From: Actinotignum schaalii FB123-CNA-2
Lineage (GTDB): Bacteria > Actinomycetota > Actinomycetes > Actinomycetales > Actinomycetaceae
Length of the DNA stretch: 64,000 nt
Assembly: GCF_000411135.1 (NCBI RefSeq)
Contig: NZ_KE150262.1
Span: 238,419 to 302,418, forward strand
Direction: 5' to 3'
Shown: in pieces, positions 1 to 64,000 of the stretch
Layout of the letters: each line of letters starts with the position of its first letter
Numbering within the stretch: position 1 is the stretch's first letter
Made by a program: the position numbers and the translations under genes
Notes under the pieces: generated by a model
Database searches by the model: none
Told to the model about the DNA's origin: nothing
Seen by the model: the letters and a program-made list of their open reading frames with translations, nothing else

Positions 1-606
1 CGCGGTGGCACTGCGCCACAGCCCCCAGCCGATAGGGAGAAGCACCGCCACCGCGTAGAGCACCAGGAGCGGCACGATATTATTCGGGAAATCATCCAGC
101 GGATTCTGGTGGTTGAGGAAACCCATCACCCAGGAAGAGTTGTAATCTTTCCCGGTCAGTTCGCGGGCGAATTGCCAGGCAGTAATGAGGGCGTACATGG
201 CGCAAACGCCCAGGGCGCGGCGTCGTCGCCCCTGGGCACGGGCCCCCGCAAGATAGCGCGGCAGCAAAAACCCGACCACCGGTCCGATCGCACCCAAAGT
301 GGAACACACGGCCGCAACCGCGAGCGCGCGGCGCGGATAGCGTTCCCGGCGCGCCACCCACACGCCCGCCATAATGCAGCAGCACATCGATACGAAGATC
401 CCGACTTCGTCGAGGGTGCCGAGCCAGCCAGGCAGCGCGCGAATCTTTGCGCGTTCAATCTGGTAGCCGACGCCCACCACCATGACGATATATATGGCGG
501 CAGTTTTGAGATAGAAGGGAATGGCGGCGAGCCCGCGCCGGCGCGCCGGATTCTGGCCTGCACGCGCCGCCGCACCGCTGCGATTCTTCGGCGCGTGATC
601 TGTCAT
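1..606 (-). CDS. Integral membrane protein, C-terminus beyond window edge
   Basis: An open frame runs from an ATG at 606-604 to base 1 without a stop, so the protein has at least 202 residues and its end is missing. It begins MTDHAPKNRSG, has a basic Ala/Arg-rich N-terminus, then four to five hydrophobic segments (for example IPFYLKTAAIYIVMVVGVGY and VCAMYALITAW), with Arg-rich loops. No enzyme motif is visible and I do not recognise the family; it could be a standalone permease-like protein or the sensor half of a larger protein. A copy of the dispersed ACGACGNCGC word lies inside it (217-226), encoding an Arg-rich loop. The plus-strand frames over this stretch are less protein-like. Confidence 0.55.
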   Translation of the reverse strand, partial: MTDHAPKNRSGAAARAGQNPARRRGLAAIPFYLKTAAIYIVMVVGVGYQIERAKIRALPGWLGTLDEVGIFVSMCCCIMAGVWVARRERYPRRALAVAAVCSTLGAIGPVVGFLLPRYLAGARAQGRRRRALGVCAMYALITAWQFARELTGKDYNSSWVMGFLNHQNPLDDFPNNIVPLLVLYAVAVLLPIGWGLWRSATA

Positions 607-749
607 GCCTGTGATTGTACGGCGCATCCGCACGCTCCAGAACCGCCGTTCGGCCCGCGGATGCCACCCGAAGGGATGAGGCGGGTCTGCCCAGGTGGAG
701 GATGTGCCCGCCATGCGGCCCTTCTACCCTGGAGACGATACGTGAGCGA

Positions 750-780
750 CTCCGGCCGCGGTCTTATTGCTGGGCCGGAG
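750..780. other. Inverted repeat in divergent intergenic region
   Basis: CTCCGGCC (750-757) is matched by GGCCGGAG (773-780) across a 15-base loop, between the divergent genes starting at 606 and 817. It may be an operator or a leader hairpin of the plus-strand gene. It has no U-run, so it is not a typical terminator. Confidence 0.3.
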
Positions 781-816
781 CGGCGCCCACCGCTATAGAT
801 ACAGAAAGGTTCTCGC

Positions 817-1488
817 ATGTCAGCATCCACGCCGCCGGTGTACGGCGCAGTACCCGCTCCGGAACAGAAGAAGAATTGGTTTGCGCGCCATAAGCTCCTC
901 ACCGCGCTCCTCGTTATTGTGGTGCTCGCGATTGTCGGCACCGCGATGTCCAAGCAATCCGACGGCAAGCCCGCCGCTACGTCCAGCTCCCAGGCTGCCG
1001 ATAGCGCGGCATCCGGGAACGCTGCGGAAAGCGCGGATAAGGCGGGTGCCGAAGCTGAGGGCGATAAGGGCGATAAGAAAGATAAGAACGACGACGCAAC
1101 CGTGGGCATCGGCACCCCGGTCATTCTCGGTGATTTTGAAGTGACCGTGACGAATGTGGAAAAGGGCGTGAGCCATATCGGCAATGATGTGCTGGGCAAG
1201 GATGCCACGGGTCAGTACGTCATCGTGGATGTGACCGTGAAGAATACCGGGAAGGAAGCGGCCGGCTTCGCGGAATCGGAGCAGAAGCTCGTGGATACCG
1301 AGGGGCGCCAGCATTCGGTTTCCGGGGACTCCTTGTACCTGGGCGATGCGTCGATGATTTACGAGAAGGTCAATCCGGGGAATACCGTGACGGGTAAGCT
1401 GCTCTACGATGTGCCGGCCGATGCGGTTCCGGCCAAGCTGGAACTGGCGACCGGGTGGACACATAAGGCCACCATCACCTTGCAGTAA
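817..1488 (+). CDS. Membrane-anchored DUF4352 (telokin-like) protein
   Basis: 223 residues. A short cytoplasmic N-terminus leads to one transmembrane segment (about residues 28-45, LLTALLVIVVLAIVGTAM). A Ser/Ala/Lys/Asp-rich linker (about 48-95) ends in KNDD, which is one of the dispersed ACGACGNCGC words (1088-1097). The extracellular domain (about 97-223) has the DUF4352 pattern: IGTPVILGDFEVTVTNVE, then YVIVDVTVKNTGKEA and a C-terminal GKLLYDVP. This Ig-like fold is common in actinobacterial and firmicute cell-surface lipoproteins and anchored proteins; its biochemical role is generally unknown. ATG at 817 follows AAAGG at a usable distance. Not clearly operonic with the next gene (160-base gap). 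Confidence 0.75.
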   Translation: MSASTPPVYGAVPAPEQKKNWFARHKLLTALLVIVVLAIVGTAMSKQSDGKPAATSSSQAADSAASGNAAESADKAGAEAEGDKGDKKDKNDDATVGIGTPVILGDFEVTVTNVEKGVSHIGNDVLGKDATGQYVIVDVTVKNTGKEAAGFAESEQKLVDTEGRQHSVSGDSLYLGDASMIYEKVNPGNTVTGKLLYDVPADAVPAKLELATGWTHKATITLQ

Positions 1489-1647
1489 ACGCTGCTTACT
1501 TCGCTTGGCGTTTATCTTCGCGGCCCTTCGCTCTAGAATCGAGCGAGGGGCCGCGGCGCATTCACCCAGCTGAGTGGGCTCCGCGGCGGCGCTCGTAGCG
1601 GCGAACAAGCGAACAAGCAACCAAGCGAAGGAAGGCGGCTCTCAGCT

Positions 1648-2961
1648 ATGGCACAGCTCGACACTATCTGGTGGCAGGTTTTTGCCTTAGGAGCCTGCGG
1701 GGCGCCCATTCGCGAGGGACACACACCCCTGACCGCGTCCGGGGAGCTTTCCGCAGCCAATCCGGGTGAACACCGCTTACGGGCTCTGGATCCGTGGCTG
1801 GATTATCTTATTGAGCTCGGCGCTAATGGCCTGCTCCTCACCCCGATTTTCGCTTCTGTTTCCCACGGCTATGACACTCTCGATCATTTCCGCCTCGATC
1901 CGCGCCTGGGCGATAACGCGGATATCACCCACCTTATTGAGGAAGCACACCGCCGCGGCATCCGGGTGCTTTTCGACGGTGTCTTCAACCATATTTCCCG
2001 CTCCCATCCGCAGCTGGAAGAGCTTGGCCTACGCACCGAGAACGGCGATTTCCACACCTGGGAAGGCCACGGGGATCTCATTACCCTCGATCATTCTTCG
2101 CCGCGGGTGCGTACGCTGGTCCGCAAGGTCATGGAATTCTGGCTGGAGCGCGGTATTGACGGCTGGCGCCTGGACGTAGCCTACGCGGTCCCGACCGATT
2201 TTTGGGCCGAGGTGCTCGGGAAAGTCCGCGAGCGCTTCCCCGAAGCGCTGTTCCTAGGCGAAGTTATCCACGGTGATTACCCCGATTTTGTGGCGCGGTC
2301 CAGCGTGGATACCCTCACCCAGTACGAGCTCTGGGCCTCGATCCGCCAGTCGATTGCCTCGCGTAATTTCTGGGAGTTGGACTGGAATCTCGGGCGGCAC
2401 GCGCAATTCTGCGAACATTTCATCCCCAATACGTTTATCGGCAATCACGACGTGGAACGCATCGCCACGGCGGTGGGCCCGGCCGGGGCGGTGCTGGCCG
2501 CCGCGGTGCTCTTCACCGTTCCCGGGATGCCCTCGATTTATTACGGGGACGAACAGGGCTTCACCGGAACCAAACTCGAGGGCTTTTCTGCCGACGACCA
2601 ACTGCGCCCGCACCTACCCGAACGCCCCGAACAGCTCTCCAACCTCGGTTCCGGGATGTACGACGCTTACCGCGCCCTCATCGCGCTGCGCCGCACCCAC
2701 CCGTGGCTCACCCGCGCCCGCCTCGAGGTTACGGGCAAGGATAATACCTGGATCGAGTACCGCGTTTGGGAGCGTGAGCACGACGACGCAGCTCCAGCCA
2801 GCGCGGGCTCTGCCGCGCAAGGGGACTCTGGCCAGCCTGCCGAGCTGCGGGTGCGCCTCGAACTCGAGCCGCACCCGAGCGCTCGTGTCATTGGCGTTGA
2901 TCCTGCCGGAGGCGACGTTGAACTCTTTTCCTGGCACGCGGGCGCAGAAAGCGGGGAGTAA
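1648..2961 (+). CDS. Alpha-amylase family (GH13) glycosidase
   Basis: 437 residues, an intracellular GH13 enzyme without signal peptide. The four conserved GH13 regions are present: region I DGVFNH (Asp110-His115), region II GWRLD with the nucleophile Asp176, region III FLGEV with acid/base Glu205, and region IV NHD with Asp268. HGYDTLDHFRLDP precedes region I, as in cyclomaltodextrinase, oligo-1,6-glucosidase and trehalose-related enzymes. The C-terminal beta domain is short and interrupted by an Ala/Gly-rich insert that carries the word ACGACGACGC (2780-2789). It probably hydrolyses short alpha-glucans in the cytoplasm; exact specificity cannot be read from sequence. The yaaA start follows its stop by 3 bases, so the two are cotranscribed. 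Confidence 0.85.
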   Translation: MAQLDTIWWQVFALGACGAPIREGHTPLTASGELSAANPGEHRLRALDPWLDYLIELGANGLLLTPIFASVSHGYDTLDHFRLDPRLGDNADITHLIEEAHRRGIRVLFDGVFNHISRSHPQLEELGLRTENGDFHTWEGHGDLITLDHSSPRVRTLVRKVMEFWLERGIDGWRLDVAYAVPTDFWAEVLGKVRERFPEALFLGEVIHGDYPDFVARSSVDTLTQYELWASIRQSIASRNFWELDWNLGRHAQFCEHFIPNTFIGNHDVERIATAVGPAGAVLAAAVLFTVPGMPSIYYGDEQGFTGTKLEGFSADDQLRPHLPERPEQLSNLGSGMYDAYRALIALRRTHPWLTRARLEVTGKDNTWIEYRVWEREHDDAAPASAGSAAQGDSGQPAELRVRLELEPHPSARVIGVDPAGGDVELFSWHAGAESGE

Positions 2962-2964
2962 ACA

Positions 2965-3762
2965 GTGCTTATCCTCCTACCTCCTTCGGAAGGGAAAACC
3001 GCGCCGGCCAGCGGCCCCGCCCTTGACCTGAGCGCCCTGAACATCCCGGAATTCACGGCCGTGCGCACCGAGCTGGTGGCGGAGCTGGAAGACGTATCCC
3101 GCCGCCCGGATGCCCTCGAAATCCTCGGGGTGGGTCCGAGTATTGCCGATGAGGTCGCCACGCAGATCACGTTGCGCGAGCAACCCTGTGCTCCGGCCTG
3201 GCAGGTATATACCGGGGTGCTCTACCAGGCCCTCGATATGGGAAGCTTCTCGGCCGCTCAGCTCACCCGCGCCGGGGAGCACACCCTGATTTTCTCGGGA
3301 CTTTTCGGGGCCACCTCGCCACTTGACCTCATCCCTTCCTACCGATTGGGAATGAACGTGGAGCTGGGTGGCGCGAAAATTTCGGCCCGCTGGGCACCCC
3401 TGTGGCCGGTTCTCAATAGCCGAGCCTCCGGATTGGTCATTGACGCGAGATCCGGTGCCTACGCGGGGTGGAAGGTGCCGGCTAGCTGCGACGTCGTAAA
3501 AATAACCGCGACCCGCATCACGGGCACAACGTCCCGCACGATCTCACACGCCGCGAAATATTTCCGCGGGCGGGTGGCGCGCCTGGCGCTCCTGGCCGCT
3601 ACCCCGCCGCGCGAAGCCGAAGAATTAGCGGAATTGTGCCAGCAATTGGTGGGCAAGGAAACCGCGGCAGGGGTGATCACCGGGGTGGAATTAGGGCCGG
3701 CGCGGCGCGGAGTGCGCGAGCTCGCGGTGGTGGAGACCGTGGATACGGGGCGCGCCCACTAA
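2965..3762 (+). CDS. yaaA: Peroxide stress protein YaaA family (UPF0246)
   Basis: 265 residues starting at GTG 2965, with GGGGAG just upstream. The N-terminal LLPPSEGKT (residues 3-11) is the family signature, followed by the conserved VYTGVLYQALD and FSGLFGATSPLDLIPSYRLGM region. E. coli YaaA limits free iron and DNA damage during hydrogen peroxide stress; members bind DNA through a helix-hairpin-helix-like element. Length matches the family. It lies between the GH13 gene (3-base gap) and rlmC (9-base gap) in one plus-strand operon. The word GCGACGTCGT (3488-3497, minus orientation, directly after AGCT) lies in its coding region. Confidence 0.85.
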   Translation: MLILLPPSEGKTAPASGPALDLSALNIPEFTAVRTELVAELEDVSRRPDALEILGVGPSIADEVATQITLREQPCAPAWQVYTGVLYQALDMGSFSAAQLTRAGEHTLIFSGLFGATSPLDLIPSYRLGMNVELGGAKISARWAPLWPVLNSRASGLVIDARSGAYAGWKVPASCDVVKITATRITGTTSRTISHAAKYFRGRVARLALLAATPPREAEELAELCQQLVGKETAAGVITGVELGPARRGVRELAVVETVDTGRAH

Positions 3763-3771
3763 GCTGGGACC

Positions 3772-4893
3772 GTGCGCTGTTCGTATTTTGAGGCGGGGAC
3801 CTGCCGTTCGTGTACCCGGATGGGTGAGGCCTACCCCGCTCAGGTGGCGGACAAGGAGGAACGCCTCGCCGAATTACTGGCGCCTTTCGCGCCGGCGTGG
3901 CTGCCGCCTGCACTCTCCCCGGAATCGCATTTTCGTAATAAAGCAAAGCTCGCCGTGGGTGGAAGCGCGCAGGCACCGACGCTGGGAATTTTAGATCGGG
4001 ACATGCGCGGGGTGGACCTGCGCGCATGCGGACTCTACGAAGAGCCCATTACCGCGGCGCTCCCGGCGCTGACCGAGTTCATCGGGCGGGCGCGGCTCAC
4101 GCCTTTCGACGTGCCAAGCGGGCGCGGGGAACTCAAAAATATTCTCATCACCGCGGCGCCGAGCGGTGAGCTGCTGCTACGTTTTGTGCTGCGCTCGACC
4201 GAGTCGGTGGTACGGATTCGCAAGCATGTGGCCTGGCTGCGCGCGCAGCTCCCAAACGCTCGGGTTATTTCTGTTAATTTGCTGCCGCAGCGTGCCGCCC
4301 TCGTGGAGGGTGAGGAGGAGATGGTGCTGACCCGGGAGGATACGCTGCCTTTCCCGCTCGGCGCAGTGACGCTTTACCTCACCCCGCGTTCCTTTTTCCA
4401 GACAAATACTACGATTGCCCGGGCGATGTACGCACAGGCGCGCGCGTGGGCCGCCGGTTTGGACGGGGTGCGCACGGTATGGGACTTGTATTGCGGGGTG
4501 GGTGGTTTCGCACTGCATGTGGCCGGCCCGGGGCGGCGCGTGACCGGCGTGGAGATTTCCGAGGCTGCGGTGGATTCCGCGCGCCGCGCTGCCGCGAACG
4601 CCGGCAGTTCCGCGCAGTTTTTTGCTGGCGACGCCGCACGTGCCGCCGGCAAGCTCGGCGGCACACCCGATCTGCTCATCGTCAATCCACCGCGACGCGG
4701 CCTGACAGATCTCACCGAGTGGATTGCGGCGAATCCCCCGCGCTGGCTCATCTATTCATCGTGCAATCCCACCACGCTGGCCAAGGACTTGCAGCTACTG
4801 GATAGCTTTGCCGTGCACGAAGCACGCCTCATGGACATGTTCCCGCAAACTGCGCACATGGAATGCATGGTGCTGGCCGAGCGGGTGGATTAG
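3772..4893 (+). CDS. rlmC: 23S rRNA (uracil-C5)-methyltransferase RlmC
   Basis: 373 residues, GTG start at 3772. It makes 5-methyluridine in 23S rRNA with S-adenosylmethionine (U747 in E. coli). The N-terminus has the iron-sulfur cysteines C3, C11, C14 and C86 (CSYFEAGTCRSC and ACGLYE). The methyltransferase fold follows: VWDLYCGVGGFAL (SAM motif I), LLIVNPPRRG (motif IV) and YSSCNPTTLAKDL, which contains the nucleophilic cysteine. The absence of a TRAM domain and the N-terminal CxYF pattern fit RlmC rather than RlmD or TrmA. Last gene of the GH13-yaaA-rlmC group. Confidence 0.88.
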   Translation: MRCSYFEAGTCRSCTRMGEAYPAQVADKEERLAELLAPFAPAWLPPALSPESHFRNKAKLAVGGSAQAPTLGILDRDMRGVDLRACGLYEEPITAALPALTEFIGRARLTPFDVPSGRGELKNILITAAPSGELLLRFVLRSTESVVRIRKHVAWLRAQLPNARVISVNLLPQRAALVEGEEEMVLTREDTLPFPLGAVTLYLTPRSFFQTNTTIARAMYAQARAWAAGLDGVRTVWDLYCGVGGFALHVAGPGRRVTGVEISEAAVDSARRAAANAGSSAQFFAGDAARAAGKLGGTPDLLIVNPPRRGLTDLTEWIAANPPRWLIYSSCNPTTLAKDLQLLDSFAVHEARLMDMFPQTAHMECMVLAERVD

Positions 4894-5018
4894 GCTGGGC
4901 CGCACCAAGCGCTAAGCGCTGAGAGTCGCACTGGCCAAATTACACCGCCAGTTCCCGATAACGCCCACTTGCACATGCCAATACATAAGCGCATACTCTT
5001 CTATAGGAGGAGTGTTTT

Positions 5019-5324
5019 ATGGCCAAGACAGCTAATCTCTACGTCCGCATCGAGCCCGATGTCAAGGAGCAAGCAGAGTACATTCTTAATTCTTTGGGAC
5101 TCCCGCCGTCGAGTGCTATTACCATGTTTTACAAGCAGATTATTCAGCAGCAAGGGCTCCCCTTTGACGCAAAGCTCTCTTATAGAAAACCGATCGATAT
5201 CAGCGCGCTGACTCGAGATGAATTGATGCTCGAATTGGACAAAGGCTACCAGTCAATCCTGTCCGGAGATACCGAACCGGCAGACGAGGTATTTGAAGCC
5301 TTGGACAAGGAATTTAATGCATGA
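5019..5324 (+). CDS. RelB/DinJ-family antitoxin
   Basis: 101 residues, first gene of a type II toxin-antitoxin pair. The N-terminal ribbon-helix-helix is clear (ANLYVRIEPDVKEQAEYILN, then SAITMFYKQIIQQQGLPFD, about residues 5-50). The acidic C-terminal part (about 60-101) would wrap the toxin. A strong AGGAGG precedes ATG 5019. Base composition is visibly lower in G+C than the flanking genes, which suggests transfer. Its stop overlaps the toxin start as ATGA (5321-5324), implying translational coupling. RelB-type antitoxins normally repress their own promoter with the toxin as co-repressor. Confidence 0.85.
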   Translation: MAKTANLYVRIEPDVKEQAEYILNSLGLPPSSAITMFYKQIIQQQGLPFDAKLSYRKPIDISALTRDELMLELDKGYQSILSGDTEPADEVFEALDKEFNA

Positions 5325-5638
5325 GCTATGCCGTAGTTATTTCACGAGAAGCAAAGGAAGACCTACGGTCCATCTATGCCTATATCGCATTCAATCTTCG
5401 GTCTCCCCAAACCGCACAGAGGCAAATAAGTAGAATCAAAATGGCGATAAAAGGCCTTAACAACTTCCCGAAGCGGCATAGGCTCGCTAACTTTGAACCA
5501 TACAGAAGCCGTGGACTCCGCATTAAATCATGTGATAATTACCTTATTTTTTACTTCACGCAGGAATCGGTCAAAGAAGTTCTTATTTCGAGAGTACTGT
5601 ACGCTAAAAGGAATATCGAAAGCGCATTTGCGAACTAA
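5321..5638 (+). CDS. RelE/ParE-family toxin
   Basis: 105 residues, second gene of the pair with the RelB-like antitoxin. Family features: SYAVVISREAKEDLRSIYAYI (start strand and long helix), RHRLANFEPYRSRGLRIKSCDNYLIFYF (central beta-sheet) and a C-terminal VLISRVLYAKRNIESAFAN. The basic residues and final Tyr/Lys/Arg cluster fit the RelE/YafQ/ParE superfamily. It is either a ribosome-dependent mRNA interferase or a gyrase poison; which one cannot be decided from sequence. It is intact, with lower G+C than its neighbours. Confidence 0.85.
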   Translation: MSYAVVISREAKEDLRSIYAYIAFNLRSPQTAQRQISRIKMAIKGLNNFPKRHRLANFEPYRSRGLRIKSCDNYLIFYFTQESVKEVLISRVLYAKRNIESAFAN

Positions 5639-5717
5639 AATACGCTTCCACATCATATGCAATACTGGATTCTCCTAACGAGACCAGCTTGCCAAGAATA
5701 AGCTACCTTGCAGAACT

Positions 5718-5912
5718 TCATGCCCCATATGCGTCTTTAAGGAGCCGGTCTACTTCATCTGCACTATATGATTTTCCGCTCGCGAGAGAGTCAATTCCTT
5801 TTTGCAGCTCTACGGTCAGTTCTTCTTGCGACAGATTACCTAAGGCAACTGGTTCAACCGACATCCGAAAATCCACCGACACATCCGCGGGTACACCCTT
5901 GGCACTCGACAT
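5718..5912 (-). CDS. Orphan antitoxin remnant (RelB/DinJ C-terminal type)
   Basis: 64 residues starting at ATG 5912, chosen because AAGGAGGC lies seven bases upstream on the minus strand. The protein has no ribbon-helix-helix. It has only the kind of C-terminal segment seen in RelB-like antitoxins: LGNLSQEELTVELQKGIDSLA then SADEVDRLLKDAYG, which resembles the LTRDELMLELDKGYQSI part of the intact antitoxin at 5019-5324. No toxin is adjacent. It is either a decayed antitoxin or a solo toxin-binding domain; expression is plausible from the ribosome binding site. Confidence 0.5.
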   Translation of the reverse strand: MSSAKGVPADVSVDFRMSVEPVALGNLSQEELTVELQKGIDSLASGKSYSADEVDRLLKDAYGA

Positions 5913-6031
5913 AAAGCCTCCTTTTCGACCGTCGCTTACAGCGTCGTGATTGCCATCATAACGCCTCAGAATTGATTCACAACCACACTGCCACCTACTG
6001 ACCGGGCACAACAAGGATCGCACTACGGGAG

Positions 6032-7213
6032 TTAAGCACCCGAGGCAGGTTGCGGATAGGTAGCGAGCAGGTGCGCGGCCGACTGGGCTGCAAAGTTTTT
6101 CCCTTGGTACGATTCCTCCCCCTGGTAGATAACCGCGCGATTTTCGGCCGGGATTCCCAGGAAGTCACCGATCTGGGAAAGCTGATGACCGAATTTATCG
6201 CGCATCGTCATCGAGGATTTAATCTCAAAAATGCGCGGGTTACTGCGCACAGTGAGATCAAGGAGATCAACCTCGCGCTTGGAGTCATCACGATAAAAAT
6301 AGAGCTCCGGTTCCGTTCCCGTGTGGAGATATTGTTTCCGCATCTCCGCGATCACAAAATTCTCGAATACCGCCCCGCGTTTCGGATGGGTGAGAAGTTC
6401 AGCAGCACTTGGGATCCCCAGAAGATGGCACAGCAAACCCGAATCGTAAAAGTACAGCTTCGGAGTCTTCGTCACTCGTTTCGCACCGCTGGACATATAC
6501 GGCTGCAGCGTAAACGTGATGTAAGAGGAGTTGAGAATCGATGCCCACTCTTTGACGGTCCGATAGGTGGAGCTGATAGCGCGCGCCAAGCCACTGTAGT
6601 TAATGAGGCTTCCGCTCGACTCTGCACACAATCGCAAGAAAGCACGGAATGCGTCAATATTTCGGACACCGAGATAATCCGCGACATCTCTTTCAAGGTA
6701 AGTCCGCACGTAATTAGGCATAAAAACGTGGGCCGGAATACCAGCGCCATAAATACGCGGATATCCTCCGGCAACTTGCGCTTCACTGAGTGTGGGCACA
6801 GGATCAAGTGCTTGAAGTTCTTGCCAGCTCAAGGGGAGTAGCTGAAGCATTCCAACCCTGCCGGCCAAGGATTGGCGAATGCTCCGCAGCAGCGAAAAGT
6901 TTTGTGAACCGGTCAAAATGTACTGCCCCGCCTCACCACGCTCGTCTGATCGCACCTGAATGGTAGAAAAAAGATCCGGAGCATATTGCGCCTCATCAAC
7001 GATAAGCGGCGCGGGGTGCGCGGCAAGAAAACCAACTGGATCCTGGGTAGCTGCCGCACGGAGATTCGGATTTTCGAGGTTGACGTATTCATACGTGGGA
7101 AAAGCCGTCCGAACCAGGGTTGATTTCCCGCTCTGGCGCGGGCCGGTAACGAAAACCACCGGAAACCACTGCGCCAATTGTGCAATATAACCACTCGCGC
7201 TGCGAGGAATCAC
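6032..7213 (-). CDS. AAA-type ATPase with DUF4143
   Basis: About 393 residues from GTG 7213 (GGGAGAGGG upstream); ATG 7234 is an alternative. The AAA_14 domain has Walker A GPRQSGKST, Walker B-like PLIVDEAQY, and sensor ILTGSQNF near LAGRVGMLQLLPLSWQEL. The C-terminal half is DUF4143, a restriction-nuclease-like fold: RTYLERDVADYLG, KLYFYDSGLLCHLLG, FENFVIAEMRKQ, LYFYRDDSKREVDLL. The acidic and Lys residues in VDLL and IFEIKSS look nuclease-like. The cellular role of this large family (COG1373) is not established. The gene stands alone and is preceded by an array of 23-bp repeats (7251-7359). Confidence 0.8.
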   Translation of the reverse strand: MIPRSASGYIAQLAQWFPVVFVTGPRQSGKSTLVRTAFPTYEYVNLENPNLRAAATQDPVGFLAAHPAPLIVDEAQYAPDLFSTIQVRSDERGEAGQYILTGSQNFSLLRSIRQSLAGRVGMLQLLPLSWQELQALDPVPTLSEAQVAGGYPRIYGAGIPAHVFMPNYVRTYLERDVADYLGVRNIDAFRAFLRLCAESSGSLINYSGLARAISSTYRTVKEWASILNSSYITFTLQPYMSSGAKRVTKTPKLYFYDSGLLCHLLGIPSAAELLTHPKRGAVFENFVIAEMRKQYLHTGTEPELYFYRDDSKREVDLLDLTVRSNPRIFEIKSSMTMRDKFGHQLSQIGDFLGIPAENRAVIYQGEESYQGKNFAAQSAAHLLATYPQPASGA

Positions 7214-7250
7214 CGTGCCACCCTCTCCCTTCATTGCGATAGTAGAGCCA

Positions 7251-7359
7251 CCGCATATCTGCACCAGACCCCACCAGATCATTGCAGTAGGACCGACCAA
7301 ATCATTGCAGTAGAATCGTCCAAATCATTGCAGTAGGAACTCGCAAATCGGCACAATAG
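7251..7359 (-). repeat. Array of 23-bp direct repeats upstream of DUF4143 ATPase
   Basis: On the minus strand, CTACTGCAATGATTTGG occurs at 7336-7320 and 7313-7297, and once with one change (GATCTGG) at 7290-7274. The copies are exactly 23 bp apart, with six variable bases between them. Degenerate flanking units occupy 7359-7343 and 7267-7251 in the same register. The array ends about 40-60 bases before the ATPase start and reads in the same direction as the gene. The 23-bp period is not a multiple of three, so it is not a coding repeat. Confidence 0.85.
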
Positions 7360-7433
7360 CAACGGAAAACCCCAACCGCGCCACTATCGGAGACCGGCGC
7401 GGTTACACATGGCTCCCCCCCCGGCTTACCCCC

Positions 7434-9323
7434 CTACCGCAAGCCGTAGCGCTTGAGGTGACGCTGGGCGCGCGCGGAGTTGTCATTCTGCAAAGCGAGC
7501 AGCTCGGCGTAGATACCGCCGGACTCGGCAAGCTCGGCCGGGCTACCTACCTCATCAATACGCCCGGCTCTCAGAGTAATAATGCGGTCCACGCTGGCGA
7601 TGGTTGAGAGCCGGTGCGCGATAATAATCGAGGTGCGATCTTTCATGAGTTCTTCCAGCCCAGCCTGCACCCACCGCTCGGAGCGAGTATCCAGCGCGGA
7701 AGTAGCTTCGTCCAGTACCAAAACCGGGGCAGCTTTGAGCATCGCGCGAGCCACCGCGATGCGCTGGCGTTGCCCACCGGAAAGCTTGAGTCCGCGCTCC
7801 CCGATGACGGTGTCATACCCCTGGGCAAAACGGCGAATAAAACGATCCGCGTGGGCGCGGGTCGCAGCATCGAGGATTTCTTCTTCAGTAGCATCCGGGC
7901 GCCCATAAGCAATATTTTCCCGAATTGTTCCGGAGAAAAGCGCCGGGTCCTGGAAAACTACCCCGATGGCGGCCCGAACCTGCTGAAGTGGCAGACCCGC
8001 AATTTCGTTGCCGAAAAGCTCAATATGCCCGGCTCGCGGTTCGTATAGCCCCAGAAGAAGCGAGGTCAGCGTGGTTTTCCCACCCCCGGATTCAGAAACG
8101 AAAGCGACCCGTTCCCCCGGCTCGATAGCGAAACTAACATCGCGCAAAACATCCGGATCTGTTCCGTATCCAAAAGTAACGTTCTCGAAACGAATCGCCG
8201 GTATTTCAGGGTCAATCTCCACCACGTTCTGGTGCGGCGCGCGGGCCGTAAGTGGGCGGGCCGGTGCGGCGTCGTCGTTAGGAGTAACGGCAGTGCCGCC
8301 AGGAAGAGTCGTGCCGCCGGTCAATACGGGGCGCTGGCCGCGTTCGGTTTCGGTGAGTTCCATGACCTCGAAGTAATCGCGCGAGCCGGCGATGGCGTGC
8401 TGGGTGGTGTCCACCATCCAACTCATGGACATGACCGGACGGCGTGCCATCCCCACGAGCTGCACCAGGATAACCATGTCGCCCACGGAGAATTGGCCGC
8501 GGGCGGTGCGCAGGAAAATAATGGCGTAAATCGCGAAGAAAATAATGGCCATAACCATGCGGCGCAGGAAGTCCATGGTGTGCCAGTGACGGGATTGGTT
8601 GGCGGTGAGGTGCTCGGCGTGCTCGTAGTGGCGGGCAAAATGCGCGAGTTCGCCGCGTTCGCGGGTGAAGGATTTGACCACGCGGATCTGGCCGATTACT
8701 TCGTTGAAACGCCCGCCGGCCACGTCGATATCTTCGTTTTTCTGCGCTTCCAGACCTTGCCAGCGCCGCGAGGTGAGAGCGGTCAGCCACATGTAGATCG
8801 GGAAAATAATAAGCAGGAGGAGGCAGAGCAGCGGGGAATAAATAAAGGAAATAATAAGGACGGCAATAATCGTGAGCAGCGTGGTGAAGAAGGAGTTTGC
8901 GAAGTTCTTGACGAAATTCGTGACCTCCATAATGGAGCGGTTGAGGCGTGAGGTGATGGTGCCGGTGAGTTCGCGGTCGAAATAATCTTGCGGGAGGGTG
9001 AGGAGTTTATCGAAGTAGCGCATGGAGAGGATGGAGCGCATTTTTTGGCTCATGAGGTCGCCGGCGTATCCGCCCAGCGAGTCGATGGTGGTGGAGAAAA
9101 AATCGATGGCGAGGAAAGCTCCAGCCAGTAGGATGACCCGCCGCACTGCCACATCAACGTCGAGACTGCCGCTCACGGCTGCGACCGCGGTATCGGTGGC
9201 GGTGCCGAGCACGAAGGGAACAATAATGGTTCCGGCGGTCACGAGGATGGATGCGAGGGCCACCGCCACGTAGTAGCGGGACAGCGCGGAGGTGAAACGA
9301 AAAATTCTTAGCAGTGCGTGCAC
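7434..9323 (-). CDS. ABC exporter, fused permease and ATPase
   Basis: 629 residues. The N-terminal half (about 1-310) has six transmembrane helices of the type IV exporter fold. A poorly conserved linker (about 335-375) contains PNDDAAPARPL, which encodes one dispersed word (8269-8278). The C-terminal ATPase has GGGKTT (Walker A), LSGGQRQRIAVARA signature, VLVLDEATSALD (Walker B) and an IIAHRLSTI H-loop. The Walker A reads SESGGGKTT, so the first glycine of GxxxxGK[ST] is serine, a change worth noting. Substrate unknown; the family exports drugs, lipids or peptides. It stands alone between the repeat array and hspR and probably acts as a homodimer unless paired with a distant gene. Confidence 0.85.
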   Translation of the reverse strand: MHALLRIFRFTSALSRYYVAVALASILVTAGTIIVPFVLGTATDTAVAAVSGSLDVDVAVRRVILLAGAFLAIDFFSTTIDSLGGYAGDLMSQKMRSILSMRYFDKLLTLPQDYFDRELTGTITSRLNRSIMEVTNFVKNFANSFFTTLLTIIAVLIISFIYSPLLCLLLLIIFPIYMWLTALTSRRWQGLEAQKNEDIDVAGGRFNEVIGQIRVVKSFTRERGELAHFARHYEHAEHLTANQSRHWHTMDFLRRMVMAIIFFAIYAIIFLRTARGQFSVGDMVILVQLVGMARRPVMSMSWMVDTTQHAIAGSRDYFEVMELTETERGQRPVLTGGTTLPGGTAVTPNDDAAPARPLTARAPHQNVVEIDPEIPAIRFENVTFGYGTDPDVLRDVSFAIEPGERVAFVSESGGGKTTLTSLLLGLYEPRAGHIELFGNEIAGLPLQQVRAAIGVVFQDPALFSGTIRENIAYGRPDATEEEILDAATRAHADRFIRRFAQGYDTVIGERGLKLSGGQRQRIAVARAMLKAAPVLVLDEATSALDTRSERWVQAGLEELMKDRTSIIIAHRLSTIASVDRIITLRAGRIDEVGSPAELAESGGIYAELLALQNDNSARAQRHLKRYGLR

Positions 9324-9401
9324 ATAGTGACCCTAGCAGTACTGCGCGCTGTTCCCGGGCCGTTCGCGTGCCGCGCCGCGCTGGAAGTCATAGTCGCGTT
9401 C

Positions 9402-10088
9402 CTAGGCGCGGTCAAGCTCGCGGTCACGTGCGTGGTTGCGGTTGCTACTGCGTTCGTGGTTGAGGGAGCGGTTGTGCTCGCGATTGCGGTCCCAATCCAT
9501 CTGCACCGCGAGCGCGGCGAGGAGTAGATCCAGGGTGTGGGGTTGGTAGCGCGTCAGTTCGGAGCCGGGGTGGCGCGCGGCACCGGCTGCGGCGCTTGCC
9601 GCCGAACTTCCTGCACCACCCGCGCGGGAAGGCCCGGCACCTTCTTGGGCGCGTAATTGCGCGAGGCGCTGCGCGGCTTGGTGGCGCAGATATTCGCGTA
9701 GGTCTTTATGACCGCGGGTAAGAACGACGTCGCCATCCGCTCCGGCAGCGAAAATCCGGCGAGCATGGGCGCGCCGTTCGTTGGCGCGTTCCCGTTCTGC
9801 CGCGAGTTCTTGTTCGGCGTGCTGGAGGGAGCGGGTGAGCTGGTCAATGCGCTCTTGCATCTGGAGGATGCGGGCGATGCCGGCCAGGTTGATGCCGTCC
9901 TCCTGGGACATGCGTTGAATTTCTTGGAGGCGTTCCACATCCTCCAGGGAATAGCGCCGCCCGCCTCCGCGGGTGCGCCGGGCGGACACCAGCCCCAGGC
10001 GGTCATATTGGCGCAGCGTCTGGGCGTGCATGCCCGCTAGTTCGGCCGCTACTGACACCGTGAGTAACGGTGCGCGTCGATTCGCCAT
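9402..10088 (-). CDS. hspR: HspR, MerR-family heat-shock repressor
   Basis: 228 residues. The N-terminal MerR winged helix is LLTVSVAAELAGMHAQTLRQYDRLGLV, then GGGRRYSLEDVERLQEIQRMSQEDGINLAGIARIL. This is followed by a coiled coil (about 75-110) with no effector-binding domain, as in HspR. HspR represses the dnaK operon by binding HAIR sites, with DnaK as co-repressor. It is the last gene of the dnaK-grpE-dnaJ-hspR operon. Unlike short HspR proteins it carries a long disordered C-terminus ending in DRNREHNRSLNHERSSNRNH, a degenerate Arg/Asn/His repeat. It also contains the word ACGACGTCGC (9724-9733). Confidence 0.9.
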   Translation of the reverse strand: MANRRAPLLTVSVAAELAGMHAQTLRQYDRLGLVSARRTRGGGRRYSLEDVERLQEIQRMSQEDGINLAGIARILQMQERIDQLTRSLQHAEQELAAERERANERRAHARRIFAAGADGDVVLTRGHKDLREYLRHQAAQRLAQLRAQEGAGPSRAGGAGSSAASAAAGAARHPGSELTRYQPHTLDLLLAALAVQMDWDRNREHNRSLNHERSSNRNHARDRELDRA

Positions 10089-10119
10089 ACCTCCTCAACC
10101 TCCTTTGTTGGGGTTCCGG

Positions 10120-10143
10120 GCCCGGCCCCGCGCAGGGCCGGGC
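10120..10143. other. Hairpin between dnaJ and hspR
   Basis: GCCCGGCCC (10120-10128) pairs perfectly with GGGCCGGGC (10135-10143) over a six-base loop, in the gap after dnaJ and just before the hspR ribosome binding site. There is no U-run in the operon direction, so it may stabilise an mRNA end or attenuate read-through rather than terminate fully. Confidence 0.5.
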
Positions 10144-10231
10144 TAACCGGGTTTTTCGTTCCTCGTGCCACTTCGTTAGCGCTTCGCGCTAGCTTGGTTT
10201 TCCGTTCACATGAGCTTCGCTAGCAGCTCGC

Positions 10232-11248
10232 CTAGACCTTCGCCATGCGGATGAAATCCGCCCGCGGATCGGCATCATCCGTGGCTTTGGCGAACAGTTC
10301 CACGGTTTTACGGGCATCATCCGAGAGCCGGGTAGGAACCACGACCTTGAGACGCACGTACATATCCCCGGCTGATCCCTTGACCGTGAGGCCCTTGCCG
10401 CGTACCCGCAGAATTTTATCCGTGGAGGAACCGGCCGGAATTTTCACCCGAACGGTCTTACCTGCCAGCGTTGGTACTTCTACGGTAGCCCCGAGAGCTG
10501 CTTCCGGGAAAGATATCGGGACATTGACGTACACGTCCTTGCCCTGCATCTCGAAAACCGGGTGGGGTTCCACGTGGACAGTGACAATAATATCGCCGGC
10601 CGGCCCGCCGTTGAGGCCCGGATGGCCTTTCCCGGCGATCCGAATTTTCTGGCCGTCGCCCACCCCGGCCGGGACTTTCGCGGTCACGGACTTGCCGGAG
10701 GCGGTCTGGATTTTCACGGTAGCACCGTCCACAGCCTGCCGAAGCGGGAGCGAGACCGTGGCGGTCATATCCGCACCCTTCTGGGGCCGACGCTGGGAGC
10801 CGAAGCCGGAAAAGCCGCCGCCTCCCTGGCCGCCCCCGAAAAGTCCGCCTAGGACATCCTCGAAATTACCACCGAAGCTACCCCCGCGGGCACCGCCCGT
10901 GGAGGATGAGGCATGGTAGGTTCCGCCGCGGCCGCCGGAGAACATCGAGAAGATGTCCTCAAAACCGCCGCTGCCTTGCCCGCCGGCCCGGAAGCGGGGC
11001 CCACCTGCCCCGAGCGCCCGGATCGCATCGTATTGTTTACGATCCTCGGGGTTAGAGAGAACCTGGTAGGCCTCCCCCACTCTCTTGAACTTTTCTTCGG
11101 CGTCCTTCGAACCGCCATTCCGATCGGGGTGGTAACGGCGGGATAGCTTCCGGTAAGCCTTTTTAATATCCTCCTGGGTGGCGTCTTTTTTCACGCCGAG
11201 TTCCTGGTAGAAATCCTTATCGAGCCAATCTTGGCTTGCCCCTGCCAT
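10232..11248 (-). CDS. dnaJ: DnaJ-type co-chaperone without zinc domain
   Basis: 338 residues. J domain (about 12-78) with the HPD motif at 40-42 (RRYHPDRNGG), which stimulates DnaK ATP hydrolysis. A long Gly/Phe-rich region (about 85-160: GGFEDIFSMFSGGRGG, GGGQGGGGFSGFG) follows. The two C-terminal beta-barrel substrate domains come next (ADMTATVSLPLRQAVDG onwards). The four CxxCxGxG zinc motifs of classical DnaJ are absent, so it is the DnaJ1/CbpA type seen in actinobacterial dnaK operons. It is separated from grpE by 146 bases that contain a hairpin. Confidence 0.9.
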   Translation of the reverse strand: MAGASQDWLDKDFYQELGVKKDATQEDIKKAYRKLSRRYHPDRNGGSKDAEEKFKRVGEAYQVLSNPEDRKQYDAIRALGAGGPRFRAGGQGSGGFEDIFSMFSGGRGGTYHASSSTGGARGGSFGGNFEDVLGGLFGGGQGGGGFSGFGSQRRPQKGADMTATVSLPLRQAVDGATVKIQTASGKSVTAKVPAGVGDGQKIRIAGKGHPGLNGGPAGDIIVTVHVEPHPVFEMQGKDVYVNVPISFPEAALGATVEVPTLAGKTVRVKIPAGSSTDKILRVRGKGLTVKGSAGDMYVRLKVVVPTRLSDDARKTVELFAKATDDADPRADFIRMAKV

Positions 11249-11344
11249 ATGCTCACCTCCCCTTTCTTATCGTGCTGAGTATGCTCGGTGAAATTAGTGT
11301 GTACTCCGTACTTGCCTTGTTGATTCCTAAGCGCGGGTAGGTGC

Positions 11345-11380
11345 CGCGCGGGCCGGCCGCATATGCGGAGCCGACCCGCG
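11345..11380. other. Intra-operon hairpin between grpE and dnaJ
   Basis: An imperfect GC-rich inverted repeat closes on CCGCATATGCGG and extends outward to CGCGGG/CCCGCG. In the minus-strand transcript it falls after grpE and before dnaJ, where it could set the expression ratio of the two halves of the operon. Confidence 0.45.
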
Positions 11381-11394
11381 CCAACCAACCCGTG

Positions 11395-12063
11395 TTATTC
11401 CGGCGAGACCACTCCTACCCGGGCCGGGCGGAGCACCTTATCCGCCACGGTGTATCCGGGTTGGATAAGCGTCTCGATAGTTTGCGAGGTAGCGTCAGCC
11501 GAGGAGCGATTCATGAGTGCCTCGTGGTACTCCGGATCGAATTCGTCACCAACCGCCCCGAAGCGGGCCACCTTGAAAGTGGAGAAGAGGATCTGCTCCA
11601 CTTTCTCCGCGATGAGGCCGGTGGGCCCTTCCAGGTCCCCGTGCTGGCGTGCCAGCTCCACATCATCAAGAACCGGAAGCAAGGCCTCAATCACCTTGAG
11701 AGTGCCCGAATCACGGTGCGCTCCAGCTTCCTGCTTGGAGCGGCGCACGTAATTCGTGTACTCCGTCTCGGTGTTGTAGAGCGAGGCTTGGGCCCGTTTG
11801 AGCTGATCCTCCAAGGTGCTGATAGTGGCCATTGCTTCACTGAGCGGATCAGCCGCGACTGCCTCGGCATCGCCCGCGCCCGACTCGGGTTCCTGAGCCG
11901 TGCCCGCGCCAGCTTCACCCGCGTTGCCCGGTGAGGCCGCGGCCGCAGCTGCGTCGTCGTTCCCGGAAACAGCACCCGCACCGTTACCGGCACCTGCACT
12001 TTCCCCGACGCCAGGCTCCCCCGCGTTTTCCGGACCGTTGCGATTCAGATCGTCCTCACTCAT
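11395..12063 (-). CDS. grpE: GrpE nucleotide-exchange factor
   Basis: 222 residues; releases ADP from DnaK. The N-terminal 75 residues are acidic and Ala/Gly-rich (low complexity), including GNDDAAAAAASPGNAG, which encodes one dispersed word (11951-11960). Next come the long dimer helix (EAMATISTLEDQLKRAQASL) and the head domain (VIEALLPVLDDVELARQHGD, with GLIAEKVEQILFSTFKVARF and the conserved GDEFDPEYHEALM). The start codon overlaps the dnaK stop as TAATG, so translation is coupled. Confidence 0.92.
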   Translation of the reverse strand: MSEDDLNRNGPENAGEPGVGESAGAGNGAGAVSGNDDAAAAAASPGNAGEAGAGTAQEPESGAGDAEAVAADPLSEAMATISTLEDQLKRAQASLYNTETEYTNYVRRSKQEAGAHRDSGTLKVIEALLPVLDDVELARQHGDLEGPTGLIAEKVEQILFSTFKVARFGAVGDEFDPEYHEALMNRSSADATSQTIETLIQPGYTVADKVLRPARVGVVSPE

Positions 12064-13940
12064 TACTTATTCTCCTCATCGTCCACGACTTCGGCGTCGA
12101 CGATATTGTCCTCAGAAGAACCGGCCGCGCCGGAACCACCTGCGGCACCGGAAGCATTCGCGCCGCCATTCTGTTCAGCGGCCTGGGCCTGCGCGTAAAT
12201 TTCCTGCCCGATCTTCTGCGATTTCTCGTTGAGTTCGGCCAGGGCGCTCTTGACGTCCTCCACATTGCCGGTGCCCTTGAGGGTTTCGCGCACCTTGGCG
12301 ATAGCCTCCTCCACTTCGGTGACGGTGGCATCGGTGAGCTTGTCCTTATTGTCCTTGATCAAACGCTCAATGGAGTACGCGGTCTGCTCAGCCTGGTTGC
12401 GGGTATCGGTTTCTTCCTTGGCCTTGGCGTCTTCCGCGGCGTGTTCCTCAGCTTCCTTGACCATGCGGTTGATTTCCTCTTCGGAAAGGGCCGAACCGCC
12501 GGTAATGGTCATGGACTGTTCCTTGCCGGTGGACTTATCGCGCGCGGACACGTGCACGATGCCGTTGGCGTCGATATCGAAAGTGACCTCAATCTGCGGC
12601 ACCCCGGACGGAGCCGGCGCGATCCCGGTCAGATCGAAGGTTCCCAGCGGCTTGTTATCGCGCGTGAACTCACGTTCACCCTGGAACACCTGAATGGATA
12701 CCGAAGGCTGGTTATCTTCCGCGGTGGAGAAGGTTTCCGAGTGCTTGGTGGGGATAGCGGTATTGCGCTGGATGAGCTTGGTCATCACCCCGCCCTTGGT
12801 TTCAATACCGAGGGACAGCGGGGTCACATCGATAAGCAAAACATCCTTGCGGTCCCCGGTAATCACACCGGATTGCAGCGCCGCGCCCACGGCCACAACC
12901 TCATCAGGGTTGACGCCCTTATTGGGTTCGCGCCCGTTGGTGAGTTCCTTGACCACTTCGGTCACGGCCGGCATACGGGTGGATCCACCCACCAGCACCA
13001 CGTGGTCAATATCGGAAATCTGGATACCAGCATCGCGAATCACGTTCATGAACGGGGTCTTGGTGCGATCCAGCAGATCCTTGGTCATATCCTCAAACTT
13101 GGCGCGGCTGAGGGTTTCATCCACGTGGATCGGCCCGGATTCACTCATCGAGATGTAGGGCAGCGAAATCTGGGTGGAGGTTGCGGCAGACAGCTCAATC
13201 TTCGCCTTTTCCGCGGCTTCCTTGAGGCGCTGCAGCGCGATCTTATCCTTGGACAGATCCACGCCCGAGGCGTTCTTCACCTGATCAACCAGCCAGTTGA
13301 CGATGCGCTGATCCCAATCATCCCCGCCGAGCTTGTTATCCCCGGAGGTGGCCTTCACCTGGATGAAGGAGAAATCATCCTCATCCTTGCCCACTTCCAG
13401 GAGGGAGACGTCAAAGGTGCCGCCGCCCAGGTCGAAGACGAGAATTGTTTCATCTTCCTTGCCCTTTTCCAGGCCGTAGGCCAGCGCCGCGGCCGTGGGT
13501 TCGTTGACGATGCGCTGCACATTCAGGCCGGCGATGGTGCCGGCATCCTTGGTGGCCTGGCGCTGCGCGTCATTGAAGTAGGCCGGCACGGTAATAACCG
13601 CGTCCGTCACGGTATCGCCCAGATAGGCTTCCGCATCCTTCTTCAGCTTCTGGAGGATAAACGCGGAGATCTGCTGCGCGTTGTAATCCTTACCGTCAAT
13701 ATCAACCTTCCAGTCATCACCCATATGGCGCTTGACGGAAGAAATCGTGCGATCAACATTGGTGACAGCCTGACGCTTGGCCACTTCACCCACGAGCACT
13801 TCTCCGCTCTTAGAGAAGCCCACGACGGACGGGGTGGTGCGCGCACCTTCCGCATTCGCGATCACCGTGGGTTCCCCGCCTTCGAGGACGGCCACCACGG
13901 AGTTGGTTGTTCCCAAGTCAATACCTACTGCACGTGCCAT
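12063..13940 (-). CDS. dnaK: Chaperone DnaK (Hsp70)
   Basis: 625 residues from ATG 13940, chosen because [14 protein letters not shown] is the universal N-terminus and AAGGAGC lies upstream; the frame stays open further upstream but that part is not conserved. ATPase domain with [27 protein letters not shown] and [13 protein letters not shown]. The substrate domain starts near [14 protein letters not shown]. The lid ends in a Gly/Ala-rich linker and the terminal [14 protein letters not shown] tail that binds co-chaperones. First gene of the dnaK-grpE-dnaJ-hspR operon, with a HAIR-type site upstream. No dispersed word occurs inside this highly conserved gene. Confidence 0.97.
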
Positions 13941-14064
13941 GATTGCTCCTTCTGCATTCGTGCCGCAGATCCGCACGCCGGCGGTACCGGCCGCGGACCC
14001 TTCGACAAAGTTTCCTTCCAAGTCTGAACGATCCGAGAACCTATGTCCAATCGGCTCGCCCTTT

Positions 14065-14085
14065 CTTGAGTCCACCTAACTCAAC
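14065..14085 (-). promoter_or_regulatory. HAIR-type HspR operator upstream of dnaK
   Basis: CTTGAGT (14065-14071), seven spacer bases, then ACTCAA (14079-14084) match the known HspR-associated inverted repeat CTTGAGT-N7-ACTCAAG except for the last base. It lies about 125 bases upstream of the dnaK start. With hspR as the last gene of the operon, this indicates autogenous heat-shock control. Confidence 0.85.
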
Positions 14086-14217
14086 CTTAGGGGCGTGGTT
14101 TTTATTCCCGCCCACTTTTCGCGAGCTATGTCACGTCCGCGCACACCCCTTTTTCGGTACGACGACGCCGCTGCGCCATCCCGGAATCCGGCCGGCCACG
14201 CCAGGTAGACTTGCACC

Positions 14218-15150
14218 ATGACTCTGAGCATCGGTGTGGATGTTGGCGGCACGAAGGTGGCCGCCGGCGTCGTCAATGAACAAGGTGAAATTTTGCAGCG
14301 GGTCCGGCGCCCCACGCCGCGCCAGGATTCCGAGGCCTTTATCGCAACCATCGCCGCCTGCGTCAACGACCTCAAATCCTCGGGTGCTACCACCGTGGGA
14401 ATCGGGCAGGCCGGCTATATCGCCGCGGATCGCGATACGTTGATCTACGGCACTAATGTTCCCTTACAGAACGGACGGCTCGGTTCACGTATCGCTGAGC
14501 TTACCGGCATGCCCGTCGTCGTTGAAAATGACGCCAACGCGGCCGCCTGGGCCGAATACCGTTTCGGTGCGGCCGCGGATGCGGAATCTGCCGTTGTAGT
14601 AACGCTCGGCACCGGGCTGGGCGGTGGCGTCATTATGAACGGGAATCTGCTGCGCGGAGCTTTCGGTTTCGGGGCGGAAATCGGGCATATCCACATGGTT
14701 CCGAACGGGCCGCTGTGCGGATGCGGCTCGCGCGGGTGCTGGGAAGTGATGGGCTCGGGTAGTGCGCTGGTGCGTTTCGCCACCGAGCGGGCCGCGAATT
14801 ACCCCAGCGGTGCCGCTCGCATCCTGGAACTGGGCGAAGGGCGCGTGACCGGCCCGGCCGTGACCGCGGCCGCCCAGGAAGGCGATGAGATGGCCCTCGA
14901 TGTTTTCAACGAGCTCGCCCATTGGAACGCCATCGGCCTGGCGGATATGGCCACCATTTTCGATCCGGAAATCTTCGTGATCGCCGGCGGGGTAAGCGAA
15001 GCAGGTTCGCTCGTCCTTGATCCGCTGGTACGCGAATTCCCCGAAGTTCTCCCCGTGGCGAAATACCGGACGCTGCCGGAAATTCGCCTGGCGCGGCTCG
15101 GGAACGACGCCGGGATTATTGGCGCCGCGGACCTATCCACGATTGAGTAA
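14218..15150 (+). CDS. ROK-family sugar kinase (glucokinase type)
   Basis: 310 residues. The ATP-binding motif is GVDVGGTKVAAGVVNEQGE. ENDANAAAWAEYRFG carries the catalytic Asp, and VVVTLGTGLGGGVIMNG is the ROK signature. GHIHMVPNGPLCGCGSRGCWE supplies the zinc-binding His and Cys residues. No N-terminal helix-turn-helix, so it is a kinase and not a ROK repressor. It most likely phosphorylates glucose with ATP or polyphosphate, as actinobacterial glucokinases do. It is divergent from dnaK; a dispersed word GGTACGACGACGC lies 50 bases upstream (core 14159-14168). A 12-bp palindrome, CTGGCTAGCCAG, follows its stop. Confidence 0.88.
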   Translation: MTLSIGVDVGGTKVAAGVVNEQGEILQRVRRPTPRQDSEAFIATIAACVNDLKSSGATTVGIGQAGYIAADRDTLIYGTNVPLQNGRLGSRIAELTGMPVVVENDANAAAWAEYRFGAAADAESAVVVTLGTGLGGGVIMNGNLLRGAFGFGAEIGHIHMVPNGPLCGCGSRGCWEVMGSGSALVRFATERAANYPSGAARILELGEGRVTGPAVTAAAQEGDEMALDVFNELAHWNAIGLADMATIFDPEIFVIAGGVSEAGSLVLDPLVREFPEVLPVAKYRTLPEIRLARLGNDAGIIGAADLSTIE

Positions 15151-15333
15151 TGTGGCTGGCTAGCCAGTGTGCGTGAGCTGCGCACCCGTATGATTTGGCG
15201 CGCACTGACACCATCCAGGCTGCGCGCCGGAATACGCTTCCCGGTTTCCACCGCTAGCGAGCATTTCCGGCGCGCAGCTGATTTTTGTTTCGAGGGCGAT
15301 TTTTCTGTCATAGGCCACCTTTAGGATGAGCCT

Positions 15334-15843
15334 ATGAATGAAAACATAACTACTGGCGCGTCCGCCACCGCGCGCGCCGCTGAACAAAGTGCCGTGGATT
15401 ACCGCACCATTACGGAAGTTTCTGATTATCGGCGGGCCGAACGCCTGGTAGATGTGCTCTCGGATGCCGGGTTCCCGGTGGAAAATGTGCGTATCGTCGG
15501 CGTGAATCTGGAAAGCGTGGAGCAGGTAACCGGGCGCCTGACCACCGGAAAGGCCGCGCTCTACGGCGCGGCAGGCGGGGCTTCCTGGGGCCTCTTCTTC
15601 TCCTTCTTCTTTATCCTTTTCGCGCCGGCCGTGGTGCTCTGGCAGGTGCTCCTCTTCGGGCTTGCCTGCGGGGCGGTGCTCGGTGCCATTATGGGCGCGA
15701 TCTCGCACGGCTTCACCGGTGGGCGGCGTGACTTCGCTTCGGTGCGGGCCACCACCGCCAATTCTTATGAGGTGCAGGTGCGTAGAGCCTTCGTCAATGA
15801 GGCTTATGCAACTTTGGCGCAGGCGGGGTATTCGGTGAGCTAA
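15334..15843 (+). CDS. General stress protein 17M-like membrane protein
   Basis: 169 residues. An N-terminal domain of about 80 residues resembles the GSP17M fold: YRTITEVSDYRRAERLVDVLSDAGFPVENVRIVGVNL. A Gly-rich segment (YGAAGGASWGLFF) opens two transmembrane helices (about 86-130), followed by SHGFTGGRRDF and a C-terminal domain of about 30 residues. Such proteins are common in Actinobacteria and are often induced by general stress; their molecular role is unknown. Single gene, ATG at 15334. Confidence 0.75.
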   Translation: MNENITTGASATARAAEQSAVDYRTITEVSDYRRAERLVDVLSDAGFPVENVRIVGVNLESVEQVTGRLTTGKAALYGAAGGASWGLFFSFFFILFAPAVVLWQVLLFGLACGAVLGAIMGAISHGFTGGRRDFASVRATTANSYEVQVRRAFVNEAYATLAQAGYSVS

Positions 15844-15923
15844 GAATTCAGCTTCGCCGTGCTCGCAGCGGAGCTACCCACTACTATGGTGGGTGGCTCT
15901 GCTGCCGAACGTGAGGGAAACTT

Positions 15924-17276
15924 ATGGTTGTACGCCACGAAATCCGCCCGCCTATTACCCGGCTTCCGGATGGGACCATCAAACAGATCAACCCGTTTTC
16001 CGGTACCGAAGTGTGGACCCAGCCGGGCCGCGCTAACCGGCCCCTCAAGGCGGAAGTTCCTATCGCGGAACCGCTGAGCGCGGATCACCCGGAAAACTTC
16101 TGTTCTTTCTGCGCGGATCGGGTGCTGGAAACACCACCGGAAAAGGCGCGCATCGTTGGCAACCCTGCCACGGGTGAAGCTCGGATCACCTATGATGCCC
16201 CGGTGGATTCCCTGGCGGACCCGTGGGATTTCCGGCGGGTTCCCAATCTTTTTGAGATTGTTCCTTTCCAGTACTGGACCACCAACTACCAGTATGAGCT
16301 CACCACCCGCCGCCAGGATGCTTTTGAGCGCTACACCTCGGATGCGGCCGGGCGGGCCCACGTGCTTTCCGTGGCGCATAACAAGGCCATTGCCTCGGGC
16401 ATGGATGAGGATGCCTGGAATGCGCTTCCGGAGCGGGAGCGCCTCTTGAGCGCGCTGCCGTTCTACGGGGGCGGGCATGACCTCATTATCGGGCGCCACC
16501 ACTATGTGCCCGGTTCCGATTCCACCGCGAATCGGGCCGGCTCGGGTACCCTCACCCCGGCTGAGCACTACTGGTACTTCCTGCTTACCGCGGATGCCAT
16601 GCGCGATCTGTACGAGCAGAACCGCTACGTCAAATACGTGCAGGTCTTCCAGAATTGGTTGCGGCCGGCCGGGGCCTCCTTCGAACACCTCCATAAGCAG
16701 CTGGTGTCCATTGATGAGCGCACCGTCAATCACCGCTACGAAGTGGACCGGGTGCGCGATAACCCCAATATTTTCAACGAGTACGGGGTGGATTACGCCG
16801 GCTACCACAATCTCGTTATCGCGGAGAACAAGTACGCGGTGGCCTACGCCGGGTTCGGGCATCGCTACCCCACCCTCGAAGTATGGTCGCGTTCGGAAGC
16901 CTCCCAACCCTTCGAGCACACCCGCCATGAATTGCGCGCCGTTTCGGATCTGGTGCATGCCATGCACGCGGCCACCGGCCCAGATATTCCCACGAATGAA
17001 GAATGGTACGCACCTTCGCGGGATATGGAAGTCGCGACCCCGTGGCGGGTGCTCCTCAAATGGCGCACCTCCACCCTCGCCGGTTTTGAAGGCGGCACCA
17101 AGATCTACGTCAATACCATTGACCCGTGGTCCTTGCGGGATCGGGTTGTTCCCCGCCTGCTGGAGCTGCGCGCCGAAGGCGCGATTGCTTCCACGATCAA
17201 TATCGCCACCGAATGCAGTTGCGAAGTCAATTCGCTGCGTTACGGAATGGGTGAATCAGGAGTGCGCGGCAGGTAG
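15924..17276 (+). CDS. DUF4921-family protein, GalT/HIT-like
   Basis: 450 residues. CSFC near residue 60 (PENFCSFCADRV) is a zinc-knuckle-like pair. FEHLHKQLVS (about residue 254) resembles the HxHxQ nucleotide-transfer motif of galactose-1-phosphate uridylyltransferases, with Lys in the last histidine region. The C-terminal part includes RVLLKWRTSTLAGFEGGTKIY and ECSCEVNSLRYGMGE. The combination matches the actinobacterial DUF4921 family as I know it. An HIT-type nucleotidyl transferase or hydrolase activity is inferred, not shown. Single gene with GAGGG before ATG 15924. Confidence 0.6.
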   Translation: MVVRHEIRPPITRLPDGTIKQINPFSGTEVWTQPGRANRPLKAEVPIAEPLSADHPENFCSFCADRVLETPPEKARIVGNPATGEARITYDAPVDSLADPWDFRRVPNLFEIVPFQYWTTNYQYELTTRRQDAFERYTSDAAGRAHVLSVAHNKAIASGMDEDAWNALPERERLLSALPFYGGGHDLIIGRHHYVPGSDSTANRAGSGTLTPAEHYWYFLLTADAMRDLYEQNRYVKYVQVFQNWLRPAGASFEHLHKQLVSIDERTVNHRYEVDRVRDNPNIFNEYGVDYAGYHNLVIAENKYAVAYAGFGHRYPTLEVWSRSEASQPFEHTRHELRAVSDLVHAMHAATGPDIPTNEEWYAPSRDMEVATPWRVLLKWRTSTLAGFEGGTKIYVNTIDPWSLRDRVVPRLLELRAEGAIASTINIATECSCEVNSLRYGMGESGVRGR

Positions 17277-17349
17277 TTCGGGCCGCGGCCGGAGCCATCT
17301 TCACTCGCGGCCGCACCCGCCCCGGCCTGGCGCGTAGAAAGGAGACCCC

Positions 17350-18231
17350 ATGTCTCAGATCGCTGAGACCGCCCTCGTTTTTGAGGGCGGCGGTATGCGC
17401 GCGAGCGCCACCGCCCCGGTGGTTATCAAGCTCATCGAGGCCGGCCTGGAGTTCCCGCATGTTTCAGGGATTTCGGCGGGTTCCAGCCACGTGGCGAATT
17501 ACCTCAGCCGCGACCCGCTTCGGGCCCGGCGTTCTTTCGTGGAATTTGGGGCGGATCCAAATATCGGGAGCTGGCGGACCTTCCTCAGCGGCAAAGGCGC
17601 TTTCAACTCGGATTATATTTACCTTCACACGTCGCGCCCGGGCCAAGCCCTTCCCTTTGATTTCGAGACTTTCCAGTCCACGCCCGGTGATTTCGATATC
17701 AGTGCTTTTCGTTTGAGCGACGGCGCAGCCGTGCACTGGCACCGCGGCGATATTAAGGTTCTTGACGACCTGTTGGTGCGGGTGCAGGCTTCCTCAACGA
17801 TGCCCGGCATTATGCCTTTCGTAACGCTCGACGGTGAGCTTTATGCCGACGGCGCGCTCGGGCCATCCGGGGGTATACCTATTGATGCTGCTGAGGCTGC
17901 TGGCTTCGAGCGCGCCGTCGTTATTATGACGAAACCGCGCGATTACGTGCGCCCAGCGCCTTCCCGAAAGGCAAGTGCGCTAATCCGCGCAGCTTTCCGC
18001 AAATACCCCCACCTCATTACCGCGCTGGAGGAACGCGCCGCGAAGTACAACGCCACCCGGGCTCATCTTTTCGATTTGGAAGCGCGGGGGCGGGCCTACC
18101 TCTACTTCCCGCGCCACCAGCTGACTTCCAACCGGGAAACCAATGTGGCGAAACTGGAAGCCTCTTTCGCGGCCGGGACCGCGCAGATCAACGAGGACTT
18201 CCCCGCGATCCTGCGCTTCCTCGGGCTCTAG
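17350..18231 (+). CDS. Patatin-like phospholipase (YjjU-like)
   Basis: 293 residues. The oxyanion-hole motif is FEGGGMRASATA at the N-terminus. GISAGSS is the GxSxG nucleophile elbow, and YADGALG holds the catalytic Asp. These form the Ser-Asp dyad of bacterial patatins that release fatty acids from phospholipids. The layout matches YjjU-type intracellular enzymes; no signal peptide. AAAGGAG precedes ATG 17350. It runs convergent to the thi operon, ending 22 bases from it. Confidence 0.85.
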   Translation: MSQIAETALVFEGGGMRASATAPVVIKLIEAGLEFPHVSGISAGSSHVANYLSRDPLRARRSFVEFGADPNIGSWRTFLSGKGAFNSDYIYLHTSRPGQALPFDFETFQSTPGDFDISAFRLSDGAAVHWHRGDIKVLDDLLVRVQASSTMPGIMPFVTLDGELYADGALGPSGGIPIDAAEAAGFERAVVIMTKPRDYVRPAPSRKASALIRAAFRKYPHLITALEERAAKYNATRAHLFDLEARGRAYLYFPRHQLTSNRETNVAKLEASFAAGTAQINEDFPAILRFLGL

Positions 18232-18253
18232 CTGCACTGTTCAGGAAGATTAG

Positions 18254-18895
18254 TTAACCTGCGGCAACCAGCCGCCCGCTATCCATGCGCACCACCCGGT
18301 CGGCAACGGTCGCCGCTTCGGCATCATTGTGGGTCACGTAGACCGCCGTCGTGCCGGACTTTTGCAGCACCCGGCGCAGGAATACCGCCAGGTCCTCCCG
18401 CAGGCGGGTATCGAGGGCGGAAAGCGGTTCGTCCAGGAGCAGCACCCGCGGGCGCGCCGCCAGGGAACGCGCCAGAGCCACCCGCTGGGCTTGCCCACCC
18501 GAAAGAGTCGTGACCGCCCGCTTGGCGTAACCGCTGAGTTCCACCAGCTCCAGCCAGCGCGCCACCTCCGCCTCTACCTCGGCGCGCGAACGGCCCTTCT
18601 CAATCCCGTAGGCAATATTTCCACCCACACTGCGATTCGGGAAAAGCTGCCCATCCTGAAAAACCATGCCCACCCCGCGCCGATGGGTGGGAACCGCCGT
18701 CATATCAGCGCCGTCGATCAGCACCTGCCCGCGCACCGCCTCCAGCCCGGCGATCCCGCGCAGCAGCGAGGATTTCCCCGAACCGGAGGCCCCCAGCAGC
18801 GCCACGGTCGTGCCCGACTCCACGCTAAGATTCACGCCGCGCACCGCCTCGAAACCGTCCGGGTAGCGCACCGACACGTCACGAAGTTCTAACAC
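18254..18895 (-). CDS. thiQ: Thiamine ABC transporter ATPase (ThiQ-like)
   Basis: 213 residues. Walker A GASGSGKSSLLRGIAGL, signature LSGGQAQRVALARSLAA, Walker B VLLLDEPLSALD and H-loop VYVTHND are all intact. The length of a bare nucleotide-binding domain fits ThiQ. It powers import of thiamine or its phosphates through the adjacent permease. Its start lies inside the 3' end of the permease gene (17-base overlap). The assignment rests on the operon order SBP-permease-ATPase behind a TPP riboswitch. Confidence 0.85.
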   Translation of the reverse strand: MLELRDVSVRYPDGFEAVRGVNLSVESGTTVALLGASGSGKSSLLRGIAGLEAVRGQVLIDGADMTAVPTHRRGVGMVFQDGQLFPNRSVGGNIAYGIEKGRSRAEVEAEVARWLELVELSGYAKRAVTTLSGGQAQRVALARSLAARPRVLLLDEPLSALDTRLREDLAVFLRRVLQKSGTTAVYVTHNDAEAATVADRVVRMDSGRLVAAG

Positions 18896-20564
18896 GAAGC
18901 TTTCCTTTCTGCTGCGTTAATAACGACGACGCAGCTCCGGCAGGGGCCGCCATTTCACTCAGCGCCATCAGCCCCCCGGTGACCGTACCGAGCACTACCG
19001 CCCCGGCCATCGCGGTCCCGTAATTTTCCGCCCCGGGCCTCCCCAAGAGCTGGCCGATCAGCACCGGAAGCGTGGTGGAATCACTGGTGGCCAGGAAGGA
19101 CGTGGCACCGTATTCCCCTAAGGAAATGGCCAGCCCGAAACCGGCTGCAACCGCGAGCGCCCGGGCGGCCAAGGGCAGATCGATACTTCTCCAGACCCGC
19201 CCCGGCCCGGCCCCCAGGGTGGCGGCAGCCTCGCGCAGGCGCGGGTCGATGGCCCGCACCACCGGGAGGATCACTCGGGCCACAAGGGGAAGGGCCACCA
19301 CCGCTTGGGCTACCGGCACGAGCAATTGCGCGGAAGGTACAAGCATCCGGATGGTGAGGAATAATCCGAAACCGACCGTCACCGCGGAAACACCCAGCGG
19401 CAGCAGGGCGATCCCTTCCGCGGCCGTGCTCACCGGCCGCGGCGGGGCCCACGGGGAGGCCAACGCGAAAGCGAGCAGCGCCCCGAGGAGTAGGGCAAGT
19501 GCGGCAGCGCTCAGTCCCGTCGTCAAGGAGTTCCGGAGTGCATCGGAAGCCGAGATCCCCGAGAATCCGGAAGAACCGATGAGATTTCGGTAGTTCTCCA
19601 GCGTCCAGGTGCCCGAACGCTGGAAGGATCGCGCCACCAGGGTGAGGAGCGGAGCCCCGATCAGGAAAATAACGGTAGCCGAGCTGATGAGCAGCGCCGG
19701 AATATCACTCGGGCCCACTTTCCTGCGGGCGGCCGGGCGCAGGCGCAGCGCCGCCGAAGTGCGCCGGGTGGCCCGGGCCGCCACCACGGTGGCAATCCCA
19801 ACGATCACCACTTGCAGCAGCGAAAGCACCGCCGCGGCCCGTAAATCAAGGAAGGTGGTGGTCTGCACCCAAATTTCAGTTTCGAGGGTACCGTAGCCGG
19901 GTGCGCCTAAGGTTTGGACGATTCCAAACGACGTCGAACAAAATAAAAAGACAATAGCCGCGCCGGAGGTAATAGCCGGGGCCAGTTCCAGAAGGGTGAC
20001 GGTACGGAAAGCCCGCCACGGGGAGGCGCCGAGGGTGCGAGCGGCCTCCGCGTGCGGGGGCAGCGCCGCCCACAGGGGCCCTACCGTCCGGGAAATCACC
20101 GCGGTATTGAAGAAAACCATGGCCGCGACCACCGCCCACGGGCTGGAATCCCAGCCGAGGAAACCGTAGGGGCCGTCGGCGCGCAGCAGCGCCCGGAACG
20201 CGGTACCCACCACGACGGTGGGGAGCACGAAAGGTACCACCACGAAGGCCCGCACCACCCGCACCCCGGGCAGTCGCAAGCGGTAGAGCACATAGGCGAG
20301 GGGAAGCCCCAGCACGACCGAGCAGGCGGTGCTGGCCGCCGCCATCCACAGGGTTTGCCCGGCGACTTTCCAGGTGCGCGGGCGGGTGAGCTCGGCGGCG
20401 AAACCCACGGTATCCACCCCGGCCGGGGTGACGAGCCCGCGCGCGAGCATCGCCACCACCGGCCACAGGAAGAACACCGCGAGGAAAAATAGCGGGACCG
20501 CGAGCGCGAGGGCAACCACCAGGGAAGCTCCGCGCGGGCGCGGGATACGAAATGCGTTACTCAC
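18879..20564 (-). CDS. thiP: Thiamine ABC transporter permease (ThiP-like)
   Basis: 561 residues, about twelve transmembrane helices in two homologous halves, as in ThiP and FbpB. Each half has an EAA-type loop contacting the ATPase: HAEAARTLGASPWRAFRTVTLLELAPA and LREAAATLGAGPGRVWRSIDLPLAA. The C-terminal end carries a dispersed word, TAACGACGACGC then AGCTCC (18923-18932), in a Ser/Gly/Ala tail. It overlaps the substrate-binding protein gene by four bases (ATGA), indicating coupled translation. Confidence 0.85.
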   Translation of the reverse strand: MSNAFRIPRPRGASLVVALALAVPLFFLAVFFLWPVVAMLARGLVTPAGVDTVGFAAELTRPRTWKVAGQTLWMAAASTACSVVLGLPLAYVLYRLRLPGVRVVRAFVVVPFVLPTVVVGTAFRALLRADGPYGFLGWDSSPWAVVAAMVFFNTAVISRTVGPLWAALPPHAEAARTLGASPWRAFRTVTLLELAPAITSGAAIVFLFCSTSFGIVQTLGAPGYGTLETEIWVQTTTFLDLRAAAVLSLLQVVIVGIATVVAARATRRTSAALRLRPAARRKVGPSDIPALLISSATVIFLIGAPLLTLVARSFQRSGTWTLENYRNLIGSSGFSGISASDALRNSLTTGLSAAALALLLGALLAFALASPWAPPRPVSTAAEGIALLPLGVSAVTVGFGLFLTIRMLVPSAQLLVPVAQAVVALPLVARVILPVVRAIDPRLREAAATLGAGPGRVWRSIDLPLAARALAVAAGFGLAISLGEYGATSFLATSDSTTLPVLIGQLLGRPGAENYGTAMAGAVVLGTVTGGLMALSEMAAPAGAASSLLTQQKGKLRVRTS

Positions 20565-21607
20565 ATTCCCGCGGTGTCACGCCAAGCACGGATCCATTCG
20601 GCGCGCTGGGCCCCCACTTCTTTAGCGTCCAGCACGATGGGATCCTTGATACGCGGGGCGTGCTGCTGCCAGCTCGCGGGCAGCTCCACATCGGCCACCG
20701 GGTACACGTACATCGACTCCGGGATAGCTTTCTGCACATCCTCGGAAAGCAGGAAATCGATAAAAGCCTGCGCGCCTTCCGGGTTCTCTGCCCCGCGCAG
20801 CACCCCGGCGTATTCCACCTGGCGTACGCAGGTCGATTCAATCACGCCGGTACGCCCGTTTTCAGCAGCCGGGGAGGAAGAATAGGAAACCACCAGCGGG
20901 TAGTTTCCCTTGCCTTCCGAACCGGAAAAATCAGTGTAGTAAGCATCCGTCCACGAGCCAGAAATGCGAGTTCCGGCCCCCAGTAGCTGACCCCACAGCT
21001 GGGAGAGCCCCTCCGTTCCCCCGGCAACGTGCGCGGTAGCAGCCAGGAAAGCCAGGCCGGGAGAGGAAAGAGCTGGGTTTTCCACCGCGAGCAGCCCGGC
21101 GTATTCGGGACGGGAAAGATCGGCGAAACTCAGGGGCGGAATCATATTTTTCTGGGTGAACCACTCGCGATCGTAATTCACGCAGACTTCGCCCTGATCG
21201 ATGGGATTGAGTTTCCCTTCCAGGGCGGGCACCCCCGCCGGAAGCTTCGGGGAAGAATAATCGGCGATAGTGTTACCGTCCAGCGCCTGGTAGGCGGTGT
21301 AGGTATCCACCCCGAACACCATATCCGCGCCGGGTTTGCCATCCGCCAGCACCAATTGGTTAACAACCTGGCCGGTATCCCCGGGGGCCGATTTCACGAT
21401 GGTGTACCCGGATTCTTTCTCGAAGCGGGCAATGAGCTCATCGGGTAGGTTGAATGATTCGTGGCTGACCACGCGAACTGTGGTGGGATGATCGCTCGCT
21501 GCCGGAGAGGCGGCGTCGTCGTTCTTTGAGCAGCCGGCCAGGGCCAGTGCCGCAACCATCGCGGCGGCCGCAAGTGCGCGGGCGCCGTGCCTATTTTTCT
21601 GGACCAT
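20561..21607 (-). CDS. thiB: Thiamine ABC transporter substrate-binding lipoprotein
   Basis: 348 residues. Lipoprotein signal peptide ending in LALAGC (Cys about 26). The mature N-terminus SKNDDAASPAAS is a linker that carries one dispersed word (21513-21522). The periplasmic-binding-protein fold follows: VVSHESFNLPDELIARFEKESGYTI, GADMVFGVDTYTAYQALDG and LPLVVSYSSSPAAE, typical of ThiB/FbpA-like proteins. It captures thiamine, TMP or TPP outside the membrane. First gene of thiBPQ, directly below the TPP riboswitch. Confidence 0.88.
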   Translation of the reverse strand: MVQKNRHGARALAAAAMVAALALAGCSKNDDAASPAASDHPTTVRVVSHESFNLPDELIARFEKESGYTIVKSAPGDTGQVVNQLVLADGKPGADMVFGVDTYTAYQALDGNTIADYSSPKLPAGVPALEGKLNPIDQGEVCVNYDREWFTQKNMIPPLSFADLSRPEYAGLLAVENPALSSPGLAFLAATAHVAGGTEGLSQLWGQLLGAGTRISGSWTDAYYTDFSGSEGKGNYPLVVSYSSSPAAENGRTGVIESTCVRQVEYAGVLRGAENPEGAQAFIDFLLSEDVQKAIPESMYVYPVADVELPASWQQHAPRIKDPIVLDAKEVGAQRAEWIRAWRDTAGM

Positions 21608-21654
21608 GCATCCTCCTCAGGATATAAGGAGGGTCTCCGCGGTGCGGAGGAGAG

Positions 21655-21750
21655 ATCTCGACTCCCTTCGCCGGTACTAACCGGAGCAGGTTCGAGGGTC
21701 TGCGTGCCGCGTGCCGGCCGCACTCTCAGCGCTGCTGCGCTCCCCTGTCG
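21655..21750 (-). ncRNA. TPP (THI-box) riboswitch
   Basis: The minus strand shows the THI-box elements in order: GGGGAGC (near 21745), GCTGAGAGTGCGG, then GACCCTCGAACCTG and CCGGTTAGTACCGGCGAAGGGA. Between it and thiB is a short inverted repeat, CTCCGC/GCGGAG (about 21634-21648), next to the GGAGG ribosome binding site. Control at translation initiation is therefore likely: TPP binding would shut off thiBPQ. Confidence 0.93.
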
Positions 21751-21868
21751 TGCCGCCCAGTCTAGTACGGAGGTCCCAGATTTTCACGCCTGCGGTCCCG
21801 CAGCGTATCGGTCCCGAGCCGGAACCGGATCGGCGCCGGGTCGGAACCGGATCGGCGCCGCGCGAATG

Positions 21869-22138
21869 TTAGGCCCGGGCGCGCGCCTGCGAATCGATCA
21901 CTTCACCCTTGCCGTACCATTTCGCGGCCTGGCGCTGGGTGAGCTGGGAAACAGCCGCGGCCACCCCGGCGGAAACCACCGCGAAAATCACCGCGTCCAC
22001 GAGCGGCGCGTTCGGGTCTTCCGAATCGGGAATCTCCCGCCCGGAAATACCCTTCCACACCACGTCCACGATTTTATTGGCGACGATCCCCGAGAGCACC
22101 CCAACACCCGCGCTCACAACTTTCCACCCGATATCCAT
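21869..22138 (-). CDS. DUF4235 small membrane protein
   Basis: 89 residues. Two hydrophobic segments: VVSAGVGVLSGIVANKIVDVVW and AVIFAVVSAGVAAAVSQL, the latter ending in TQRQAAKWYGK. This is the DUF4235 pattern, a short actinobacterial membrane protein of unknown function. Single gene between the TPP riboswitch and the mrp operon, ATG at 22138. A tandem 19-bp repeat, CGGAACCGGATCGGCGCCG (from 21820 and 21842), lies just past its stop. Confidence 0.8.
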   Translation of the reverse strand: MDIGWKVVSAGVGVLSGIVANKIVDVVWKGISGREIPDSEDPNAPLVDAVIFAVVSAGVAAAVSQLTQRQAAKWYGKGEVIDSQARARA

Positions 22139-22208
22139 AGCGTCCCTTTCTTCGCGCGGCGCGGCCCCGGCCAGATGCGGCCAGGAAGCCCGGCATCGCG
22201 CGCCATCA

Positions 22209-22613
22209 TTAGTGCGTGGAGGTGCTCCCCCGCGCGGAATTCTTGTCCTGTCCAGAACTATTATGACTCAGCCCACGCCCGAAGCGCAGGTCCTCGCGCA
22301 ATTCGTCCACGACCATGGCATCCGAATCGATACGGCCGGTACGGTACCCGGCGCGGGAAAGCATATGCGCGGAGATGGGCGAGGTGATGAGCTGGCAGCC
22401 GATCACGAGCAGCAGCGTCCACGTCATTGAGGGGTCACGCACCAGGCAGGCCGCGCCCAGGCAACCCATGATTAGGGAGAGGACCTGCGGTTTGGTGGCC
22501 ACGTGCAGGCGCGTCATGAGGTCCGGGTAGCGGAACATGCCGATGGCGGCCACGAAGGTGAGTGCGGCGCTGGCCAGCATGAGCGCGGCGCCGATAATAT
22601 CCCAGGGGCTCAC
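22209..22613 (-). CDS. mrpG: Na+/H+ antiporter subunit MrpG
   Basis: 134 residues from GTG 22613, the start that overlaps the mrpF stop as GTGA; the longer open frame upstream is just the shadow of mrpF. Three transmembrane helices: SPWDIIGAALMLASAALTF, then LMTRLHVATKPQVLSLIMG (family signature) and MTWTLLLVIGCQLITSPISAHML. A short charged cytoplasmic tail follows. Last gene of the mrp operon; MrpG is a small core subunit of the seven-subunit antiporter. Confidence 0.9.
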   Translation of the reverse strand: MSPWDIIGAALMLASAALTFVAAIGMFRYPDLMTRLHVATKPQVLSLIMGCLGAACLVRDPSMTWTLLLVIGCQLITSPISAHMLSRAGYRTGRIDSDAMVVDELREDLRFGRGLSHNSSGQDKNSARGSTSTH

Positions 22614-22993
22614 GGCCGGACTCCTTCCTGCTCGGTATCGCGGTCCGGATCGTGGGCGGGGCTTTCGTCTTCTTCTTCGTCGGTTGTTTCGTGTTCGTTC
22701 GCCTTTTCGAGGCGCCGCATTTCCTTCGGGTCGTTTTGGTCCACGGGCCGGATGAAGCGCGCCACGGCCACGGATCCGAGGAAACCAACAATGGCGACGA
22801 CGACGAATACCGCCAGCAAATCCGCTCGCCGGGTCACCGCCGCGAGCAGGCAGAGCGCCCCCACCATAATCGAAGTAATGACATCGAGTGCCCCCACTCG
22901 GTCGAGAACCGTGGGGCCTTTGACGATACGGACCGTGACCAGCAGCGCGGAGATAGTCAAGAGCACCCCGCAGATCACCATCACGATAATCAT
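22610..22993 (-). CDS. mrpF: Na+/H+ antiporter subunit MrpF
   Basis: 127 residues. Three helices typical of MrpF: IIVMVICGVLLTISALLVTV, then GPTVLDRVGALDVITSIMVG (the conserved DR-DV motif) and LLAVFVVVAIVGFLGSVAVA. A hydrophilic tail of about 40 residues, rich in Glu/Asp (NEHETTDEEEDESP), is longer than in most MrpF proteins. The gene overlaps mrpE by four bases (ATGA) and mrpG by four. Confidence 0.9.
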   Translation of the reverse strand: MIIVMVICGVLLTISALLVTVRIVKGPTVLDRVGALDVITSIMVGALCLLAAVTRRADLLAVFVVVAIVGFLGSVAVARFIRPVDQNDPKEMRRLEKANEHETTDEEEDESPAHDPDRDTEQEGVRP

Positions 22994-23625
22994 CGTTCAC
23001 CTCCGGAACTATCGGGAGCGAAGGGAACGGGCAGACGCCCGGCCTTCGGGCTGGACCCGGGCACGAAGCCAGCCTGCACCAGCTCACTGCGGGAGGCGAA
23101 AGCGCGCAGCACCCGCTCTTCCAAATCGAGTACCGATTGGTGCGCGGCGCTCACTCCCCCGGCCATGCCCACGTCAAATACGTGCACGTAGAGGGTACCC
23201 GTGGCGGCGTCGGTATCGATCACGAGCGAGCCGGGCACCAGGGTGGACATCCCGGCAGTTATCGCCAGGTAGGCATCGGAGTGGGAACGCAGCCGCACGC
23301 GGATCACCGCGCCGCGCGGGGTGGCGCGCCGCAGAATAAACCGGGCTTGCTGCCAGGAGGCATGCACGAGGTCGCGCACGAAAATCGCAACCAGCCGGAT
23401 CACACCCCAGATCCGGAAACGCCCGTCGAAAGACGCGGTGGGGAAAGGCGCCAGCTCGGTGACGAGAAGGGCGAGGGCAAAACCGGCCACAATATTGGCG
23501 GCGCTCACCTGCCCCCACAGCAGTACCCACACAATGGTCAGCCACACCAGCACCCCCAGGGAGGCGCTCGGAAAACGGCCTTCACGCCGGGTGACCAGGC
23601 GGATTGCTTCACTATCGCGACTCAT
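22990..23625 (-). CDS. mrpE: Na+/H+ antiporter subunit MrpE
   Basis: 211 residues. Two N-terminal helices (LGVLVWLTIVWVLLWGQVSA, then NIVAGFALALLVTELAPFP). The amphipathic cytoplasmic domain follows, with the family motif AGMSTLVPGSLVIDTDAATGTLYVHVFDV. MrpE is needed for assembly or full activity of the antiporter. Overlaps both neighbours (mrpD and mrpF) by four bases. Confidence 0.9.
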   Translation of the reverse strand: MSRDSEAIRLVTRREGRFPSASLGVLVWLTIVWVLLWGQVSAANIVAGFALALLVTELAPFPTASFDGRFRIWGVIRLVAIFVRDLVHASWQQARFILRRATPRGAVIRVRLRSHSDAYLAITAGMSTLVPGSLVIDTDAATGTLYVHVFDVGMAGGVSAAHQSVLDLEERVLRAFASRSELVQAGFVPGSSPKAGRLPVPFAPDSSGGER

Positions 23626-25403
23626 TGCTCACCTCCGGAAGCTGCGGGAAGGGGCGCGGGACCTTGCGCGGGAACCGATGTGAGACCCGCCGTGGGTACG
23701 GGCGCGGGCGTGTGGAACGACGGCGCACCACTTGGCACCGGTGCACCGGTCGGCACCAGAGTGGGAACCGGCGTGGGGCTCGGGGAGCGCAGCAGGCGCG
23801 GGCTCTCCTTCGGCTCGGGAGTTTGGGTAAAGGTGCCGGTATCCGGGGTGGAATCCTCGTGGGGCACCACGGTTTCTTCATCCACCTCCGGGGAGATCCC
23901 GGTACCGCGATCCCAGTCGGGAAGCACCGCGCTGATATAGGGGGTGCGGGCTTCCAGCTCGGCAGCGGCGCCGTCGGTAAAAGAGCGCAGCGGCGCGGCC
24001 GCGAAGGTAATACCGAGCATGACCGCGATAAGCCCGGAGGCGGAAATCACCATGCCGCTCGGGTAGGTGGTGGAGGGCAGCTCCGCCGGGGCTTCCTGCC
24101 AGAAAGCCATATTCCAAGCGCGGATCACGGCGTAGAGAGTGAGGAGCGAGGTGACCAGGCCGGCCGCGATGAGCACCCAGTCAATCACGGTGCCGCGCGC
24201 TGCACTTGCTTCCAGCAGCCCCACTTTGCCGAGGAATCCGGATAGCGGCGGAATACCGCCCAGGGAGAGCGCAGGGAGGAAATACAAAACCGCAACCATG
24301 GGGGCCGCTCGCATAATGGAGCCGAGCCGCACGAGCGACGTCGTTCCTGCCACCCAGCCGATCAGGCCCACCACCAAAAACAGCGCGGTCTGCACCACGA
24401 TATGGTGCACGGCGTAGAAAATCGTGGAGGAGAGCCCCGCTTCGGTGGAGATAGCGATACCCCAGATGAGGTAGCCAATATGACTGACCAGGGTGAAGGA
24501 CAGTAGACGCTTAATATTTTCCTGCGCGATCGCACCGAGGATACCGATGAGCATGGTGGCCACCGCGAAACCGGCGAGGATATCGTCCAGGCGCCCGCCC
24601 GGGAAAAGCAGCACCTGGGTGCGGATAATCGCGTACACGCCCACTTTGGTGAGCAGGCCGGCGAATACAGCCGTGACCGGGCCGGAGGCGGTCGGATAAG
24701 AGTCGGGCAGCCAGGCGGCCAGCGGGAAAATCGCGGCTTTCAACCCGAAAGCCACGAGGAAGAGGATCTGGAGGACCATGCGCATTCCCGGATCCACCTG
24801 CGGGAGTTTGACGGCCAGGTCGGCCAGGTTCACGCTGCCCACCGCGGCGTAGGTGAGGCCGAGCGCGGTGAGGAAGATGAGGGAAGACACCATGGAGACG
24901 ATCACGTAAACCGAGCCGGAGCGCATCCGTTCGGCCGTGCCACCCATGGTCAGGAGCACGAAGGAGGCGGCCAGGAGAATCTCAAAGCCCACGTACATAT
25001 TGAAAAGATCGCCGGTGAGGAACGCATCGGACACCCCGGCGGACAGAATCATAAAGGCCGGGTAGTACACCGAGGTGGGGGCGCCGCGTTCACCGTCTGC
25101 CACGCCCTGGAATACCGAGTACACCAGCACGATCAGGGTCACCGTGACCGAGGTGGTGAGCATAATGGTAGAGAGCCTGTCAGCCACCAGGGAAATGCCC
25201 ACGGGCGCCGCCCAGTTCCCCACGTCCAGGGTGATGGGACCGCGCGCGGAAACGAAAAGCAGAATGACCGCCACCACGAGGACGATGGACAGCATCCCCA
25301 CCGCGGTCCAGGCTTGCACGCGGCGCCGGCGCGGAACCGCCAGGAGCACACCGGCCGCCAGCAGGGGCAGCACGATGGGAACGGGGAGTAGCCAGGAAAT
25401 CAT
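23622..25403 (-). CDS. mrpD: Na+/H+ antiporter subunit MrpD
   Basis: 593 residues, about fourteen helices, homologous to the proton-pumping NuoM/NuoN subunits of complex I. Conserved parts are YVGFEILLAASFVLLTMGG (with the key membrane Glu), LVAFGLKAAIFPLAAWLPDSY (Lys of the proton path) and FTLVSHIGYLIWG. Oddly, about 105 residues at the C-terminus are a Pro/Thr/Ser-rich hydrophilic tail (SPTPVPTLVPTGAPVPSGAP) not found in standard MrpD. That tail carries the word ACGACGGCGC in plus orientation (23717-23726). It overlaps mrpC and mrpE by four bases each. Confidence 0.92.
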   Translation of the reverse strand: MISWLLPVPIVLPLLAAGVLLAVPRRRRVQAWTAVGMLSIVLVVAVILLFVSARGPITLDVGNWAAPVGISLVADRLSTIMLTTSVTVTLIVLVYSVFQGVADGERGAPTSVYYPAFMILSAGVSDAFLTGDLFNMYVGFEILLAASFVLLTMGGTAERMRSGSVYVIVSMVSSLIFLTALGLTYAAVGSVNLADLAVKLPQVDPGMRMVLQILFLVAFGLKAAIFPLAAWLPDSYPTASGPVTAVFAGLLTKVGVYAIIRTQVLLFPGGRLDDILAGFAVATMLIGILGAIAQENIKRLLSFTLVSHIGYLIWGIAISTEAGLSSTIFYAVHHIVVQTALFLVVGLIGWVAGTTSLVRLGSIMRAAPMVAVLYFLPALSLGGIPPLSGFLGKVGLLEASAARGTVIDWVLIAAGLVTSLLTLYAVIRAWNMAFWQEAPAELPSTTYPSGMVISASGLIAVMLGITFAAAPLRSFTDGAAAELEARTPYISAVLPDWDRGTGISPEVDEETVVPHEDSTPDTGTFTQTPEPKESPRLLRSPSPTPVPTLVPTGAPVPSGAPSFHTPAPVPTAGLTSVPAQGPAPLPAASGGEQ

Positions 25404-26029
25404 CGCCGTGCACCTCCCGCGTTGCTGTTGCGCCCCGCGTTGCCGCCGCGCCCACTATTCCGCGGCTTTCCACCGTTCGTGAGCGAACCGTCCACACCGT
25501 GGGTGGCATTCGGGTTAGCCACGTAGCGGTGCCGGCGGCGCTTGGGCTGCCGGCGGTTCCAGCGGCCCAGACGCCCGAAACGCGGGGCCGGAGTATCGGT
25601 TTCGTCGCGGAATTCCGCGGAGGTTTCCTGCAAGTCTGTTCCCACTTCGGATCGCTGGCTGCTTTCTTCTAGTTGTTGGCGAACGGCGACGGCGCGATCC
25701 TCCACGTCGTCGCGTACTTCGTCATCATCGCGCAGCTGCCAGGTGCGATAGGCCATGGCCAGCAGGAAGCCGGTGGTGGCCAAAGTAATGACAATAGCGG
25801 TGAGCATCATGGCCATGACCAGCGGGTCCGCCCACAGGTCCGGGGAACCGTTGCCGATAAAGGGCGGGTTGCCGGTGCGGCCACCCGCGATAAGGAAAAG
25901 AATATTGACGCCGTTGGAGAGGCAGCCCAGCCCGAGGATAACCCGCGATAGGGAACGCTCCAAAATAAGATAGACGCCCACGGCAACGAAAACCCCGCAC
26001 ATGAGGATGAGGGCGAGAGATACGCTCAT
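25400..26029 (-). CDS. mrpC: Na+/H+ antiporter subunit MrpC
   Basis: 209 residues. The first 115 form the normal MrpC, homologous to NuoK: three helices with VFVAVGVYLILERSLSRVILGLG, LSNGVNILFLIAGG and DPLVMAMMLTAIVITLATTGF. The remaining 90 residues are a hydrophilic tail ending in a basic, low-complexity part (RRQPKRRRHRYVANPN, then NSGRGGNAGRNSNAGG). This tail roughly doubles the usual length. Operon position between mrpA and mrpD with ATGA overlaps on both sides. Confidence 0.9.
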   Translation of the reverse strand: MSVSLALILMCGVFVAVGVYLILERSLSRVILGLGCLSNGVNILFLIAGGRTGNPPFIGNGSPDLWADPLVMAMMLTAIVITLATTGFLLAMAYRTWQLRDDDEVRDDVEDRAVAVRQQLEESSQRSEVGTDLQETSAEFRDETDTPAPRFGRLGRWNRRQPKRRRHRYVANPNATHGVDGSLTNGGKPRNSGRGGNAGRNSNAGGARR

Positions 26030-29000
26030 TCTTGCTCTCCTTCCGTTGCTGCATCGCGTTGTTCGGCGGCCAGGGCCAGGCGTTCGGCTTCTTGTTTCGG
26101 GGAGGTGCGCTCGCTGAGCTCGGCCTGGGATTCCATTTCTTCACGCAGGTTCTGACGGGCGTCGTGGGAGGGCTCAATGCGAATATCAGCATCCCAGACG
26201 CCTTCTTCCATTTCCCCGTGCCGGTCAATTTCCCCGCCGAGGGACCGCAGAATTTCGGCTACCAGGCCAACAACCGCGATATAGACGCCGGTGTCAAAGA
26301 TGAGCGCCGTCGTAAAATGAACCTCCCCAAAGATCGGAAGCACCATATCGATTTTCGCGGTTTGCAGCGGGTTACCGCCCAACATAATGGGGGCGAGCGA
26401 GGAAAGAGTGGCTAGGCCCAGCCCGGTTCCCAGCAGGTGCGCGGGGAGGATGGGGAGGGTGGCGCCCAGTTCGAAACGCCCGCCGGCAAGGTAACGCAAG
26501 GTCAACGCGATGCCGGCCAGCAGCCCGCCGGCGAAACCTCCGCCCGGCATATTGTGCCCGGAGAAAAGGAAGAAGAGCGAAATAATGAGAACGGTATGGA
26601 AGACCAGGCGGGTGCCGATTTGCAACATAATCGGGCGAGAGGCCACCCCGGGGCGGTTCGCGGAGGCGAGCCAGGCTCGGTTGCGCCCCGAACGCTTCGC
26701 TTCTTCTTCGGCGCGCAGCGAATTGCGCACATAGGCCACCGGGTCATCACCGAGGCGGTGCAAGCGTTGCGCCCGTTCACTTTTCGCGCCGAGGATATTG
26801 CGTAGCCGATCCGTGCCGCCGAAACGGTCGCGTACAAAGAGGAGGGAGGCGATGCCGACGGCGCAGACCACCAGCACGGACGTCTCCCCCATGGTGTCCC
26901 AAGCCCGGATATCCACGAGGGTAACGTTGACGATATTGCGCCCGTACCCGAAACGGAAACCTTCATCAGCGAAAAGCTCCGAAATAGGCGCGTGGGTGCG
27001 CACCCCGGCTGCCAGATACGCCAGCCCCGCGAAAAGCAGCCCCATGATGGCCGCGAAAACGATGCGGAAGCGCTGGGTGCCTTTGGTGCGGCGGGAAGAG
27101 AAATAGGAGGGCAGGCGGCGCAACACCAGCACGAAGACAACGAGGGTGAGAGTTTCGGAAAGCACCTGGGTGAGAGCCAGGTCCGGCGCCCCGTACATCT
27201 CGTAGGTGAGGGCAACGGCGTAGCCACCGATTCCCATGAGGATCACGGCTTTGAGGCGGTGGCGAGAGGCCGCGGCAAGCAGCACGCCCAGGCAGCCAAC
27301 AACGGCCACCGCGGCCTGCGCCCAGCTATCGAAGAGCCGGGGCACCACCAGGGTGCCCACCGGGTTGGTGAGCAGCGCAATGCCCACGGTGATGAGCAGG
27401 AACCAGAAAATGGTGAGGAGGTAGGTGGGAAGCGAACCGGATTGGGTGCGGGCGGTGACGGTCATGGAGAAACGCTCGGTGCCCGAAACAATGCGCTGGT
27501 AGGCTTCCTCGGCGCTGGTGCGGATGGCGTGGCGCTGGGTGAAGGCAGAAATGCGGTGGCGCTGCCAGAAGAGGAGGAATCCGGCCGCGAGGATGGCGAG
27601 GGTCACCAGGAAGGGCCCGTTGAAGCCGGACCACAGGTGCAGGTGGCCCTGGTAGGGGGCCAGCACCGGGTATTGGGCCAGGTACTGTTCTAGGAAAGCG
27701 CTGATGGGCGCGGTTGCGAGCCCGGCCACCAGGCCCGCAGTCGCCAATATTCCCACGGGCCAGATCATGACCGCGGAAACATCACGGACCTCGGTATCTT
27801 CCACGCGCGGTTTGCGCATGAAGGCGCCCCACCAGAAACGCAGGCCGTAGGCCACCGTGAGCGCGGAGCCCACCGCGATGAGCACGAGCACCGCGATATC
27901 GGTGGCGCTACCACCCCACAGGGCGCCGAGCGCACTTTCTTTCGCCACGAAAGCGGCGAAGGGCGGGAAACCCATCATGGAGGCATCCGCCATTCCGGCG
28001 AAGGTGGCAACCGCGGGCATATTGCGGCCCACATTGGATAGTTCGCGCAGGTCACGGGTGCCGGTGCACACGTCCACGATGCCCACGGAAAGGAAGAGCG
28101 CGGATTTGAAGAGGGAGTGAGCCAGCAGCAGCATGAGCCCTGCCAGCAGCATCGCCGAATCTCCGTAGCCGACGAAAAGAATAATGAGTCCGAGCTGGGA
28201 GACCGTGCCGAAAGCGGTAACCAGCTTAATATCGGTTTGTTTGAGGGCCCGGTAGCCGCCCAGCAGCACCGTGTACGAGGCGAGGATGATTACCATCCAG
28301 CGCCAGGCGGGATTATGCGCGAAACCGGGGGCCAGGCGCGCCACCAGGTACACCCCGGCTTTGACCATCGCCGCGGCGTGCAGGTAGGCGGAGACAGGCG
28401 TGGGTGCGGCCATGGCGGCCGGCAGCCAGAAATGGAAAGGTACCAGGGCGGATTTGGAGAAAGCCCCAATAAGTACAAGTACGACGGCGCTCGTCAGCAG
28501 CGCGGAATTCCCCGGTGACAGCGTGGCTTCGTGGGAAGCCACCACGAGCTCGTGCAATGAGAAGGATCCCCCGGGCATGACCCCGAGCATGGTGATCCCG
28601 CCCAGCATGGCCAGCCCACCTGCCGTGGTCACAATAATGGCCTGGAAAGCCGCGCGCCGCGAGGATTGCCGGTCGGAATAGTGGCCGATGAGGAGGAAGG
28701 AAAAAACGGTGGTGAGTTCCCAGTAAATATAGAGGGCTATGGTGTTATCCGTGGTGACCAAACCGAGCATAGCCCCGGCGAAAGCCACGAAAATCGCGCC
28801 GAAACGGCCCAGGTAGGAGGCATCGCGTTTGAAATACCGCGCCGAGTAGAAGAGCACGGCCGCGCCCACCCCGGTGGCGATGAGGGCGAGGAGCAGGCCG
28901 AGGGCGTCAATGCGGATATCCAGGTCCATGCCCAGTTGGGGCACCCAGGTGAGGGATTGCTGGTAGATATCACCGCGGAGGATGCGGGGGATGAGGCTGA

Positions 29001-29121
29001 GGAGCCACAGGAAAGTACCGGCCGGGAGGAGGGCGAGGATTGCGAAGCCGAAACGCCCGCGCTGCATCACGAGCGGTGCACACAGCGCCCCCACCACAAA
29101 TAGCAGGAGCACATATGCCAC
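26026..29121 (-). CDS. mrpA: Na+/H+ antiporter subunit MrpA with fused MrpB-type domain
   Basis: About 1031 residues from GTG 29121 (GGAGG five bases upstream); ATG 29151 (MAKGEG) is an alternative. The N-terminal part is NuoL-like, with YWELTTVFSFLLIGH (membrane Glu) and FSKSALVPFHFWLPAAMAAPTPVSAYLHAA. The middle is NuoJ-like (LALTQVLSETLTLVVFVLVLRRLP). A C-terminal MrpB domain contains RLVFHTVLIISLFFLFSGHNMPGGGFAGGL. The fused MrpA-MrpB layout explains the absence of a separate mrpB. The complex exchanges cytoplasmic Na+ for external protons and supports pH and salt tolerance. First gene of mrpACDEFG. Words at 26304-26313 and 28481-28490. Confidence 0.93.
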   Translation of the reverse strand: MAYVLLLFVVGALCAPLVMQRGRFGFAILALLPAGTFLWLLSLIPRILRGDIYQQSLTWVPQLGMDLDIRIDALGLLLALIATGVGAAVLFYSARYFKRDASYLGRFGAIFVAFAGAMLGLVTTDNTIALYIYWELTTVFSFLLIGHYSDRQSSRRAAFQAIIVTTAGGLAMLGGITMLGVMPGGSFSLHELVVASHEATLSPGNSALLTSAVVLVLIGAFSKSALVPFHFWLPAAMAAPTPVSAYLHAAAMVKAGVYLVARLAPGFAHNPAWRWMVIILASYTVLLGGYRALKQTDIKLVTAFGTVSQLGLIILFVGYGDSAMLLAGLMLLLAHSLFKSALFLSVGIVDVCTGTRDLRELSNVGRNMPAVATFAGMADASMMGFPPFAAFVAKESALGALWGGSATDIAVLVLIAVGSALTVAYGLRFWWGAFMRKPRVEDTEVRDVSAVMIWPVGILATAGLVAGLATAPISAFLEQYLAQYPVLAPYQGHLHLWSGFNGPFLVTLAILAAGFLLFWQRHRISAFTQRHAIRTSAEEAYQRIVSGTERFSMTVTARTQSGSLPTYLLTIFWFLLITVGIALLTNPVGTLVVPRLFDSWAQAAVAVVGCLGVLLAAASRHRLKAVILMGIGGYAVALTYEMYGAPDLALTQVLSETLTLVVFVLVLRRLPSYFSSRRTKGTQRFRIVFAAIMGLLFAGLAYLAAGVRTHAPISELFADEGFRFGYGRNIVNVTLVDIRAWDTMGETSVLVVCAVGIASLLFVRDRFGGTDRLRNILGAKSERAQRLHRLGDDPVAYVRNSLRAEEEAKRSGRNRAWLASANRPGVASRPIMLQIGTRLVFHTVLIISLFFLFSGHNMPGGGFAGGLLAGIALTLRYLAGGRFELGATLPILPAHLLGTGLGLATLSSLAPIMLGGNPLQTAKIDMVLPIFGEVHFTTALIFDTGVYIAVVGLVAEILRSLGGEIDRHGEMEEGVWDADIRIEPSHDARQNLREEMESQAELSERTSPKQEAERLALAAEQRDAATEGEQE

Positions 29122-29404
29122 GGCAGCCTCCGTCCCTTCGCCCTTTGCCATGCACGCCGGGTGCGCTACGTGCTCTACGTGCGGAGCGTGCCAACCATAC
29201 GCCACTGAGCCCCTCCGCGGGTGACCTGGCACGATGCAGCCGGTAGGTGCGGGCGCCGGTTTCTTAGGCGGTGGAGCTCGTTGTTAACGCATGGAACATC
29301 ATTACAGTAGCGAAAATATGGGCGAGTGTCCCGTGTTTCCGCTCTCGATGAGACCGCGCGGCCAACGCTTGCTTTGGGAGCGCGAGGCTTGCTAGGGCCG
29401 GATT

Positions 29405-30004
29405 TTAATTATCGACTTCCGGGTAGTGGGTCACGTCGATACGGTGGAAGTTAAGGTGGGACCGCGAGGCTGTGGGGCCGCGCTGACCCTGGTAGCGCGA
29501 ACCGCTTGCGCCAGCTCCGTAGGGGTTATTGGCCGCCGAGGAGAGTTGGAAGAAGCAGAATTGGCCCACTTTCATGCCGGGATAGAGCTTGATCGGCATC
29601 GTTGCCGTATTGGACAGCTCGAGGGTTACGTGCCCGGAGAAGCCCGGGTCGATGAACCCGGCGGTGGAATGGGTGAGGAGTCCCAGGCGCCCGAGGGAGG
29701 ATTTTCCTTCCAGGCGAGCTGCGACGTCGTTCCCCAAGGTGACCTGCTCAAAAGTGGAGCCGAGCACGAACTCTCCCGGGTGTAAAACGAATTCGCCGTC
29801 GGCCGGGACTTCTACCAGGCGCGTGAGGTCGGACTGGTCCGCGGCCGGGTCGATGACCGGGTATTTGTGGTTATCGAAGAGTCGGAAGAAGCGGTCGAGG
29901 TGAATATCGATGGAGGAGGGCTGTACCATCTCCGGATCCCAGGGGTGCAGGGCGATGCGGCCCTCGCTCACGGAACGCAAAATATCAACATCGGAAAGTA
30001 ACAC
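29405..30004 (-). CDS. dcd: dCTP deaminase (probably bifunctional dCTP deaminase/dUTPase)
   Basis: 199 residues. [22 protein letters not shown] and [18 protein letters not shown] start the trimeric dUTPase-like fold. [24 protein letters not shown] contains the catalytic Ser/Arg and Glu region, and [14 protein letters not shown] ends it. It forms dUMP precursors from dCTP; several actinobacterial enzymes also hydrolyse dUTP, so a bifunctional role is likely but inferred. Single gene. A word in minus orientation with the full AGCT extension is inside it (29721-29730). Confidence 0.9.
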
Positions 30005-30176
30005 GCCTAGATTCTGACACGCCCGCGCGGGTGGGCGCTACCTGCGCGGCGGTATGTGGAGGAATTGGAGCAATTCGGGCGGGCTTTGCGCTGGCGGGGA
30101 TGGCACGCTAGGATAATCACCTAGTGATTCTTTCGCGCCTGCGGTTCGGCCGCTCGCGTGAGGTTTCACCGCTCTC

Positions 30177-30250
30177 GCGGGCGTAGTTCATCGGTAGAAT
30201 GGCAGCTTCCCAAGCTGCAGAGGCGGGTTCGATTCCCGTCGCCCGCTCCA
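30177..30250 (+). tRNA. tRNA-Gly (anticodon CCC)
   Basis: Cloverleaf with acceptor stem GCGGGCG (30177-30183) pairing with CGCCCGC (30240-30246), discriminator T and encoded CCA (30248-30250). The anticodon stem GCAGC/GCTGC encloses the loop TTCCCAA, giving anticodon CCC. The T-loop TTCGATT is standard. Confidence 0.95.
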
Positions 30251-30344
30251 GTTTTCGGGCAGCGAGTCCGCCCATATATCAATATCATGCCCATTAGAAT
30301 CGCAAGCGTTAGTACTACCCACCCACATCCAAGGAGGGATGACG

Positions 30345-30605
30345 GTGACTAATGAATTCGCAGAATCCGCCAAAGTGAAGGCGAAGGGACGCATAACCAT
30401 CCCAAAGGTGGTGCGCGAGCGGCTGGGCATCAACAAAGGAGACCGCATTGCCTTCGTCGTAGACGGCAGCGACGTGCGCGTGATCAACTCCGCCCGCTAT
30501 GCAATGTCAGCGCTCCAAGCTGGGCTAGCGGGCGAAGCGGAACGTTTGGGCCTCGATTCCGAAGAAGCCGTGAACGATCTGGTCGCGAGTATTAGAAACA
30601 GTTAG
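30345..30605 (+). CDS. AbrB/MazE-type antitoxin-like DNA-binding protein
   Basis: 86 residues from GTG 30345, preferred over ATG 30339 because AAGGAGGG sits six bases before the GTG but touches the ATG. The swapped-hairpin AbrB domain is AKVKAKGRITIPKVVRERLGIN then KGDRIAFVVDGSDVRVIN (about 6-48). A helical acidic tail (EAERLGLDSEEAVNDLVASIRNS) is like the toxin-binding end of MazE/VapB-type antitoxins. No toxin gene follows; the next genes are a different antitoxin-toxin pair. It may be a solitary antitoxin or an AbrB-like regulator. Confidence 0.75.
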   Translation: MTNEFAESAKVKAKGRITIPKVVRERLGINKGDRIAFVVDGSDVRVINSARYAMSALQAGLAGEAERLGLDSEEAVNDLVASIRNS

Positions 30606-30659
30606 TCAGGCGGGCTAACTCTCGCCAAAACCGACACCCACACCCCCTTCAAATTAGGC

Positions 30660-30688
30660 TATATTCAACCTAGGATATGTTGTATATT
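30660..30688. promoter_or_regulatory. AT-rich inverted repeat, likely phd operator/promoter
   Basis: TATATTCAAC (30660-30669) and GTTGTATATT (30679-30688) form an imperfect inverted repeat, strongly AT-rich against the local background, just upstream of the Phd-like antitoxin. It is a probable autoregulatory operator overlapping the promoter. Confidence 0.45.
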
Positions 30689-30711
30689 CTTCTTGGAAGG
30701 GGAGGTAAGCC

Positions 30712-30954
30712 ATGAATGTCAATACGAATACCTTGGTACCAATTTCGGAAGCGAATCAGAATTTCTCAAAGGTGGCGCGATTGGTAGACGAGTATGGCTC
30801 AGCCGTTATTTTGAAAAATAATCGCCCTCGTTACATCATCACAGAATTCGCTAAGGCGGATGAAATCACAGAGCCGGACGATGCCGAGCTCGCGAAGGTC
30901 TCAGCCGCACTCATAAGAAAAAATGCGCGCGTATATGAGGAACTGGCGAAGTGA
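30712..30954 (+). CDS. Phd/YefM-family antitoxin
   Basis: 80 residues. The N-terminal Phd/YefM fold is LVPISEANQNFSKVARLVDEYGSAVILKNNRPRYIITEF, with the usual PISEAN...FSKVARLV and KNNRPRYII signatures. The acidic helical C-terminus (EPDDAELAKVSAALIRKNARVYEELAK) would neutralise the toxin. GGGGAGG precedes ATG 30712. The stop overlaps the GTG of the following Doc-like frame as GTGA, the normal coupling for phd-doc. Confidence 0.85.
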   Translation: MNVNTNTLVPISEANQNFSKVARLVDEYGSAVILKNNRPRYIITEFAKADEITEPDDAELAKVSAALIRKNARVYEELAK

Positions 30955-31328
30955 AGTAGCTAAGCAAGCGGCAGATCCTCCTGATTCACCAGGAACTGCT
31001 TGAAACATCAGGTGGGACATCGGGGCTCCGAGACGAAGGCCTCTTAGATTCAGCCCTCATGACTCCATTACAGAGTTTTGGTGGGCAGGATCTGTACCCC
31101 AGTCTTATTGATAAAGCTGTTCGCCTTGCGTTTGGGCTTATCAAGAATCATCCGTTTATCGACGGAAACAAGCGTATTGGCACGCACGCGATGTTAGTCT
31201 TCCTCGCGCTCAACGGTGTGGAACTGAGCTATACGGACAATGAGATGATTGCGATTATTTTAAGCGTGGCTGCGGGACAAGTAGATGAATCAGGCCTACG
31301 CGCATGGATTGACGAACACCTCCTGTAG
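30951..31328 (+). pseudogene. Fic/Doc toxin with amber codon at position 3
   Basis: Read from GTG 30951, which overlaps the antitoxin stop, the frame is GTG AAG TAG, then continues open as LSKRQILLIHQELLETSGG to the stop at 31328. Everything after the TAG looks like an intact Doc protein: LRDEGLLDSALMTP, FGGQDLYPSLIDKAVRLAFGL and the active-site HPFIDGNKRIG that phosphorylates EF-Tu in Doc toxins. The first in-frame ATG (31059) would remove about 34 residues. The gene is therefore either inactivated, translated by read-through at the amber codon, or started from a rare codon. Complete loss of the N-terminal helix would probably disable it. Confidence 0.75.
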
Positions 31329-31527
31329 TTACACTGCGCTCCGTCGTCGCTATCGATTCAACATCGCCAGTTGAAGAACCCCACATGTTTCCCCCTCTTG
31401 AAAACGCTAAAATTCATCGGTGGCCGCACACCGCGGGCCCACACTACGGGCCCGCGCTGCACGGCGCCGGCGTCAGTCACGCCAAGCGCGGCTACGATTC
31501 GAAAACTGGTAGAAAAGGGATAACCGC

Positions 31528-32127
31528 ATGGATGAGGAGAAGGTTCTCGGCATGGAGCAAGCGCGCGGGAAGCGACGCGGCTGGCTGCCGCTATCCGAAA
31601 CGCTCTCGCTTATTTCAGTGGTTATCGCAGTGGCCGTGCTCGGCTTGAATATTTACGACCGTCACGAGGCAATCAAAGCCGAGCAGTTTTCCCAGGCCAA
31701 CCAAGCTTTCGTCCAAAATAAGATCACCGCCGAGGAACACCGCACCGACACCGGCAAAATCGGCCGGCAGATCACCTCGAGTTTCCACAACGCCTCCCCC
31801 AACCCAATCTTTGACCTTACGCTCGCGATGCCCGCCCCACTTGACGGCCTCACCGTCTCCGCCGACCATTATCACGAATTCCGGCAAACCTCCGCCGGGT
31901 ACGAAATCACGTTCCCCACGCTCCCGCCGAAAGAAAAAGCCGAGTACATCGACACCTATGCCGACAGCCTTTTCGGCGACCGGCCCCCACTTACCGTCAT
32001 TAACGAAAACTTCCGTTTCTGCTTCACTGACGTGAACGGCCAGCGTTGGCTCGCTGACCATCGCGGCGCCCAGCGCATTTCGTCAACAACGCAGTGCATT
32101 CCCGATAAGAACGACGACGCCGCCTAG
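31528..32127 (+). CDS. Single-pass membrane protein of unknown function
   Basis: 199 residues. A basic N-terminus (EQARGKRRGW) leads to one transmembrane helix (about 27-45, TLSLISVVIAVAVLGLNIY), then an extracytoplasmic domain of about 150 residues. That domain has beta-rich segments such as SSFHNASPNPIFDLTLAMPA and RFCFTDVNGQRWLADHRG, with two Cys that could bond. No family recognised. The protein ends in DKNDDAA, so its last codons are the word ACGACGACGC (32111-32120). AAAAGGGA precedes ATG 31528. Confidence 0.6.
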   Translation: MDEEKVLGMEQARGKRRGWLPLSETLSLISVVIAVAVLGLNIYDRHEAIKAEQFSQANQAFVQNKITAEEHRTDTGKIGRQITSSFHNASPNPIFDLTLAMPAPLDGLTVSADHYHEFRQTSAGYEITFPTLPPKEKAEYIDTYADSLFGDRPPLTVINENFRFCFTDVNGQRWLADHRGAQRISSTTQCIPDKNDDAA

Positions 32128-32134
32128 CCCGCCG

Positions 32135-32161
32135 CCAGCACACATGGCGATGGGGTGCTGG
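32135..32161. terminator. Hairpin between convergent genes
   Basis: CCAGCAC (32135-32141) pairs with GTGCTGG (32155-32161) in the 47-base gap between convergent genes ending at 32127 and 32175. It probably terminates both. Confidence 0.45.
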
Positions 32162-32174
32162 GCTGCGCGGCTGG

Positions 32175-32606
32175 CTACGCAGCAACTTTGGATGCGTCCT
32201 CTATCTTGAGCGTGTACGTCGTCGAAAACACGGTGAATGACAGCACCAGCAGCACGAGCAGGCACACCCCGGCCACCGGCAGCAGAATCATGCGGTCCAC
32301 GGATTTCACCACGAAGGGCAGGGCCGCGACCGCGCTAAATAGCACGATGAGGCCAATAATGGCTCCCTTCTTGAGGCGATAGCTGAGATAGATGTCATCA
32401 CCTTCCGCCGCGGAGAACGATACGGAATTGCTCTTGAGGGGAACCAGCGTTCGCACCTGGGCAACGCAGGCGCCGGAGCCCACCTCGAAAACATTATCGC
32501 GCTCGGGAAGCAGTACCTCCGGGCGATTCTTTCCGTTGACGCTCAAATAATGGCGACCCCTATCATCGAAGAAGAACCACCGCCTTCTCACATGTAACCG
32601 TGCCAT
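32175..32606 (-). CDS. Small membrane protein of unknown function
   Basis: 143 residues from ATG 32606, eight bases after AAGGAGG. The first 80 residues are a soluble, beta-rich part (RRRWFFFDDRGRHYLSVNGK, GSGACVAQVRTLVP). Two transmembrane helices follow (about 86-105 and 112-132: GAIIGLIVLFSAVAALPFVV and ILLPVAGVCLLVLLVLSFTV). No recognised domain. It runs convergent to the gene at 31528, and the AT-rich region upstream (32640-32710) probably holds its promoter. Confidence 0.6.
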   Translation of the reverse strand: MARLHVRRRWFFFDDRGRHYLSVNGKNRPEVLLPERDNVFEVGSGACVAQVRTLVPLKSNSVSFSAAEGDDIYLSYRLKKGAIIGLIVLFSAVAALPFVVKSVDRMILLPVAGVCLLVLLVLSFTVFSTTYTLKIEDASKVAA

Positions 32607-32766
32607 GACCTGCACCTCCTTGTGCCTACGTAACCGCGCCCCTACATAACGCCGTTACGCATAATTTTATCGCATTTATTCTGTGCGGCATTCAATTTAA
32701 TTATCCCACTGTGGCCGGCGGCGCTTTTCACCTCTAGGATGGGGGAAGAACCAGAAAGGAGGCCGC

Positions 32767-33120
32767 ATGCGCGATATTGCACCCTATTCACAACGCAAGC
32801 ATTACGAACTGCCTTCTTCCCTAGATGCGCTTCGCGGCCCTGGCATGGGTGGCACTCTCTACCTCGACCACTCGATCATCTGGGCCCCGAATTCCCCGAC
32901 GATCCACCTCGAAAGCAACGGCCTCATCAAGCGCGGTTATACAGCATTGATCAACGAGGGCACCACAGAACAGCAGGAGCGCTGGCTAAATCGGGAACTC
33001 CTCATGCAGGTCTGGACAACACTTAGCTTGCCGTGGCGCGTCTATGAGATGTGGGAATCAAAATTCCCGGAGCTGCCGGAGAATCGGATCTTCCATGGAA
33101 AATCTCGAATTTCAGCGTAA
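32767..33120 (+). CDS. Small protein preceding AbiEii-like gene, possible antitoxin
   Basis: 117 residues, AAAGGAGG before ATG 32767. Its sequence is mostly helical with no named motif (LESNGLIKRGYTALINEGTTEQQERWLNRELLMQVWTTLSLPWRVYEMWESKFPEL). It overlaps the start of the following nucleotidyltransferase toxin-like gene by 26 bases, the order expected for an antitoxin-toxin pair of the AbiE/MenA-MenT kind. I do not see the winged helix of classical AbiEi. The antitoxin role is inferred from position only. Confidence 0.5.
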   Translation: MRDIAPYSQRKHYELPSSLDALRGPGMGGTLYLDHSIIWAPNSPTIHLESNGLIKRGYTALINEGTTEQQERWLNRELLMQVWTTLSLPWRVYEMWESKFPELPENRIFHGKSRISA

Positions 33121-33735
33121 ACTCACCCGCCTTCTTCTTTCAGGGATTGAAGAGTACGGCTTCGTGCTGTGCGGCTCGGGAGCACTACGCGAGCACGGAA
33201 TCACTATGCGCCCCACTGAGGATATCGACCTTTTACCATCCAGGAGCATATGGATACGTTCCCGCTGGCGTATCAAAAGGTACTGGAAACGTGCATCAAA
33301 CACGGCTTCAAGGTTGTGACGTCGCATATAAGCAGCCAGTACGCCAACTTGGCCATCTCCGATGGAGATAACGTTTTATCCATCGATATGGGTGTTGATT
33401 GGCGCGGCTTCCCTCCAGCCACGTTAAACATCGGCCCAGTTCTGGCGGAGGAAGATGCCGCGGGTAGCAAAGTCGCCGCATTGTATTCCCGCGCAGAATC
33501 TCGTGATTATTTAGATGTGGATTCACTTCGCCGCAGCGGTCGCTATAGCGACGATCAGCTCATAGCCCTCGCCAAGGAAAGTGATCTCGCATTCGACATG
33601 GGATTCTTTATTCAGCGCTTAGAAGCCTGCGCTTACGTGGAGTTCGACGAGGTGGAGCAGTACGGCATCTCCGAAGAAGATTTCCACGCCATCCAAGAAC
33701 GCTACGCTCAGTGGCATACAAGCCTGAACAGGTAA
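33095..33735 (+). pseudogene. AbiEii/MenT-type nucleotidyltransferase toxin, frameshifted
   Basis: From ATG 33095 the frame gives MENLEFQRKLTRLLLSG, FVLCGSGALREHGI and RPTEDIDL, the nucleotidyltransferase GG/SxAL...DxD core. It then runs into nonsense. The rest continues in another frame from EHMDTFPLAYQKVLETCIKHG to TSLNR at 33735. The switch is at the run CCTTTTACC (about 33230): one more T would give DIDLFTIQEHMDTF, joining the two halves seamlessly. So it is a one-base deletion in a T run, either a dead gene or a slippage switch. The second half has its own ATG (33250) but lacks the active site. Confidence 0.75.
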
Positions 33736-33920
33736 AGCGGCACCCAGTATCCCTTCCCTGTTACCCACGCATTCGCCAGCAAGAAAAGACCTGGGCATAA
33801 CGTCACAGGGAAACGGTTTTCAACCCCCCTGACCTGCGGATTAGAATAACGATAACAATTCTCTATTCAAATCAATGTTACATTCACTGTTCAACGATTT
33901 GGAAATAAGGAAGGGATCTC

Positions 33921-36824
33921 GTGACCTCTTTTCGTAAAATAGCGGGTGCCACACTCGCGGCCACCCTTATATTCTTCGGCGGCACTCCCGCGCTCGCCGA
34001 TCCAGCCTCCCCCGCGGGAGCTCCAAGCTCCGAACAAGCCAACTCCGCGAAGTTCGGCGGCGCCATCGCCAAAAACTTCTTCCTGGTCGATGGACTGACC
34101 GAGGCTGAGGTGATTGCCTCCGTCAAGGCTCAGCTCACTAAGAACGGCCTCAATCCTGACGAGTATGACTTCACGGTCAAGAACCTCAGCGAGGCCAACG
34201 CTAACTCGTACGGCCCGAAGCGTAAAGATCGCGTTAAGGAAGTACCGGTTACCGTAGCCAAGAAGGGGACTCCGGACACCTTTGAAACCTACAACGTCAA
34301 GGTTTTCTACTACGCTCCGCCGTTCGCGTTCCGGGAGGAAAACCCGGATCCCGAAAAGGGCGCACCTCAAAACCACAGCACCCATAACGCGGGCAAAGTA
34401 ACTGTTGCCGACCCGAATAGCTACACCCTGTCCGCGGATCAGCAGGCAAAGATCGTTGACGCATTCCTGAAGAACAACCCCGCTCTCGGTCTCACCCGTG
34501 ATCAGATCACCGTGGATGATCAAGGAAAGCTCACTATTGCGAACAAAGCCGGTGAAGACGAGTTTAGCGTCGTTGTTCCTAGCACCGAATCCGTGAGCGT
34601 TATTGGGGAAGTTCCCAATATTCTGGTCTTCTTGGATCCTTCCACTAACACGGATCCGAAAAAACTGAAGTCCACGCCCATCCCACCCGTAACTGTCACC
34701 CTCAAGACTGACGACTACAGCAAGGGTAAGCTTTGGGGAACTAATGCTCCGGGCCAAGGTGAGAACTGGCTTGCCGCAAAACAGCTCACAGGCTTCGACT
34801 TCAAGCTGGCCGGCAATACCGCTATCATTTCCGGCCAGTACGATGCCGGGCAATCAAATACTATTGGCGGTAAGCGTTTCATTGGTGTTCGCACCGATGC
34901 CTCAGGCGATAAGCGCTACACCCAATCTTTCTCCAACTTGTTTAAGGTACGCGTCATCCCCACAAAGGAGGAGACGCTTATCCGCAGCTTGGATACCGAT
35001 GAGCCCTTCACTCCCGATGACGTGAAAGGCCTTATCGGCGTGGATTACAACAAGCTCGGAATTCTCAAGTACGGCGACGACGCGGGAGTTTCTAAGCAGG
35101 ACGTCCACAACGAGGTCAAGGGCAAGATCACCAAGGACATCACGGTTGATCGCATGACCCACGATCCCGGTACCCAGACGTTCACCGGCACTCTGAAAAC
35201 CGATCTCGGCGCGGTCTCCCCGAAGCTCACCGCGACCATCATTTACTACACTGCCCGTATCTCCGAAACCACGGTGTCCGACCCGAACAACCTCACCCCT
35301 GGCGAACAGGCAGCTATCGAGAAGAAGACCCGGGAGCTCAACCAGCTCAAGGACACGGACAAAGTCACCGTGGACAAGGAAGGCAATGTCACGATTGTCT
35401 TCAACCGTAACGGCAAGGACCTCGGCACCAAGACCTTCAAGGCGCCGACGGTGAAGCCTTCTTACCCGGATTCGAGCGGAAAGTCCGGTTCCACGGTTGA
35501 AGTTCCGATCTCCACTCCGGAAGACTTTACTTTCCCGGACGGCTCTACATTTAAGATCGACGGCGATGCTCCTGCTGGTCTCACCGTTGGCAATGACGGC
35601 AAGATTACCTACCAAATCCCCGAGGATAAGGAGACCGGCGACGTGACGGGCACTGTGCTCGTGACGATCCCCGGGCAGCCCGATCCAGTGAAGGTTCCCT
35701 TCAAGATTGCCGTTACCAAGCCAAAGATGGCCGAGAAGATCAAGATCAACGACCCCGAAATCACCGGCGTTGTCGATCCGAACAACCTCACCCCTGAGGA
35801 ACAGGAACAAGTCAAGAAGGCCGTCGAAAAGAAGAACCCGGATCTTCCGAAGGGCACCACGATCACCGTCTCCGAAAACGGCACGGTCACAGTGACCTTC
35901 CCGGATGATTCCACGACGCAGATCCCTGCTGAGAAGACGGTTCGTCAGCTCAAGGACAACGAGAAGATCAAGATCAACGACCCCGAAATCACCGGCGTTG
36001 TCGATCCGAACAACCTCACCCCTGAGGAACAGGACCAGGTCAAGGACAAGGTCAAGAAGGCCAACCCGGATCTCCCGGAGAACACCCAGGTAACCGTCGG
36101 CAAGGACGGCACCGTCACCGTCACCTTCCCCGACGGCTCCGAAACCCAAATCCCAGCCGACAAGACCGTCCGTCAGCTCAAGGACAACGAGAAGATCAAG
36201 ATCAACGACCCCGAAATCACCGGCGTTGTCGATCCGAACAACCTCACCCCTGAGGAACAGGACCAGGTCAAGGACAAGGTCAAGAAGGCCAACCCGGATC
36301 TCCCGGAGAACACCCAGGTAACCGTCGGCAAGGACGGCACCGTCACCGTCACCTTCCCCGACGGCTCCGAAACCCAAATCCCAGCCGACAAGACCGTCCG
36401 TCAGCTCAAGGACAACGAGAAGATCACCCTCAATGACCCTGAGCTCACCGGCGTGGTTGACCCGAACAACCTCACGCCTGAAGAGCAGGAGCAGGTCAAG
36501 GACAAGGTCAAGAAGGCCAACCCGGATCTCCCGGAGAACACCCAGGTGACTGTTGGTAAGGACGGCACCGTGACCGTTACCTTCCCCGATGGCTCCACGA
36601 GCCAAATCCCGGCGGAGAAGACCGTCAAGCTCCTCACCCCGGCCGATAACGGCGATGCCGACAAGGGCAATAAGGGTGACAAGCCGGACGCTTCCAAGCC
36701 CACCAAGGTCAAGAAGGTCAAGAAGCTGCAGCACACCGGTGCTGATGTGACGCTTGAGCTCTTGGCCGCGGCCGCCGCGGTGGCTGCCGGTGGTGCCCTG
36801 GCTGCTGGGCGTCGTCGCCGCTAA
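33921..36824 (+). CDS. Repeat surface protein with LQHTG sorting signal
   Basis: 967 residues from GTG 33921. Signal peptide: MTSFRKIAGATLAATLIFF to ALA (about residue 27). The N-terminal 470 residues are non-repetitive beta-rich domains that share pieces such as DPNNLTPGEQAAI with the repeats. A Rib-like domain of YPDSSGKSGSTVEVPISTP type follows (about 515-600). Then come four repeats of 76 residues (NDPEITGVVDPNNLTPEEQ, then TVTFPDGSETQIP). The end is a Lys/Asp spacer, the sorting motif LQHTG, a hydrophobic stretch and RRRR. It is probably attached to peptidoglycan by a sortase not seen in this window. Role as adhesin is inferred from architecture. Confidence 0.8.
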   Translation: MTSFRKIAGATLAATLIFFGGTPALADPASPAGAPSSEQANSAKFGGAIAKNFFLVDGLTEAEVIASVKAQLTKNGLNPDEYDFTVKNLSEANANSYGPKRKDRVKEVPVTVAKKGTPDTFETYNVKVFYYAPPFAFREENPDPEKGAPQNHSTHNAGKVTVADPNSYTLSADQQAKIVDAFLKNNPALGLTRDQITVDDQGKLTIANKAGEDEFSVVVPSTESVSVIGEVPNILVFLDPSTNTDPKKLKSTPIPPVTVTLKTDDYSKGKLWGTNAPGQGENWLAAKQLTGFDFKLAGNTAIISGQYDAGQSNTIGGKRFIGVRTDASGDKRYTQSFSNLFKVRVIPTKEETLIRSLDTDEPFTPDDVKGLIGVDYNKLGILKYGDDAGVSKQDVHNEVKGKITKDITVDRMTHDPGTQTFTGTLKTDLGAVSPKLTATIIYYTARISETTVSDPNNLTPGEQAAIEKKTRELNQLKDTDKVTVDKEGNVTIVFNRNGKDLGTKTFKAPTVKPSYPDSSGKSGSTVEVPISTPEDFTFPDGSTFKIDGDAPAGLTVGNDGKITYQIPEDKETGDVTGTVLVTIPGQPDPVKVPFKIAVTKPKMAEKIKINDPEITGVVDPNNLTPEEQEQVKKAVEKKNPDLPKGTTITVSENGTVTVTFPDDSTTQIPAEKTVRQLKDNEKIKINDPEITGVVDPNNLTPEEQDQVKDKVKKANPDLPENTQVTVGKDGTVTVTFPDGSETQIPADKTVRQLKDNEKIKINDPEITGVVDPNNLTPEEQDQVKDKVKKANPDLPENTQVTVGKDGTVTVTFPDGSETQIPADKTVRQLKDNEKITLNDPELTGVVDPNNLTPEEQEQVKDKVKKANPDLPENTQVTVGKDGTVTVTFPDGSTSQIPAEKTVKLLTPADNGDADKGNKGDKPDASKPTKVKKVKKLQHTGADVTLELLAAAAAVAAGGALAAGRRRR
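35730..36641 (+). repeat. Four 228-bp tandem coding repeats
   Basis: Units begin at about 35730, 35958, 36186 and 36414, a 228-bp period (76 residues). The second and third units look identical base for base over the full unit, while the first and fourth have diverged. Such identity implies recent unequal exchange and possible copy-number variation of the surface protein. Confidence 0.9.
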
Positions 36825-36828
36825 AATA

Positions 36829-36863
36829 GTTTCGGGAACGTGATCGTACGATCACGCCGAAAC
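36829..36863. terminator. Hairpin after surface protein
   Basis: GTTTCGG (36829-36835) and CCGAAAC (36857-36863) flank a perfect 18-bp palindrome, CGTGATCGTACGATCACG (36839-36856). It lies five bases past the stop codon and is followed by AAAACTAA. Confidence 0.6.
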
Positions 36864-36869
36864 AAAACT

Positions 36870-36917
36870 AACGCTCCCCGGGAGTGGCCGAAATATCGAC
36901 CGTTCCCGGGGAGCGTT
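36870..36917. terminator. Second strong hairpin after surface protein
   Basis: AACGCTCCCCGGGA (36870-36883) pairs perfectly with TCCCGGGGAGCGTT (36904-36917) around a 20-base loop. With the previous hairpin it isolates the surface gene from the next operon. Confidence 0.7.
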
Positions 36918-36993
36918 GCATTCATGGCTACATTCACATCCGCACCCGCAACCGCACCCGCATCAACAAAAATCTTAACGAGGAGGTTTCGCT

Positions 36994-37389
36994 ATCATCC
37001 ACACCGCGGCTCGCTGCGGATCGCTCGCCAGTTCTTTCGTTTTGCTCGCAATGTGCCTCGGCGCTCTGGCTCTCAACCTCACGGACACCTGGCACTTCAC
37101 GCCCGGAACCGCCGCGCCCGCCGTTTTTGTGGCTGCCACGGTGGTGCTGGCCGCCACTGGCACCGGCTACACGTACCGGATTGCCAGCTGGACTCGAGCA
37201 AGCATCAGCTACGCATTATGCGCGGTGGTGCTCTGCGCCGGCGTCGTTTCGCTATGGCGGGCGAGCAGCCCTGAAACACTCAACCTCATCGGCGCTTCCG
37301 GATGGATAGTTGGATCCCTCGGTGTCTGCGTCTCAGCACTCCGAGCCTGGCAGTCCGCTCGGCCCGGCAACTCCGCACCGCAGGTGTAA
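36994..37389 (+). CDS. Small membrane protein with apparent ATC start
   Basis: About 131 residues if started at ATC 36994. AGGAGG (36981-36986) sits seven bases before this ATC, the ideal distance, and the frame is open from there: IIHTAARCGSLASSFVLLAMCLG. The first ATG (37048) lies inside the first transmembrane helix, so an ATG start would truncate it. Four hydrophobic segments follow (for example PAVFVAATVVLAATGTGYTY and ALCAVVLCAGVVSLW, then IVGSLGVCVSALRAW). Family unknown. Either AUC is used as a start codon or the start has mutated. The gene precedes the HTH/Clp-N pair. Confidence 0.5.
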   Translation: MIHTAARCGSLASSFVLLAMCLGALALNLTDTWHFTPGTAAPAVFVAATVVLAATGTGYTYRIASWTRASISYALCAVVLCAGVVSLWRASSPETLNLIGASGWIVGSLGVCVSALRAWQSARPGNSAPQV

Positions 37390-37396
37390 TATCCCC

Positions 37397-37430
37397 TTGC
37401 CCCACAGAAGTGCGTCAGCATATACTGACG
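37397..37430 (+). promoter_or_regulatory. Promoter and operator of the HTH/Clp-N operon; leaderless start
   Basis: TTGCCC (37397-37402) and TATACT (37421-37426) are 18 bases apart, a plausible -35/-10 pair. The inverted repeat CGTCAG (37413-37418) / CTGACG (37425-37430) covers the -10 box. ATG 37433 lies six bases after the -10, where transcription would begin, so the mRNA is probably leaderless. The encoded HTH protein is the likely repressor. Confidence 0.6.
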
Positions 37431-37432
37431 GC

Positions 37433-37666
37433 ATGGTGACGAAGAAGCAGCGAGCAAAGCTAGATCCTGCGGTGATCGCGGAGAAGCTGCGCGCCGCCCA
37501 TGCCATGCGGGTGGAGGCTGATCGCGTCACGAAATACTACGTCGAGGAAGCGGTGCGCGCGGGCATGTCCTGGAGCGATATTGGCCGTTGCCTGGAGGTA
37601 ACCAAGCAATCAGCCCATCGCAAATACGCGGCGGGGCTGCCGCGCGACCTAAGGAACCCGTCATGA
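37433..37666 (+). CDS. Small helix-turn-helix regulator
   Basis: 77 residues from ATG 37433 (GTG 37436 also possible). The protein is almost entirely one HTH: YYVEEAVRAGMSWSDIGRCLEVTKQSAHRKYA, where WSDIGRCLEVTKQSAHRKY is the recognition part. Such HTH proteins occur beside Clp-N-domain proteins in Actinobacteria. The stop overlaps the start of the Clp-N gene as ATGA, and a palindromic operator covers its promoter, so it probably represses its own operon, with the Clp-N protein as possible partner. Confidence 0.75.
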   Translation: MVTKKQRAKLDPAVIAEKLRAAHAMRVEADRVTKYYVEEAVRAGMSWSDIGRCLEVTKQSAHRKYAAGLPRDLRNPS

Positions 37667-38559
37667 AAATGCCTGCCGCCGCTGCCCTGCAGCTCATCCA
37701 GAATTCCGCTTTCGAAGCGCGCCGCGCCTGGCGGGAAGAGATCAGCCTCGTTGATGTTTTTCTCGCCCTGCTTGCCAGTGGTGGTAGCGCTAGCCGCCTC
37801 TGCGCCCGCGCCGGCCTCACGCTGCGGGTTGCGCGGGAGCACGTTGACCAGCTCCACGCGGAACGCCTCGAAGAATTTGGGCTACCGCCCGTGCAGTTAC
37901 GTGAACGCACTCGCGTTGAGATTTTCGACGACGCCGCTGAGCTCGCCCCACCCGCAGACCTGCGGAAATTCCTTAGTGGAAAATTCCCAGGCAACGATTA
38001 TCACTGCGGCGTAGCTATCCGTTTGCTTCGCGATGAGGCTTCGTGCCGCGCGATTGTGGAACGCGCCGGGATTGACCACAAGCAGCTTATCGTTGCGCTT
38101 GCCGCAGCTGAACCCCTCACCCAGCCCCGCCGCTTCCGCGGCGCAAAACGGCTGCGCATCTACCTACCGACCAGCGCCCGCGTGGTACGCGAATACGCGG
38201 CATCCCCGGAATTCGACTCCGCTAATTTTACCGATGCTTCCTCAACAGGAACTCGCTGGAGACTTCGTTACCCGGGATCAGAAGGCCAGCCCACGGTATG
38301 GGAGCTTTCCGAACCGCACGATTTGTCTGGGCCGCGCAAAGCTTCCGAAAAACACTCCCGCCGCTTGGCTGTGCTTGCGGAAGACGATCCGGAAGCCGTA
38401 TCGAGCGCTACCGGCGAAGGCTGCTTCGTCACCCTCACGGAAAGTTTCGGCAAACTCGGATTAATGTCCCGGTTCATTTTCCGACTGATCCCTATTGGAA
38501 CGATGATCCTCGCTAACCAGGCGAATTACCTGGCAGACCGAGTGGCACGCTCCGCGTAG
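37663..38559 (+). CDS. Clp N-terminal-domain-like protein without ATPase
   Basis: 298 residues from ATG 37663. Two helical repeats resembling the ClpA/ClpC N domain: ALQLIQNSAFEARRAWREEISLVDVFLALLASG (about 6-40), then FPGNDYHCGVAIRLLRDEASCRAIVERAGID (about 105-140). No Walker motifs, so it is not a chaperone ATPase. The second half (about 150-298) is a polar domain of unknown fold ending in an amphipathic or membrane-like helix (GLMSRFIFRLIPIGTMILANQ). It may sense substrates and control the HTH partner or deliver proteins to Clp. Word at 37928-37937. Confidence 0.65.
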   Translation: MKMPAAAALQLIQNSAFEARRAWREEISLVDVFLALLASGGSASRLCARAGLTLRVAREHVDQLHAERLEEFGLPPVQLRERTRVEIFDDAAELAPPADLRKFLSGKFPGNDYHCGVAIRLLRDEASCRAIVERAGIDHKQLIVALAAAEPLTQPRRFRGAKRLRIYLPTSARVVREYAASPEFDSANFTDASSTGTRWRLRYPGSEGQPTVWELSEPHDLSGPRKASEKHSRRLAVLAEDDPEAVSSATGEGCFVTLTESFGKLGLMSRFIFRLIPIGTMILANQANYLADRVARSA

Positions 38560-38569
38560 CACAGGTTGC

Positions 38570-38603
38570 GCGCCGTCGTACCACCATAAGGGTACGACGC
38601 CGC
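38570..38603. terminator. Hairpin built from an inverted pair of the dispersed word
   Basis: GCGCCGTCGTACC (38570-38582) and GGTACGACGCCGC (38591-38603) are inverted copies of the window-wide word. They pair at 12 of 13 positions, and the single mismatch is at the variable N. The eight-base loop is ACCATAAG. It lies between convergent genes (Clp-N-like, ending 38559; trpG, ending 38606) and probably acts as a bidirectional terminator. Confidence 0.7.
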
Positions 38604-38605
38604 AG

Positions 38606-39181
38606 CTACCGGCAACGCGCGAGGAAATTCTTCATGATCGTGCGCCCACAGGGGGTGAGGATCGATTCGGGATGGAATTGCACCCCGAAGACCGGGAAGC
38701 TGCGATGCTCCACCGCCATGACTTCGCCGTCCCCCACGCAGCGCGAAGTCACGGCCAAGTCCTCCCCGAGGGTATCTTCGCGCACCGCGAGGGAATGGTA
38801 GCGGGCCACCATTTCCTCATCCTCGCACCCCGCGAAGAGGGTGCTAGACGTATCCATGCGGGCCGGGCGGGCAATGCCGTGCACCACCTCGGCCGCGTAC
38901 GTTACGGTAGCGCCGAAAGCCTCGCAGATCGCCTGGTGGCCCAGGCACACCCCGAGGATGGGGTATTTTCCAGCCAGTTGCTCCACCAGCGGCATGGATA
39001 CACCGGCATCGCGAGGGAAGCCCGGACCGGGGGAAATAATAATGCCATCCGGGGCCAGCGCATCAATCTCCGCCACGCTCAGGGCGTCGTTGCGGACCAC
39101 CTTGACATCCGGGCGGAAAGTTCCGACCAGCTGCACCAGGTTGTAGGTGAATGAATCGTAGTTATCAATGATGAGGATCAT
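38606..39181 (-). CDS. trpG: Anthranilate synthase component II (glutamine amidotransferase)
   Basis: 191 residues from ATG 39181, chosen over the ATG six bases upstream because GGAGG is seven bases from it and TAATG overlaps the trpE stop. Class I glutamine amidotransferase: ILIIDNYDSFTYNLVQ, ISPGPGFPRDAG, GVCLGHQAICEAFG (catalytic Cys) and FGVQFHPESILTPCG (catalytic His/Glu). It supplies ammonia to TrpE; such subunits are often shared with aminodeoxychorismate synthase. The trp genes downstream of anthranilate are not in this window. Confidence 0.9.
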   Translation of the reverse strand: MILIIDNYDSFTYNLVQLVGTFRPDVKVVRNDALSVAEIDALAPDGIIISPGPGFPRDAGVSMPLVEQLAGKYPILGVCLGHQAICEAFGATVTYAAEVVHGIARPARMDTSSTLFAGCEDEEMVARYHSLAVREDTLGEDLAVTSRCVGDGEVMAVEHRSFPVFGVQFHPESILTPCGRTIMKNFLARCR

Positions 39182-40644
39182 TAGCATTCCTCCAGCTGGG
39201 CGGCGTCGTGCAAAGCTTCTAGGACGGCCGCGGCCTTATTGAGTGTTTCTTGGTATTCGGTGGCGGCAACAGAATCCTGAACGATACCTGCGCCGCTGCG
39301 TGCGTAAACCTTATTGCCAATCTTGTAGGCGATGCGGATACCGATGCAGGTATCGAGGTTCCCGGAAAAATCGAGGTACCCGATCGCCCCGCCATAAATA
39401 CCACGTTTATTACCTTCGAGGTCGTTAATGAGCTGGCAAGCCCGAATCTTCGGTGCCCCGCTCAAGGTACCGGCCGGGAGAATCGAGGCCACCGCGTCCA
39501 GGGCATCGAATTCTGGGCGAATTTTCCCGCTTACCGTGGAACCGATATGCATAACGTGGGAAAAACGCACCACGTCATGGAAACGATCCACGTTCACGGT
39601 GCCGAATTGTGCCAGGCGCCCGATATCATTACGCCCCAAATCCACGAGCATATTATGTTCGGCCAGCTCCTTCGGGTCTGCCAACAATTCTTCTTCCAGG
39701 CGAGCATCCTCCGCGGAGGTGGCCCCGCGCGGGCGGGTACCGGCCAGCGGGAAGGTGAAGAGGGTACCATCCTCCAATTTCACCAGGGTTTCCGGGGATG
39801 CCCCCGCCACCTCAATATTGTGCCCGCTGAAATAGAACATATACGGAGAAGGATTAATGGTGCGCAACACCCGATAGGTATCGATAAGGGAGCCGGTGAA
39901 TTCCGCACGCAGGCAATTAGAGAGCACGATCTGGAAAATATCACCTTCGTGAATATAGTGCTTGGCGCGCTCCACCATCGCCACAAACTCCGCCTCATTA
40001 AGCACCGGAGTAATGGGCCCCGTCAGCTGCCCGGACGTATCCGCCACCGGCTCACCGTGCAGGAGCAGCCGGGCCAGTTCGTGCAATTCTTCGGTAGCCC
40101 GCGGGTATTCTTCCTCGAGATTATCGAGCCCGACCACCTTGATTAATATTATTTTTTGACGGAAGTTATCGAAGGCAATAACGGTGTCGAAAAGCATAAG
40201 ATCGACATCATTAAAACCCTCCTCGTTCGGGGCATCGAGGCGCAGGGTCGGTTCGGCATATTTTACGTAGTCATAGGAAAAATAGCCCACCAGCCCACCG
40301 GCAAAAGGTGGCATCCCCGGGATTTTCGGGCTGCGGTAGCGGGCGAGCACCTCGCGAATCGCATCCGAAGGGGAATCATAGGTGGCCGGCTGGTCATTAA
40401 TACGCACTTGCCCGTCCACTGCGGTTATTTCGAGTTTCGGATCATAGCCGAGGAACGTGTAGCGCCCCCAGGTCTGATCCTGACCCGCCGATTCGAGCAT
40501 ATAGACGTGATCGGAAACGTTTTTGAGGATCTTCAGGGCGGTGACGGGCGTCAGGGAATCGGAAAGAATTTCGGTGGCAACGGGCGCGGCACGGTACTCG
40601 GATCCGAGGGCGCTCAGCTCAGCGAGGGCAGGGTAAAATTGCAT
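39181..40644 (-). CDS. trpE: Anthranilate synthase component I
   Basis: 487 residues. It converts chorismate and ammonia to anthranilate. YMLESAGQDQTWGRYTFLG near residue 50 corresponds to the LLES-type tryptophan feedback site, favouring TrpE over PabB. The catalytic half has FQIVLSNCLRAEF, TFPLAGTRPRGAT, ELAEHNMLVDLGRNDIGR, SGAPKIRACQLI and YARSGAGIVQDSVA. No clear Trp-codon leader peptide or attenuator is visible in the 168 bases between this gene and the ECF operon. A word lies at its 3' end (39200-39209). Confidence 0.9.
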   Translation of the reverse strand: MQFYPALAELSALGSEYRAAPVATEILSDSLTPVTALKILKNVSDHVYMLESAGQDQTWGRYTFLGYDPKLEITAVDGQVRINDQPATYDSPSDAIREVLARYRSPKIPGMPPFAGGLVGYFSYDYVKYAEPTLRLDAPNEEGFNDVDLMLFDTVIAFDNFRQKIILIKVVGLDNLEEEYPRATEELHELARLLLHGEPVADTSGQLTGPITPVLNEAEFVAMVERAKHYIHEGDIFQIVLSNCLRAEFTGSLIDTYRVLRTINPSPYMFYFSGHNIEVAGASPETLVKLEDGTLFTFPLAGTRPRGATSAEDARLEEELLADPKELAEHNMLVDLGRNDIGRLAQFGTVNVDRFHDVVRFSHVMHIGSTVSGKIRPEFDALDAVASILPAGTLSGAPKIRACQLINDLEGNKRGIYGGAIGYLDFSGNLDTCIGIRIAYKIGNKVYARSGAGIVQDSVAATEYQETLNKAAAVLEALHDAAQLEEC

Positions 40645-40812
40645 AATTATCCTTTGTGATAACAGTGCGGGGGTCTTGATTTATGGGGTTACGTTGATCC
40701 CTAGGGGCACGTACACGCGAAGCACGCGCGTGCGGGAAGATAAATTAGGCGCGCCATCGACGCCAGCCGGCGCCCAGCGCCGCAAGCTTTGCACAACCCG
40801 TATCCATACCCG

Positions 40813-42330
40813 TCACTTTAGCAGGCCGAATAGTTCGGCGCGCTGCGTTCCACTTTCCGGATCGCGCGGCTCCAGATGCAGCTCGTTATCGGCCACCTCG
40901 TTAATGAATTCCGGATCGTGGCTGATGACCAGCACCGTGGCTCCGCGCGCTGCAAGCGCGCGGATGTGAGTGGAGATGGAGCGGAGGTGCCGATAATCCA
41001 CCCCGGAGGTCGGTTCGTCAAAGACATAAAACTCGGCATGCGCGACCGTAGCATTGGCGACGACGAGGCGCTGCTTCTGCCCGCCCGATAGCGTTGCCGG
41101 ATGCCGGTCCGCCACCTCGCCTAATCCGAGGTCGGCCAAGACCTGCTCGATGCGTTCCTCACTCACCCCGGAATTCCCCAGCGCCACTTCCCCGCGCACG
41201 GTTTCCGCGAAAAGCTGGCGGGTGACATCCTGCATCACCAAGCTGGAATGGCGGAGCCGCTCACGCCCCCGGCACACTTTCCCACCGAAGGATATTCGTG
41301 CCCCCGATTCCGGGTGGGCCAGGCCGATAAGCACCCGGGCCAGGGTCGTTTTCCCGGCACCGTTAGGCCCCGTTAGCGCGGTCACCTGCCCGGCTGGGAT
41401 CTCCACCCGCTCCAGATTAAGCACCTCGTGAGGGCCGTACGCAAAACGCACCGACTCGGCCACCACGCCCGGGGCGGTGGGCGCGCTGGCAGGCGCGCCG
41501 GCGTCGTCACCCTTCTTTCCGGTGGCAGGCACGCGCGCCGCACGTTCGGGGACCCGCAAGGTCCGCAGGCCCAGGCCGATACGTTCCGTTTCGTTCATGG
41601 CAAAGAAATCTACGGCCGGGTAGCGCCCGGTAATGCACCCGCCGTGCATGACGACAACTCGATCCGCGACGCCGCGCAGCGGGTAGAGACGATGTTCCGC
41701 GATGATTGTGGTCCACCCGCGGGCCTTGAGGGCGCGCACAACCTCCGCGAAATGCCCGACCATCTCGGGGCTGAGGTTAGAGGTTGGTTCGTCGAAAAGG
41801 AGGATACGATGCGGACCGACCAGCGCGGCGGCGCTGGCCACCAATTGCAATTCGCCGCCGGAGAGCGCGGCGAGGCGACGCGGAAGGAAACGCTCAATAT
41901 TCCAGGTAGTGGCGGCGTGGGCGATGCGTTCCGCGACGAGATCCGGATCGTCACCGGCATTTTCGCCGGCGAAAGCGAGCTCCTCGAGTACTTTCGCGGT
42001 GAAGAATTGCGCACGCGGGTTTTGGAAAACGGTCCCGGCCGCACGCCCGAGTTCCTGGATCGGGGTGGCGGCGGTGCTAAGCCCGGCCAGGCGAACCTCG
42101 CCGTGCAACTCGCCGGGATACAGCTCGGGAATAAGACCGTTGAGAAGTTTGAGAATCGTGGACTTGCCCGAGCCGGAAGGCCCGGTAATAAGGGTGCAAG
42201 AACCGGCCGGGAAGTCGAGGTCGATATCGCGCACCCCGCAATCGGTAGCGGGGAGCTCGGGATCGCTCTCGTATGTAAAAGTAACGCCGCGCAGATAGGT
42301 GTCGGGTGCTTGCTGATCGAACGCGCTCAT
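40813..42330 (-). CDS. ECF transporter ATPase, two fused ABC domains
   Basis: 505 residues from ATG 42330, which overlaps the ecfT stop as ATGA; the longer open frame is not conserved. Domain 1 has GPSGSGKSTILKLLNGL, LSGGELQLVASAAAL and ILLFDEPTSNLSPE. Domain 2 (from about residue 290) has GPNGAGKTTLARVLIGL, LSGGQKQRLVVANA and FYVFDEPTSGVDY. Both sites look catalytic. This is the single-chain equivalent of EcfA1-EcfA2 that energises uptake through EcfT and a substrate-specific S component. Confidence 0.88.
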   Translation of the reverse strand: MSAFDQQAPDTYLRGVTFTYESDPELPATDCGVRDIDLDFPAGSCTLITGPSGSGKSTILKLLNGLIPELYPGELHGEVRLAGLSTAATPIQELGRAAGTVFQNPRAQFFTAKVLEELAFAGENAGDDPDLVAERIAHAATTWNIERFLPRRLAALSGGELQLVASAAALVGPHRILLFDEPTSNLSPEMVGHFAEVVRALKARGWTTIIAEHRLYPLRGVADRVVVMHGGCITGRYPAVDFFAMNETERIGLGLRTLRVPERAARVPATGKKGDDAGAPASAPTAPGVVAESVRFAYGPHEVLNLERVEIPAGQVTALTGPNGAGKTTLARVLIGLAHPESGARISFGGKVCRGRERLRHSSLVMQDVTRQLFAETVRGEVALGNSGVSEERIEQVLADLGLGEVADRHPATLSGGQKQRLVVANATVAHAEFYVFDEPTSGVDYRHLRSISTHIRALAARGATVLVISHDPEFINEVADNELHLEPRDPESGTQRAELFGLLK

Positions 42331-43211
42331 CGCACTCCTCCCGGGGTGAAGCTGATATTGACGAGGTAGTAACGCGCCACGATGAGGGCCGCGATCACCG
42401 CGAGCCACAGCGCATCCACCCAGGAGAACCGCAGGCGATGCAGCGAGGTGGGGCGGGTGCGCGAACCGAGGCCGCGCAGGGTTCCCGCGGCCGTCATATC
42501 ATCGGCAATGCGGGCGCAGGAGGAAAGCAGCGGCACCAGGATAAATTCCAGGTAGCGCAGCGGATGGAACACTGCGCTCCAGCCCATGGCCAAGCCGCGC
42601 AGCGCCATCGCCTCCCGCACCGCCCGGTATTCGGACACCACGATGGGGAGGAAACGCAGCAGCACCGTGACCGGGGCGGTGACCGCCACCGGGATATGGA
42701 GAGCGCGCAGTGCGGCCACCAGCTCGCCGGGCACCAGAACCGTGAGGGCATATCCGGCCAGTGCGGCCGCCGCGCATAACTTGAACATCCAGAACCCGAA
42801 GGCCACGAAAAAAGCACCCAAGGCAGAGGCCCCGGTGAGGCTCGGGAGGAAAATAAGGAACATCCAGAAGGATTCCACAAGGATCACGCCGAGGGCCAGT
42901 TTCACCCGCCCGTTACTCACGAGCGCGAGCGCGGCCACCAACACCACGATCACCGCGAGCAGGAAACTGCCGCGCGTCATGACCAGCGCATTACCCACCA
43001 GCACGAGGAGGAGAACAGTGCGCGGGTCCGGGCGCCAGCGCCGGCGCTCATCCAAGCTGAGAATCGCGCCGGCATCAAGAACCGCGGGCACGCCGCTGCC
43101 GGGCATAGCGGACGCGCCGCTGCCGGGCTGAGCTGGTACACCGGTAGGGGAAGCGAGCGGGCCGCGAGCACGCGGGCCCGCGGCGTCGTCGTTAAAAACT
43201 GTGGAATCCAC
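42327..43211 (-). CDS. ECF transporter T component
   Basis: 294 residues. An N-terminal hydrophilic extension (about 1-55) contains STVFNDDAAGPRARGP, which encodes a dispersed word (43183-43192), and a short Pro/Gly/Ser repeat. Five to six transmembrane helices follow. The coupling helices carry the Ala-Arg motifs expected in EcfT: VSEYRAVREAMALRGLAMGW and SSCARIADDMTAAGTLRGLG. It couples the ATPase to the S component encoded upstream. Confidence 0.85.
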   Translation of the reverse strand: MDSTVFNDDAAGPRARGPLASPTGVPAQPGSGASAMPGSGVPAVLDAGAILSLDERRRWRPDPRTVLLLVLVGNALVMTRGSFLLAVIVVLVAALALVSNGRVKLALGVILVESFWMFLIFLPSLTGASALGAFFVAFGFWMFKLCAAAALAGYALTVLVPGELVAALRALHIPVAVTAPVTVLLRFLPIVVSEYRAVREAMALRGLAMGWSAVFHPLRYLEFILVPLLSSCARIADDMTAAGTLRGLGSRTRPTSLHRLRFSWVDALWLAVIAALIVARYYLVNISFTPGGVR

Positions 43212-43224
43212 CGGAACCTCGCAG

Positions 43225-43791
43225 CTAGCGCGCGATACCGGACGTGCGGAAATGGCGGCGCAGCACCGAGTCGCCGAAGAAACCGCCGATGATTCCGAGC
43301 ACGAAAACGGCCACGCCCCAGATGGCGATCATGGTCGGGGAGAGGAACCAGCGCAGGCCGTCGGCGTACTCGGTGCCCATGGAGCCGGCGATGTACTGGT
43401 AGTAACCTTCGGCGTCGGTGAGAACCGGGAACCACGGGGCGACGTACCACAGCGACATCAGCGCATAGCCGAGGATCTTGAGGTAACGCTTGCCGCGCGT
43501 GAAGAGGTAATCGCCCAGCAGCCCCAGGCCGAAGGTGAGCAGCACGGTCACCCACGGGTGGCCGGTGAGCACCATAAGTGCGCCCACGAGCAGCGCCATA
43601 AGCCCGAGGGTGCCAAATTTCGGGGCACGCGCTTTGAAGAGGAAAACGACGACGCCGTTGGCGATAATCCCCAGCGCGTAGCCCACGAACATCATCGCCG
43701 GGTTGATGACGCCCAGCATTCCGAAGCCGAAAAGAACAACGAAGTAGATGGCGGTAAAAACGCCAATATTTATAAAGTCTTTAGTTTTCAC
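43225..43791 (-). CDS. ECF transporter S component (MptD/Trep_Strep type)
   Basis: 188 residues from GTG 43791. Six hydrophobic helices starting KTKDFINIGVFTAIYFVVLFG, with FGMLGVINPAMMFVGYALG and a C-terminal IIGGFFGDSVLRRHFRTSG. This is the MptD-like S-component pattern, whose substrates are mostly unknown. It opens the three-gene ECF operon, and a DtxR-like iron box lies 48 bases upstream, so an iron-linked substrate (heme or a metallophore) is plausible but inferred. Confidence 0.75.
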   Translation of the reverse strand: MKTKDFINIGVFTAIYFVVLFGFGMLGVINPAMMFVGYALGIIANGVVVFLFKARAPKFGTLGLMALLVGALMVLTGHPWVTVLLTFGLGLLGDYLFTRGKRYLKILGYALMSLWYVAPWFPVLTDAEGYYQYIAGSMGTEYADGLRWFLSPTMIAIWGVAVFVLGIIGGFFGDSVLRRHFRTSGIAR

Positions 43792-43838
43792 GGTGAGTCA
43801 CTCCTGAACGAAGTAGTGAAGAACGGCGCGCCCTGAGA

Positions 43839-43857
43839 TTAGGGCACCCTAACTTGA
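43839..43857. promoter_or_regulatory. DtxR/IdeR-like iron box upstream of ECF operon
   Basis: TTAGGGCACCCTAACTTGA matches 14 of 19 positions of the DtxR consensus TWAGGTWAGSCTWACCTWA, counted by eye. It contains the near-palindrome TTAGGG-CA-CCCTAA. It lies just upstream of the S-component gene. Confidence 0.6.
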
Positions 43858-44053
43858 ACTTTCGGGGATTAACTGTAGCGCTATCTAAGCCTTGGTCAAT
43901 AGGACGGTTTGGAATGCGGGCGCCGCGATGCGCGCCACAGCACCCGTGATGGGCCAACGCGGCACCGAACGGAAGAGTATTCTGAGGAATGTATAGTTTT
44001 TATTAAGAACGCGAATGACGGCGTTTTTATGACCACTCCAAAGGAGGCAAGTC

Positions 44054-46735
44054 GTGGTCAGAAAACTCTCCGGTGCACTGAGCGCCCTTATTATCGGCCT
44101 ATTAGCGGTGATTGCGCCGCTCCCAGCCGCGCTCGGGGAGCCCGGTTCGGCCGCTCCATCCACGTGGGACGAACTGGTCACCACCGCGTCCCAATCGGGT
44201 GACATAAGCGCGACTCTTTCCACTAAGTTGACTCTCAGCGCGGACGCGCCGGTGCTACGAGTTACGGCCGGAACCCAGCTCACCCTCACCGGCAGCGGTG
44301 AAGTCACCGGTGCGGACCTACCGGCCGTGCAGGTGGAGAAGGGTGGTTCTCTGACCCTGGCCGGCCCGTCATTCACCCGCACGCAATTCGTGGTGGAGGG
44401 CACGCTCACGGTGAGTGCTGGCTCGATCCACGATACGGCACTGACCGGTCCGGTTATTTTCGTCAAGGGCGGGGAACTGAATATTAGTGGTACCGCTGAT
44501 TTCTCGCGTAATTCCAGTGCGCCGCAGGGTGGCACGCTCGGGCCGAGCGGCGTCACCGCCAGAAAATATGCACCGATTACCGCTTACGGTGGAACTATCA
44601 CCGTGAGTGGCGGCACCATCACCGAAAATTCCGGCTTGCAACTCGGCGGCGCTATCGGGGTATGGGGCAGTGCGGAGCAGCCCGCAAAGCTCGTGATCAG
44701 CGGGGGCACCCTCAGCAAAAATACGGTGAGCCACCCGAAGTTCCGCGGTTATGGCGGGGCGGTGTACACCGAAGGTGCGACGGTGGAACTGAGTGGCGGC
44801 ACCCTGAGCGAAAACGCCACTGAAGTCGGCGGCGCCATGGCTCTGATGCAATCCCCCTTCACCATGAGCGGAGGCGAAGTACGCGGGAATTCCAACGGTG
44901 AATTTGCAGGCTTCGGCGGCGGTATTCTTATCGACGGCGGCACGGCAACATTCACGGGCGGTACTATCTCGGGTAACACTGCCAACGGTTTCGGTGGCGG
45001 ACTCAATATCCAAAACTCCACCGTATCGATCTCCGGGCTGACCGTTACCGAGAACACCGCACTGAAATCCGGCGGCGGCATTTCCTTCGGAGGTACTACC
45101 CACGCCGTCATCAACGCGGCAATTATGCGCGGAAATACCGCCACGGGATTCTGGGGCGGCGGTGCCATTTACAATGACACCAAGGCACAGCTCACGATGT
45201 ACAACACCGTTATTCGCAATAACCAGATCAAGGATATGCTCTTGGTTGGAGCCGGAAACCGCCCGCCGAGCGCCCAGGGTGGCGGGTTGTGGAACTGTCC
45301 CACCGGCACAACCACGATGAATATCACGCGGGGCGTTGCTATTTTCGACAACTCCGCGCCCGATGCTGGAAAAGAGAAGCAGTACAGGGGCGCTGGCGAT
45401 GATTTCTTCAGTGTGGCCAAACACGAGTACAACAACCCAATTCCTACCGAAGGCCAGCCTGTTACTGTGACCGAGCGGATGCTGGGCGGTTCCCCGCGCG
45501 CCTGGTTCCAGGATGGTTCCGCCTACGGTATTCACACTAATTGGCCAACGGAGAAGCAGCTGCCGCGCTACCGGGAAGGCGGAGAAAACACCCCAATTCC
45601 CTTCGGCCAACCGATTACTGACAATAAAGCCTTTAAGTCGGTTCCCGGCACGGAAGCGAAAACCCTGGCAGGGGTACTGGCCAGCGTCATTATCGAAAAC
45701 AACAATGCCACCAATGTTGGTATTAGCGGCGGCGGAATCACCAATAACGGCAAGCTGATTTTCGGCGAGGATGACATCTGGACCCTGCGCGTCACGAAGG
45801 CGTGGGAGGGCGACGACTCCGCCACCCGCCCCGAGTCCATCACGTTGGATGTGCTGGTAGGCGGGCACAAACTCCAGGAAATCACCCTCACGGCCGCGCA
45901 GCAGTGGACGGCCGATATCCCCAACTTCCCGAACCCAACCACACTCATCGACGCGGCCACCGGGAAGCAACTCCCCATCGAATTCCGCGAACACGGCGCG
46001 GAAAATTCCCCGTACACGCTGCGCACCACCGCCACCACGGCGGACGACGGCGCGAAGCTCTACACGGTGGCGCTCACGAACACCATGTCCACCGAGGTTT
46101 CGGTGGCGAAGAAATGGAACGACGACGCCGCGCCTGCCGGCCTGCGCCCCGATAAGGTCACGGTGGAACTCCTGGATGCGGGCCAGCCGGTGGGTCAGAG
46201 CCTGGAGCTAAGCGCAGCGAGCGGATGGGCCGGAACCTTCACGGATCTCCCGGTGTACCGCGAGGGCCGCAAGGCGGTGTACTCGGTACGCGAAGTGCAG
46301 GTTCCTGGCTACACCACCGTGATTAGCGGGGATGCGGCTAGCGGGTACGTCATCACGAATACTCATACACCGCCACCGCCAACCACGGAGCCTCCGACGC
46401 CGCCATCCACTCCACCGACGACGGAACCTCCCACTCCACCAACCACGCCGCCCACTCCGAGCGTGCCGCCAACCACGGAGCCACCAGCTCCGCCCACAAC
46501 GCCCCCGGCTCCCCCGACCACTCCCCCGGTGCCGCCAACGACACCGCCGAGTGTTCCGCCCACGGTGCCGCCGAGCACGCCTCCGGTAACTCCGCCAGCC
46601 AGCACGCCGCCGGCCAATCCGCCGCGGATTGTGCGCACCGGTAGCGACGCTCGTTCCGGAGTTGCCCTCACGGCCACCGCGCTCGTAGCGGGCCTCGGAA
46701 TCCTGGCCTGGCGCCGCATCCGCACCACGCGCTAA
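44054..46735 (+). CDS. Surface protein with beta-helix and CnaB domains
   Basis: 893 residues from GTG 44054, with AAAGGAGG upstream. Signal peptide ends near LPAALGEP (about 32). Residues 50-480 form a right-handed parallel beta-helix with repeats such as SGGTITENSGLQLGGAI and GNTANGFGGGLNIQNSTVSI. Two CnaB domains follow (about 580-680, VTKAWEGDDSATRPESITLD; about 683-770, AKKWNDDAAPAGLRPDKVTVEL). Next is a Pro/Thr-rich wall spacer (PPTTEPP repeats), then VRTGS, one membrane helix and RRIRTTR. The expected LPXTG is degenerate (IVRTG). Words at 46044-46053 and 46119-46128. Confidence 0.8.
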   Translation: MVRKLSGALSALIIGLLAVIAPLPAALGEPGSAAPSTWDELVTTASQSGDISATLSTKLTLSADAPVLRVTAGTQLTLTGSGEVTGADLPAVQVEKGGSLTLAGPSFTRTQFVVEGTLTVSAGSIHDTALTGPVIFVKGGELNISGTADFSRNSSAPQGGTLGPSGVTARKYAPITAYGGTITVSGGTITENSGLQLGGAIGVWGSAEQPAKLVISGGTLSKNTVSHPKFRGYGGAVYTEGATVELSGGTLSENATEVGGAMALMQSPFTMSGGEVRGNSNGEFAGFGGGILIDGGTATFTGGTISGNTANGFGGGLNIQNSTVSISGLTVTENTALKSGGGISFGGTTHAVINAAIMRGNTATGFWGGGAIYNDTKAQLTMYNTVIRNNQIKDMLLVGAGNRPPSAQGGGLWNCPTGTTTMNITRGVAIFDNSAPDAGKEKQYRGAGDDFFSVAKHEYNNPIPTEGQPVTVTERMLGGSPRAWFQDGSAYGIHTNWPTEKQLPRYREGGENTPIPFGQPITDNKAFKSVPGTEAKTLAGVLASVIIENNNATNVGISGGGITNNGKLIFGEDDIWTLRVTKAWEGDDSATRPESITLDVLVGGHKLQEITLTAAQQWTADIPNFPNPTTLIDAATGKQLPIEFREHGAENSPYTLRTTATTADDGAKLYTVALTNTMSTEVSVAKKWNDDAAPAGLRPDKVTVELLDAGQPVGQSLELSAASGWAGTFTDLPVYREGRKAVYSVREVQVPGYTTVISGDAASGYVITNTHTPPPPTTEPPTPPSTPPTTEPPTPPTTPPTPSVPPTTEPPAPPTTPPAPPTTPPVPPTTPPSVPPTVPPSTPPVTPPASTPPANPPRIVRTGSDARSGVALTATALVAGLGILAWRRIRTTR

Positions 46736-46756
46736 CGGGCCCTGCGCCTCACCCTC

Positions 46757-46790
46757 GGGGGTGGTACATCGCACGCGATGTACCACCCCC
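46757..46790. terminator. Perfect 34-bp palindromic terminator
   Basis: GGGGGTGGTACATCG (46757-46771) pairs with CGATGTACCACCCCC (46776-46790) around CACG. Directly after it is CCGTCGTCGTACC, a one-mismatch copy of the dispersed word (46792-46801), then TTT. Confidence 0.85.
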
Positions 46791-46807
46791 GCCGTCGTCG
46801 TACCTTT

Positions 46808-46856
46808 AAATGGCGAGAATCCGAGTGAGAGTAAATGGCGAGAATCCGAGTGAGAG
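46808..46856 (+). repeat. Tandem duplication, 25-bp period, upstream of codB
   Basis: A 24-base sequence starting AAATGGCGAGAATCCGAG occurs at 46808-46831 and again, unchanged, at 46833-46856. It lies about 110 bases before the cytosine permease and could be an operator pair or a recent slippage product. Confidence 0.8.
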
Positions 46857-46963
46857 CCGTTTCACGCCGAAAAAATTTCCCTCCGGCCCGGGAGAGGAAT
46901 ATGCTATTGGCAATTTGAGCCAAAATCAGGACGGCTCAGGAAAATTCGGAGGCACGCTCGCTT

Positions 46964-48349
46964 ATGTCCGTGACGGAAACGACAACCACGACCGCCACCC
47001 ACCCGATTGATCACCCTATCGATGGGAATCTCACCGTTCCCGCCAGTTCCGGCGTTTCCGGTGTTCCTGATTCCGCAGGAGTTAACAACCGGCCGGACGA
47101 GGATTTCTCATTCGGAGTTGTTCCCACTTCAAGCCGACGTTCCTTTTGGGCCGTCGGCTTTGTTATGCTCGGCTTCACTTTCTTCTCCGCGTCCATGTCG
47201 GTCGGAGCGAAACTCGGCATCGGCCTAGACCTGGGCGGCTTCGTGGCCGCGGTTTCCATCGGCGGCGCGATCCTCGCCACCTTCACCGGGGCGCTGGCCT
47301 ACGTGGGCGCAAAAACCGGGATGGGTGTGGACGAACTGGCCCGCCACTCCTTCGGCCGCTTCGGTTCCTTCCTCCCCTCCTTCCTCATCGCCTTCACCCA
47401 GATGGGTTGGTTCGGTGTGGGCGTGGCCATGTTCGCCATCCCCACCGCGGAAATCCTCAATATTAGCCCCTGGCCGATTGTGCTCATCGCCGGCGGTCTC
47501 ATGACCGCCTCCGCCTACTACGGCATCAAGGCCATCGAGATCGTCTCCTTCATCTCCGTGCCGCTGATCGCCGGGCTGGGCACCTACTCAATGGTGACCG
47601 CCACGGTGGACGGCGGCGGCCTCACCCGCATCTTCGCAAACACCAGCGGCATGCCGGTCATGGTGGGAGTCGGCCTGGTGGTCGGTTCCTTCATCTCGGG
47701 CGGCTCTGCCACCCCGAACTTCACCCGCTTCGCCGGCTCCGCTAAATCCGCGGTTATCACCACGGTTATCGCCTTCCTGCTGGGCAATACCCTCATGTTC
47801 TCCTTCGGCGCGGTGGGCGGTGCCTTCACCGGCAAGGACGATATCTTCTATGTCATGATCGCCCAGGGGCTGGCCATCCCGGCTCTCATCGTGCTGGGCG
47901 CGAATATTTGGACCACGAATAACAACGCTCTCTACACCACCGGCCTGGGCTTCGCGAATATGACGAAGCGCCCCAAGAAGCCGCTGGTCATTATCGCCGG
48001 AATCCTCGGCACCCTGTGCGCGCTGTGGCTCTACGACAACTTCGTGGGCTGGCTGAGCTTCCTCAACGCCACCCTGCCCCCGATCGGCACCGTGCTGGTG
48101 GCCGACTACTTCGCCAACCGCCGCGCCTACCACGCCATTGTGGAGGCCGTGGAAACCGGGCGGATCTCCGCGGCGGACACCTCGAATACCTCAGCGACCC
48201 GCGCGGTAGCCTGGCCCGCGGTTATCGCGGTGGCTGCCGGGGCCCTGGTGGGCTGGACCATCCCGGTGGGGATTGCCTCGCTCAACGCTATCGTTGCCGC
48301 GCTGGCCGTGTATTTCGCTGGCCGCGGCGTCGTCGCAACAATGAAGTAA
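46964..48349 (+). CDS. codB: Cytosine permease (NCS1 family)
   Basis: 461 residues, about twelve transmembrane helices. Landmarks of NCS1 purine-cytosine transporters are GIGLDLGGFVAAVSIGGAI, ALAYVGAKTGMGVDELARHSFG and GGSATPNFTRFAGSAK. It imports cytosine with a proton or sodium ion. The N-terminal 50 residues are hydrophilic (TETTTTTATHPIDHP). The 3' end carries the word GCGGCGTCGT (48324-48333), encoding the final GRGVVATMK. It is followed 96 bases later by codA; the two form the cytosine utilisation operon. Confidence 0.9.
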   Translation: MSVTETTTTTATHPIDHPIDGNLTVPASSGVSGVPDSAGVNNRPDEDFSFGVVPTSSRRSFWAVGFVMLGFTFFSASMSVGAKLGIGLDLGGFVAAVSIGGAILATFTGALAYVGAKTGMGVDELARHSFGRFGSFLPSFLIAFTQMGWFGVGVAMFAIPTAEILNISPWPIVLIAGGLMTASAYYGIKAIEIVSFISVPLIAGLGTYSMVTATVDGGGLTRIFANTSGMPVMVGVGLVVGSFISGGSATPNFTRFAGSAKSAVITTVIAFLLGNTLMFSFGAVGGAFTGKDDIFYVMIAQGLAIPALIVLGANIWTTNNNALYTTGLGFANMTKRPKKPLVIIAGILGTLCALWLYDNFVGWLSFLNATLPPIGTVLVADYFANRRAYHAIVEAVETGRISAADTSNTSATRAVAWPAVIAVAAGALVGWTIPVGIASLNAIVAALAVYFAGRGVVATMK

Positions 48350-48445
48350 CCATCCGCGCGCGGCACTGCGCTGCACCACGCTGCAACGCAGTCGCCTTTA
48401 CCGCGCCGCACGCACAACACCCGCACGAACTCGAAAGGAGCACCC

Positions 48446-49726
48446 GTGAGCACCCAGATTTTCCGGAATCTGCGCATCGAAAACGCTGACCATCTCTCCG
48501 ATATCACCGTGACCGACGGCGTCATCACCGCGATCACGCCCGCGGCTTCGGCCCCCGCCCCCGTTTCCGGTACGACGGCGCAGCCGGGCCACGCGCCAGC
48601 CGCAACCGTCCGTGACTTCGGCGGGCGCCTGGCCCTGCCTCCCATCGTGGAATCACACGTCCACCTGGACACCACGATGACCGAAGGGGATCCGCACCCC
48701 AACGAATCGGGCACCCTCTTCGAGGGCATCGAGATATGGTCCCAGCGCAAGGCGAAGCTCACGGTGGAGGACGTCAAGGAGCGCGCCATGCGGGCGATCC
48801 GCCAGCAGGTGCGTTTCGGAATCCAGTACATCCGCTCTCACGTGGATATCAACGACCCGAATCTCACCGCGCTGCGCGCCCTGCTCGAACTGCGCGAGGA
48901 ATTGCGCGACCACGTCACCCTGCAGCTGGTGGCGTTCCCGCAGGAGGGCATCGAATCCTATCCGCACGGGCGTGAGCTGCTGCGCACCGCCGCCGAGCTG
49001 GGCGTGGACGCCATCGGAGCCATCCCGCATTACGAATTCACCCGCGAATACTCGGTGAGCTCGCTGAATTACGCGGTGGGACTCGCGCAGGAATTCAACC
49101 TCCTCATGGACGTGCACTGTGATGAGATCGACGACGGCGCTTCGCGCGGCCTGGAAACCCTGGCGACTCGGGCCTATGAGGCGGGTATCGGGGAGAAAGT
49201 GACGGCCTCGCATACCACGGCGATGCATTCGTATAACAATGCCTATTTCATTCGGCTGCTGCGACTGCTCAAGATGAGCGGAATCAATTTCGTCTCCAAT
49301 CCGATGGTCAATACCCACCTGCAAGGGCGCACGGATACGTACCCGAAGCGCCGCGGGGTGACCCGGGTCAAGGAGCTGACGGAAGCCGGAATCAACGTGT
49401 CCTTCGGGCAGGACGATATCGTCGATCCGTGGAATCCGCTGGGCACGGGCTCGCTGCGCGACGTGACCCTCATCGGGCTGTACGTGACCCAGATGATGGG
49501 GGCCTCACAGATCGACAATTCGTATCACTTCATCACCCATAACGGCGCGCGCACCCTCCACCTGCCCGATTACGGCATCAAGGTGGGTAATCCCGCGAAC
49601 TTCATCGTGCTGGGGGCGCAGTCCTGGCGCGAGGCCCTGGCTTTCCACGCCCCGGTGCTGGCGTCCTACCGGCGCGGCGAGCTGCTTTTCGAGTCCACTG
49701 AGCCGGAGCGCGCCTGGCATTTCTAA
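48446..49726 (+). CDS. codA: Cytosine deaminase
   Basis: 426 residues of the amidohydrolase superfamily. ESHVHLDTTMTEG supplies the first metal histidines. DVHCDEIDDGASR holds the third His and catalytic Glu region. ASHTTAMHSYNNAY and GQDDIVDPWNPLGTGSLRD (metal Asp) complete the active site. It deaminates cytosine to uracil in the cytoplasm. AAAGGAG precedes GTG 48446. Words at 48572-48581 (in the variable loop SGTTAQPG) and 49131-49140. Confidence 0.92.
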   Translation: MSTQIFRNLRIENADHLSDITVTDGVITAITPAASAPAPVSGTTAQPGHAPAATVRDFGGRLALPPIVESHVHLDTTMTEGDPHPNESGTLFEGIEIWSQRKAKLTVEDVKERAMRAIRQQVRFGIQYIRSHVDINDPNLTALRALLELREELRDHVTLQLVAFPQEGIESYPHGRELLRTAAELGVDAIGAIPHYEFTREYSVSSLNYAVGLAQEFNLLMDVHCDEIDDGASRGLETLATRAYEAGIGEKVTASHTTAMHSYNNAYFIRLLRLLKMSGINFVSNPMVNTHLQGRTDTYPKRRGVTRVKELTEAGINVSFGQDDIVDPWNPLGTGSLRDVTLIGLYVTQMMGASQIDNSYHFITHNGARTLHLPDYGIKVGNPANFIVLGAQSWREALAFHAPVLASYRRGELLFESTEPERAWHF

Positions 49727-50207
49727 GCGGTTAGTTGTGCGCCGCGCGCTGTGCGCGGCGCGGGGCGGGCGCGGCTGCGGCGCGGGCACGGCGCGAACCG
49801 GACCACCCGGCACGCGGCGCTGAGCAGGCATTGGACCTGGCCTGAGCCGCCGCGCGCTTTTCTCCCGGACCCTCGGCCGAGTGACAGGCCGGGGGTTCGG
49901 TGAATTTAAGCCGGTGGGCGGGCCTGCCAATGACAGCCACCGACCACCCGCGATCACGCCGGCTTACAAAGTGGTACTGGAGCTACAGCCAACACCTGAT
50001 TTTCTGTCGTGCAGTACCACTCTGTGAGGCCCGCTGTTCTCCAGTACCACTTTGTCTCTGCACCGCGGGCCTGGCTGCCAGCCACCACCCGGAGCTGATC
50101 TGACATCTGGCGGCCCAGGCCCGTCCAGCCCAGGCCCGTCCAGCCCGCCCCCCCCCGAAAACAAAGTGCGCGGGAGAGCACCGTTTCGGAGCGATTTCAT
50201 GTCTCTT
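49727..50207. repeat. Non-coding repeat-rich interval: CAGTACCAC repeats
   Basis: No convincing gene lies between 49727 and 50530. ACAAAGTGGTACTGGAG (49966-49982) and CTCCAGTACCACTTTGT (50039-50055) are a perfect 17-bp inverted repeat. A third copy, CAGTACCACTCTGT (50012-50025), is in the same direction as the second at an exact 30-base offset. GCCCAGGCCCGTCCA is tandemly duplicated (50113-50127, 50128-50142). Confidence 0.75.
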
Positions 50208-50360
50208 ACGCGCACTTGACAGGAGTCAATGTCCAGGATGCGCACTTTGAGGGGGAGAGACCAGGCGGACTCACAGAATGTACATGGGTGACAGTTTTTC
50301 CGCGATTTAATGTCCGTGGCGTACACTCTGTGCCCTTAACAGTCCGAAATGCGCGTTTTG
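50208..50360. repeat. Degenerate 30-bp-period repeats
   Basis: GCGCACTTG (50210-50218) and GCGCACTTTG (50240-50249) are 30 bp apart; GTACACTCTG (50321-50330) and GCGCGTTTTG (50351-50360) are also 30 bp apart. The last three are each preceded ten bases earlier by (A)TGTCC or AGTCC. ACAAAGTGCGC (50161-50171) is an inverted copy. No open reading frame here has protein-like composition. Confidence 0.6.
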
Positions 50361-50407
50361 TAGCCTTGAAGCTTGAAACTGACCCATTCCACCAATCTCG
50401 CGCCGAC

Positions 50408-50493
50408 GGGAGGCGGGGGTGTTTTTCCGAGATGTACTTCGCATGTACGACATCTGCACTACAGCTCGGAAAACACCTACCACCCTGCCTCCC
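50408..50493. repeat. Long imperfect palindrome, copy A
   Basis: GGGAGG (50408) and CCTCCC (50493) close an arm that includes GTGTTTTTCCGAG (50419-50431) pairing with CTCGGAAAACAC (50465-50476). The centre contains TGTACTTCGCATGTACGACA. The same outline recurs at 63057-63137 with the inner 48 bases equal in length and largely conserved. It lies just before the tetR operator. Confidence 0.7.
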
Positions 50494-50499
50494 CTTGCG

Positions 50500-50529
50500 C
50501 CACCTATTTTACATGTGTAAATTAGGTGG
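50500..50529. promoter_or_regulatory. Palindromic operator at tetR start
   Basis: CCACCTA (50500-50506) and TAGGTGG (50523-50529) are perfect outer arms around the near-palindrome TTTACATGTGTAAA. It ends one base before ATG 50531. Autoregulation by the TetR-type protein is likely; the position suggests a short leader or leaderless mRNA. Confidence 0.7.
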
Positions 50530-50530
50530 C

Positions 50531-51265
50531 ATGACAGAGGGACACGCACATACTCCGGGCGGCGGCACGAACGGTAGGCCGAACGCAAACCAGCACAGCA
50601 CCCTCGGCCCGGCCGCGAACCAGCGCGAGAGCCTCGGCCCCGCCGCAGACGACCCACGGGCCCGGCGCTCCTACGATGCACTGGTACGGGCCGCCGCCGC
50701 GCTCATTGATAGCGGCGCGGCGATTGATGATCTCACCGTCTCCTGGATTACGCGGGAAGCCGGGGTTACCCGCCCCACCTTCTACCAGCATTTTTCCGGG
50801 ATTAGCCAGCTGGTACGCGCCGTCGTCCTTACGCGGCTCCACGCAATTTTCGATGCCACCCCGGTGCCAACCTCGGAAGAACCTTCGCTCGACGTACAGC
50901 GGCAGGTACTGCTCCCCATGCTCACCACATTGCTTGAGCACCGCCACCTCATTGTCGCGACCCTCACCAGCTCCGCGGCTCTCGGGAGCGCAGCCCCGAT
51001 TATCGCGGCGATTCGTGATCGTCTGCTCAGCGCCCCGGCCATTCGCGCCCGAGGCCGCGTCATGTTCGGCACGCCCGCAGGGGAGAAGGGCGCCTATCCC
51101 CCGCCCTCGAAAGCGGAGATGGACTTTGCCTCCATGGTGGCTGCCGGCCTGCTCTGGCGCGTGCTCCACTGGATGACCGAAGAACCCGCCGACCCGGCTG
51201 ACCTTCCCCGCCTCGCCACCGAAGTGGGTAGTTTTACCCGCGCCGCCTATGGAGAACACTCATGA
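50531..51265 (+). CDS. TetR-family regulator
   Basis: 244 residues from ATG 50531; the open frame continues upstream through the repeat region but is not protein-like there. After a 40-residue polar N-terminus (TEGHAHTPGGGTNGRPNANQ), the DNA-binding domain is RRSYDALVRAAAALIDSG, then LTVSWITREAGVTRPTFYQHFSGISQLVRAV. The C-terminal ligand domain is variable. Its stop overlaps the YhgE/Pip gene as ATGA, so it probably controls that gene. The word GCGCCGTCGT (50817-50826) is inside. Confidence 0.85.
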   Translation: MTEGHAHTPGGGTNGRPNANQHSTLGPAANQRESLGPAADDPRARRSYDALVRAAAALIDSGAAIDDLTVSWITREAGVTRPTFYQHFSGISQLVRAVVLTRLHAIFDATPVPTSEEPSLDVQRQVLLPMLTTLLEHRHLIVATLTSSAALGSAAPIIAAIRDRLLSAPAIRARGRVMFGTPAGEKGAYPPPSKAEMDFASMVAAGLLWRVLHWMTEEPADPADLPRLATEVGSFTRAAYGEHS

Positions 51266-53814
51266 GCGAATCACGAAACACCGCCGCGCAGCCAGATGCG
51301 AGGCCGCAGCATGCCGCCACCGACGTCGCGCCGACCCCGCAACCGATCACGCAGCCAACCCCGCAGCCGATCACGCAGCAGGTTCCCTCCCGCGGCTGGC
51401 GGGAGCGCATCCGCCCCGCGATTGTCATGTTCGGGCTCGCCATTATTCCGATGATCTACGCCCTGATTCTCACCGGTGCCTACGATGACCCTCTCGGTAA
51501 CCTCAATGAGATCCCGGCCGCGATTGTGAACGAAGACCGCGGCGCACAGTTGGACGGATCCGAGGTGAATCTGGGCGCTAGCATCACCGCCAAGCTCCTG
51601 GAAACCGAGGAACGCCAGAACTTCCAATGGCAGGAATACTCGGCAGTGGAGGCCGAGCAGAAACTAGCCAGCGGTGATATTTACGCGGTGCTCAGCATTC
51701 CGGCGTCGTTTTCCAGCGATGCCACCTCGATAGCGCGGGGTCCGGGGGTTGCCACCCGAGCCCGGCTCTCTTTCGTCACCGACGATGCCCGCAACTATAT
51801 TGTCGGCAATGTGGGGCGTGTCATCGCCTCCACCGCCACGGCGGCGGTTTCGGAGAAAGTATCGGCCAAATATCTCGATGGCATTTACCTCTCCTTCGGG
51901 ACGCTGAGCGAGCAACTGAGCGCCGCGGCAGACGGGGCCGGAGAGCTGGGCGCCGGGTTGCACGATGCGGCCGGCGGCGCGACCCGACTCGCGCAGGGCT
52001 CCGGCCAACTGGCTAGCGGTGCCGGGAACCTCGCCACCGGAACGGAAACTTTAGCTTCCGGTGCGGGGCGTATGAACGACGGCGCAGCTCAACTCGCCGC
52101 CGGAGCAAGCGATGCCGCCGGCGGGGCCAGCGCCCTGACTGAGGGAGTTTCCCACATAGCCGGCGGGGCCGGTGCCGCAAGCCTTGCGGCCGACCAGCTC
52201 CGGGATGGTGCGGAACGCAGCGCCGCGGGCCTTGACGCTTTGGCGACGGCCAGCCAGGATCTGGCTGCGGGCAGTCAAAAAGTTGCGGACGGGAATGCCG
52301 CACTGGTGGAGGGCACCAACCGGGCCCTTGCCGGAGCGCAGCGGCTGAGCACCGGATCGGAGAAACTCAGCAGCGGGATCAGCACCCTCAATGACGGCCT
52401 GAGCAGCCTCGTCACGATGTACGATGTGCTACCTCCGGAGGTAATCAAGGCGAAGCTCGCCGAGGCCCAGGCGGGCACCACGCAGCTTCTCGAGGGATCC
52501 ACCCAGCTCCAGAGCGGGATAGCCGCCCTCGTAGGTGAGGAAAGCGGAACGGCGAGCGGGCCGGACGCGGGGAGCGCCGCTGGAACGGCACGCGGACCTG
52601 GCGCACACGGAGGGCCTGGCGTGGGCACCGAAACCGGCGGGCTGACCGCGCTCGCCAACGGGGCACAGGCCGCGAGCGCCGGGGCGGCACAGCTCAACGA
52701 CGGCGCCACCCAGTTAGCCGCGGGCACCGAGCGCGCCGCGGCGGGAGCCCAGCAGGCCCTCGCCGCCACCGCGGAATTCGCCCGCCAACTCGACGCCCTC
52801 GCCTCCGGAAGCACCCGCGCCGCTACCGGAGCCACCCGTCTCGCGGAAGGGACCGCGCGTCTTGCTACCGGAAGTAACGAACTGGCAGCCCGCGCCCCCG
52901 AACTAGCCGCGGGGGCACGTGCCGCACACAGCGGGGCCACCCAGCTGAGCAACGGTGCCACCGCCCTCGCAACCAATCAGGAAACCCTGCGCGATGGCCT
53001 GCACACCCTGCGCGAGGGCGCCGCCACCCTAGAAGTGAAGCTCTCTGAAGGCGCGAAAAAAATCCCGGCCTACACCCCGAGCGAATCGGAAACGATGCAG
53101 CGGGTGGGTGCCTCCCCCGTGGAGTTGAGCACCACTCGCGCCCATCCCGTCGGCGATTTTGGTGCGGCAGTCGCCTGTTACTTCATCGCGCTGGCGATGT
53201 GGGTGGGCGCTATCGGCCTCTACCTCATGACGCCGCCTCTCTCGCGCCGTCTCACGACGGCGCGAGTATCCGGGCTGCAGCTCGGGCTCGGTTCGGTTGC
53301 TACCGGGGCGCTTATGGGAATCGTGCAGGCGGGCCTGCTGGTCGGGGTACTCCACCTCTTCGGGAATGTGGATCTCATCAACCCGGGCGCCACCCTGGCC
53401 ATCTGCGTCACTTCTTCGATTGTGTATATCGCGATCAACCAGGCACTCATTGCGCTTTTCGGCGCCCCGGGGCGCTTCATCGCGCTTCTCATGATCGTGA
53501 TCCAGCTGGGGGCGGCTGGCGGAATTTACCCGGTGGAAACCGCCCCGGGCTTCTTCCAAGCCGTCCACCCGCTACTGCCCGTCACCCACACGGTCAACGC
53601 CCTGCGGGCCGCGATTGCCGGTGGCCCGATTGATATCGGCACCTATGCAGGTGCTCTCGGATTGTGGTTTGTCGCCTCGGTACTAGCCACCGTCTTCGCC
53701 GCCGTCATCAAAAACTGGCGCGATGACCACACCGGCACGCCCCGGCCCCGCGAGGCGAAAGCCGGTAGCGGCGTCGTACCAAAAAATGAGGAGGTGCCCG
53801 CCGCGGCGCGGTAA
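51262..53814 (+). CDS. YhgE/Pip-family membrane protein
   Basis: 850 residues. One transmembrane helix near residue 60 (PAIVMFGLAIIPMIYALILTG). An extracytoplasmic domain contains VNEDRGAQLDGSEVNLGASI, typical of YhgE/Pip. A very long helical section of about 430 residues has the repeated pattern SGAxxLAxGxxxLxxG. The C-terminal part has five helices (VACYFIALAMWVGAIGLYLM onward) resembling ABC-2 permeases. Relatives include Pip phage receptors and proteins linked to type VII-like secretion or lipid export; the function is open. Words at 52076, 52697, 53254 and 53768. Confidence 0.85.
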   Translation: MSESRNTAAQPDARPQHAATDVAPTPQPITQPTPQPITQQVPSRGWRERIRPAIVMFGLAIIPMIYALILTGAYDDPLGNLNEIPAAIVNEDRGAQLDGSEVNLGASITAKLLETEERQNFQWQEYSAVEAEQKLASGDIYAVLSIPASFSSDATSIARGPGVATRARLSFVTDDARNYIVGNVGRVIASTATAAVSEKVSAKYLDGIYLSFGTLSEQLSAAADGAGELGAGLHDAAGGATRLAQGSGQLASGAGNLATGTETLASGAGRMNDGAAQLAAGASDAAGGASALTEGVSHIAGGAGAASLAADQLRDGAERSAAGLDALATASQDLAAGSQKVADGNAALVEGTNRALAGAQRLSTGSEKLSSGISTLNDGLSSLVTMYDVLPPEVIKAKLAEAQAGTTQLLEGSTQLQSGIAALVGEESGTASGPDAGSAAGTARGPGAHGGPGVGTETGGLTALANGAQAASAGAAQLNDGATQLAAGTERAAAGAQQALAATAEFARQLDALASGSTRAATGATRLAEGTARLATGSNELAARAPELAAGARAAHSGATQLSNGATALATNQETLRDGLHTLREGAATLEVKLSEGAKKIPAYTPSESETMQRVGASPVELSTTRAHPVGDFGAAVACYFIALAMWVGAIGLYLMTPPLSRRLTTARVSGLQLGLGSVATGALMGIVQAGLLVGVLHLFGNVDLINPGATLAICVTSSIVYIAINQALIALFGAPGRFIALLMIVIQLGAAGGIYPVETAPGFFQAVHPLLPVTHTVNALRAAIAGGPIDIGTYAGALGLWFVASVLATVFAAVIKNWRDDHTGTPRPREAKAGSGVVPKNEEVPAAAR

Positions 53815-53878
53815 AGGGCAGGAGCACGCGCCGGGCCCGCAGCCGCACAGTAATTTCTGAGTCCTATTTACCGCGAGG

Positions 53879-53897
53879 TAAGGGAAGCCTAATATGG
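53879..53897. promoter_or_regulatory. DtxR/IdeR-like iron box upstream of ABC pair
   Basis: TAAGGGAAGCCTAATATGG matches 14 of 19 positions of TWAGGTWAGSCTWACCTWA by eye. A second short palindrome, TTACC-GCGA-GGTAA (53868-53881), overlaps it. It lies 57 bases before the first ABC gene. Confidence 0.55.
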
Positions 53898-53953
53898 AGG
53901 TGCTCCGTGGATCGCCCGCGGGGCACCTCTCCTACTGTTCGCGGAGGAATGGG

Positions 53954-55828
53954 ATGACGGCTCACCTCACCCACGCAGATGCCGGCACCGCCCCGAACGG
54001 CGGCGTCGCCACGCGTGTCGATACGTATAAAGAAAAACGCGCGCAAGGACAGCGCGCCCTCAAAGAACTCATGGCACCGATCGCGCCGCGCCTGGCGCTC
54101 GGCCGCTTTGTAGCGGTGTGCTCCTCACTCGTGGCCGTGGCGCCTTTTATTGCACTGGTGCGCATCGGCGATATTCTGCTGCCGGCCTGGCGCGCCGGAA
54201 CGCCGATAGATAACGAAGCACTGAGCTGGAATGTCAAACTTCTCGCCGGAGCTTTTTGCACCCAGCTCTTCCTCTATTTCCTCGCGCTGAGCATCACACA
54301 TTTCGCGGATCTCAAACTGCGCGGTCTGCTCCAAGAGCGCATTATCGCGCAGATTTCACGCGCGCCACTCTCGTGGTTCTCCCGGGCGCGCTCCGGGCAG
54401 ATCCGCAAGGCGATTCAAGCCGACACCACCACGCTCCACACCTTGGTCGCGCACGCCCCGGTAGAAACCACGGCCGCGGTAGCTACCCCGCTGGCTCTCG
54501 TTATTTTCGCTTTCACCGTGAATTGGCGCCTCGGGCTTCTCACCATGATTCCGCTGCCTTTCTACTTCGCGGCGCAAATGTTCATGATGCGGGATATGGG
54601 CGAAAAGACCGCGGAGATGGATGACCGGCTCGGCTACCTCGCCGCGCGCGGGGTGGAATTCGTGGAAGGCATCCAGGTGGTCAAGAGCTTCGGGAAAGTC
54701 GGCCACGCACACCGCGCTTTCGCGCGCGCCGCGGATGATTTCGGGAATTTCTACTGGGATTGGTGCGGGCCGATGCTGAAAGGCTCCGCGTTGGCCATGT
54801 CCTTCATTTCCGCGCCGGTGGTGCTGCTCGTCAATATGGGGCTCGGCTCGCTGATTCTTGCCGCCGGCGCCGCCACCCTCCCCGAGGTCATCGCCTGCTC
54901 CCTGATTGGCCTGATCGTGCCACTCACTTTCGACACCCTCTCCACCAGCATGTGGTCCTACCAGCTGGCCGGAAATTCCGCGCTGCGGATTATCGAGGTG
55001 ACAAGCGTGGAACAGCTGCCGCAGCTTGAAGCCCCCGCAGAAAATCCCGCGGCTCCCACGGCCGCGAGTGCCGGCGAAGCCGCGGGCGGCGTCGTACCCG
55101 CGCATGTTGTGTTCGACAACGTGAGCTACTCGTATCCGCGCGCCGGGCGCACCATCCAGGCCCTCGACGGTGTCTCGCTCACGCTGCGCCGCGGCACCGT
55201 GACCGCGCTGCTCGGGCCCTCCGGTTCGGGCAAATCCACCCTGGCCACCATGCTCGCGCGTTTCCGTGATCCGGATAGCGGGCGGGTGCTCCTCGAGGGG
55301 CACGACCTGCGAACCTTCTCCGAAAAAGACCTGTACGCGCGGGTCGCTTTCGTGCTGCAAGACGCGCACATGCTGCGGATGTCCGTGCGGGATAATATTC
55401 GCCTCGCGCGCCCGAATGCCGACGACGCCGCCATCGAGCAAGCGGCCCGCGCCGCCAATATTTGGGACGATATCTGCGCCCTTCCCCGGGGTTTGGACAC
55501 CGTACTAGGAGAAGATACCGCGATGTCCGGGGGCCAATACCAGCGCCTAGCTATCGCGCGGGCCCTGCTGGCAGATGCCGATCTGCTTATTTTGGATGAG
55601 GCAACCGTAGCCACCGACCCCCAATGCGAAGCGGAAATCCAAAGCGCCCTCAACCGTTTGGTAGCCGGGCGCACCGTGCTGGTGATCGCCCACCACGCCG
55701 AGTCGGTGCTCGGGGTGGATCAGGTGTGCATTTTGGAACAGGGGCGGATTTCCGCCCTGGGTACCCCGGAGGACGTAGCCGCGCATCCCTTCTGGGTGCG
55801 GCTCATGGAAGGACGCGAAGATGCCTAA
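53954..55828 (+). CDS. ABC transporter, exporter fold, IrtA/YbtP-like
   Basis: 624 residues from ATG 53954 (GGAGG six bases upstream). A hydrophilic N-terminus of 45 residues precedes six transmembrane helices (about 55-360). The ATPase has GPSGSGKSTLATMLARF, MSGGQYQRLAIARALL, LLILDEATVATDP and a VIAHHAESV H-loop. The D-loop ATVATD departs from the usual SALD, as in heterodimeric IrtA/YbtP transporters. Together with the next gene it forms a heterodimer. IrtAB and YbtPQ import iron-siderophores although built like exporters; the iron box upstream supports that role here. It lacks the siderophore-interacting domain of mycobacterial IrtA. Confidence 0.8.
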   Translation: MTAHLTHADAGTAPNGGVATRVDTYKEKRAQGQRALKELMAPIAPRLALGRFVAVCSSLVAVAPFIALVRIGDILLPAWRAGTPIDNEALSWNVKLLAGAFCTQLFLYFLALSITHFADLKLRGLLQERIIAQISRAPLSWFSRARSGQIRKAIQADTTTLHTLVAHAPVETTAAVATPLALVIFAFTVNWRLGLLTMIPLPFYFAAQMFMMRDMGEKTAEMDDRLGYLAARGVEFVEGIQVVKSFGKVGHAHRAFARAADDFGNFYWDWCGPMLKGSALAMSFISAPVVLLVNMGLGSLILAAGAATLPEVIACSLIGLIVPLTFDTLSTSMWSYQLAGNSALRIIEVTSVEQLPQLEAPAENPAAPTAASAGEAAGGVVPAHVVFDNVSYSYPRAGRTIQALDGVSLTLRRGTVTALLGPSGSGKSTLATMLARFRDPDSGRVLLEGHDLRTFSEKDLYARVAFVLQDAHMLRMSVRDNIRLARPNADDAAIEQAARAANIWDDICALPRGLDTVLGEDTAMSGGQYQRLAIARALLADADLLILDEATVATDPQCEAEIQSALNRLVAGRTVLVIAHHAESVLGVDQVCILEQGRISALGTPEDVAAHPFWVRLMEGREDA

Positions 55829-57641
55829 GACCTCTGACTCCACGAATACCTACGGCGGGCACTCGCACACCGGGCGTTTTTCCGATCCGCTCCTGGTGCA
55901 CGCCTACGGCTCCGTCCTCACCGAGGAAGGCCACGGCTACTATCGCCGCTCCATTGCCTTGGTTATCCTCTCCGGGATGATCGAAGGGCTCGCGCTCCTC
56001 ACCGTGGTGCCCCTGGCGCTGACCTGGTCCACCGGCACCCCGACCCTCGGGCTCGGCGTGGGCGGCTGGATCAGCGTGCTCGCCGCGCTCGCGGTCACCG
56101 GTCTGCTCACCGCTTACGTTCAGGCGGTGATGGCCTATACGGCCGCCATGGACGTGATCCGCCACAGTCTCAGCCTGCTGGGCGACCAACTCTCCCGCCT
56201 GCCGCTGGGCTGGTTCCGCTCCGGTTGGGCCGGCACGCTCTCCCGCCTGGTCACCGACGGGCTCATGGCTATCGGCCAGGGCATCGCCCATTTCACCACC
56301 CCGATTATCCGCAACGCCACCGCAGCGCTGGTGCTGCTGGGGGGCATGTGGATCTGGCAGTGGCAACTGGGGCTTGCACTCACGGTTGCGTTCCCGCTGC
56401 TGTGCGCGTTGGCCGCCGCGGCCCGGGTATTACGACGCCGCTCCGAACTGGCCACCAGCGCCACCGAAAGCGATCTGGCGGATCGGATTGTGGAATACGC
56501 CCGGTGCCAGCCCATCCTGCGGGCCACTGGCCAGGCCGCTACCTTCGCGCCGCTCCAGGCTGCGGTTCGGGCGAACCTCGCTGCCCAGCGCCGTTCGCTG
56601 TGGCTGGGGATCGCCGCGAACTTGCTCTCCGGGGTGGGTGCGCAGCTGCTGGTGGTGAGCCTTATCGCGCTGGCGGTGCGTCTATGCACGGGTGGGCTGC
56701 TCAACCCGGCGGCCACCCTCGCTTTCCTCGGGGTGGCGCTGCGTTTCATGCGGAATCTGGAGGATTTCACCTCCTTCGTTATGGCAACGGAAGTGGCTCG
56801 CACTCCGCTTGACTCCATGCGCGAGGTGCTCGATGCACCTGTCCCGAGCGAGCCGGCCAGCGACGTCGCCCTTCCCACGCCCGGCGAAGTTGCCCTCACG
56901 GACGTTCGTTTCGGGTACCGCGCCGATACCCCGGTGCTGGACGGCGTGAGCTTCACGGCCCGCCCGGGCACCCTCACCGCGATTGTGGGACCCTCCGGAG
57001 CCGGTAAATCCACCCTGTTCCGCCTCATGTGCCGGTTCTGGGACGTAGAAGGCGGCAGCGTGAAAATTGGCGGGGTGGATGTGCGTGATCAAACGACGGC
57101 GCAGCTCATGGCGCAACTGTCCATGGTGTTCCAGGATGTTTATCTTTACGACGACACCCTCGAAGCGAATATTCGGGTGGGCCGCGAAGGCGCCACTGAT
57201 GCCGAAGTGCGAGCGGCGGCGGATATGGCCGGCGTGAGCGATATTGCCGCGCGGTTGCCCGATGGCTGGGAAAGCCCTGTCGGCGAACGCGGCGGGATGC
57301 TTTCTGGTGGGGAACGCCAGCGGGTGTCCATCGCGCGGGCGCTCCTCAAACACGCTCCCATCGTACTTTTCGATGAGGCCACCTCGGCCCTCGATCCGGA
57401 AAATACCGCCGCTATCCGGGCCTGCATTCAGCAGCTGCGCCGGGAGGCAACGGTGCTGGTAATTGCCCATAAGCTGGAAACGGTGCAGGGTGCGGACCAG
57501 ATCGTGGTGCTCGACGCGGGCGGTACCGTGCGGGAAGTGGGCACCCACGCACAGTTGCTGGAAAGCGGCGGACTGTACCGGAAATTCTGGGAGGATCGAC
57601 GGCGCGCGGCCGGCTGGCAGCTGGGCGCCCCAGCGGAGTAA
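55821..57641 (+). CDS. ABC transporter, exporter fold, IrtB/YbtQ-like
   Basis: 606 residues, starting eight bases inside the end of its partner gene. Six helices (about 40-330), then an ATPase with GPSGAGKSTLFRLMCRF, LSGGERQRVSIARALL, VLFDEATSALDP and VIAHKLETV. Both nucleotide sites of the pair look usable; the canonical Walker B and D-loop here complement the altered D-loop of the partner. Iron-regulated siderophore uptake is inferred from the IrtAB/YbtPQ resemblance and the iron box. A drug or peptide exporter remains possible. Word with AGCTC extension at 57093-57102. Confidence 0.8.
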   Translation: MPKTSDSTNTYGGHSHTGRFSDPLLVHAYGSVLTEEGHGYYRRSIALVILSGMIEGLALLTVVPLALTWSTGTPTLGLGVGGWISVLAALAVTGLLTAYVQAVMAYTAAMDVIRHSLSLLGDQLSRLPLGWFRSGWAGTLSRLVTDGLMAIGQGIAHFTTPIIRNATAALVLLGGMWIWQWQLGLALTVAFPLLCALAAAARVLRRRSELATSATESDLADRIVEYARCQPILRATGQAATFAPLQAAVRANLAAQRRSLWLGIAANLLSGVGAQLLVVSLIALAVRLCTGGLLNPAATLAFLGVALRFMRNLEDFTSFVMATEVARTPLDSMREVLDAPVPSEPASDVALPTPGEVALTDVRFGYRADTPVLDGVSFTARPGTLTAIVGPSGAGKSTLFRLMCRFWDVEGGSVKIGGVDVRDQTTAQLMAQLSMVFQDVYLYDDTLEANIRVGREGATDAEVRAAADMAGVSDIAARLPDGWESPVGERGGMLSGGERQRVSIARALLKHAPIVLFDEATSALDPENTAAIRACIQQLRREATVLVIAHKLETVQGADQIVVLDAGGTVREVGTHAQLLESGGLYRKFWEDRRRAAGWQLGAPAE

Positions 57642-57722
57642 CGCTGACTAACCCGGGCGCGAAGCCCGCAGCCAGGCGGCACGGAACCTTGCCACCTGGC
57701 TGCGGGCCCGCGGACCTGAATC

Positions 57723-57808
57723 CTACATTTTGCAACGTAGAGAACCTACAAATTGCAACGTAACAGCCCTACATTTTGCAACGTAAGCACTCTACATTTT
57801 GTAACGCA
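57723..57808 (+). repeat. Second array of 23-bp repeats
   Basis: CTACATTTTGCAACGTA at 57723-57739 and 57769-57785, CTACAAATTGCAACGTA at 57746-57762, and CTACATTTTGTAACGCA at 57792-57808. The spacing is exactly 23 bp, with six variable bases between units. Its design equals that of the array at 7251-7359, with a different core sequence. A DUF4143 ATPase remnant follows. Confidence 0.85.
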
Positions 57809-57836
57809 ACCTCTAAACTGAGGATATGGACACTGA

Positions 57837-57944
57837 AATTGTCGCGGCGAACCCGCTTTCCTCGCTGTTATCACCGGCACGGGAATAACCGGGCCCGCTG
57901 GCGAGGGCGTGATCACTTTCCCGCTCAGTGCGCTGGGCCAGTAG
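57837..57944 (+). pseudogene. Relic of a DUF4143 ATPase C-terminus
   Basis: The frame ending at TAG 57942-57944 reads RGEPAFLAVITGTG, then GEGVITFPLSALGQ. This is the usual tail of AAA/DUF4143 ATPases, which end in a strand followed by a short PLSALG-type motif. Only about 35 residues survive. A start-like ATG (57826) after the repeat array leads into another frame that stops after 20 residues, so the gene has been deleted internally. Array plus ATPase is the same order as at 6032-7359. Confidence 0.6.
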
Positions 57945-58042
57945 CTCCCACCCCGCTTCTCCGCAGCACCGAGCCCCCACGCATACTCATACCAACCCCC
58001 GGATTTTCAAGCATTGACAAGGATTTTCACGCCACATAACTG

Positions 58043-58089
58043 TTGACACCCCGCGCTCCACTTCATAAAGTTAGGGCCACCTAACCACT
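58043..58089 (+). promoter_or_regulatory. Promoter with DtxR-like box for siderophore importer
   Basis: TTGACA (58043-58048), a 17-base spacer and TAAAGT (58066-58071) form a good promoter. TTAGGGCCACCTAACCACT (58071-58089) starts at the -10 and matches about 12 of 19 iron-box positions, with clean TTAGG/CCTAA arms. Repression by iron-loaded DtxR would block initiation. Confidence 0.6.
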
Positions 58090-58136
58090 AGGTCGGGAGC
58101 CGGTTTCACGCCCCGGCCGCTAACAAAGGAGCATTG

Positions 58137-59291
58137 GTGAAACGCCGTGTCATGACCGTTGCCTTGAGCGCGCTGTGCGCCGGGTTGCTGGCGAGCTGTT
58201 CCGCATCGTCCACCTCTACTGAATCACCTACCAGTTCGAGCGGTGCCAGCGCAGCTGCGTCGTCGGCCTCACCTGCCGCGAACGATGCCGCAAGCGGACC
58301 ACTCACCGTAACCGATCAGCGCGGCCACCAGGTGGAAGTCAACCGCCCCGTGCAAAAGATCGCTTCCGCGGTGATCCCCGCGCCCACCATTATTGCTGCG
58401 GTGGACGGGTCCTGGGATCGCATTGTTGGCATTAATGAATCGCTACTAGTCGCCAATAAGCAGGGCATTATTTCAAAGATTTTCCCGGCCTCGGTGACCA
58501 CCCCGGTGATTGCGGATCGCCAGTTCACCCCGAATATGGAAACTATCCTGGCGCAGGACCCCGACGTATTTATTCAGTGGGGTGACCGCAGCGAGGATCT
58601 TATTACGCCTATCGAGTCGGCCGGCATTCCGGTGCTCGGGCTCAAGTACGGCACCCAGGAAAACCTAGAAACCTGGATCAAGCTTTTCGGTGAAATCCTC
58701 GGCAAGGAAGATCGCGCCGCGCAGCTTATTGACTATATGCACAGCGAGCAGGATTCCATCTCCAAGCAGGTCGCGGCTTTGGGCAAGCCCAAGCCGCGCG
58801 GTTTGCAGCTGAGCTACTCGGCCGAAAAGATGTCCGCAAATACAGAGAAGAGCTACGGGCAGCACGTTTTTGACGTGGCCGGTATTCAAAATATGGCCAC
58901 CTCCGACGTGGTTCAGGACGGGATTGTCTCCCCGGAGCAGATCCTCGCCTGGGACCCGGAAATTATTTTCCTCTCCGCTTTTGATAAAGCCGTGCCTGAT
59001 GATCTGTACAACGATCCGCGCCTATCCGAGGTAAGTGCGATTAAGAATAAGCGTGTCTACCGCGCCCCGCTGGGGGTGTATCGCTGGCAGGTGCCCTGCG
59101 CCGAATCCCCGCTGTACTGGAATTACGTAGCGGCCCTCGCCTACCCGGGTGAGTTTAAGGTCGATATGCCCACGCTCATGCGCGAAAAGACGAAGTGGAT
59201 CTACAACTACGATCTCACCGACGAAGATATCGATCTGGTTCTGCGCACCGATATTAATAACGGCAGCGCCAATTATGACGTTGTTCGCTAA
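58137..59291 (+). CDS. Iron-siderophore-type ABC substrate-binding lipoprotein
   Basis: 384 residues from GTG 58137 (AAAGGAG upstream; TTG 58134 is too close). Lipobox LLASC gives a lipidated Cys near residue 20, followed by a Ser/Ala linker. The class III (BtuF/FecB) fold is seen in TVTDQRGHQVEVNRPVQKIAS, LAQDPDVFIQWGDRSEDLI and ILAWDPEIIFLSAFDKAVPDD. It would bind a ferric siderophore, heme or cobalamin; the DtxR-like promoter favours iron. The coding end overlaps the permease gene by 17 bases. Confidence 0.85.
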   Translation: MKRRVMTVALSALCAGLLASCSASSTSTESPTSSSGASAAASSASPAANDAASGPLTVTDQRGHQVEVNRPVQKIASAVIPAPTIIAAVDGSWDRIVGINESLLVANKQGIISKIFPASVTTPVIADRQFTPNMETILAQDPDVFIQWGDRSEDLITPIESAGIPVLGLKYGTQENLETWIKLFGEILGKEDRAAQLIDYMHSEQDSISKQVAALGKPKPRGLQLSYSAEKMSANTEKSYGQHVFDVAGIQNMATSDVVQDGIVSPEQILAWDPEIIFLSAFDKAVPDDLYNDPRLSEVSAIKNKRVYRAPLGVYRWQVPCAESPLYWNYVAALAYPGEFKVDMPTLMREKTKWIYNYDLTDEDIDLVLRTDINNGSANYDVVR

Positions 59292-60396
59292 GCCCGCCAA
59301 GCCCGCAACTTCCGCGCAAGCTGCCCGCGCCAGCGCGGCGCCGGGAGAGGTCAGCACGCCTACCAAGGCCGTCAGCACCATCGCCCGGCGCCGCACCGCG
59401 GCCTTCGCGGTGCTCGTCATCACCACCATCGCGCTGCTCGGCGCGATGGTGGTGGCGATGGGCATGGGTCAGCTCTCCATTAGCGCTCCGGACGTGGTGC
59501 GTATTCTCTTCTCGAGTCCGGACGATGTGGATCGCTCGGCCCTCGTGGCTATTAACCAAATTCGAGCCCCGCGAGTCATTCTTGCCGTCGTGCTCGGCGG
59601 TTGCCTGGCTGTTTCCGGCGCGGTGCTCCAGTCCCTGTTCCGCAACCCGCTGGTCTCGCCCGATATCGTGGGGGTTTCCTCCGCGGCTGCGTTCGGCGGG
59701 GTGCTGGCGATTCTGGTGGGCACCTCAAGCTTCATCCTCATGGGATCCACCTTCATTTTCGGGCTTTCCGCGGTGGTCTGCGTGATGCTCATCGGGCGGA
59801 TCCGTTCCCATTCGGCCACGCTCACTATCGTGCTGGCCGGCGTGGTGGTTTCCGCGTTCTTCAACGCCATGGTTTCCCTCATGACCTACGTGGCCGACCC
59901 GTACAGTAAACTCCCCTCGATTACCTTCTGGCTCATGGGCTCACTAGCTGCGGCGTCGTGGGCAAAAGTCACCACCATTATTATTCCCGTCATTATTGGG
60001 CTTATCGTGGTGGTGGCGCTGCGCTGGCGTATTAATGTGCTCTCGCTGGGCGATGAGGATGCCCGGGCTCTCGGTATTAATCCGAGTGCGATGCGCTGGG
60101 TGTGTATTTTCGCCGTCGCCCTCCTTACCGCAGCTTCGGTGGCAGCCGCCGGAATCATTGGCTGGGTGGGCCTGGTGATCCCGCATCTGGTGCGCCTGCT
60201 GGTCGGGCACGATAATCGCGTGGTTATCCCGGAATCTTTCCTCATGGGCGGGATGTATCTCCTCATTATTGACACAATTGCGCGCAATGCGACCTCGGTG
60301 GAAATACCGGTGGGAATTTTGACCGCCACGATCGGCGCCCCGGTATTTATCGGGTTGCTCATTCGGCGCGCGCGAAAGGGGCGGGCTCTTGCTTAA
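59275..60396 (+). CDS. FecCD-type ABC permease
   Basis: 373 residues from ATG 59275; the longer frame upstream is the shadow of the binding-protein gene. A 45-residue polar N-terminus precedes about ten transmembrane helices. BtuC/FecCD family marks: IRAPRVILAVVLGGCLAVSGAVLQSLFRNPLVSPDIVGVSS, FWLMGSLAAASW, and GIIGWVGLVIPHLVRLLVGHDNR (contact with the ATPase). Word with the full AGCT extension at 59950-59959. Overlaps its ATPase by eight bases. Confidence 0.9.
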   Translation: MTLFAKPAKPATSAQAARASAAPGEVSTPTKAVSTIARRRTAAFAVLVITTIALLGAMVVAMGMGQLSISAPDVVRILFSSPDDVDRSALVAINQIRAPRVILAVVLGGCLAVSGAVLQSLFRNPLVSPDIVGVSSAAAFGGVLAILVGTSSFILMGSTFIFGLSAVVCVMLIGRIRSHSATLTIVLAGVVVSAFFNAMVSLMTYVADPYSKLPSITFWLMGSLAAASWAKVTTIIIPVIIGLIVVVALRWRINVLSLGDEDARALGINPSAMRWVCIFAVALLTAASVAAAGIIGWVGLVIPHLVRLLVGHDNRVVIPESFLMGGMYLLIIDTIARNATSVEIPVGILTATIGAPVFIGLLIRRARKGRALA

Positions 60397-61189
60397 GGCA
60401 GAAAATCTTGGGCACCACTATCGCGGCGGGCCGTGGCTGTTCCGCGGGGTGGAGCTGGAGGCCCACCCCGGCGAAGTACTCACGGTGCTCGGGCCGAATG
60501 CGCGCGGAAAAACCACCCTGCTGACCTGTTTGGCGGGAGTGCGCACCCCGGTGGAAGGCACCGTGCATTCGGACGGGCCCATCGGCTACGTGCCGCAATC
60601 CCACGCGGCAAACCACCAGTTCACCGTGCATGACATGGTCCTCATGGGTCGGGCCCGCACCATGCGAGTTTTCGCCAGCCCCTCGGCCGCCGATAGCGAG
60701 GCCGCGTGGGAGGCCCTCGAACGGGTGGGGATCGCGCACCTGGGCGGGGCTACGTACGCCGAGCTTTCCGGCGGGCAACGCCAGCTCACGCTCATTGCCC
60801 GCGCGCTGGTCGCCACCCCGAGCACTCTCATTTTGGACGAGCCGACATCCGCGCTGGACCTGCGCAATCAACGCCGTGTCCTCACAATTATTCGCACGCT
60901 CGCGGCCGAGGGCCTGGCCATTATTATGACCACGCACGATCCGGCGCACGCCTTCCTGACCTCGCGCACCACCCTCGTCATGGACGCTGACGACCTCTCC
61001 ATTGGCGCCACCGAACGCCAACTCACCGAAGCGCGGCTGAGCTCGCTTTACCGCACGCCGATTCGGGTTCGTGATGTTCCGGTTGACCGTGGCTCACAGT
61101 GCGTCGTCGTTCCGGATTTTAGTGCGAACGACGACGCCGCCCCTTCCGCTTCCACACCGCCCTCGCAAAGAAAGGACCACGATGGGTAA
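60389..61189 (+). CDS. FecE/FepC-type ABC ATPase
   Basis: 266 residues from TTG 60389. Walker A GPNARGKTTLLTCLAG, Q-loop YVPQSHAAN, signature LSGGQRQLTLIARALV, Walker B LILDEPTSALD and H-loop TTHDPAHA. The C-terminal 25 residues are a non-conserved tail (CVVVPDFSANDDAAPSAST). It is made largely of two inverted copies of the dispersed word (61101-61110 and 61128-61137). It energises the FecCD-type permease and overlaps the next gene by eight bases. Confidence 0.9.
   Translation: MLKAENLGHHYRGGPWLFRGVELEAHPGEVLTVLGPNARGKTTLLTCLAGVRTPVEGTVHSDGPIGYVPQSHAANHQFTVHDMVLMGRARTMRVFASPSAADSEAAWEALERVGIAHLGGATYAELSGGQRQLTLIARALVATPSTLILDEPTSALDLRNQRRVLTIIRTLAAEGLAIIMTTHDPAHAFLTSRTTLVMDADDLSIGATERQLTEARLSSLYRTPIRVRDVPVDRGSQCVVVPDFSANDDAAPSASTPPSQRKDHDG
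61101..61137. other. Inverted pair of the dispersed word at gene end
   Basis: GCGTCGTCGTTC (61101-61112) and GAACGACGACGC (61126-61137) are a perfect 12-bp inverted repeat with a 13-base loop. They lie within the last 30 codons of the ATPase gene and before the next start. The RNA hairpin could modulate downstream expression. Confidence 0.7.
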
Positions 61190-61793
61190 TATCCTCACGA
61201 TTATGAATATGGTGCGCGATGCGAGCACGCCACCTGACCTTATTGATACCTACGAGCTACCCAGCACTGACCTGGGTAATTACCGCGGAATTGTGGTGTC
61301 CATGGGCGCCGACCAGGTATTTTTAGAGCGGCAGCGCGAGCGCCTGAGCGCCTGGGTGCGCGCGGGCGGGAAACTGCTGGCCAACGGCCTGCCGATGCGG
61401 CGCTGGGTGGATGGGTTGCCGAGCCACCGAAAAATGGAATTTCACGGGTTGGATGATGTGTGGCTAAGCGCTGTGGAGCCGCATCCGATCTGGGAGGGTG
61501 TTGAGCGCCGCGATATGCTGCTGCGCACCGGCGTGCCCGGCGAGCATTCTTTCGAGGAATTACGCGAGATCGGGGTGGCCGGTTTTTACGCGCGTTCCTT
61601 CCTATCGGACCTGCCCGCAGGCGCGCGGGTGATCACCGGAATCGGGCCCGGCAAGCTGCCGGTGGACGTCAGCTACCGGCTGGGCGAAGGCGAAGTGATT
61701 GTCCACAACGGTAACGACCTCAGCGGTTTCGCGTTCCCGGGGACGTCCGCCGCCGGGCTGCGCCGCGCCATCACCGAGTACCTGGAGAAGTAA
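61182..61793 (+). CDS. Unrecognised flavodoxin-fold-like protein, paralogue 1
   Basis: 203 residues from ATG 61182, overlapping the ATPase by eight bases. The outline is that of a glutamine-amidotransferase-like or ThuA-like domain: YRGIVVSMGADQVFLERQ, LSAWVRAGGKLLANGLPMRRWVDGLP, PHPIWEGVERRDML and EGEVIVHNGNDLSGFAFPG. There is no cysteine, so amidotransferase chemistry is excluded. It aligns along its length with the next protein. Being in an iron-regulated importer operon, it may process or release the imported compound; this is inference only. Confidence 0.55.
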   Translation: MGNILTIMNMVRDASTPPDLIDTYELPSTDLGNYRGIVVSMGADQVFLERQRERLSAWVRAGGKLLANGLPMRRWVDGLPSHRKMEFHGLDDVWLSAVEPHPIWEGVERRDMLLRTGVPGEHSFEELREIGVAGFYARSFLSDLPAGARVITGIGPGKLPVDVSYRLGEGEVIVHNGNDLSGFAFPGTSAAGLRRAITEYLEK

Positions 61794-61795
61794 CG

Positions 61796-62455
61796 ATGAA
61801 GAAAATAGCATTTGTGCACACCGGTTCGTTTTTCCATCTCGCGACCGTGAAGGATCCCGCGGTGCGGGCACGCCCGGTCACCCCCGTGTACTGGCCGGAC
61901 TATTCGGGAGATTTTTCGGAGTTCGACGCCGTCTACTTGGCCGCGCGCAATCACCCGGGTGTGGTGGCCGCGAAGCACGGCCAGGTGCTGGACTTCCTGG
62001 GGCAGGCCGGTAATAAAGTATTTATCGACGGAATTAACCAGGTGGATAGCTGGCTGCCGGGGACGTCCGAGACTCCGCGCGGCACGAATTTCTGGTCCTG
62101 GCGCACGGGTGAGGATCTGGGGCGGCGTTCGGTGAATACTGATCATCCGCTCTGGGAGTATCTTTCCGATGAGGCCGTCCACTGGCATTATCACGGGGTG
62201 CTCGCGCCTCCGGCGGGGGCGACGCCGTTGGTGGTGCTCACGCAGATGGAGCAAACCGGGCCGGGCGTTGATCCCTGGGGCGGGTATTATCTGGCACTTC
62301 CGGATCACCCGAATATGCTGCTCTACCACGATAATGTGACGTTCGCGGCCGAGCTGGTGGTATCCACGATGGATGCCACCTATCACCACGGGGCCGGTTT
62401 CATGCCTGGCGCCACCCAGTTGCTCTACCGCATGCTGGAGTGGCTCGGGGATTAG
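61796..62455 (+). CDS. Unrecognised flavodoxin-fold-like protein, paralogue 2
   Basis: 219 residues, two bases after the previous gene. Matching blocks are FDAVYLAARNHPGVVAAKHG, LDFLGQAGNKVFIDGINQVDSWLPG, DHPLWEYLSDEAVHWHYHG and ELVVSTMDATYHHGAGFMPG. It also lacks cysteine. Many His, Trp and Tyr residues (HWHYHG, MDATYHHGAG) could bind a metal or a ring-shaped ligand. The two proteins may form a heterodimer. Last gene of the importer operon, followed by strong hairpins. Confidence 0.55.
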   Translation: MKKIAFVHTGSFFHLATVKDPAVRARPVTPVYWPDYSGDFSEFDAVYLAARNHPGVVAAKHGQVLDFLGQAGNKVFIDGINQVDSWLPGTSETPRGTNFWSWRTGEDLGRRSVNTDHPLWEYLSDEAVHWHYHGVLAPPAGATPLVVLTQMEQTGPGVDPWGGYYLALPDHPNMLLYHDNVTFAAELVVSTMDATYHHGAGFMPGATQLLYRMLEWLGD

Positions 62456-62591
62456 CGTTGGCGGGGGCCGGTAGCGCGGGCCTGCGGCGCGGGCCGGTAG
62501 CGCAACCCGGGCTTCGGCGCAGCCCGGGCGGCCGGTGCCACCGGAGTGCAGCGTTGGCTGTACGCGAGCGCGGCTCTGAGTAGAGAACGCA

Positions 62592-62630
62592 AGTGGGTGG
62601 GCGTGCGAGGTCCTCGCGCGCCCACCCACT
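62592..62630. terminator. Bidirectional terminator
   Basis: AGTGGGTGGGCG (62592-62603) pairs with CGCCCACCCACT (62619-62630), with an inner GCGAGG/CCTCGC stem. It lies between convergent genes ending at 62455 and 62643. A smaller hairpin, CCCGGGC/GCCCGGG, lies upstream at about 62505-62530. Confidence 0.85.
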
Positions 62631-62642
62631 GCACTTAAAGCG

Positions 62643-62939
62643 CTACTGCACGGCGCCGTTAATCCGGCGGGACTCGAAGTAGTCCCACGGAAATTCGTCA
62701 TCGTCTACGATGTCGTTGGGAGCGTAATACTCTGATTCGTTCGTAATCATGATTTTCTCCGTTGTAGCTTGAAACTTCAGCGCCCTCACGGGGAAGGGGA
62801 ATCCCCCAACCATGACTGCCTTGTGAAGAAAAATGCGGATTGCTTCGGTCATGGACAACCCAAAACCTCGGAAAACAGATTCCGCCTCGAATTTCAATTC
62901 CGGATCAATCCGTATGGTGATCGTTGGTGTATATGCCAC
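62643..62939 (-). CDS. DinJ/RelB-family antitoxin, orphan
   Basis: 98 residues from GTG 62939 (AAAGGG eight bases upstream); GTG 62948 is possible but abuts it. Ribbon-helix-helix: TPTITIRIDPELKFEAESVFRGFGLSMTEAIRIFLHKAVMVGGFPF, the DinJ pattern. The acidic C-terminal tail (APNDIVDDDEFPWDYFESRR) would bind a YafQ/RelE-type toxin. No toxin gene follows, so it is solitary, or its toxin was lost. Confidence 0.8.
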   Translation of the reverse strand: MAYTPTITIRIDPELKFEAESVFRGFGLSMTEAIRIFLHKAVMVGGFPFPVRALKFQATTEKIMITNESEYYAPNDIVDDDEFPWDYFESRRINGAVQ

Positions 62940-63056
62940 GGGAACCACCCTTTCATTCTATGCGAGTACTTGAGATGTGGTGAGTTTGTACAGCGCCTCG
63001 AGGGCGCTGTTGCCATGAAGCCTACGCCGCAACTACGACAACTTTCTAGGGCTGTG

Positions 63057-63137
63057 AGGGAGGGACTATGTGTTTTCAGAGGTGTACTGCGTCTGTACGA
63101 CAAACACAGTACACCCAAGAAAACACATGCCCCCTCC
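63057..63137. repeat. Long imperfect palindrome, copy B
   Basis: GGGAGGG (from 63058) and CCCTCC (63132-63137) are outer arms. GTGTTTTC (63070-63077) pairs with GAAAACAC (63119-63126), and GTGTACTG (63082-63089) pairs with CAGTACAC (63107-63114). The loop side contains TGTACGACA, shared with copy A (50408-50493). It lies in the non-coding gap 62949-63241. Confidence 0.7.
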
Positions 63138-63182
63138 GGAAAGGCTTGTAACTTCGGCTATTTTTCATTCATTGGTTCTGGG

Positions 63183-63228
63183 CTACTTTTCGACCGTAGC
63201 TCACATTATTTTCGACCGCCGTTCACAG
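63183..63228 (+). repeat. Third, degenerate pair of 23-bp repeats
   Basis: CTACTTTTCGACCGTAG followed by six bases (63183-63205), then TTATTTTCGACCGCCGT followed by six (63206-63228). TTTTCGACCG is shared at an exact 23-base offset. The format equals the arrays at 7251 and 57723; no DUF4143 gene is adjacent. Confidence 0.5.
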
Positions 63229-63241
63229 TCCTGCTGCTCGA

Positions 63242-63637
63242 CTATTTCGAAGCGGGTACAGGCTCGCTCGCTTCGTCCGCGCTCACGGCGAGAATCTGTT
63301 TCGCAACTTTTTGGGCGCGGTGTGCACCTGCACATATGCAAGCGAGCAGCACCACCATGCTGAGGATGATGATCGCGGCGAGCACCCCGTCGGAAAGAGG
63401 GAGGAATACTGCGAAACCGCTGAGGACCAGGCATGCTGTGGCAGCGGCCGTCCACGGCCAGGCTGCGGCATGCGCTTCCTGCCACGTTTCCTGATTCGTC
63501 ATGATAATGTCGGTTCGGTACCCGATGAGTTCGTTAAGCTTCAGGGTCTTTTTACGGGAAGCATAGGCAAGCCAGCCGCTCAACAGCGCAGAACCCCATA
63601 ACGTACCCACTATCACTACCGCGATCTGCCAGGTCAT
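63242..63637 (-). CDS. SdpI-family membrane protein
   Basis: 131 residues from ATG 63637 (GGGAGGG upstream). The SdpI signature is LNELIGYRTDIIMTNQETWQEAHAAAWP, the conserved N-x-x-GYRT...W...A block, between transmembrane helices (VVIVGTLWGSALLSGWLAYA, ACLVLSGFAVFLP, LAAIIILSMVVLLACICAG). Bacillus SdpI gives immunity to a secreted toxin and senses it; many relatives have unknown roles. It follows the end of an ABC exporter gene on the same strand, which would fit immunity plus export, but no toxin peptide is clear. Confidence 0.75.
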   Translation of the reverse strand: MTWQIAVVIVGTLWGSALLSGWLAYASRKKTLKLNELIGYRTDIIMTNQETWQEAHAAAWPWTAAATACLVLSGFAVFLPLSDGVLAAIIILSMVVLLACICAGAHRAQKVAKQILAVSADEASEPVPASK

Positions 63638-63648
63638 TGGCCCTCCCA

Positions 63649-63825
63649 TCATCCAGCTTCGTTGCTGGTGATCTTCTCAGTGAACGGTATTTTCCACGGG
63701 GTCAGTTTACCGAGTGGCAGCGTCGTCGTACCAGTACCCAACTCGAATTCGCGCCAGATAGAAGCTGTCGGAAATTCTGACAGGGTGCTTCCCACTGGGC
63801 GCGCTGCGATGCCGAAAACATCCAA
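63649..63825 (-). CDS. Doubtful small ORF between ABC exporter and SdpI gene
   Basis: Up to 58 residues from TTG 63825: DVFGIAARPVGSTLSEFPTA, then WREFELGTGTTTLPLGKLTPW. No family seen and no clear ribosome binding site. Its stop lies just before the SdpI gene. The GTGTTT part is the dispersed word GGTACGACGACGC read in minus orientation (63720-63729). It may be a small gene, possibly a peptide related to the flanking exporter and SdpI protein, or just spacer. Confidence 0.2.
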   Translation of the reverse strand: MDVFGIAARPVGSTLSEFPTASIWREFELGTGTTTLPLGKLTPWKIPFTEKITSNEAG

Positions 63826-63827
63826 GT

Positions 63828-64000
63828 TCAGCGTGCCGTGAGCTGCGAAAAATCGACCACTTGGTCCGCCCACGCAATTGTGGAGGGGCGGTGAGCAACC
63901 ATGAGTACCGTGCGGCCCACGGCGAGGCGCCGTATCGCTTCGCCGATGACTGCTTCGGTGATGCTATCCAGCGCGGAGGTAATTTCGTCGAGGAGGAGGA
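63828..64000 (-). CDS. ABC exporter ATPase, C-terminal end only
   Basis: The last 57 codons of a minus-strand gene entering from beyond 64000, with stop TGA at 63830-63828. The fragment reads LLLDEITSALDSITEAVIGEA, RRLAVGRTVLMVAHRPSTIAW and ADQVVDFSQLTAR. It shows Walker B, D-loop and the H-loop His of an exporter-type ABC ATPase. It ends soon after the H-loop, so it lacks the usual C-terminal extension. Substrate cannot be judged. Confidence 0.85.
   Translation of the reverse strand, partial: LLLDEITSALDSITEAVIGEAIRRLAVGRTVLMVAHRPSTIAWADQVVDFSQLTAR

Follow-up and report, generated by a model that had tools for sequence, protein, structure and literature searches.

DUF4143 ATPase genes in Actinotignum schaalii FB123-CNA-2 and in many other genomes are preceded by tandem arrays of 22-23-bp units which sit at the predicted promoter of the gene, differ in core sequence between paralogues of the same genome, are inherited together with the gene and diverge along with the DUF4143 half of the encoded protein. 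Two of them lie in the 64,000-nucleotide stretch of DNA analysed here as a whole (hereafter the window), one in front of an intact ATPase gene and the other in front of a relic. We interpret the array as a private operator, which the ATPase would bind through its DUF4143 half and by which it would autoregulate, and most likely repress, its own gene. In the absence of binding or expression data, the probability of this interpretation is estimated at about 65%.

Two arrays and their ATPase genes

The first array (7251-7336, minus strand) has a period of 23 bp and comprises three clear units (7320-7336, 7297-7313 and 7274-7290) with the core CTACTGCAATGATTTGG, and a weak fourth one. It precedes an intact gene of the same strand (6032-7213), encoding a DUF4143 ATPase of 393 aa from a GTG at 7213, with an in-frame upstream ATG as a possible alternative start; the protein matches DUF4143 (PF13635, 150.2 bits) and AAA_14 (PF13173, 88 bits) above the curated Pfam cut-offs. 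The second array (57723-57808, plus strand) is composed of four 17-bp units (57723-57739, 57746-57762, 57769-57785 and 57792-57808) separated by 6-bp spacers, in the order CTACATTTTGCAACGTA / CTACAAATTGCAACGTA / CTACATTTTGCAACGTA / CTACATTTTGTAACGCA. As a previous sequence-only reading had stated, these units start exactly 23 bp apart, and its description of the two arrays as alike also holds, the first one having the same 23-bp step, CTAC start and orientation towards its ATPase gene. The 17-bp pattern of the second array occurs 4 times in the window for 0.52 expected, a number reached by 0 of 100 dinucleotide shuffles, and three to four of its units are kept at the orthologous locus of four genomes (G001, G003, G004 and G005).

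A 21-nt inverted repeat (57664-57707, 90% complementary) separates the second array from the ABC-transporter gene upstream of it and is probably the terminator of that gene, although this function is inferred; as such, it indicates that a new transcription unit begins with the array. A -10-like box, TAAACT, is located on the plus strand at 57814-57819, 5 bp past the last unit. Its use as a promoter is inferred, and the transcript would then start at or near the ATG at 57826 and be leaderless.

This ATG opens the remnant of a deleted ATPase gene (57826-57842, plus strand), reduced to the start codon and first codons (MDTEI...), and is followed at 57843-57944 by the leftover 3' end of the gene (RGEPAFLAVITGTGITGPAGEGVITFPLSALGQ and the stop), delineated by alignment to G003 and by the ends of the orthologues. 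The latter segment corresponds to the last 33 codons and the stop, in a different frame from the start at 57826. Compared with G003, 1150 bp are missing at 57842/57843, and a 5-bp microhomology, CGCGG, is present at both ends of the deletion. A search for relatives with 57640-58130 retrieved a matching locus in four genomes of the same genus, three of which (G001, G003 and G004) have an intact frame of 425 codons between the array and the downstream flank, thereby providing the sister strains with an intact gene that the sequence-only reading had proposed to look for. Their proteins end with ...FLAVITGTGITGPAGEGVITFPLSALGQ or a near-identical sequence; the relic tail is identical to the protein end of G003 and nearly so to those of G001 and G004, and the G003 DNA downstream of the locus is 97% identical to the window. 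The intact proteins tested (G003 and G001) score 99.7-101.5 bits with PF13635, for a cut-off of 28.1, and the intact orthologue with 99.7 bits to DUF4143 also reaches 37.7 bits with AAA_14, both values being above the curated cut-offs. Pfam membership is established for this orthologue, the relic itself being only a fragment: a Pfam search with its 27-residue tail alone gave no match, since the DUF4143 profile ends before that part, and the identity of what had been described as the decayed end of an ATPase is settled by orthology. In the fourth genome (G005:C46, L019), the orthologue of the deleted gene was damaged independently: it lacks the greater part of the N-terminal ATPase region as well as about 60 codons before GFIFES, while the array units were kept. 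The gene has thus been lost repeatedly.

Beyond the window, the same genome contains two more loci associating an array and an ATPase gene, one of them another relic. The second intact DUF4143 ATPase gene of the genome (L020, C1:434500-438500) has about two units (CGCAAGACTGATAATGA... and CCGCAATAGTGATAATG); its orthologues in other species have more, and its short array could possibly result from array erosion. At C3:45500-49500 (L021), two CGGTCCAACTTGCACAA units, 23 bp apart, precede a decayed DUF4143 ATPase gene with a large internal loss; in G001, G004 and G098, the arrays of its orthologues have the CGGTCCAACTTGCACAA core and are longer.

Other features of the window include a palindrome, TTAGGGCCACCTAA (58068-58087), which looks like a DtxR/IdeR-type iron box and is located upstream of a putative iron-siderophore operon (Peripla_BP_2 / FecCD / ABC, 58134-61189), a gene for a surface protein with Rib/aRib domains (33921-36824) containing four 228-bp repeats (35732-36626), and an exact 25-bp tandem duplication, TAAATGGCGAGAATCCGAGTGAGAG (46807-46856).

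Distribution and layout of the arrays

A genuine linked system had been proposed from the two cases of the window alone. This proposal is supported on a far broader basis, with 197 arrays among the 349 DUF4143 genes examined in an enlarged set. In a first sample from the same bacterial family, 81 of 99 DUF4143 genes displayed a periodic upstream stretch with a score of at least 15. The same threshold was met by none of 297 shuffles, and by 1 of 99 stretches taken inside genes, 5 of 99 taken downstream and 3 of 98 taken far upstream. A masked run of N (period 15) accounts for one of the 81 positives, and the periods otherwise found were 23 (62 genes), 22 (16) and 44 bp (2). The mean autocorrelation over all upstream regions peaks at lags 23, 46, 22 and 44, with lags 23 and 46 prominent even in low-scoring genes. 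Over the enlarged set, arrays of 22/23 bp were found just before the gene for 152 of 181 DUF4143 genes of the family (123/143 for the GCGKT type, 29/38 for the canonical type) and for 37 of the 60 from outside it but within the order, and at about 10% elsewhere (8/83 in other phyla, 3/25 in viral contigs); a separate phylum sample gave 3 of 27. The genes were drawn from the best-scoring matches, and these percentages hold for that sample. Since most DUF4143 genes outside the order have no detectable array, the protein family does not depend on having one.

Among the more distant cases, flavobacterial DUF4143 genes have arrays of TGTAATTTCAAAATT at an unchanged distance from the gene, and a similar array was found in Bifidobacterium (L131), from which, along with GC and gene content, an actinobacterial host can be inferred for the window. 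Upstream of six DUF4143 genes of the order, the period is 32-33 bp, close to three turns of the helix. Just upstream of some other DUF4143 genes (L405, L417 and L423), palindromes of similar size (TGGTTGA-TTTTC-AACCA type) were observed, without tandem arrays, which are perhaps another form of operator. DUF4143 genes are also strongly expanded in some fragmented genomes from the order but outside the family (for example G342, G381 and G413), where up to 40 candidate matches were counted in a single genome.

The number of units per array ranges from 2 to 12 and is mostly 3-5, and the arrays terminate near the start codon. The core is conserved within an array while about six positions vary, and most cores can be placed in register on a loose plan, CTGCAAA-N4-CG with TARAA-like spacers, the specific sequence being lineage-dependent. 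Ordinary variable tandem repeats, generated by slippage near a promoter and without any dedicated reader, would also range widely in copy number, here from 2 to 12, and differ in unit number between orthologous loci, as is observed. They would not, however, be expected to keep a period of 22-23 bp and a constant place and orientation relative to the gene across unrelated cores, to conserve cores while spacers vary, or to share a unit layout in most arrays, and this explanation appears scarcely tenable.

Position relative to the predicted promoter

A TANNNT motif is located 4-7 bp past the last core in 86 of the 197 arrays (44%), a 22-fold excess over background, which places the last unit in the -35 region. 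The arrays sit at the promoter of their ATPase gene and, as repeated sites overlapping the gene's own promoter, they satisfy the definition of an autoregulatory operator, with the reservation that this promoter is predicted and not mapped.

A -35 box was sought in the last unit, which proved no more -35-like than the other units, and no TTGACA-like -35 was found at the expected place when the promoters were aligned on the -10 box. This lack of any distinction between the last unit and the others leaves repression and activation indistinguishable on this ground. Both observations would suit an ATPase binding its array as an activator, with the last unit standing in for the -35 box in a positive autoregulation. 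A self-activating nuclease would nevertheless be risky to keep, and weak -35 boxes are frequent in actinobacterial promoters. Positive autoregulation is regarded as unlikely, but it deserves to be kept in mind. The sign of the regulation remains an inference, in which repression is more likely than activation from the position of the array and by analogy with the repressor RptR discussed below.

A layout with tandem repeats immediately in front of one gene also recalls that of toxIN, and transcription of the array could yield a repeat RNA acting, for instance, like the antitoxin RNA of type III (ToxIN-like) pairs. The second array indeed folds better than its shuffles (z of -3.3 on the plus strand and -4.2 on the minus strand), but the first one has no folding signal (z 0.1), and 62 representative arrays have a mean z of -0.65, with only 8 below -3. 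Lying upstream of the -10 box and ending at it, the array is moreover probably not transcribed with the gene. The Rfam search of the stretch returned no match at the gathering score, and only a sub-threshold one to mir-988, on the terminator hairpin. The arrays do not satisfy the definition of a type III toxin-antitoxin system, which requires transcription of a structured repeat RNA ahead of the gene, and a ToxIN-like RNA was rejected on the folding of the 62 arrays, their place relative to the -10-like box and the lack of a gathering-level Rfam match; a repeat RNA of any kind is considered very improbable.

Specificity of the cores and co-divergence with the protein

The cores follow the lineage of the ATPase, in agreement with the sequence-only reading, which had attributed to each lineage its own array and suggested comparing the cores with the phylogeny. 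None of 98 pairs of paralogues from the same genome share a core (similarity of at least 0.7), their mean similarity (0.39) being close to that of unrelated pairs (0.40), whereas 146 of 280 orthologue pairs (at least 70% identical) do, with a mean of 0.69. Neither of the two window cores has a further site with up to 2 mismatches elsewhere in the 2.09-Mb genome, and a regulon controlled in trans through these cores was rejected for want of such extra sites.

Over 80 phylogenetically independent pairs, the divergence of the core is explained by that of the DUF4143 half of the protein (t = 3.0) and not by that of the AAA half (t = 0.1). Within the DUF4143 half, the winged helix (t = 1.8) and the PD-(D/E)XK part (t = 2.6) both contribute; the effect of the half is weaker when pairs are limited to 50-85% identity (t = 1.9). 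The recognition helix was the best single window in scans over all pairs, and had been considered as the decisive site of covariation. This was softened by the broad residual correlations, which have an sd of 0.10 between unrelated protein windows used as a control, and by the signal of the independent pairs, for which the best windows are the wing and the PD-(D/E)XK (nuclease) hairpin; a scan within the canonical subtype alone was not significant. Given the weakening of the recognition-helix peak under phylogenetic control, the claim is limited to the DUF4143 half and does not extend to a single helix.

Privacy, the absence of the window cores elsewhere in the genome and the way in which cores diverge together with the DUF4143 half designate the ATPase as the likely reader of its own array, its binding being inferred. 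The promoter location of the arrays, their privacy within a genome and their link to the DUF4143 half were not part of the sequence-only reading. Support for binding and for altered transcription by the gene product is only indirect, resting on privacy and co-divergence. Control of the ATPases by separate host regulators, or by one unknown factor, binding the arrays has a precedent in an E. coli defence island controlled by the repressor RptR on direct-repeat operators (PMC12255303). With its own core for each paralogue, such a scheme would nonetheless demand one dedicated regulator per ATPase, and it accounts neither for the lack of the window cores elsewhere in the genome nor for a core divergence that tracks the ATPase's own DUF4143 half. 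We consider it improbable.

Predicted structure of the ATPase

The AlphaFold2 model of the window ATPase (mean pLDDT 95.2, pTM 0.93) shows an AAA+ core, a winged helix with a predicted recognition helix at residues 217-229, and a PD-(D/E)XK domain, as judged from secondary structure and conserved residues. The residues of the PD-(D/E)XK core are E284, D316 and E330-x-K332; across 64 homologues, D316 and K332 never vary and E284 and E330 hardly do. Nuclease activity is inferred. The equivalent residues in the ATPase type of the relic are E307, D337, E351 and K353, and in the G003 orthologue a K replaces the first glutamate of the core (FKS instead of FES).

A search by sequence for a close solved structure found none. 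The closest solved folds are 2qen (VIA Z 15.1) and 2fna (Z 14.8), followed by NB-ARC proteins, and Orc/Cdc6 structures are among the weak matches. The alignments with 2qen and 2fna span 242-245 residues, covering the ATPase and the winged helix, and stop near model residue 266, which leaves the PD-(D/E)XK domain outside the comparison. By the fold of its ATPase and winged-helix part, the protein qualifies as a STAND ATPase.

Comparison with known systems

The PADLOC profile PDC-S01 is matched by the window ATPase (E 6.6e-97) as well as by the relic's intact orthologue (E 1.8e-55), both of which fall in this family of AAA_14 + DUF4143 ATPases. The passages on PDC-S01 in its source describe it as a fusion of an ATPase with a PD-(D/E)XK domain that ranks fourth in frequency among prokaryotic defence candidates and lacks experimental validation (PMC12988326); unlike the arrays reported here, no promoter array, private operator or autoregulation is mentioned in these passages. 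The likeness to the RptR system lies in a defence locus placed under several direct repeats at its promoter (PMC12255303). RptR is, however, a separate small dimeric regulator of 9-bp repeats with a fixed TAGCTA palindrome (PMC12255303), whereas the present arrays have units of 22-23 bp and a core differing for each paralogue, and their reader is apparently the ATPase-nuclease itself.

The archaeal STAND-clade ATPases SSO1545 (PDB 2fna) and PABY2304 (PDB 2qen) have the same ATPase and winged-helix fold as the window ATPase. To our knowledge, no repeat array has been described for them. Iterons and initiator boxes, recognised by winged-helix or AAA+ initiators such as plasmid Rep proteins, DnaA or Orc1/Cdc6, are tandem two-turn units with an autoregulating DNA-binding reader. 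The DUF4143 arrays are similarly formed by tandem units of about two helical turns, but the window locus is a single chromosomal gene between transporter genes, with no indication of a replication function. In the open-access literature (subscription papers and preprints not included), we found no report of such arrays, DUF4143 appearing in a single paper and only in passing. Direct-repeat operators and iterons are known kinds of element; family-wide private arrays of 22-23 bp on nuclease-like STAND ATPases were not found in that literature.

Proposed mechanism and significance

In the private operator that we propose, the DUF4143 half of the ATPase would bind its own repeats, with one subunit or dimer per 22-23 bp. 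As this length is about two helical turns, the subunits could form an ordered row on the array, the last of them covering the -35 region, immediately before the -10 box. Autorepression would keep a potentially harmful nuclease-ATPase at a low level until a trigger, perhaps infection, removes the repression; both the trigger and any role in defence are inferred. A defence unit silent until triggered would fit the control of a nuclease-like STAND ATPase, and the different core of each paralogue would allow several such genes in one cell without cross-regulation.

The array might even be more than an operator and serve as a docking platform: in the uninfected cell, subunits of the ATPase-nuclease would assemble on it in an ordered row, and a change in this assembly would release or arm the nuclease. 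This change could come from competition by invading DNA, from loss of the promoter or from STAND nucleotide switching. If this rather doubtful possibility were true, private arrays would be self-identification tags for many parallel defence units of the same genome.

With regard to the private operator, the arrays concern a family which is among the most abundant predicted prokaryotic defence genes and has no known mechanism. They suggest which DNA is read by each protein, the DUF4143 half being indicated as the reader, and the about 200 natural protein-DNA pairs represent material for learning a recognition code. The privacy of the arrays would further account for the coexistence of ten or more such genes in one genome without cross-talk.
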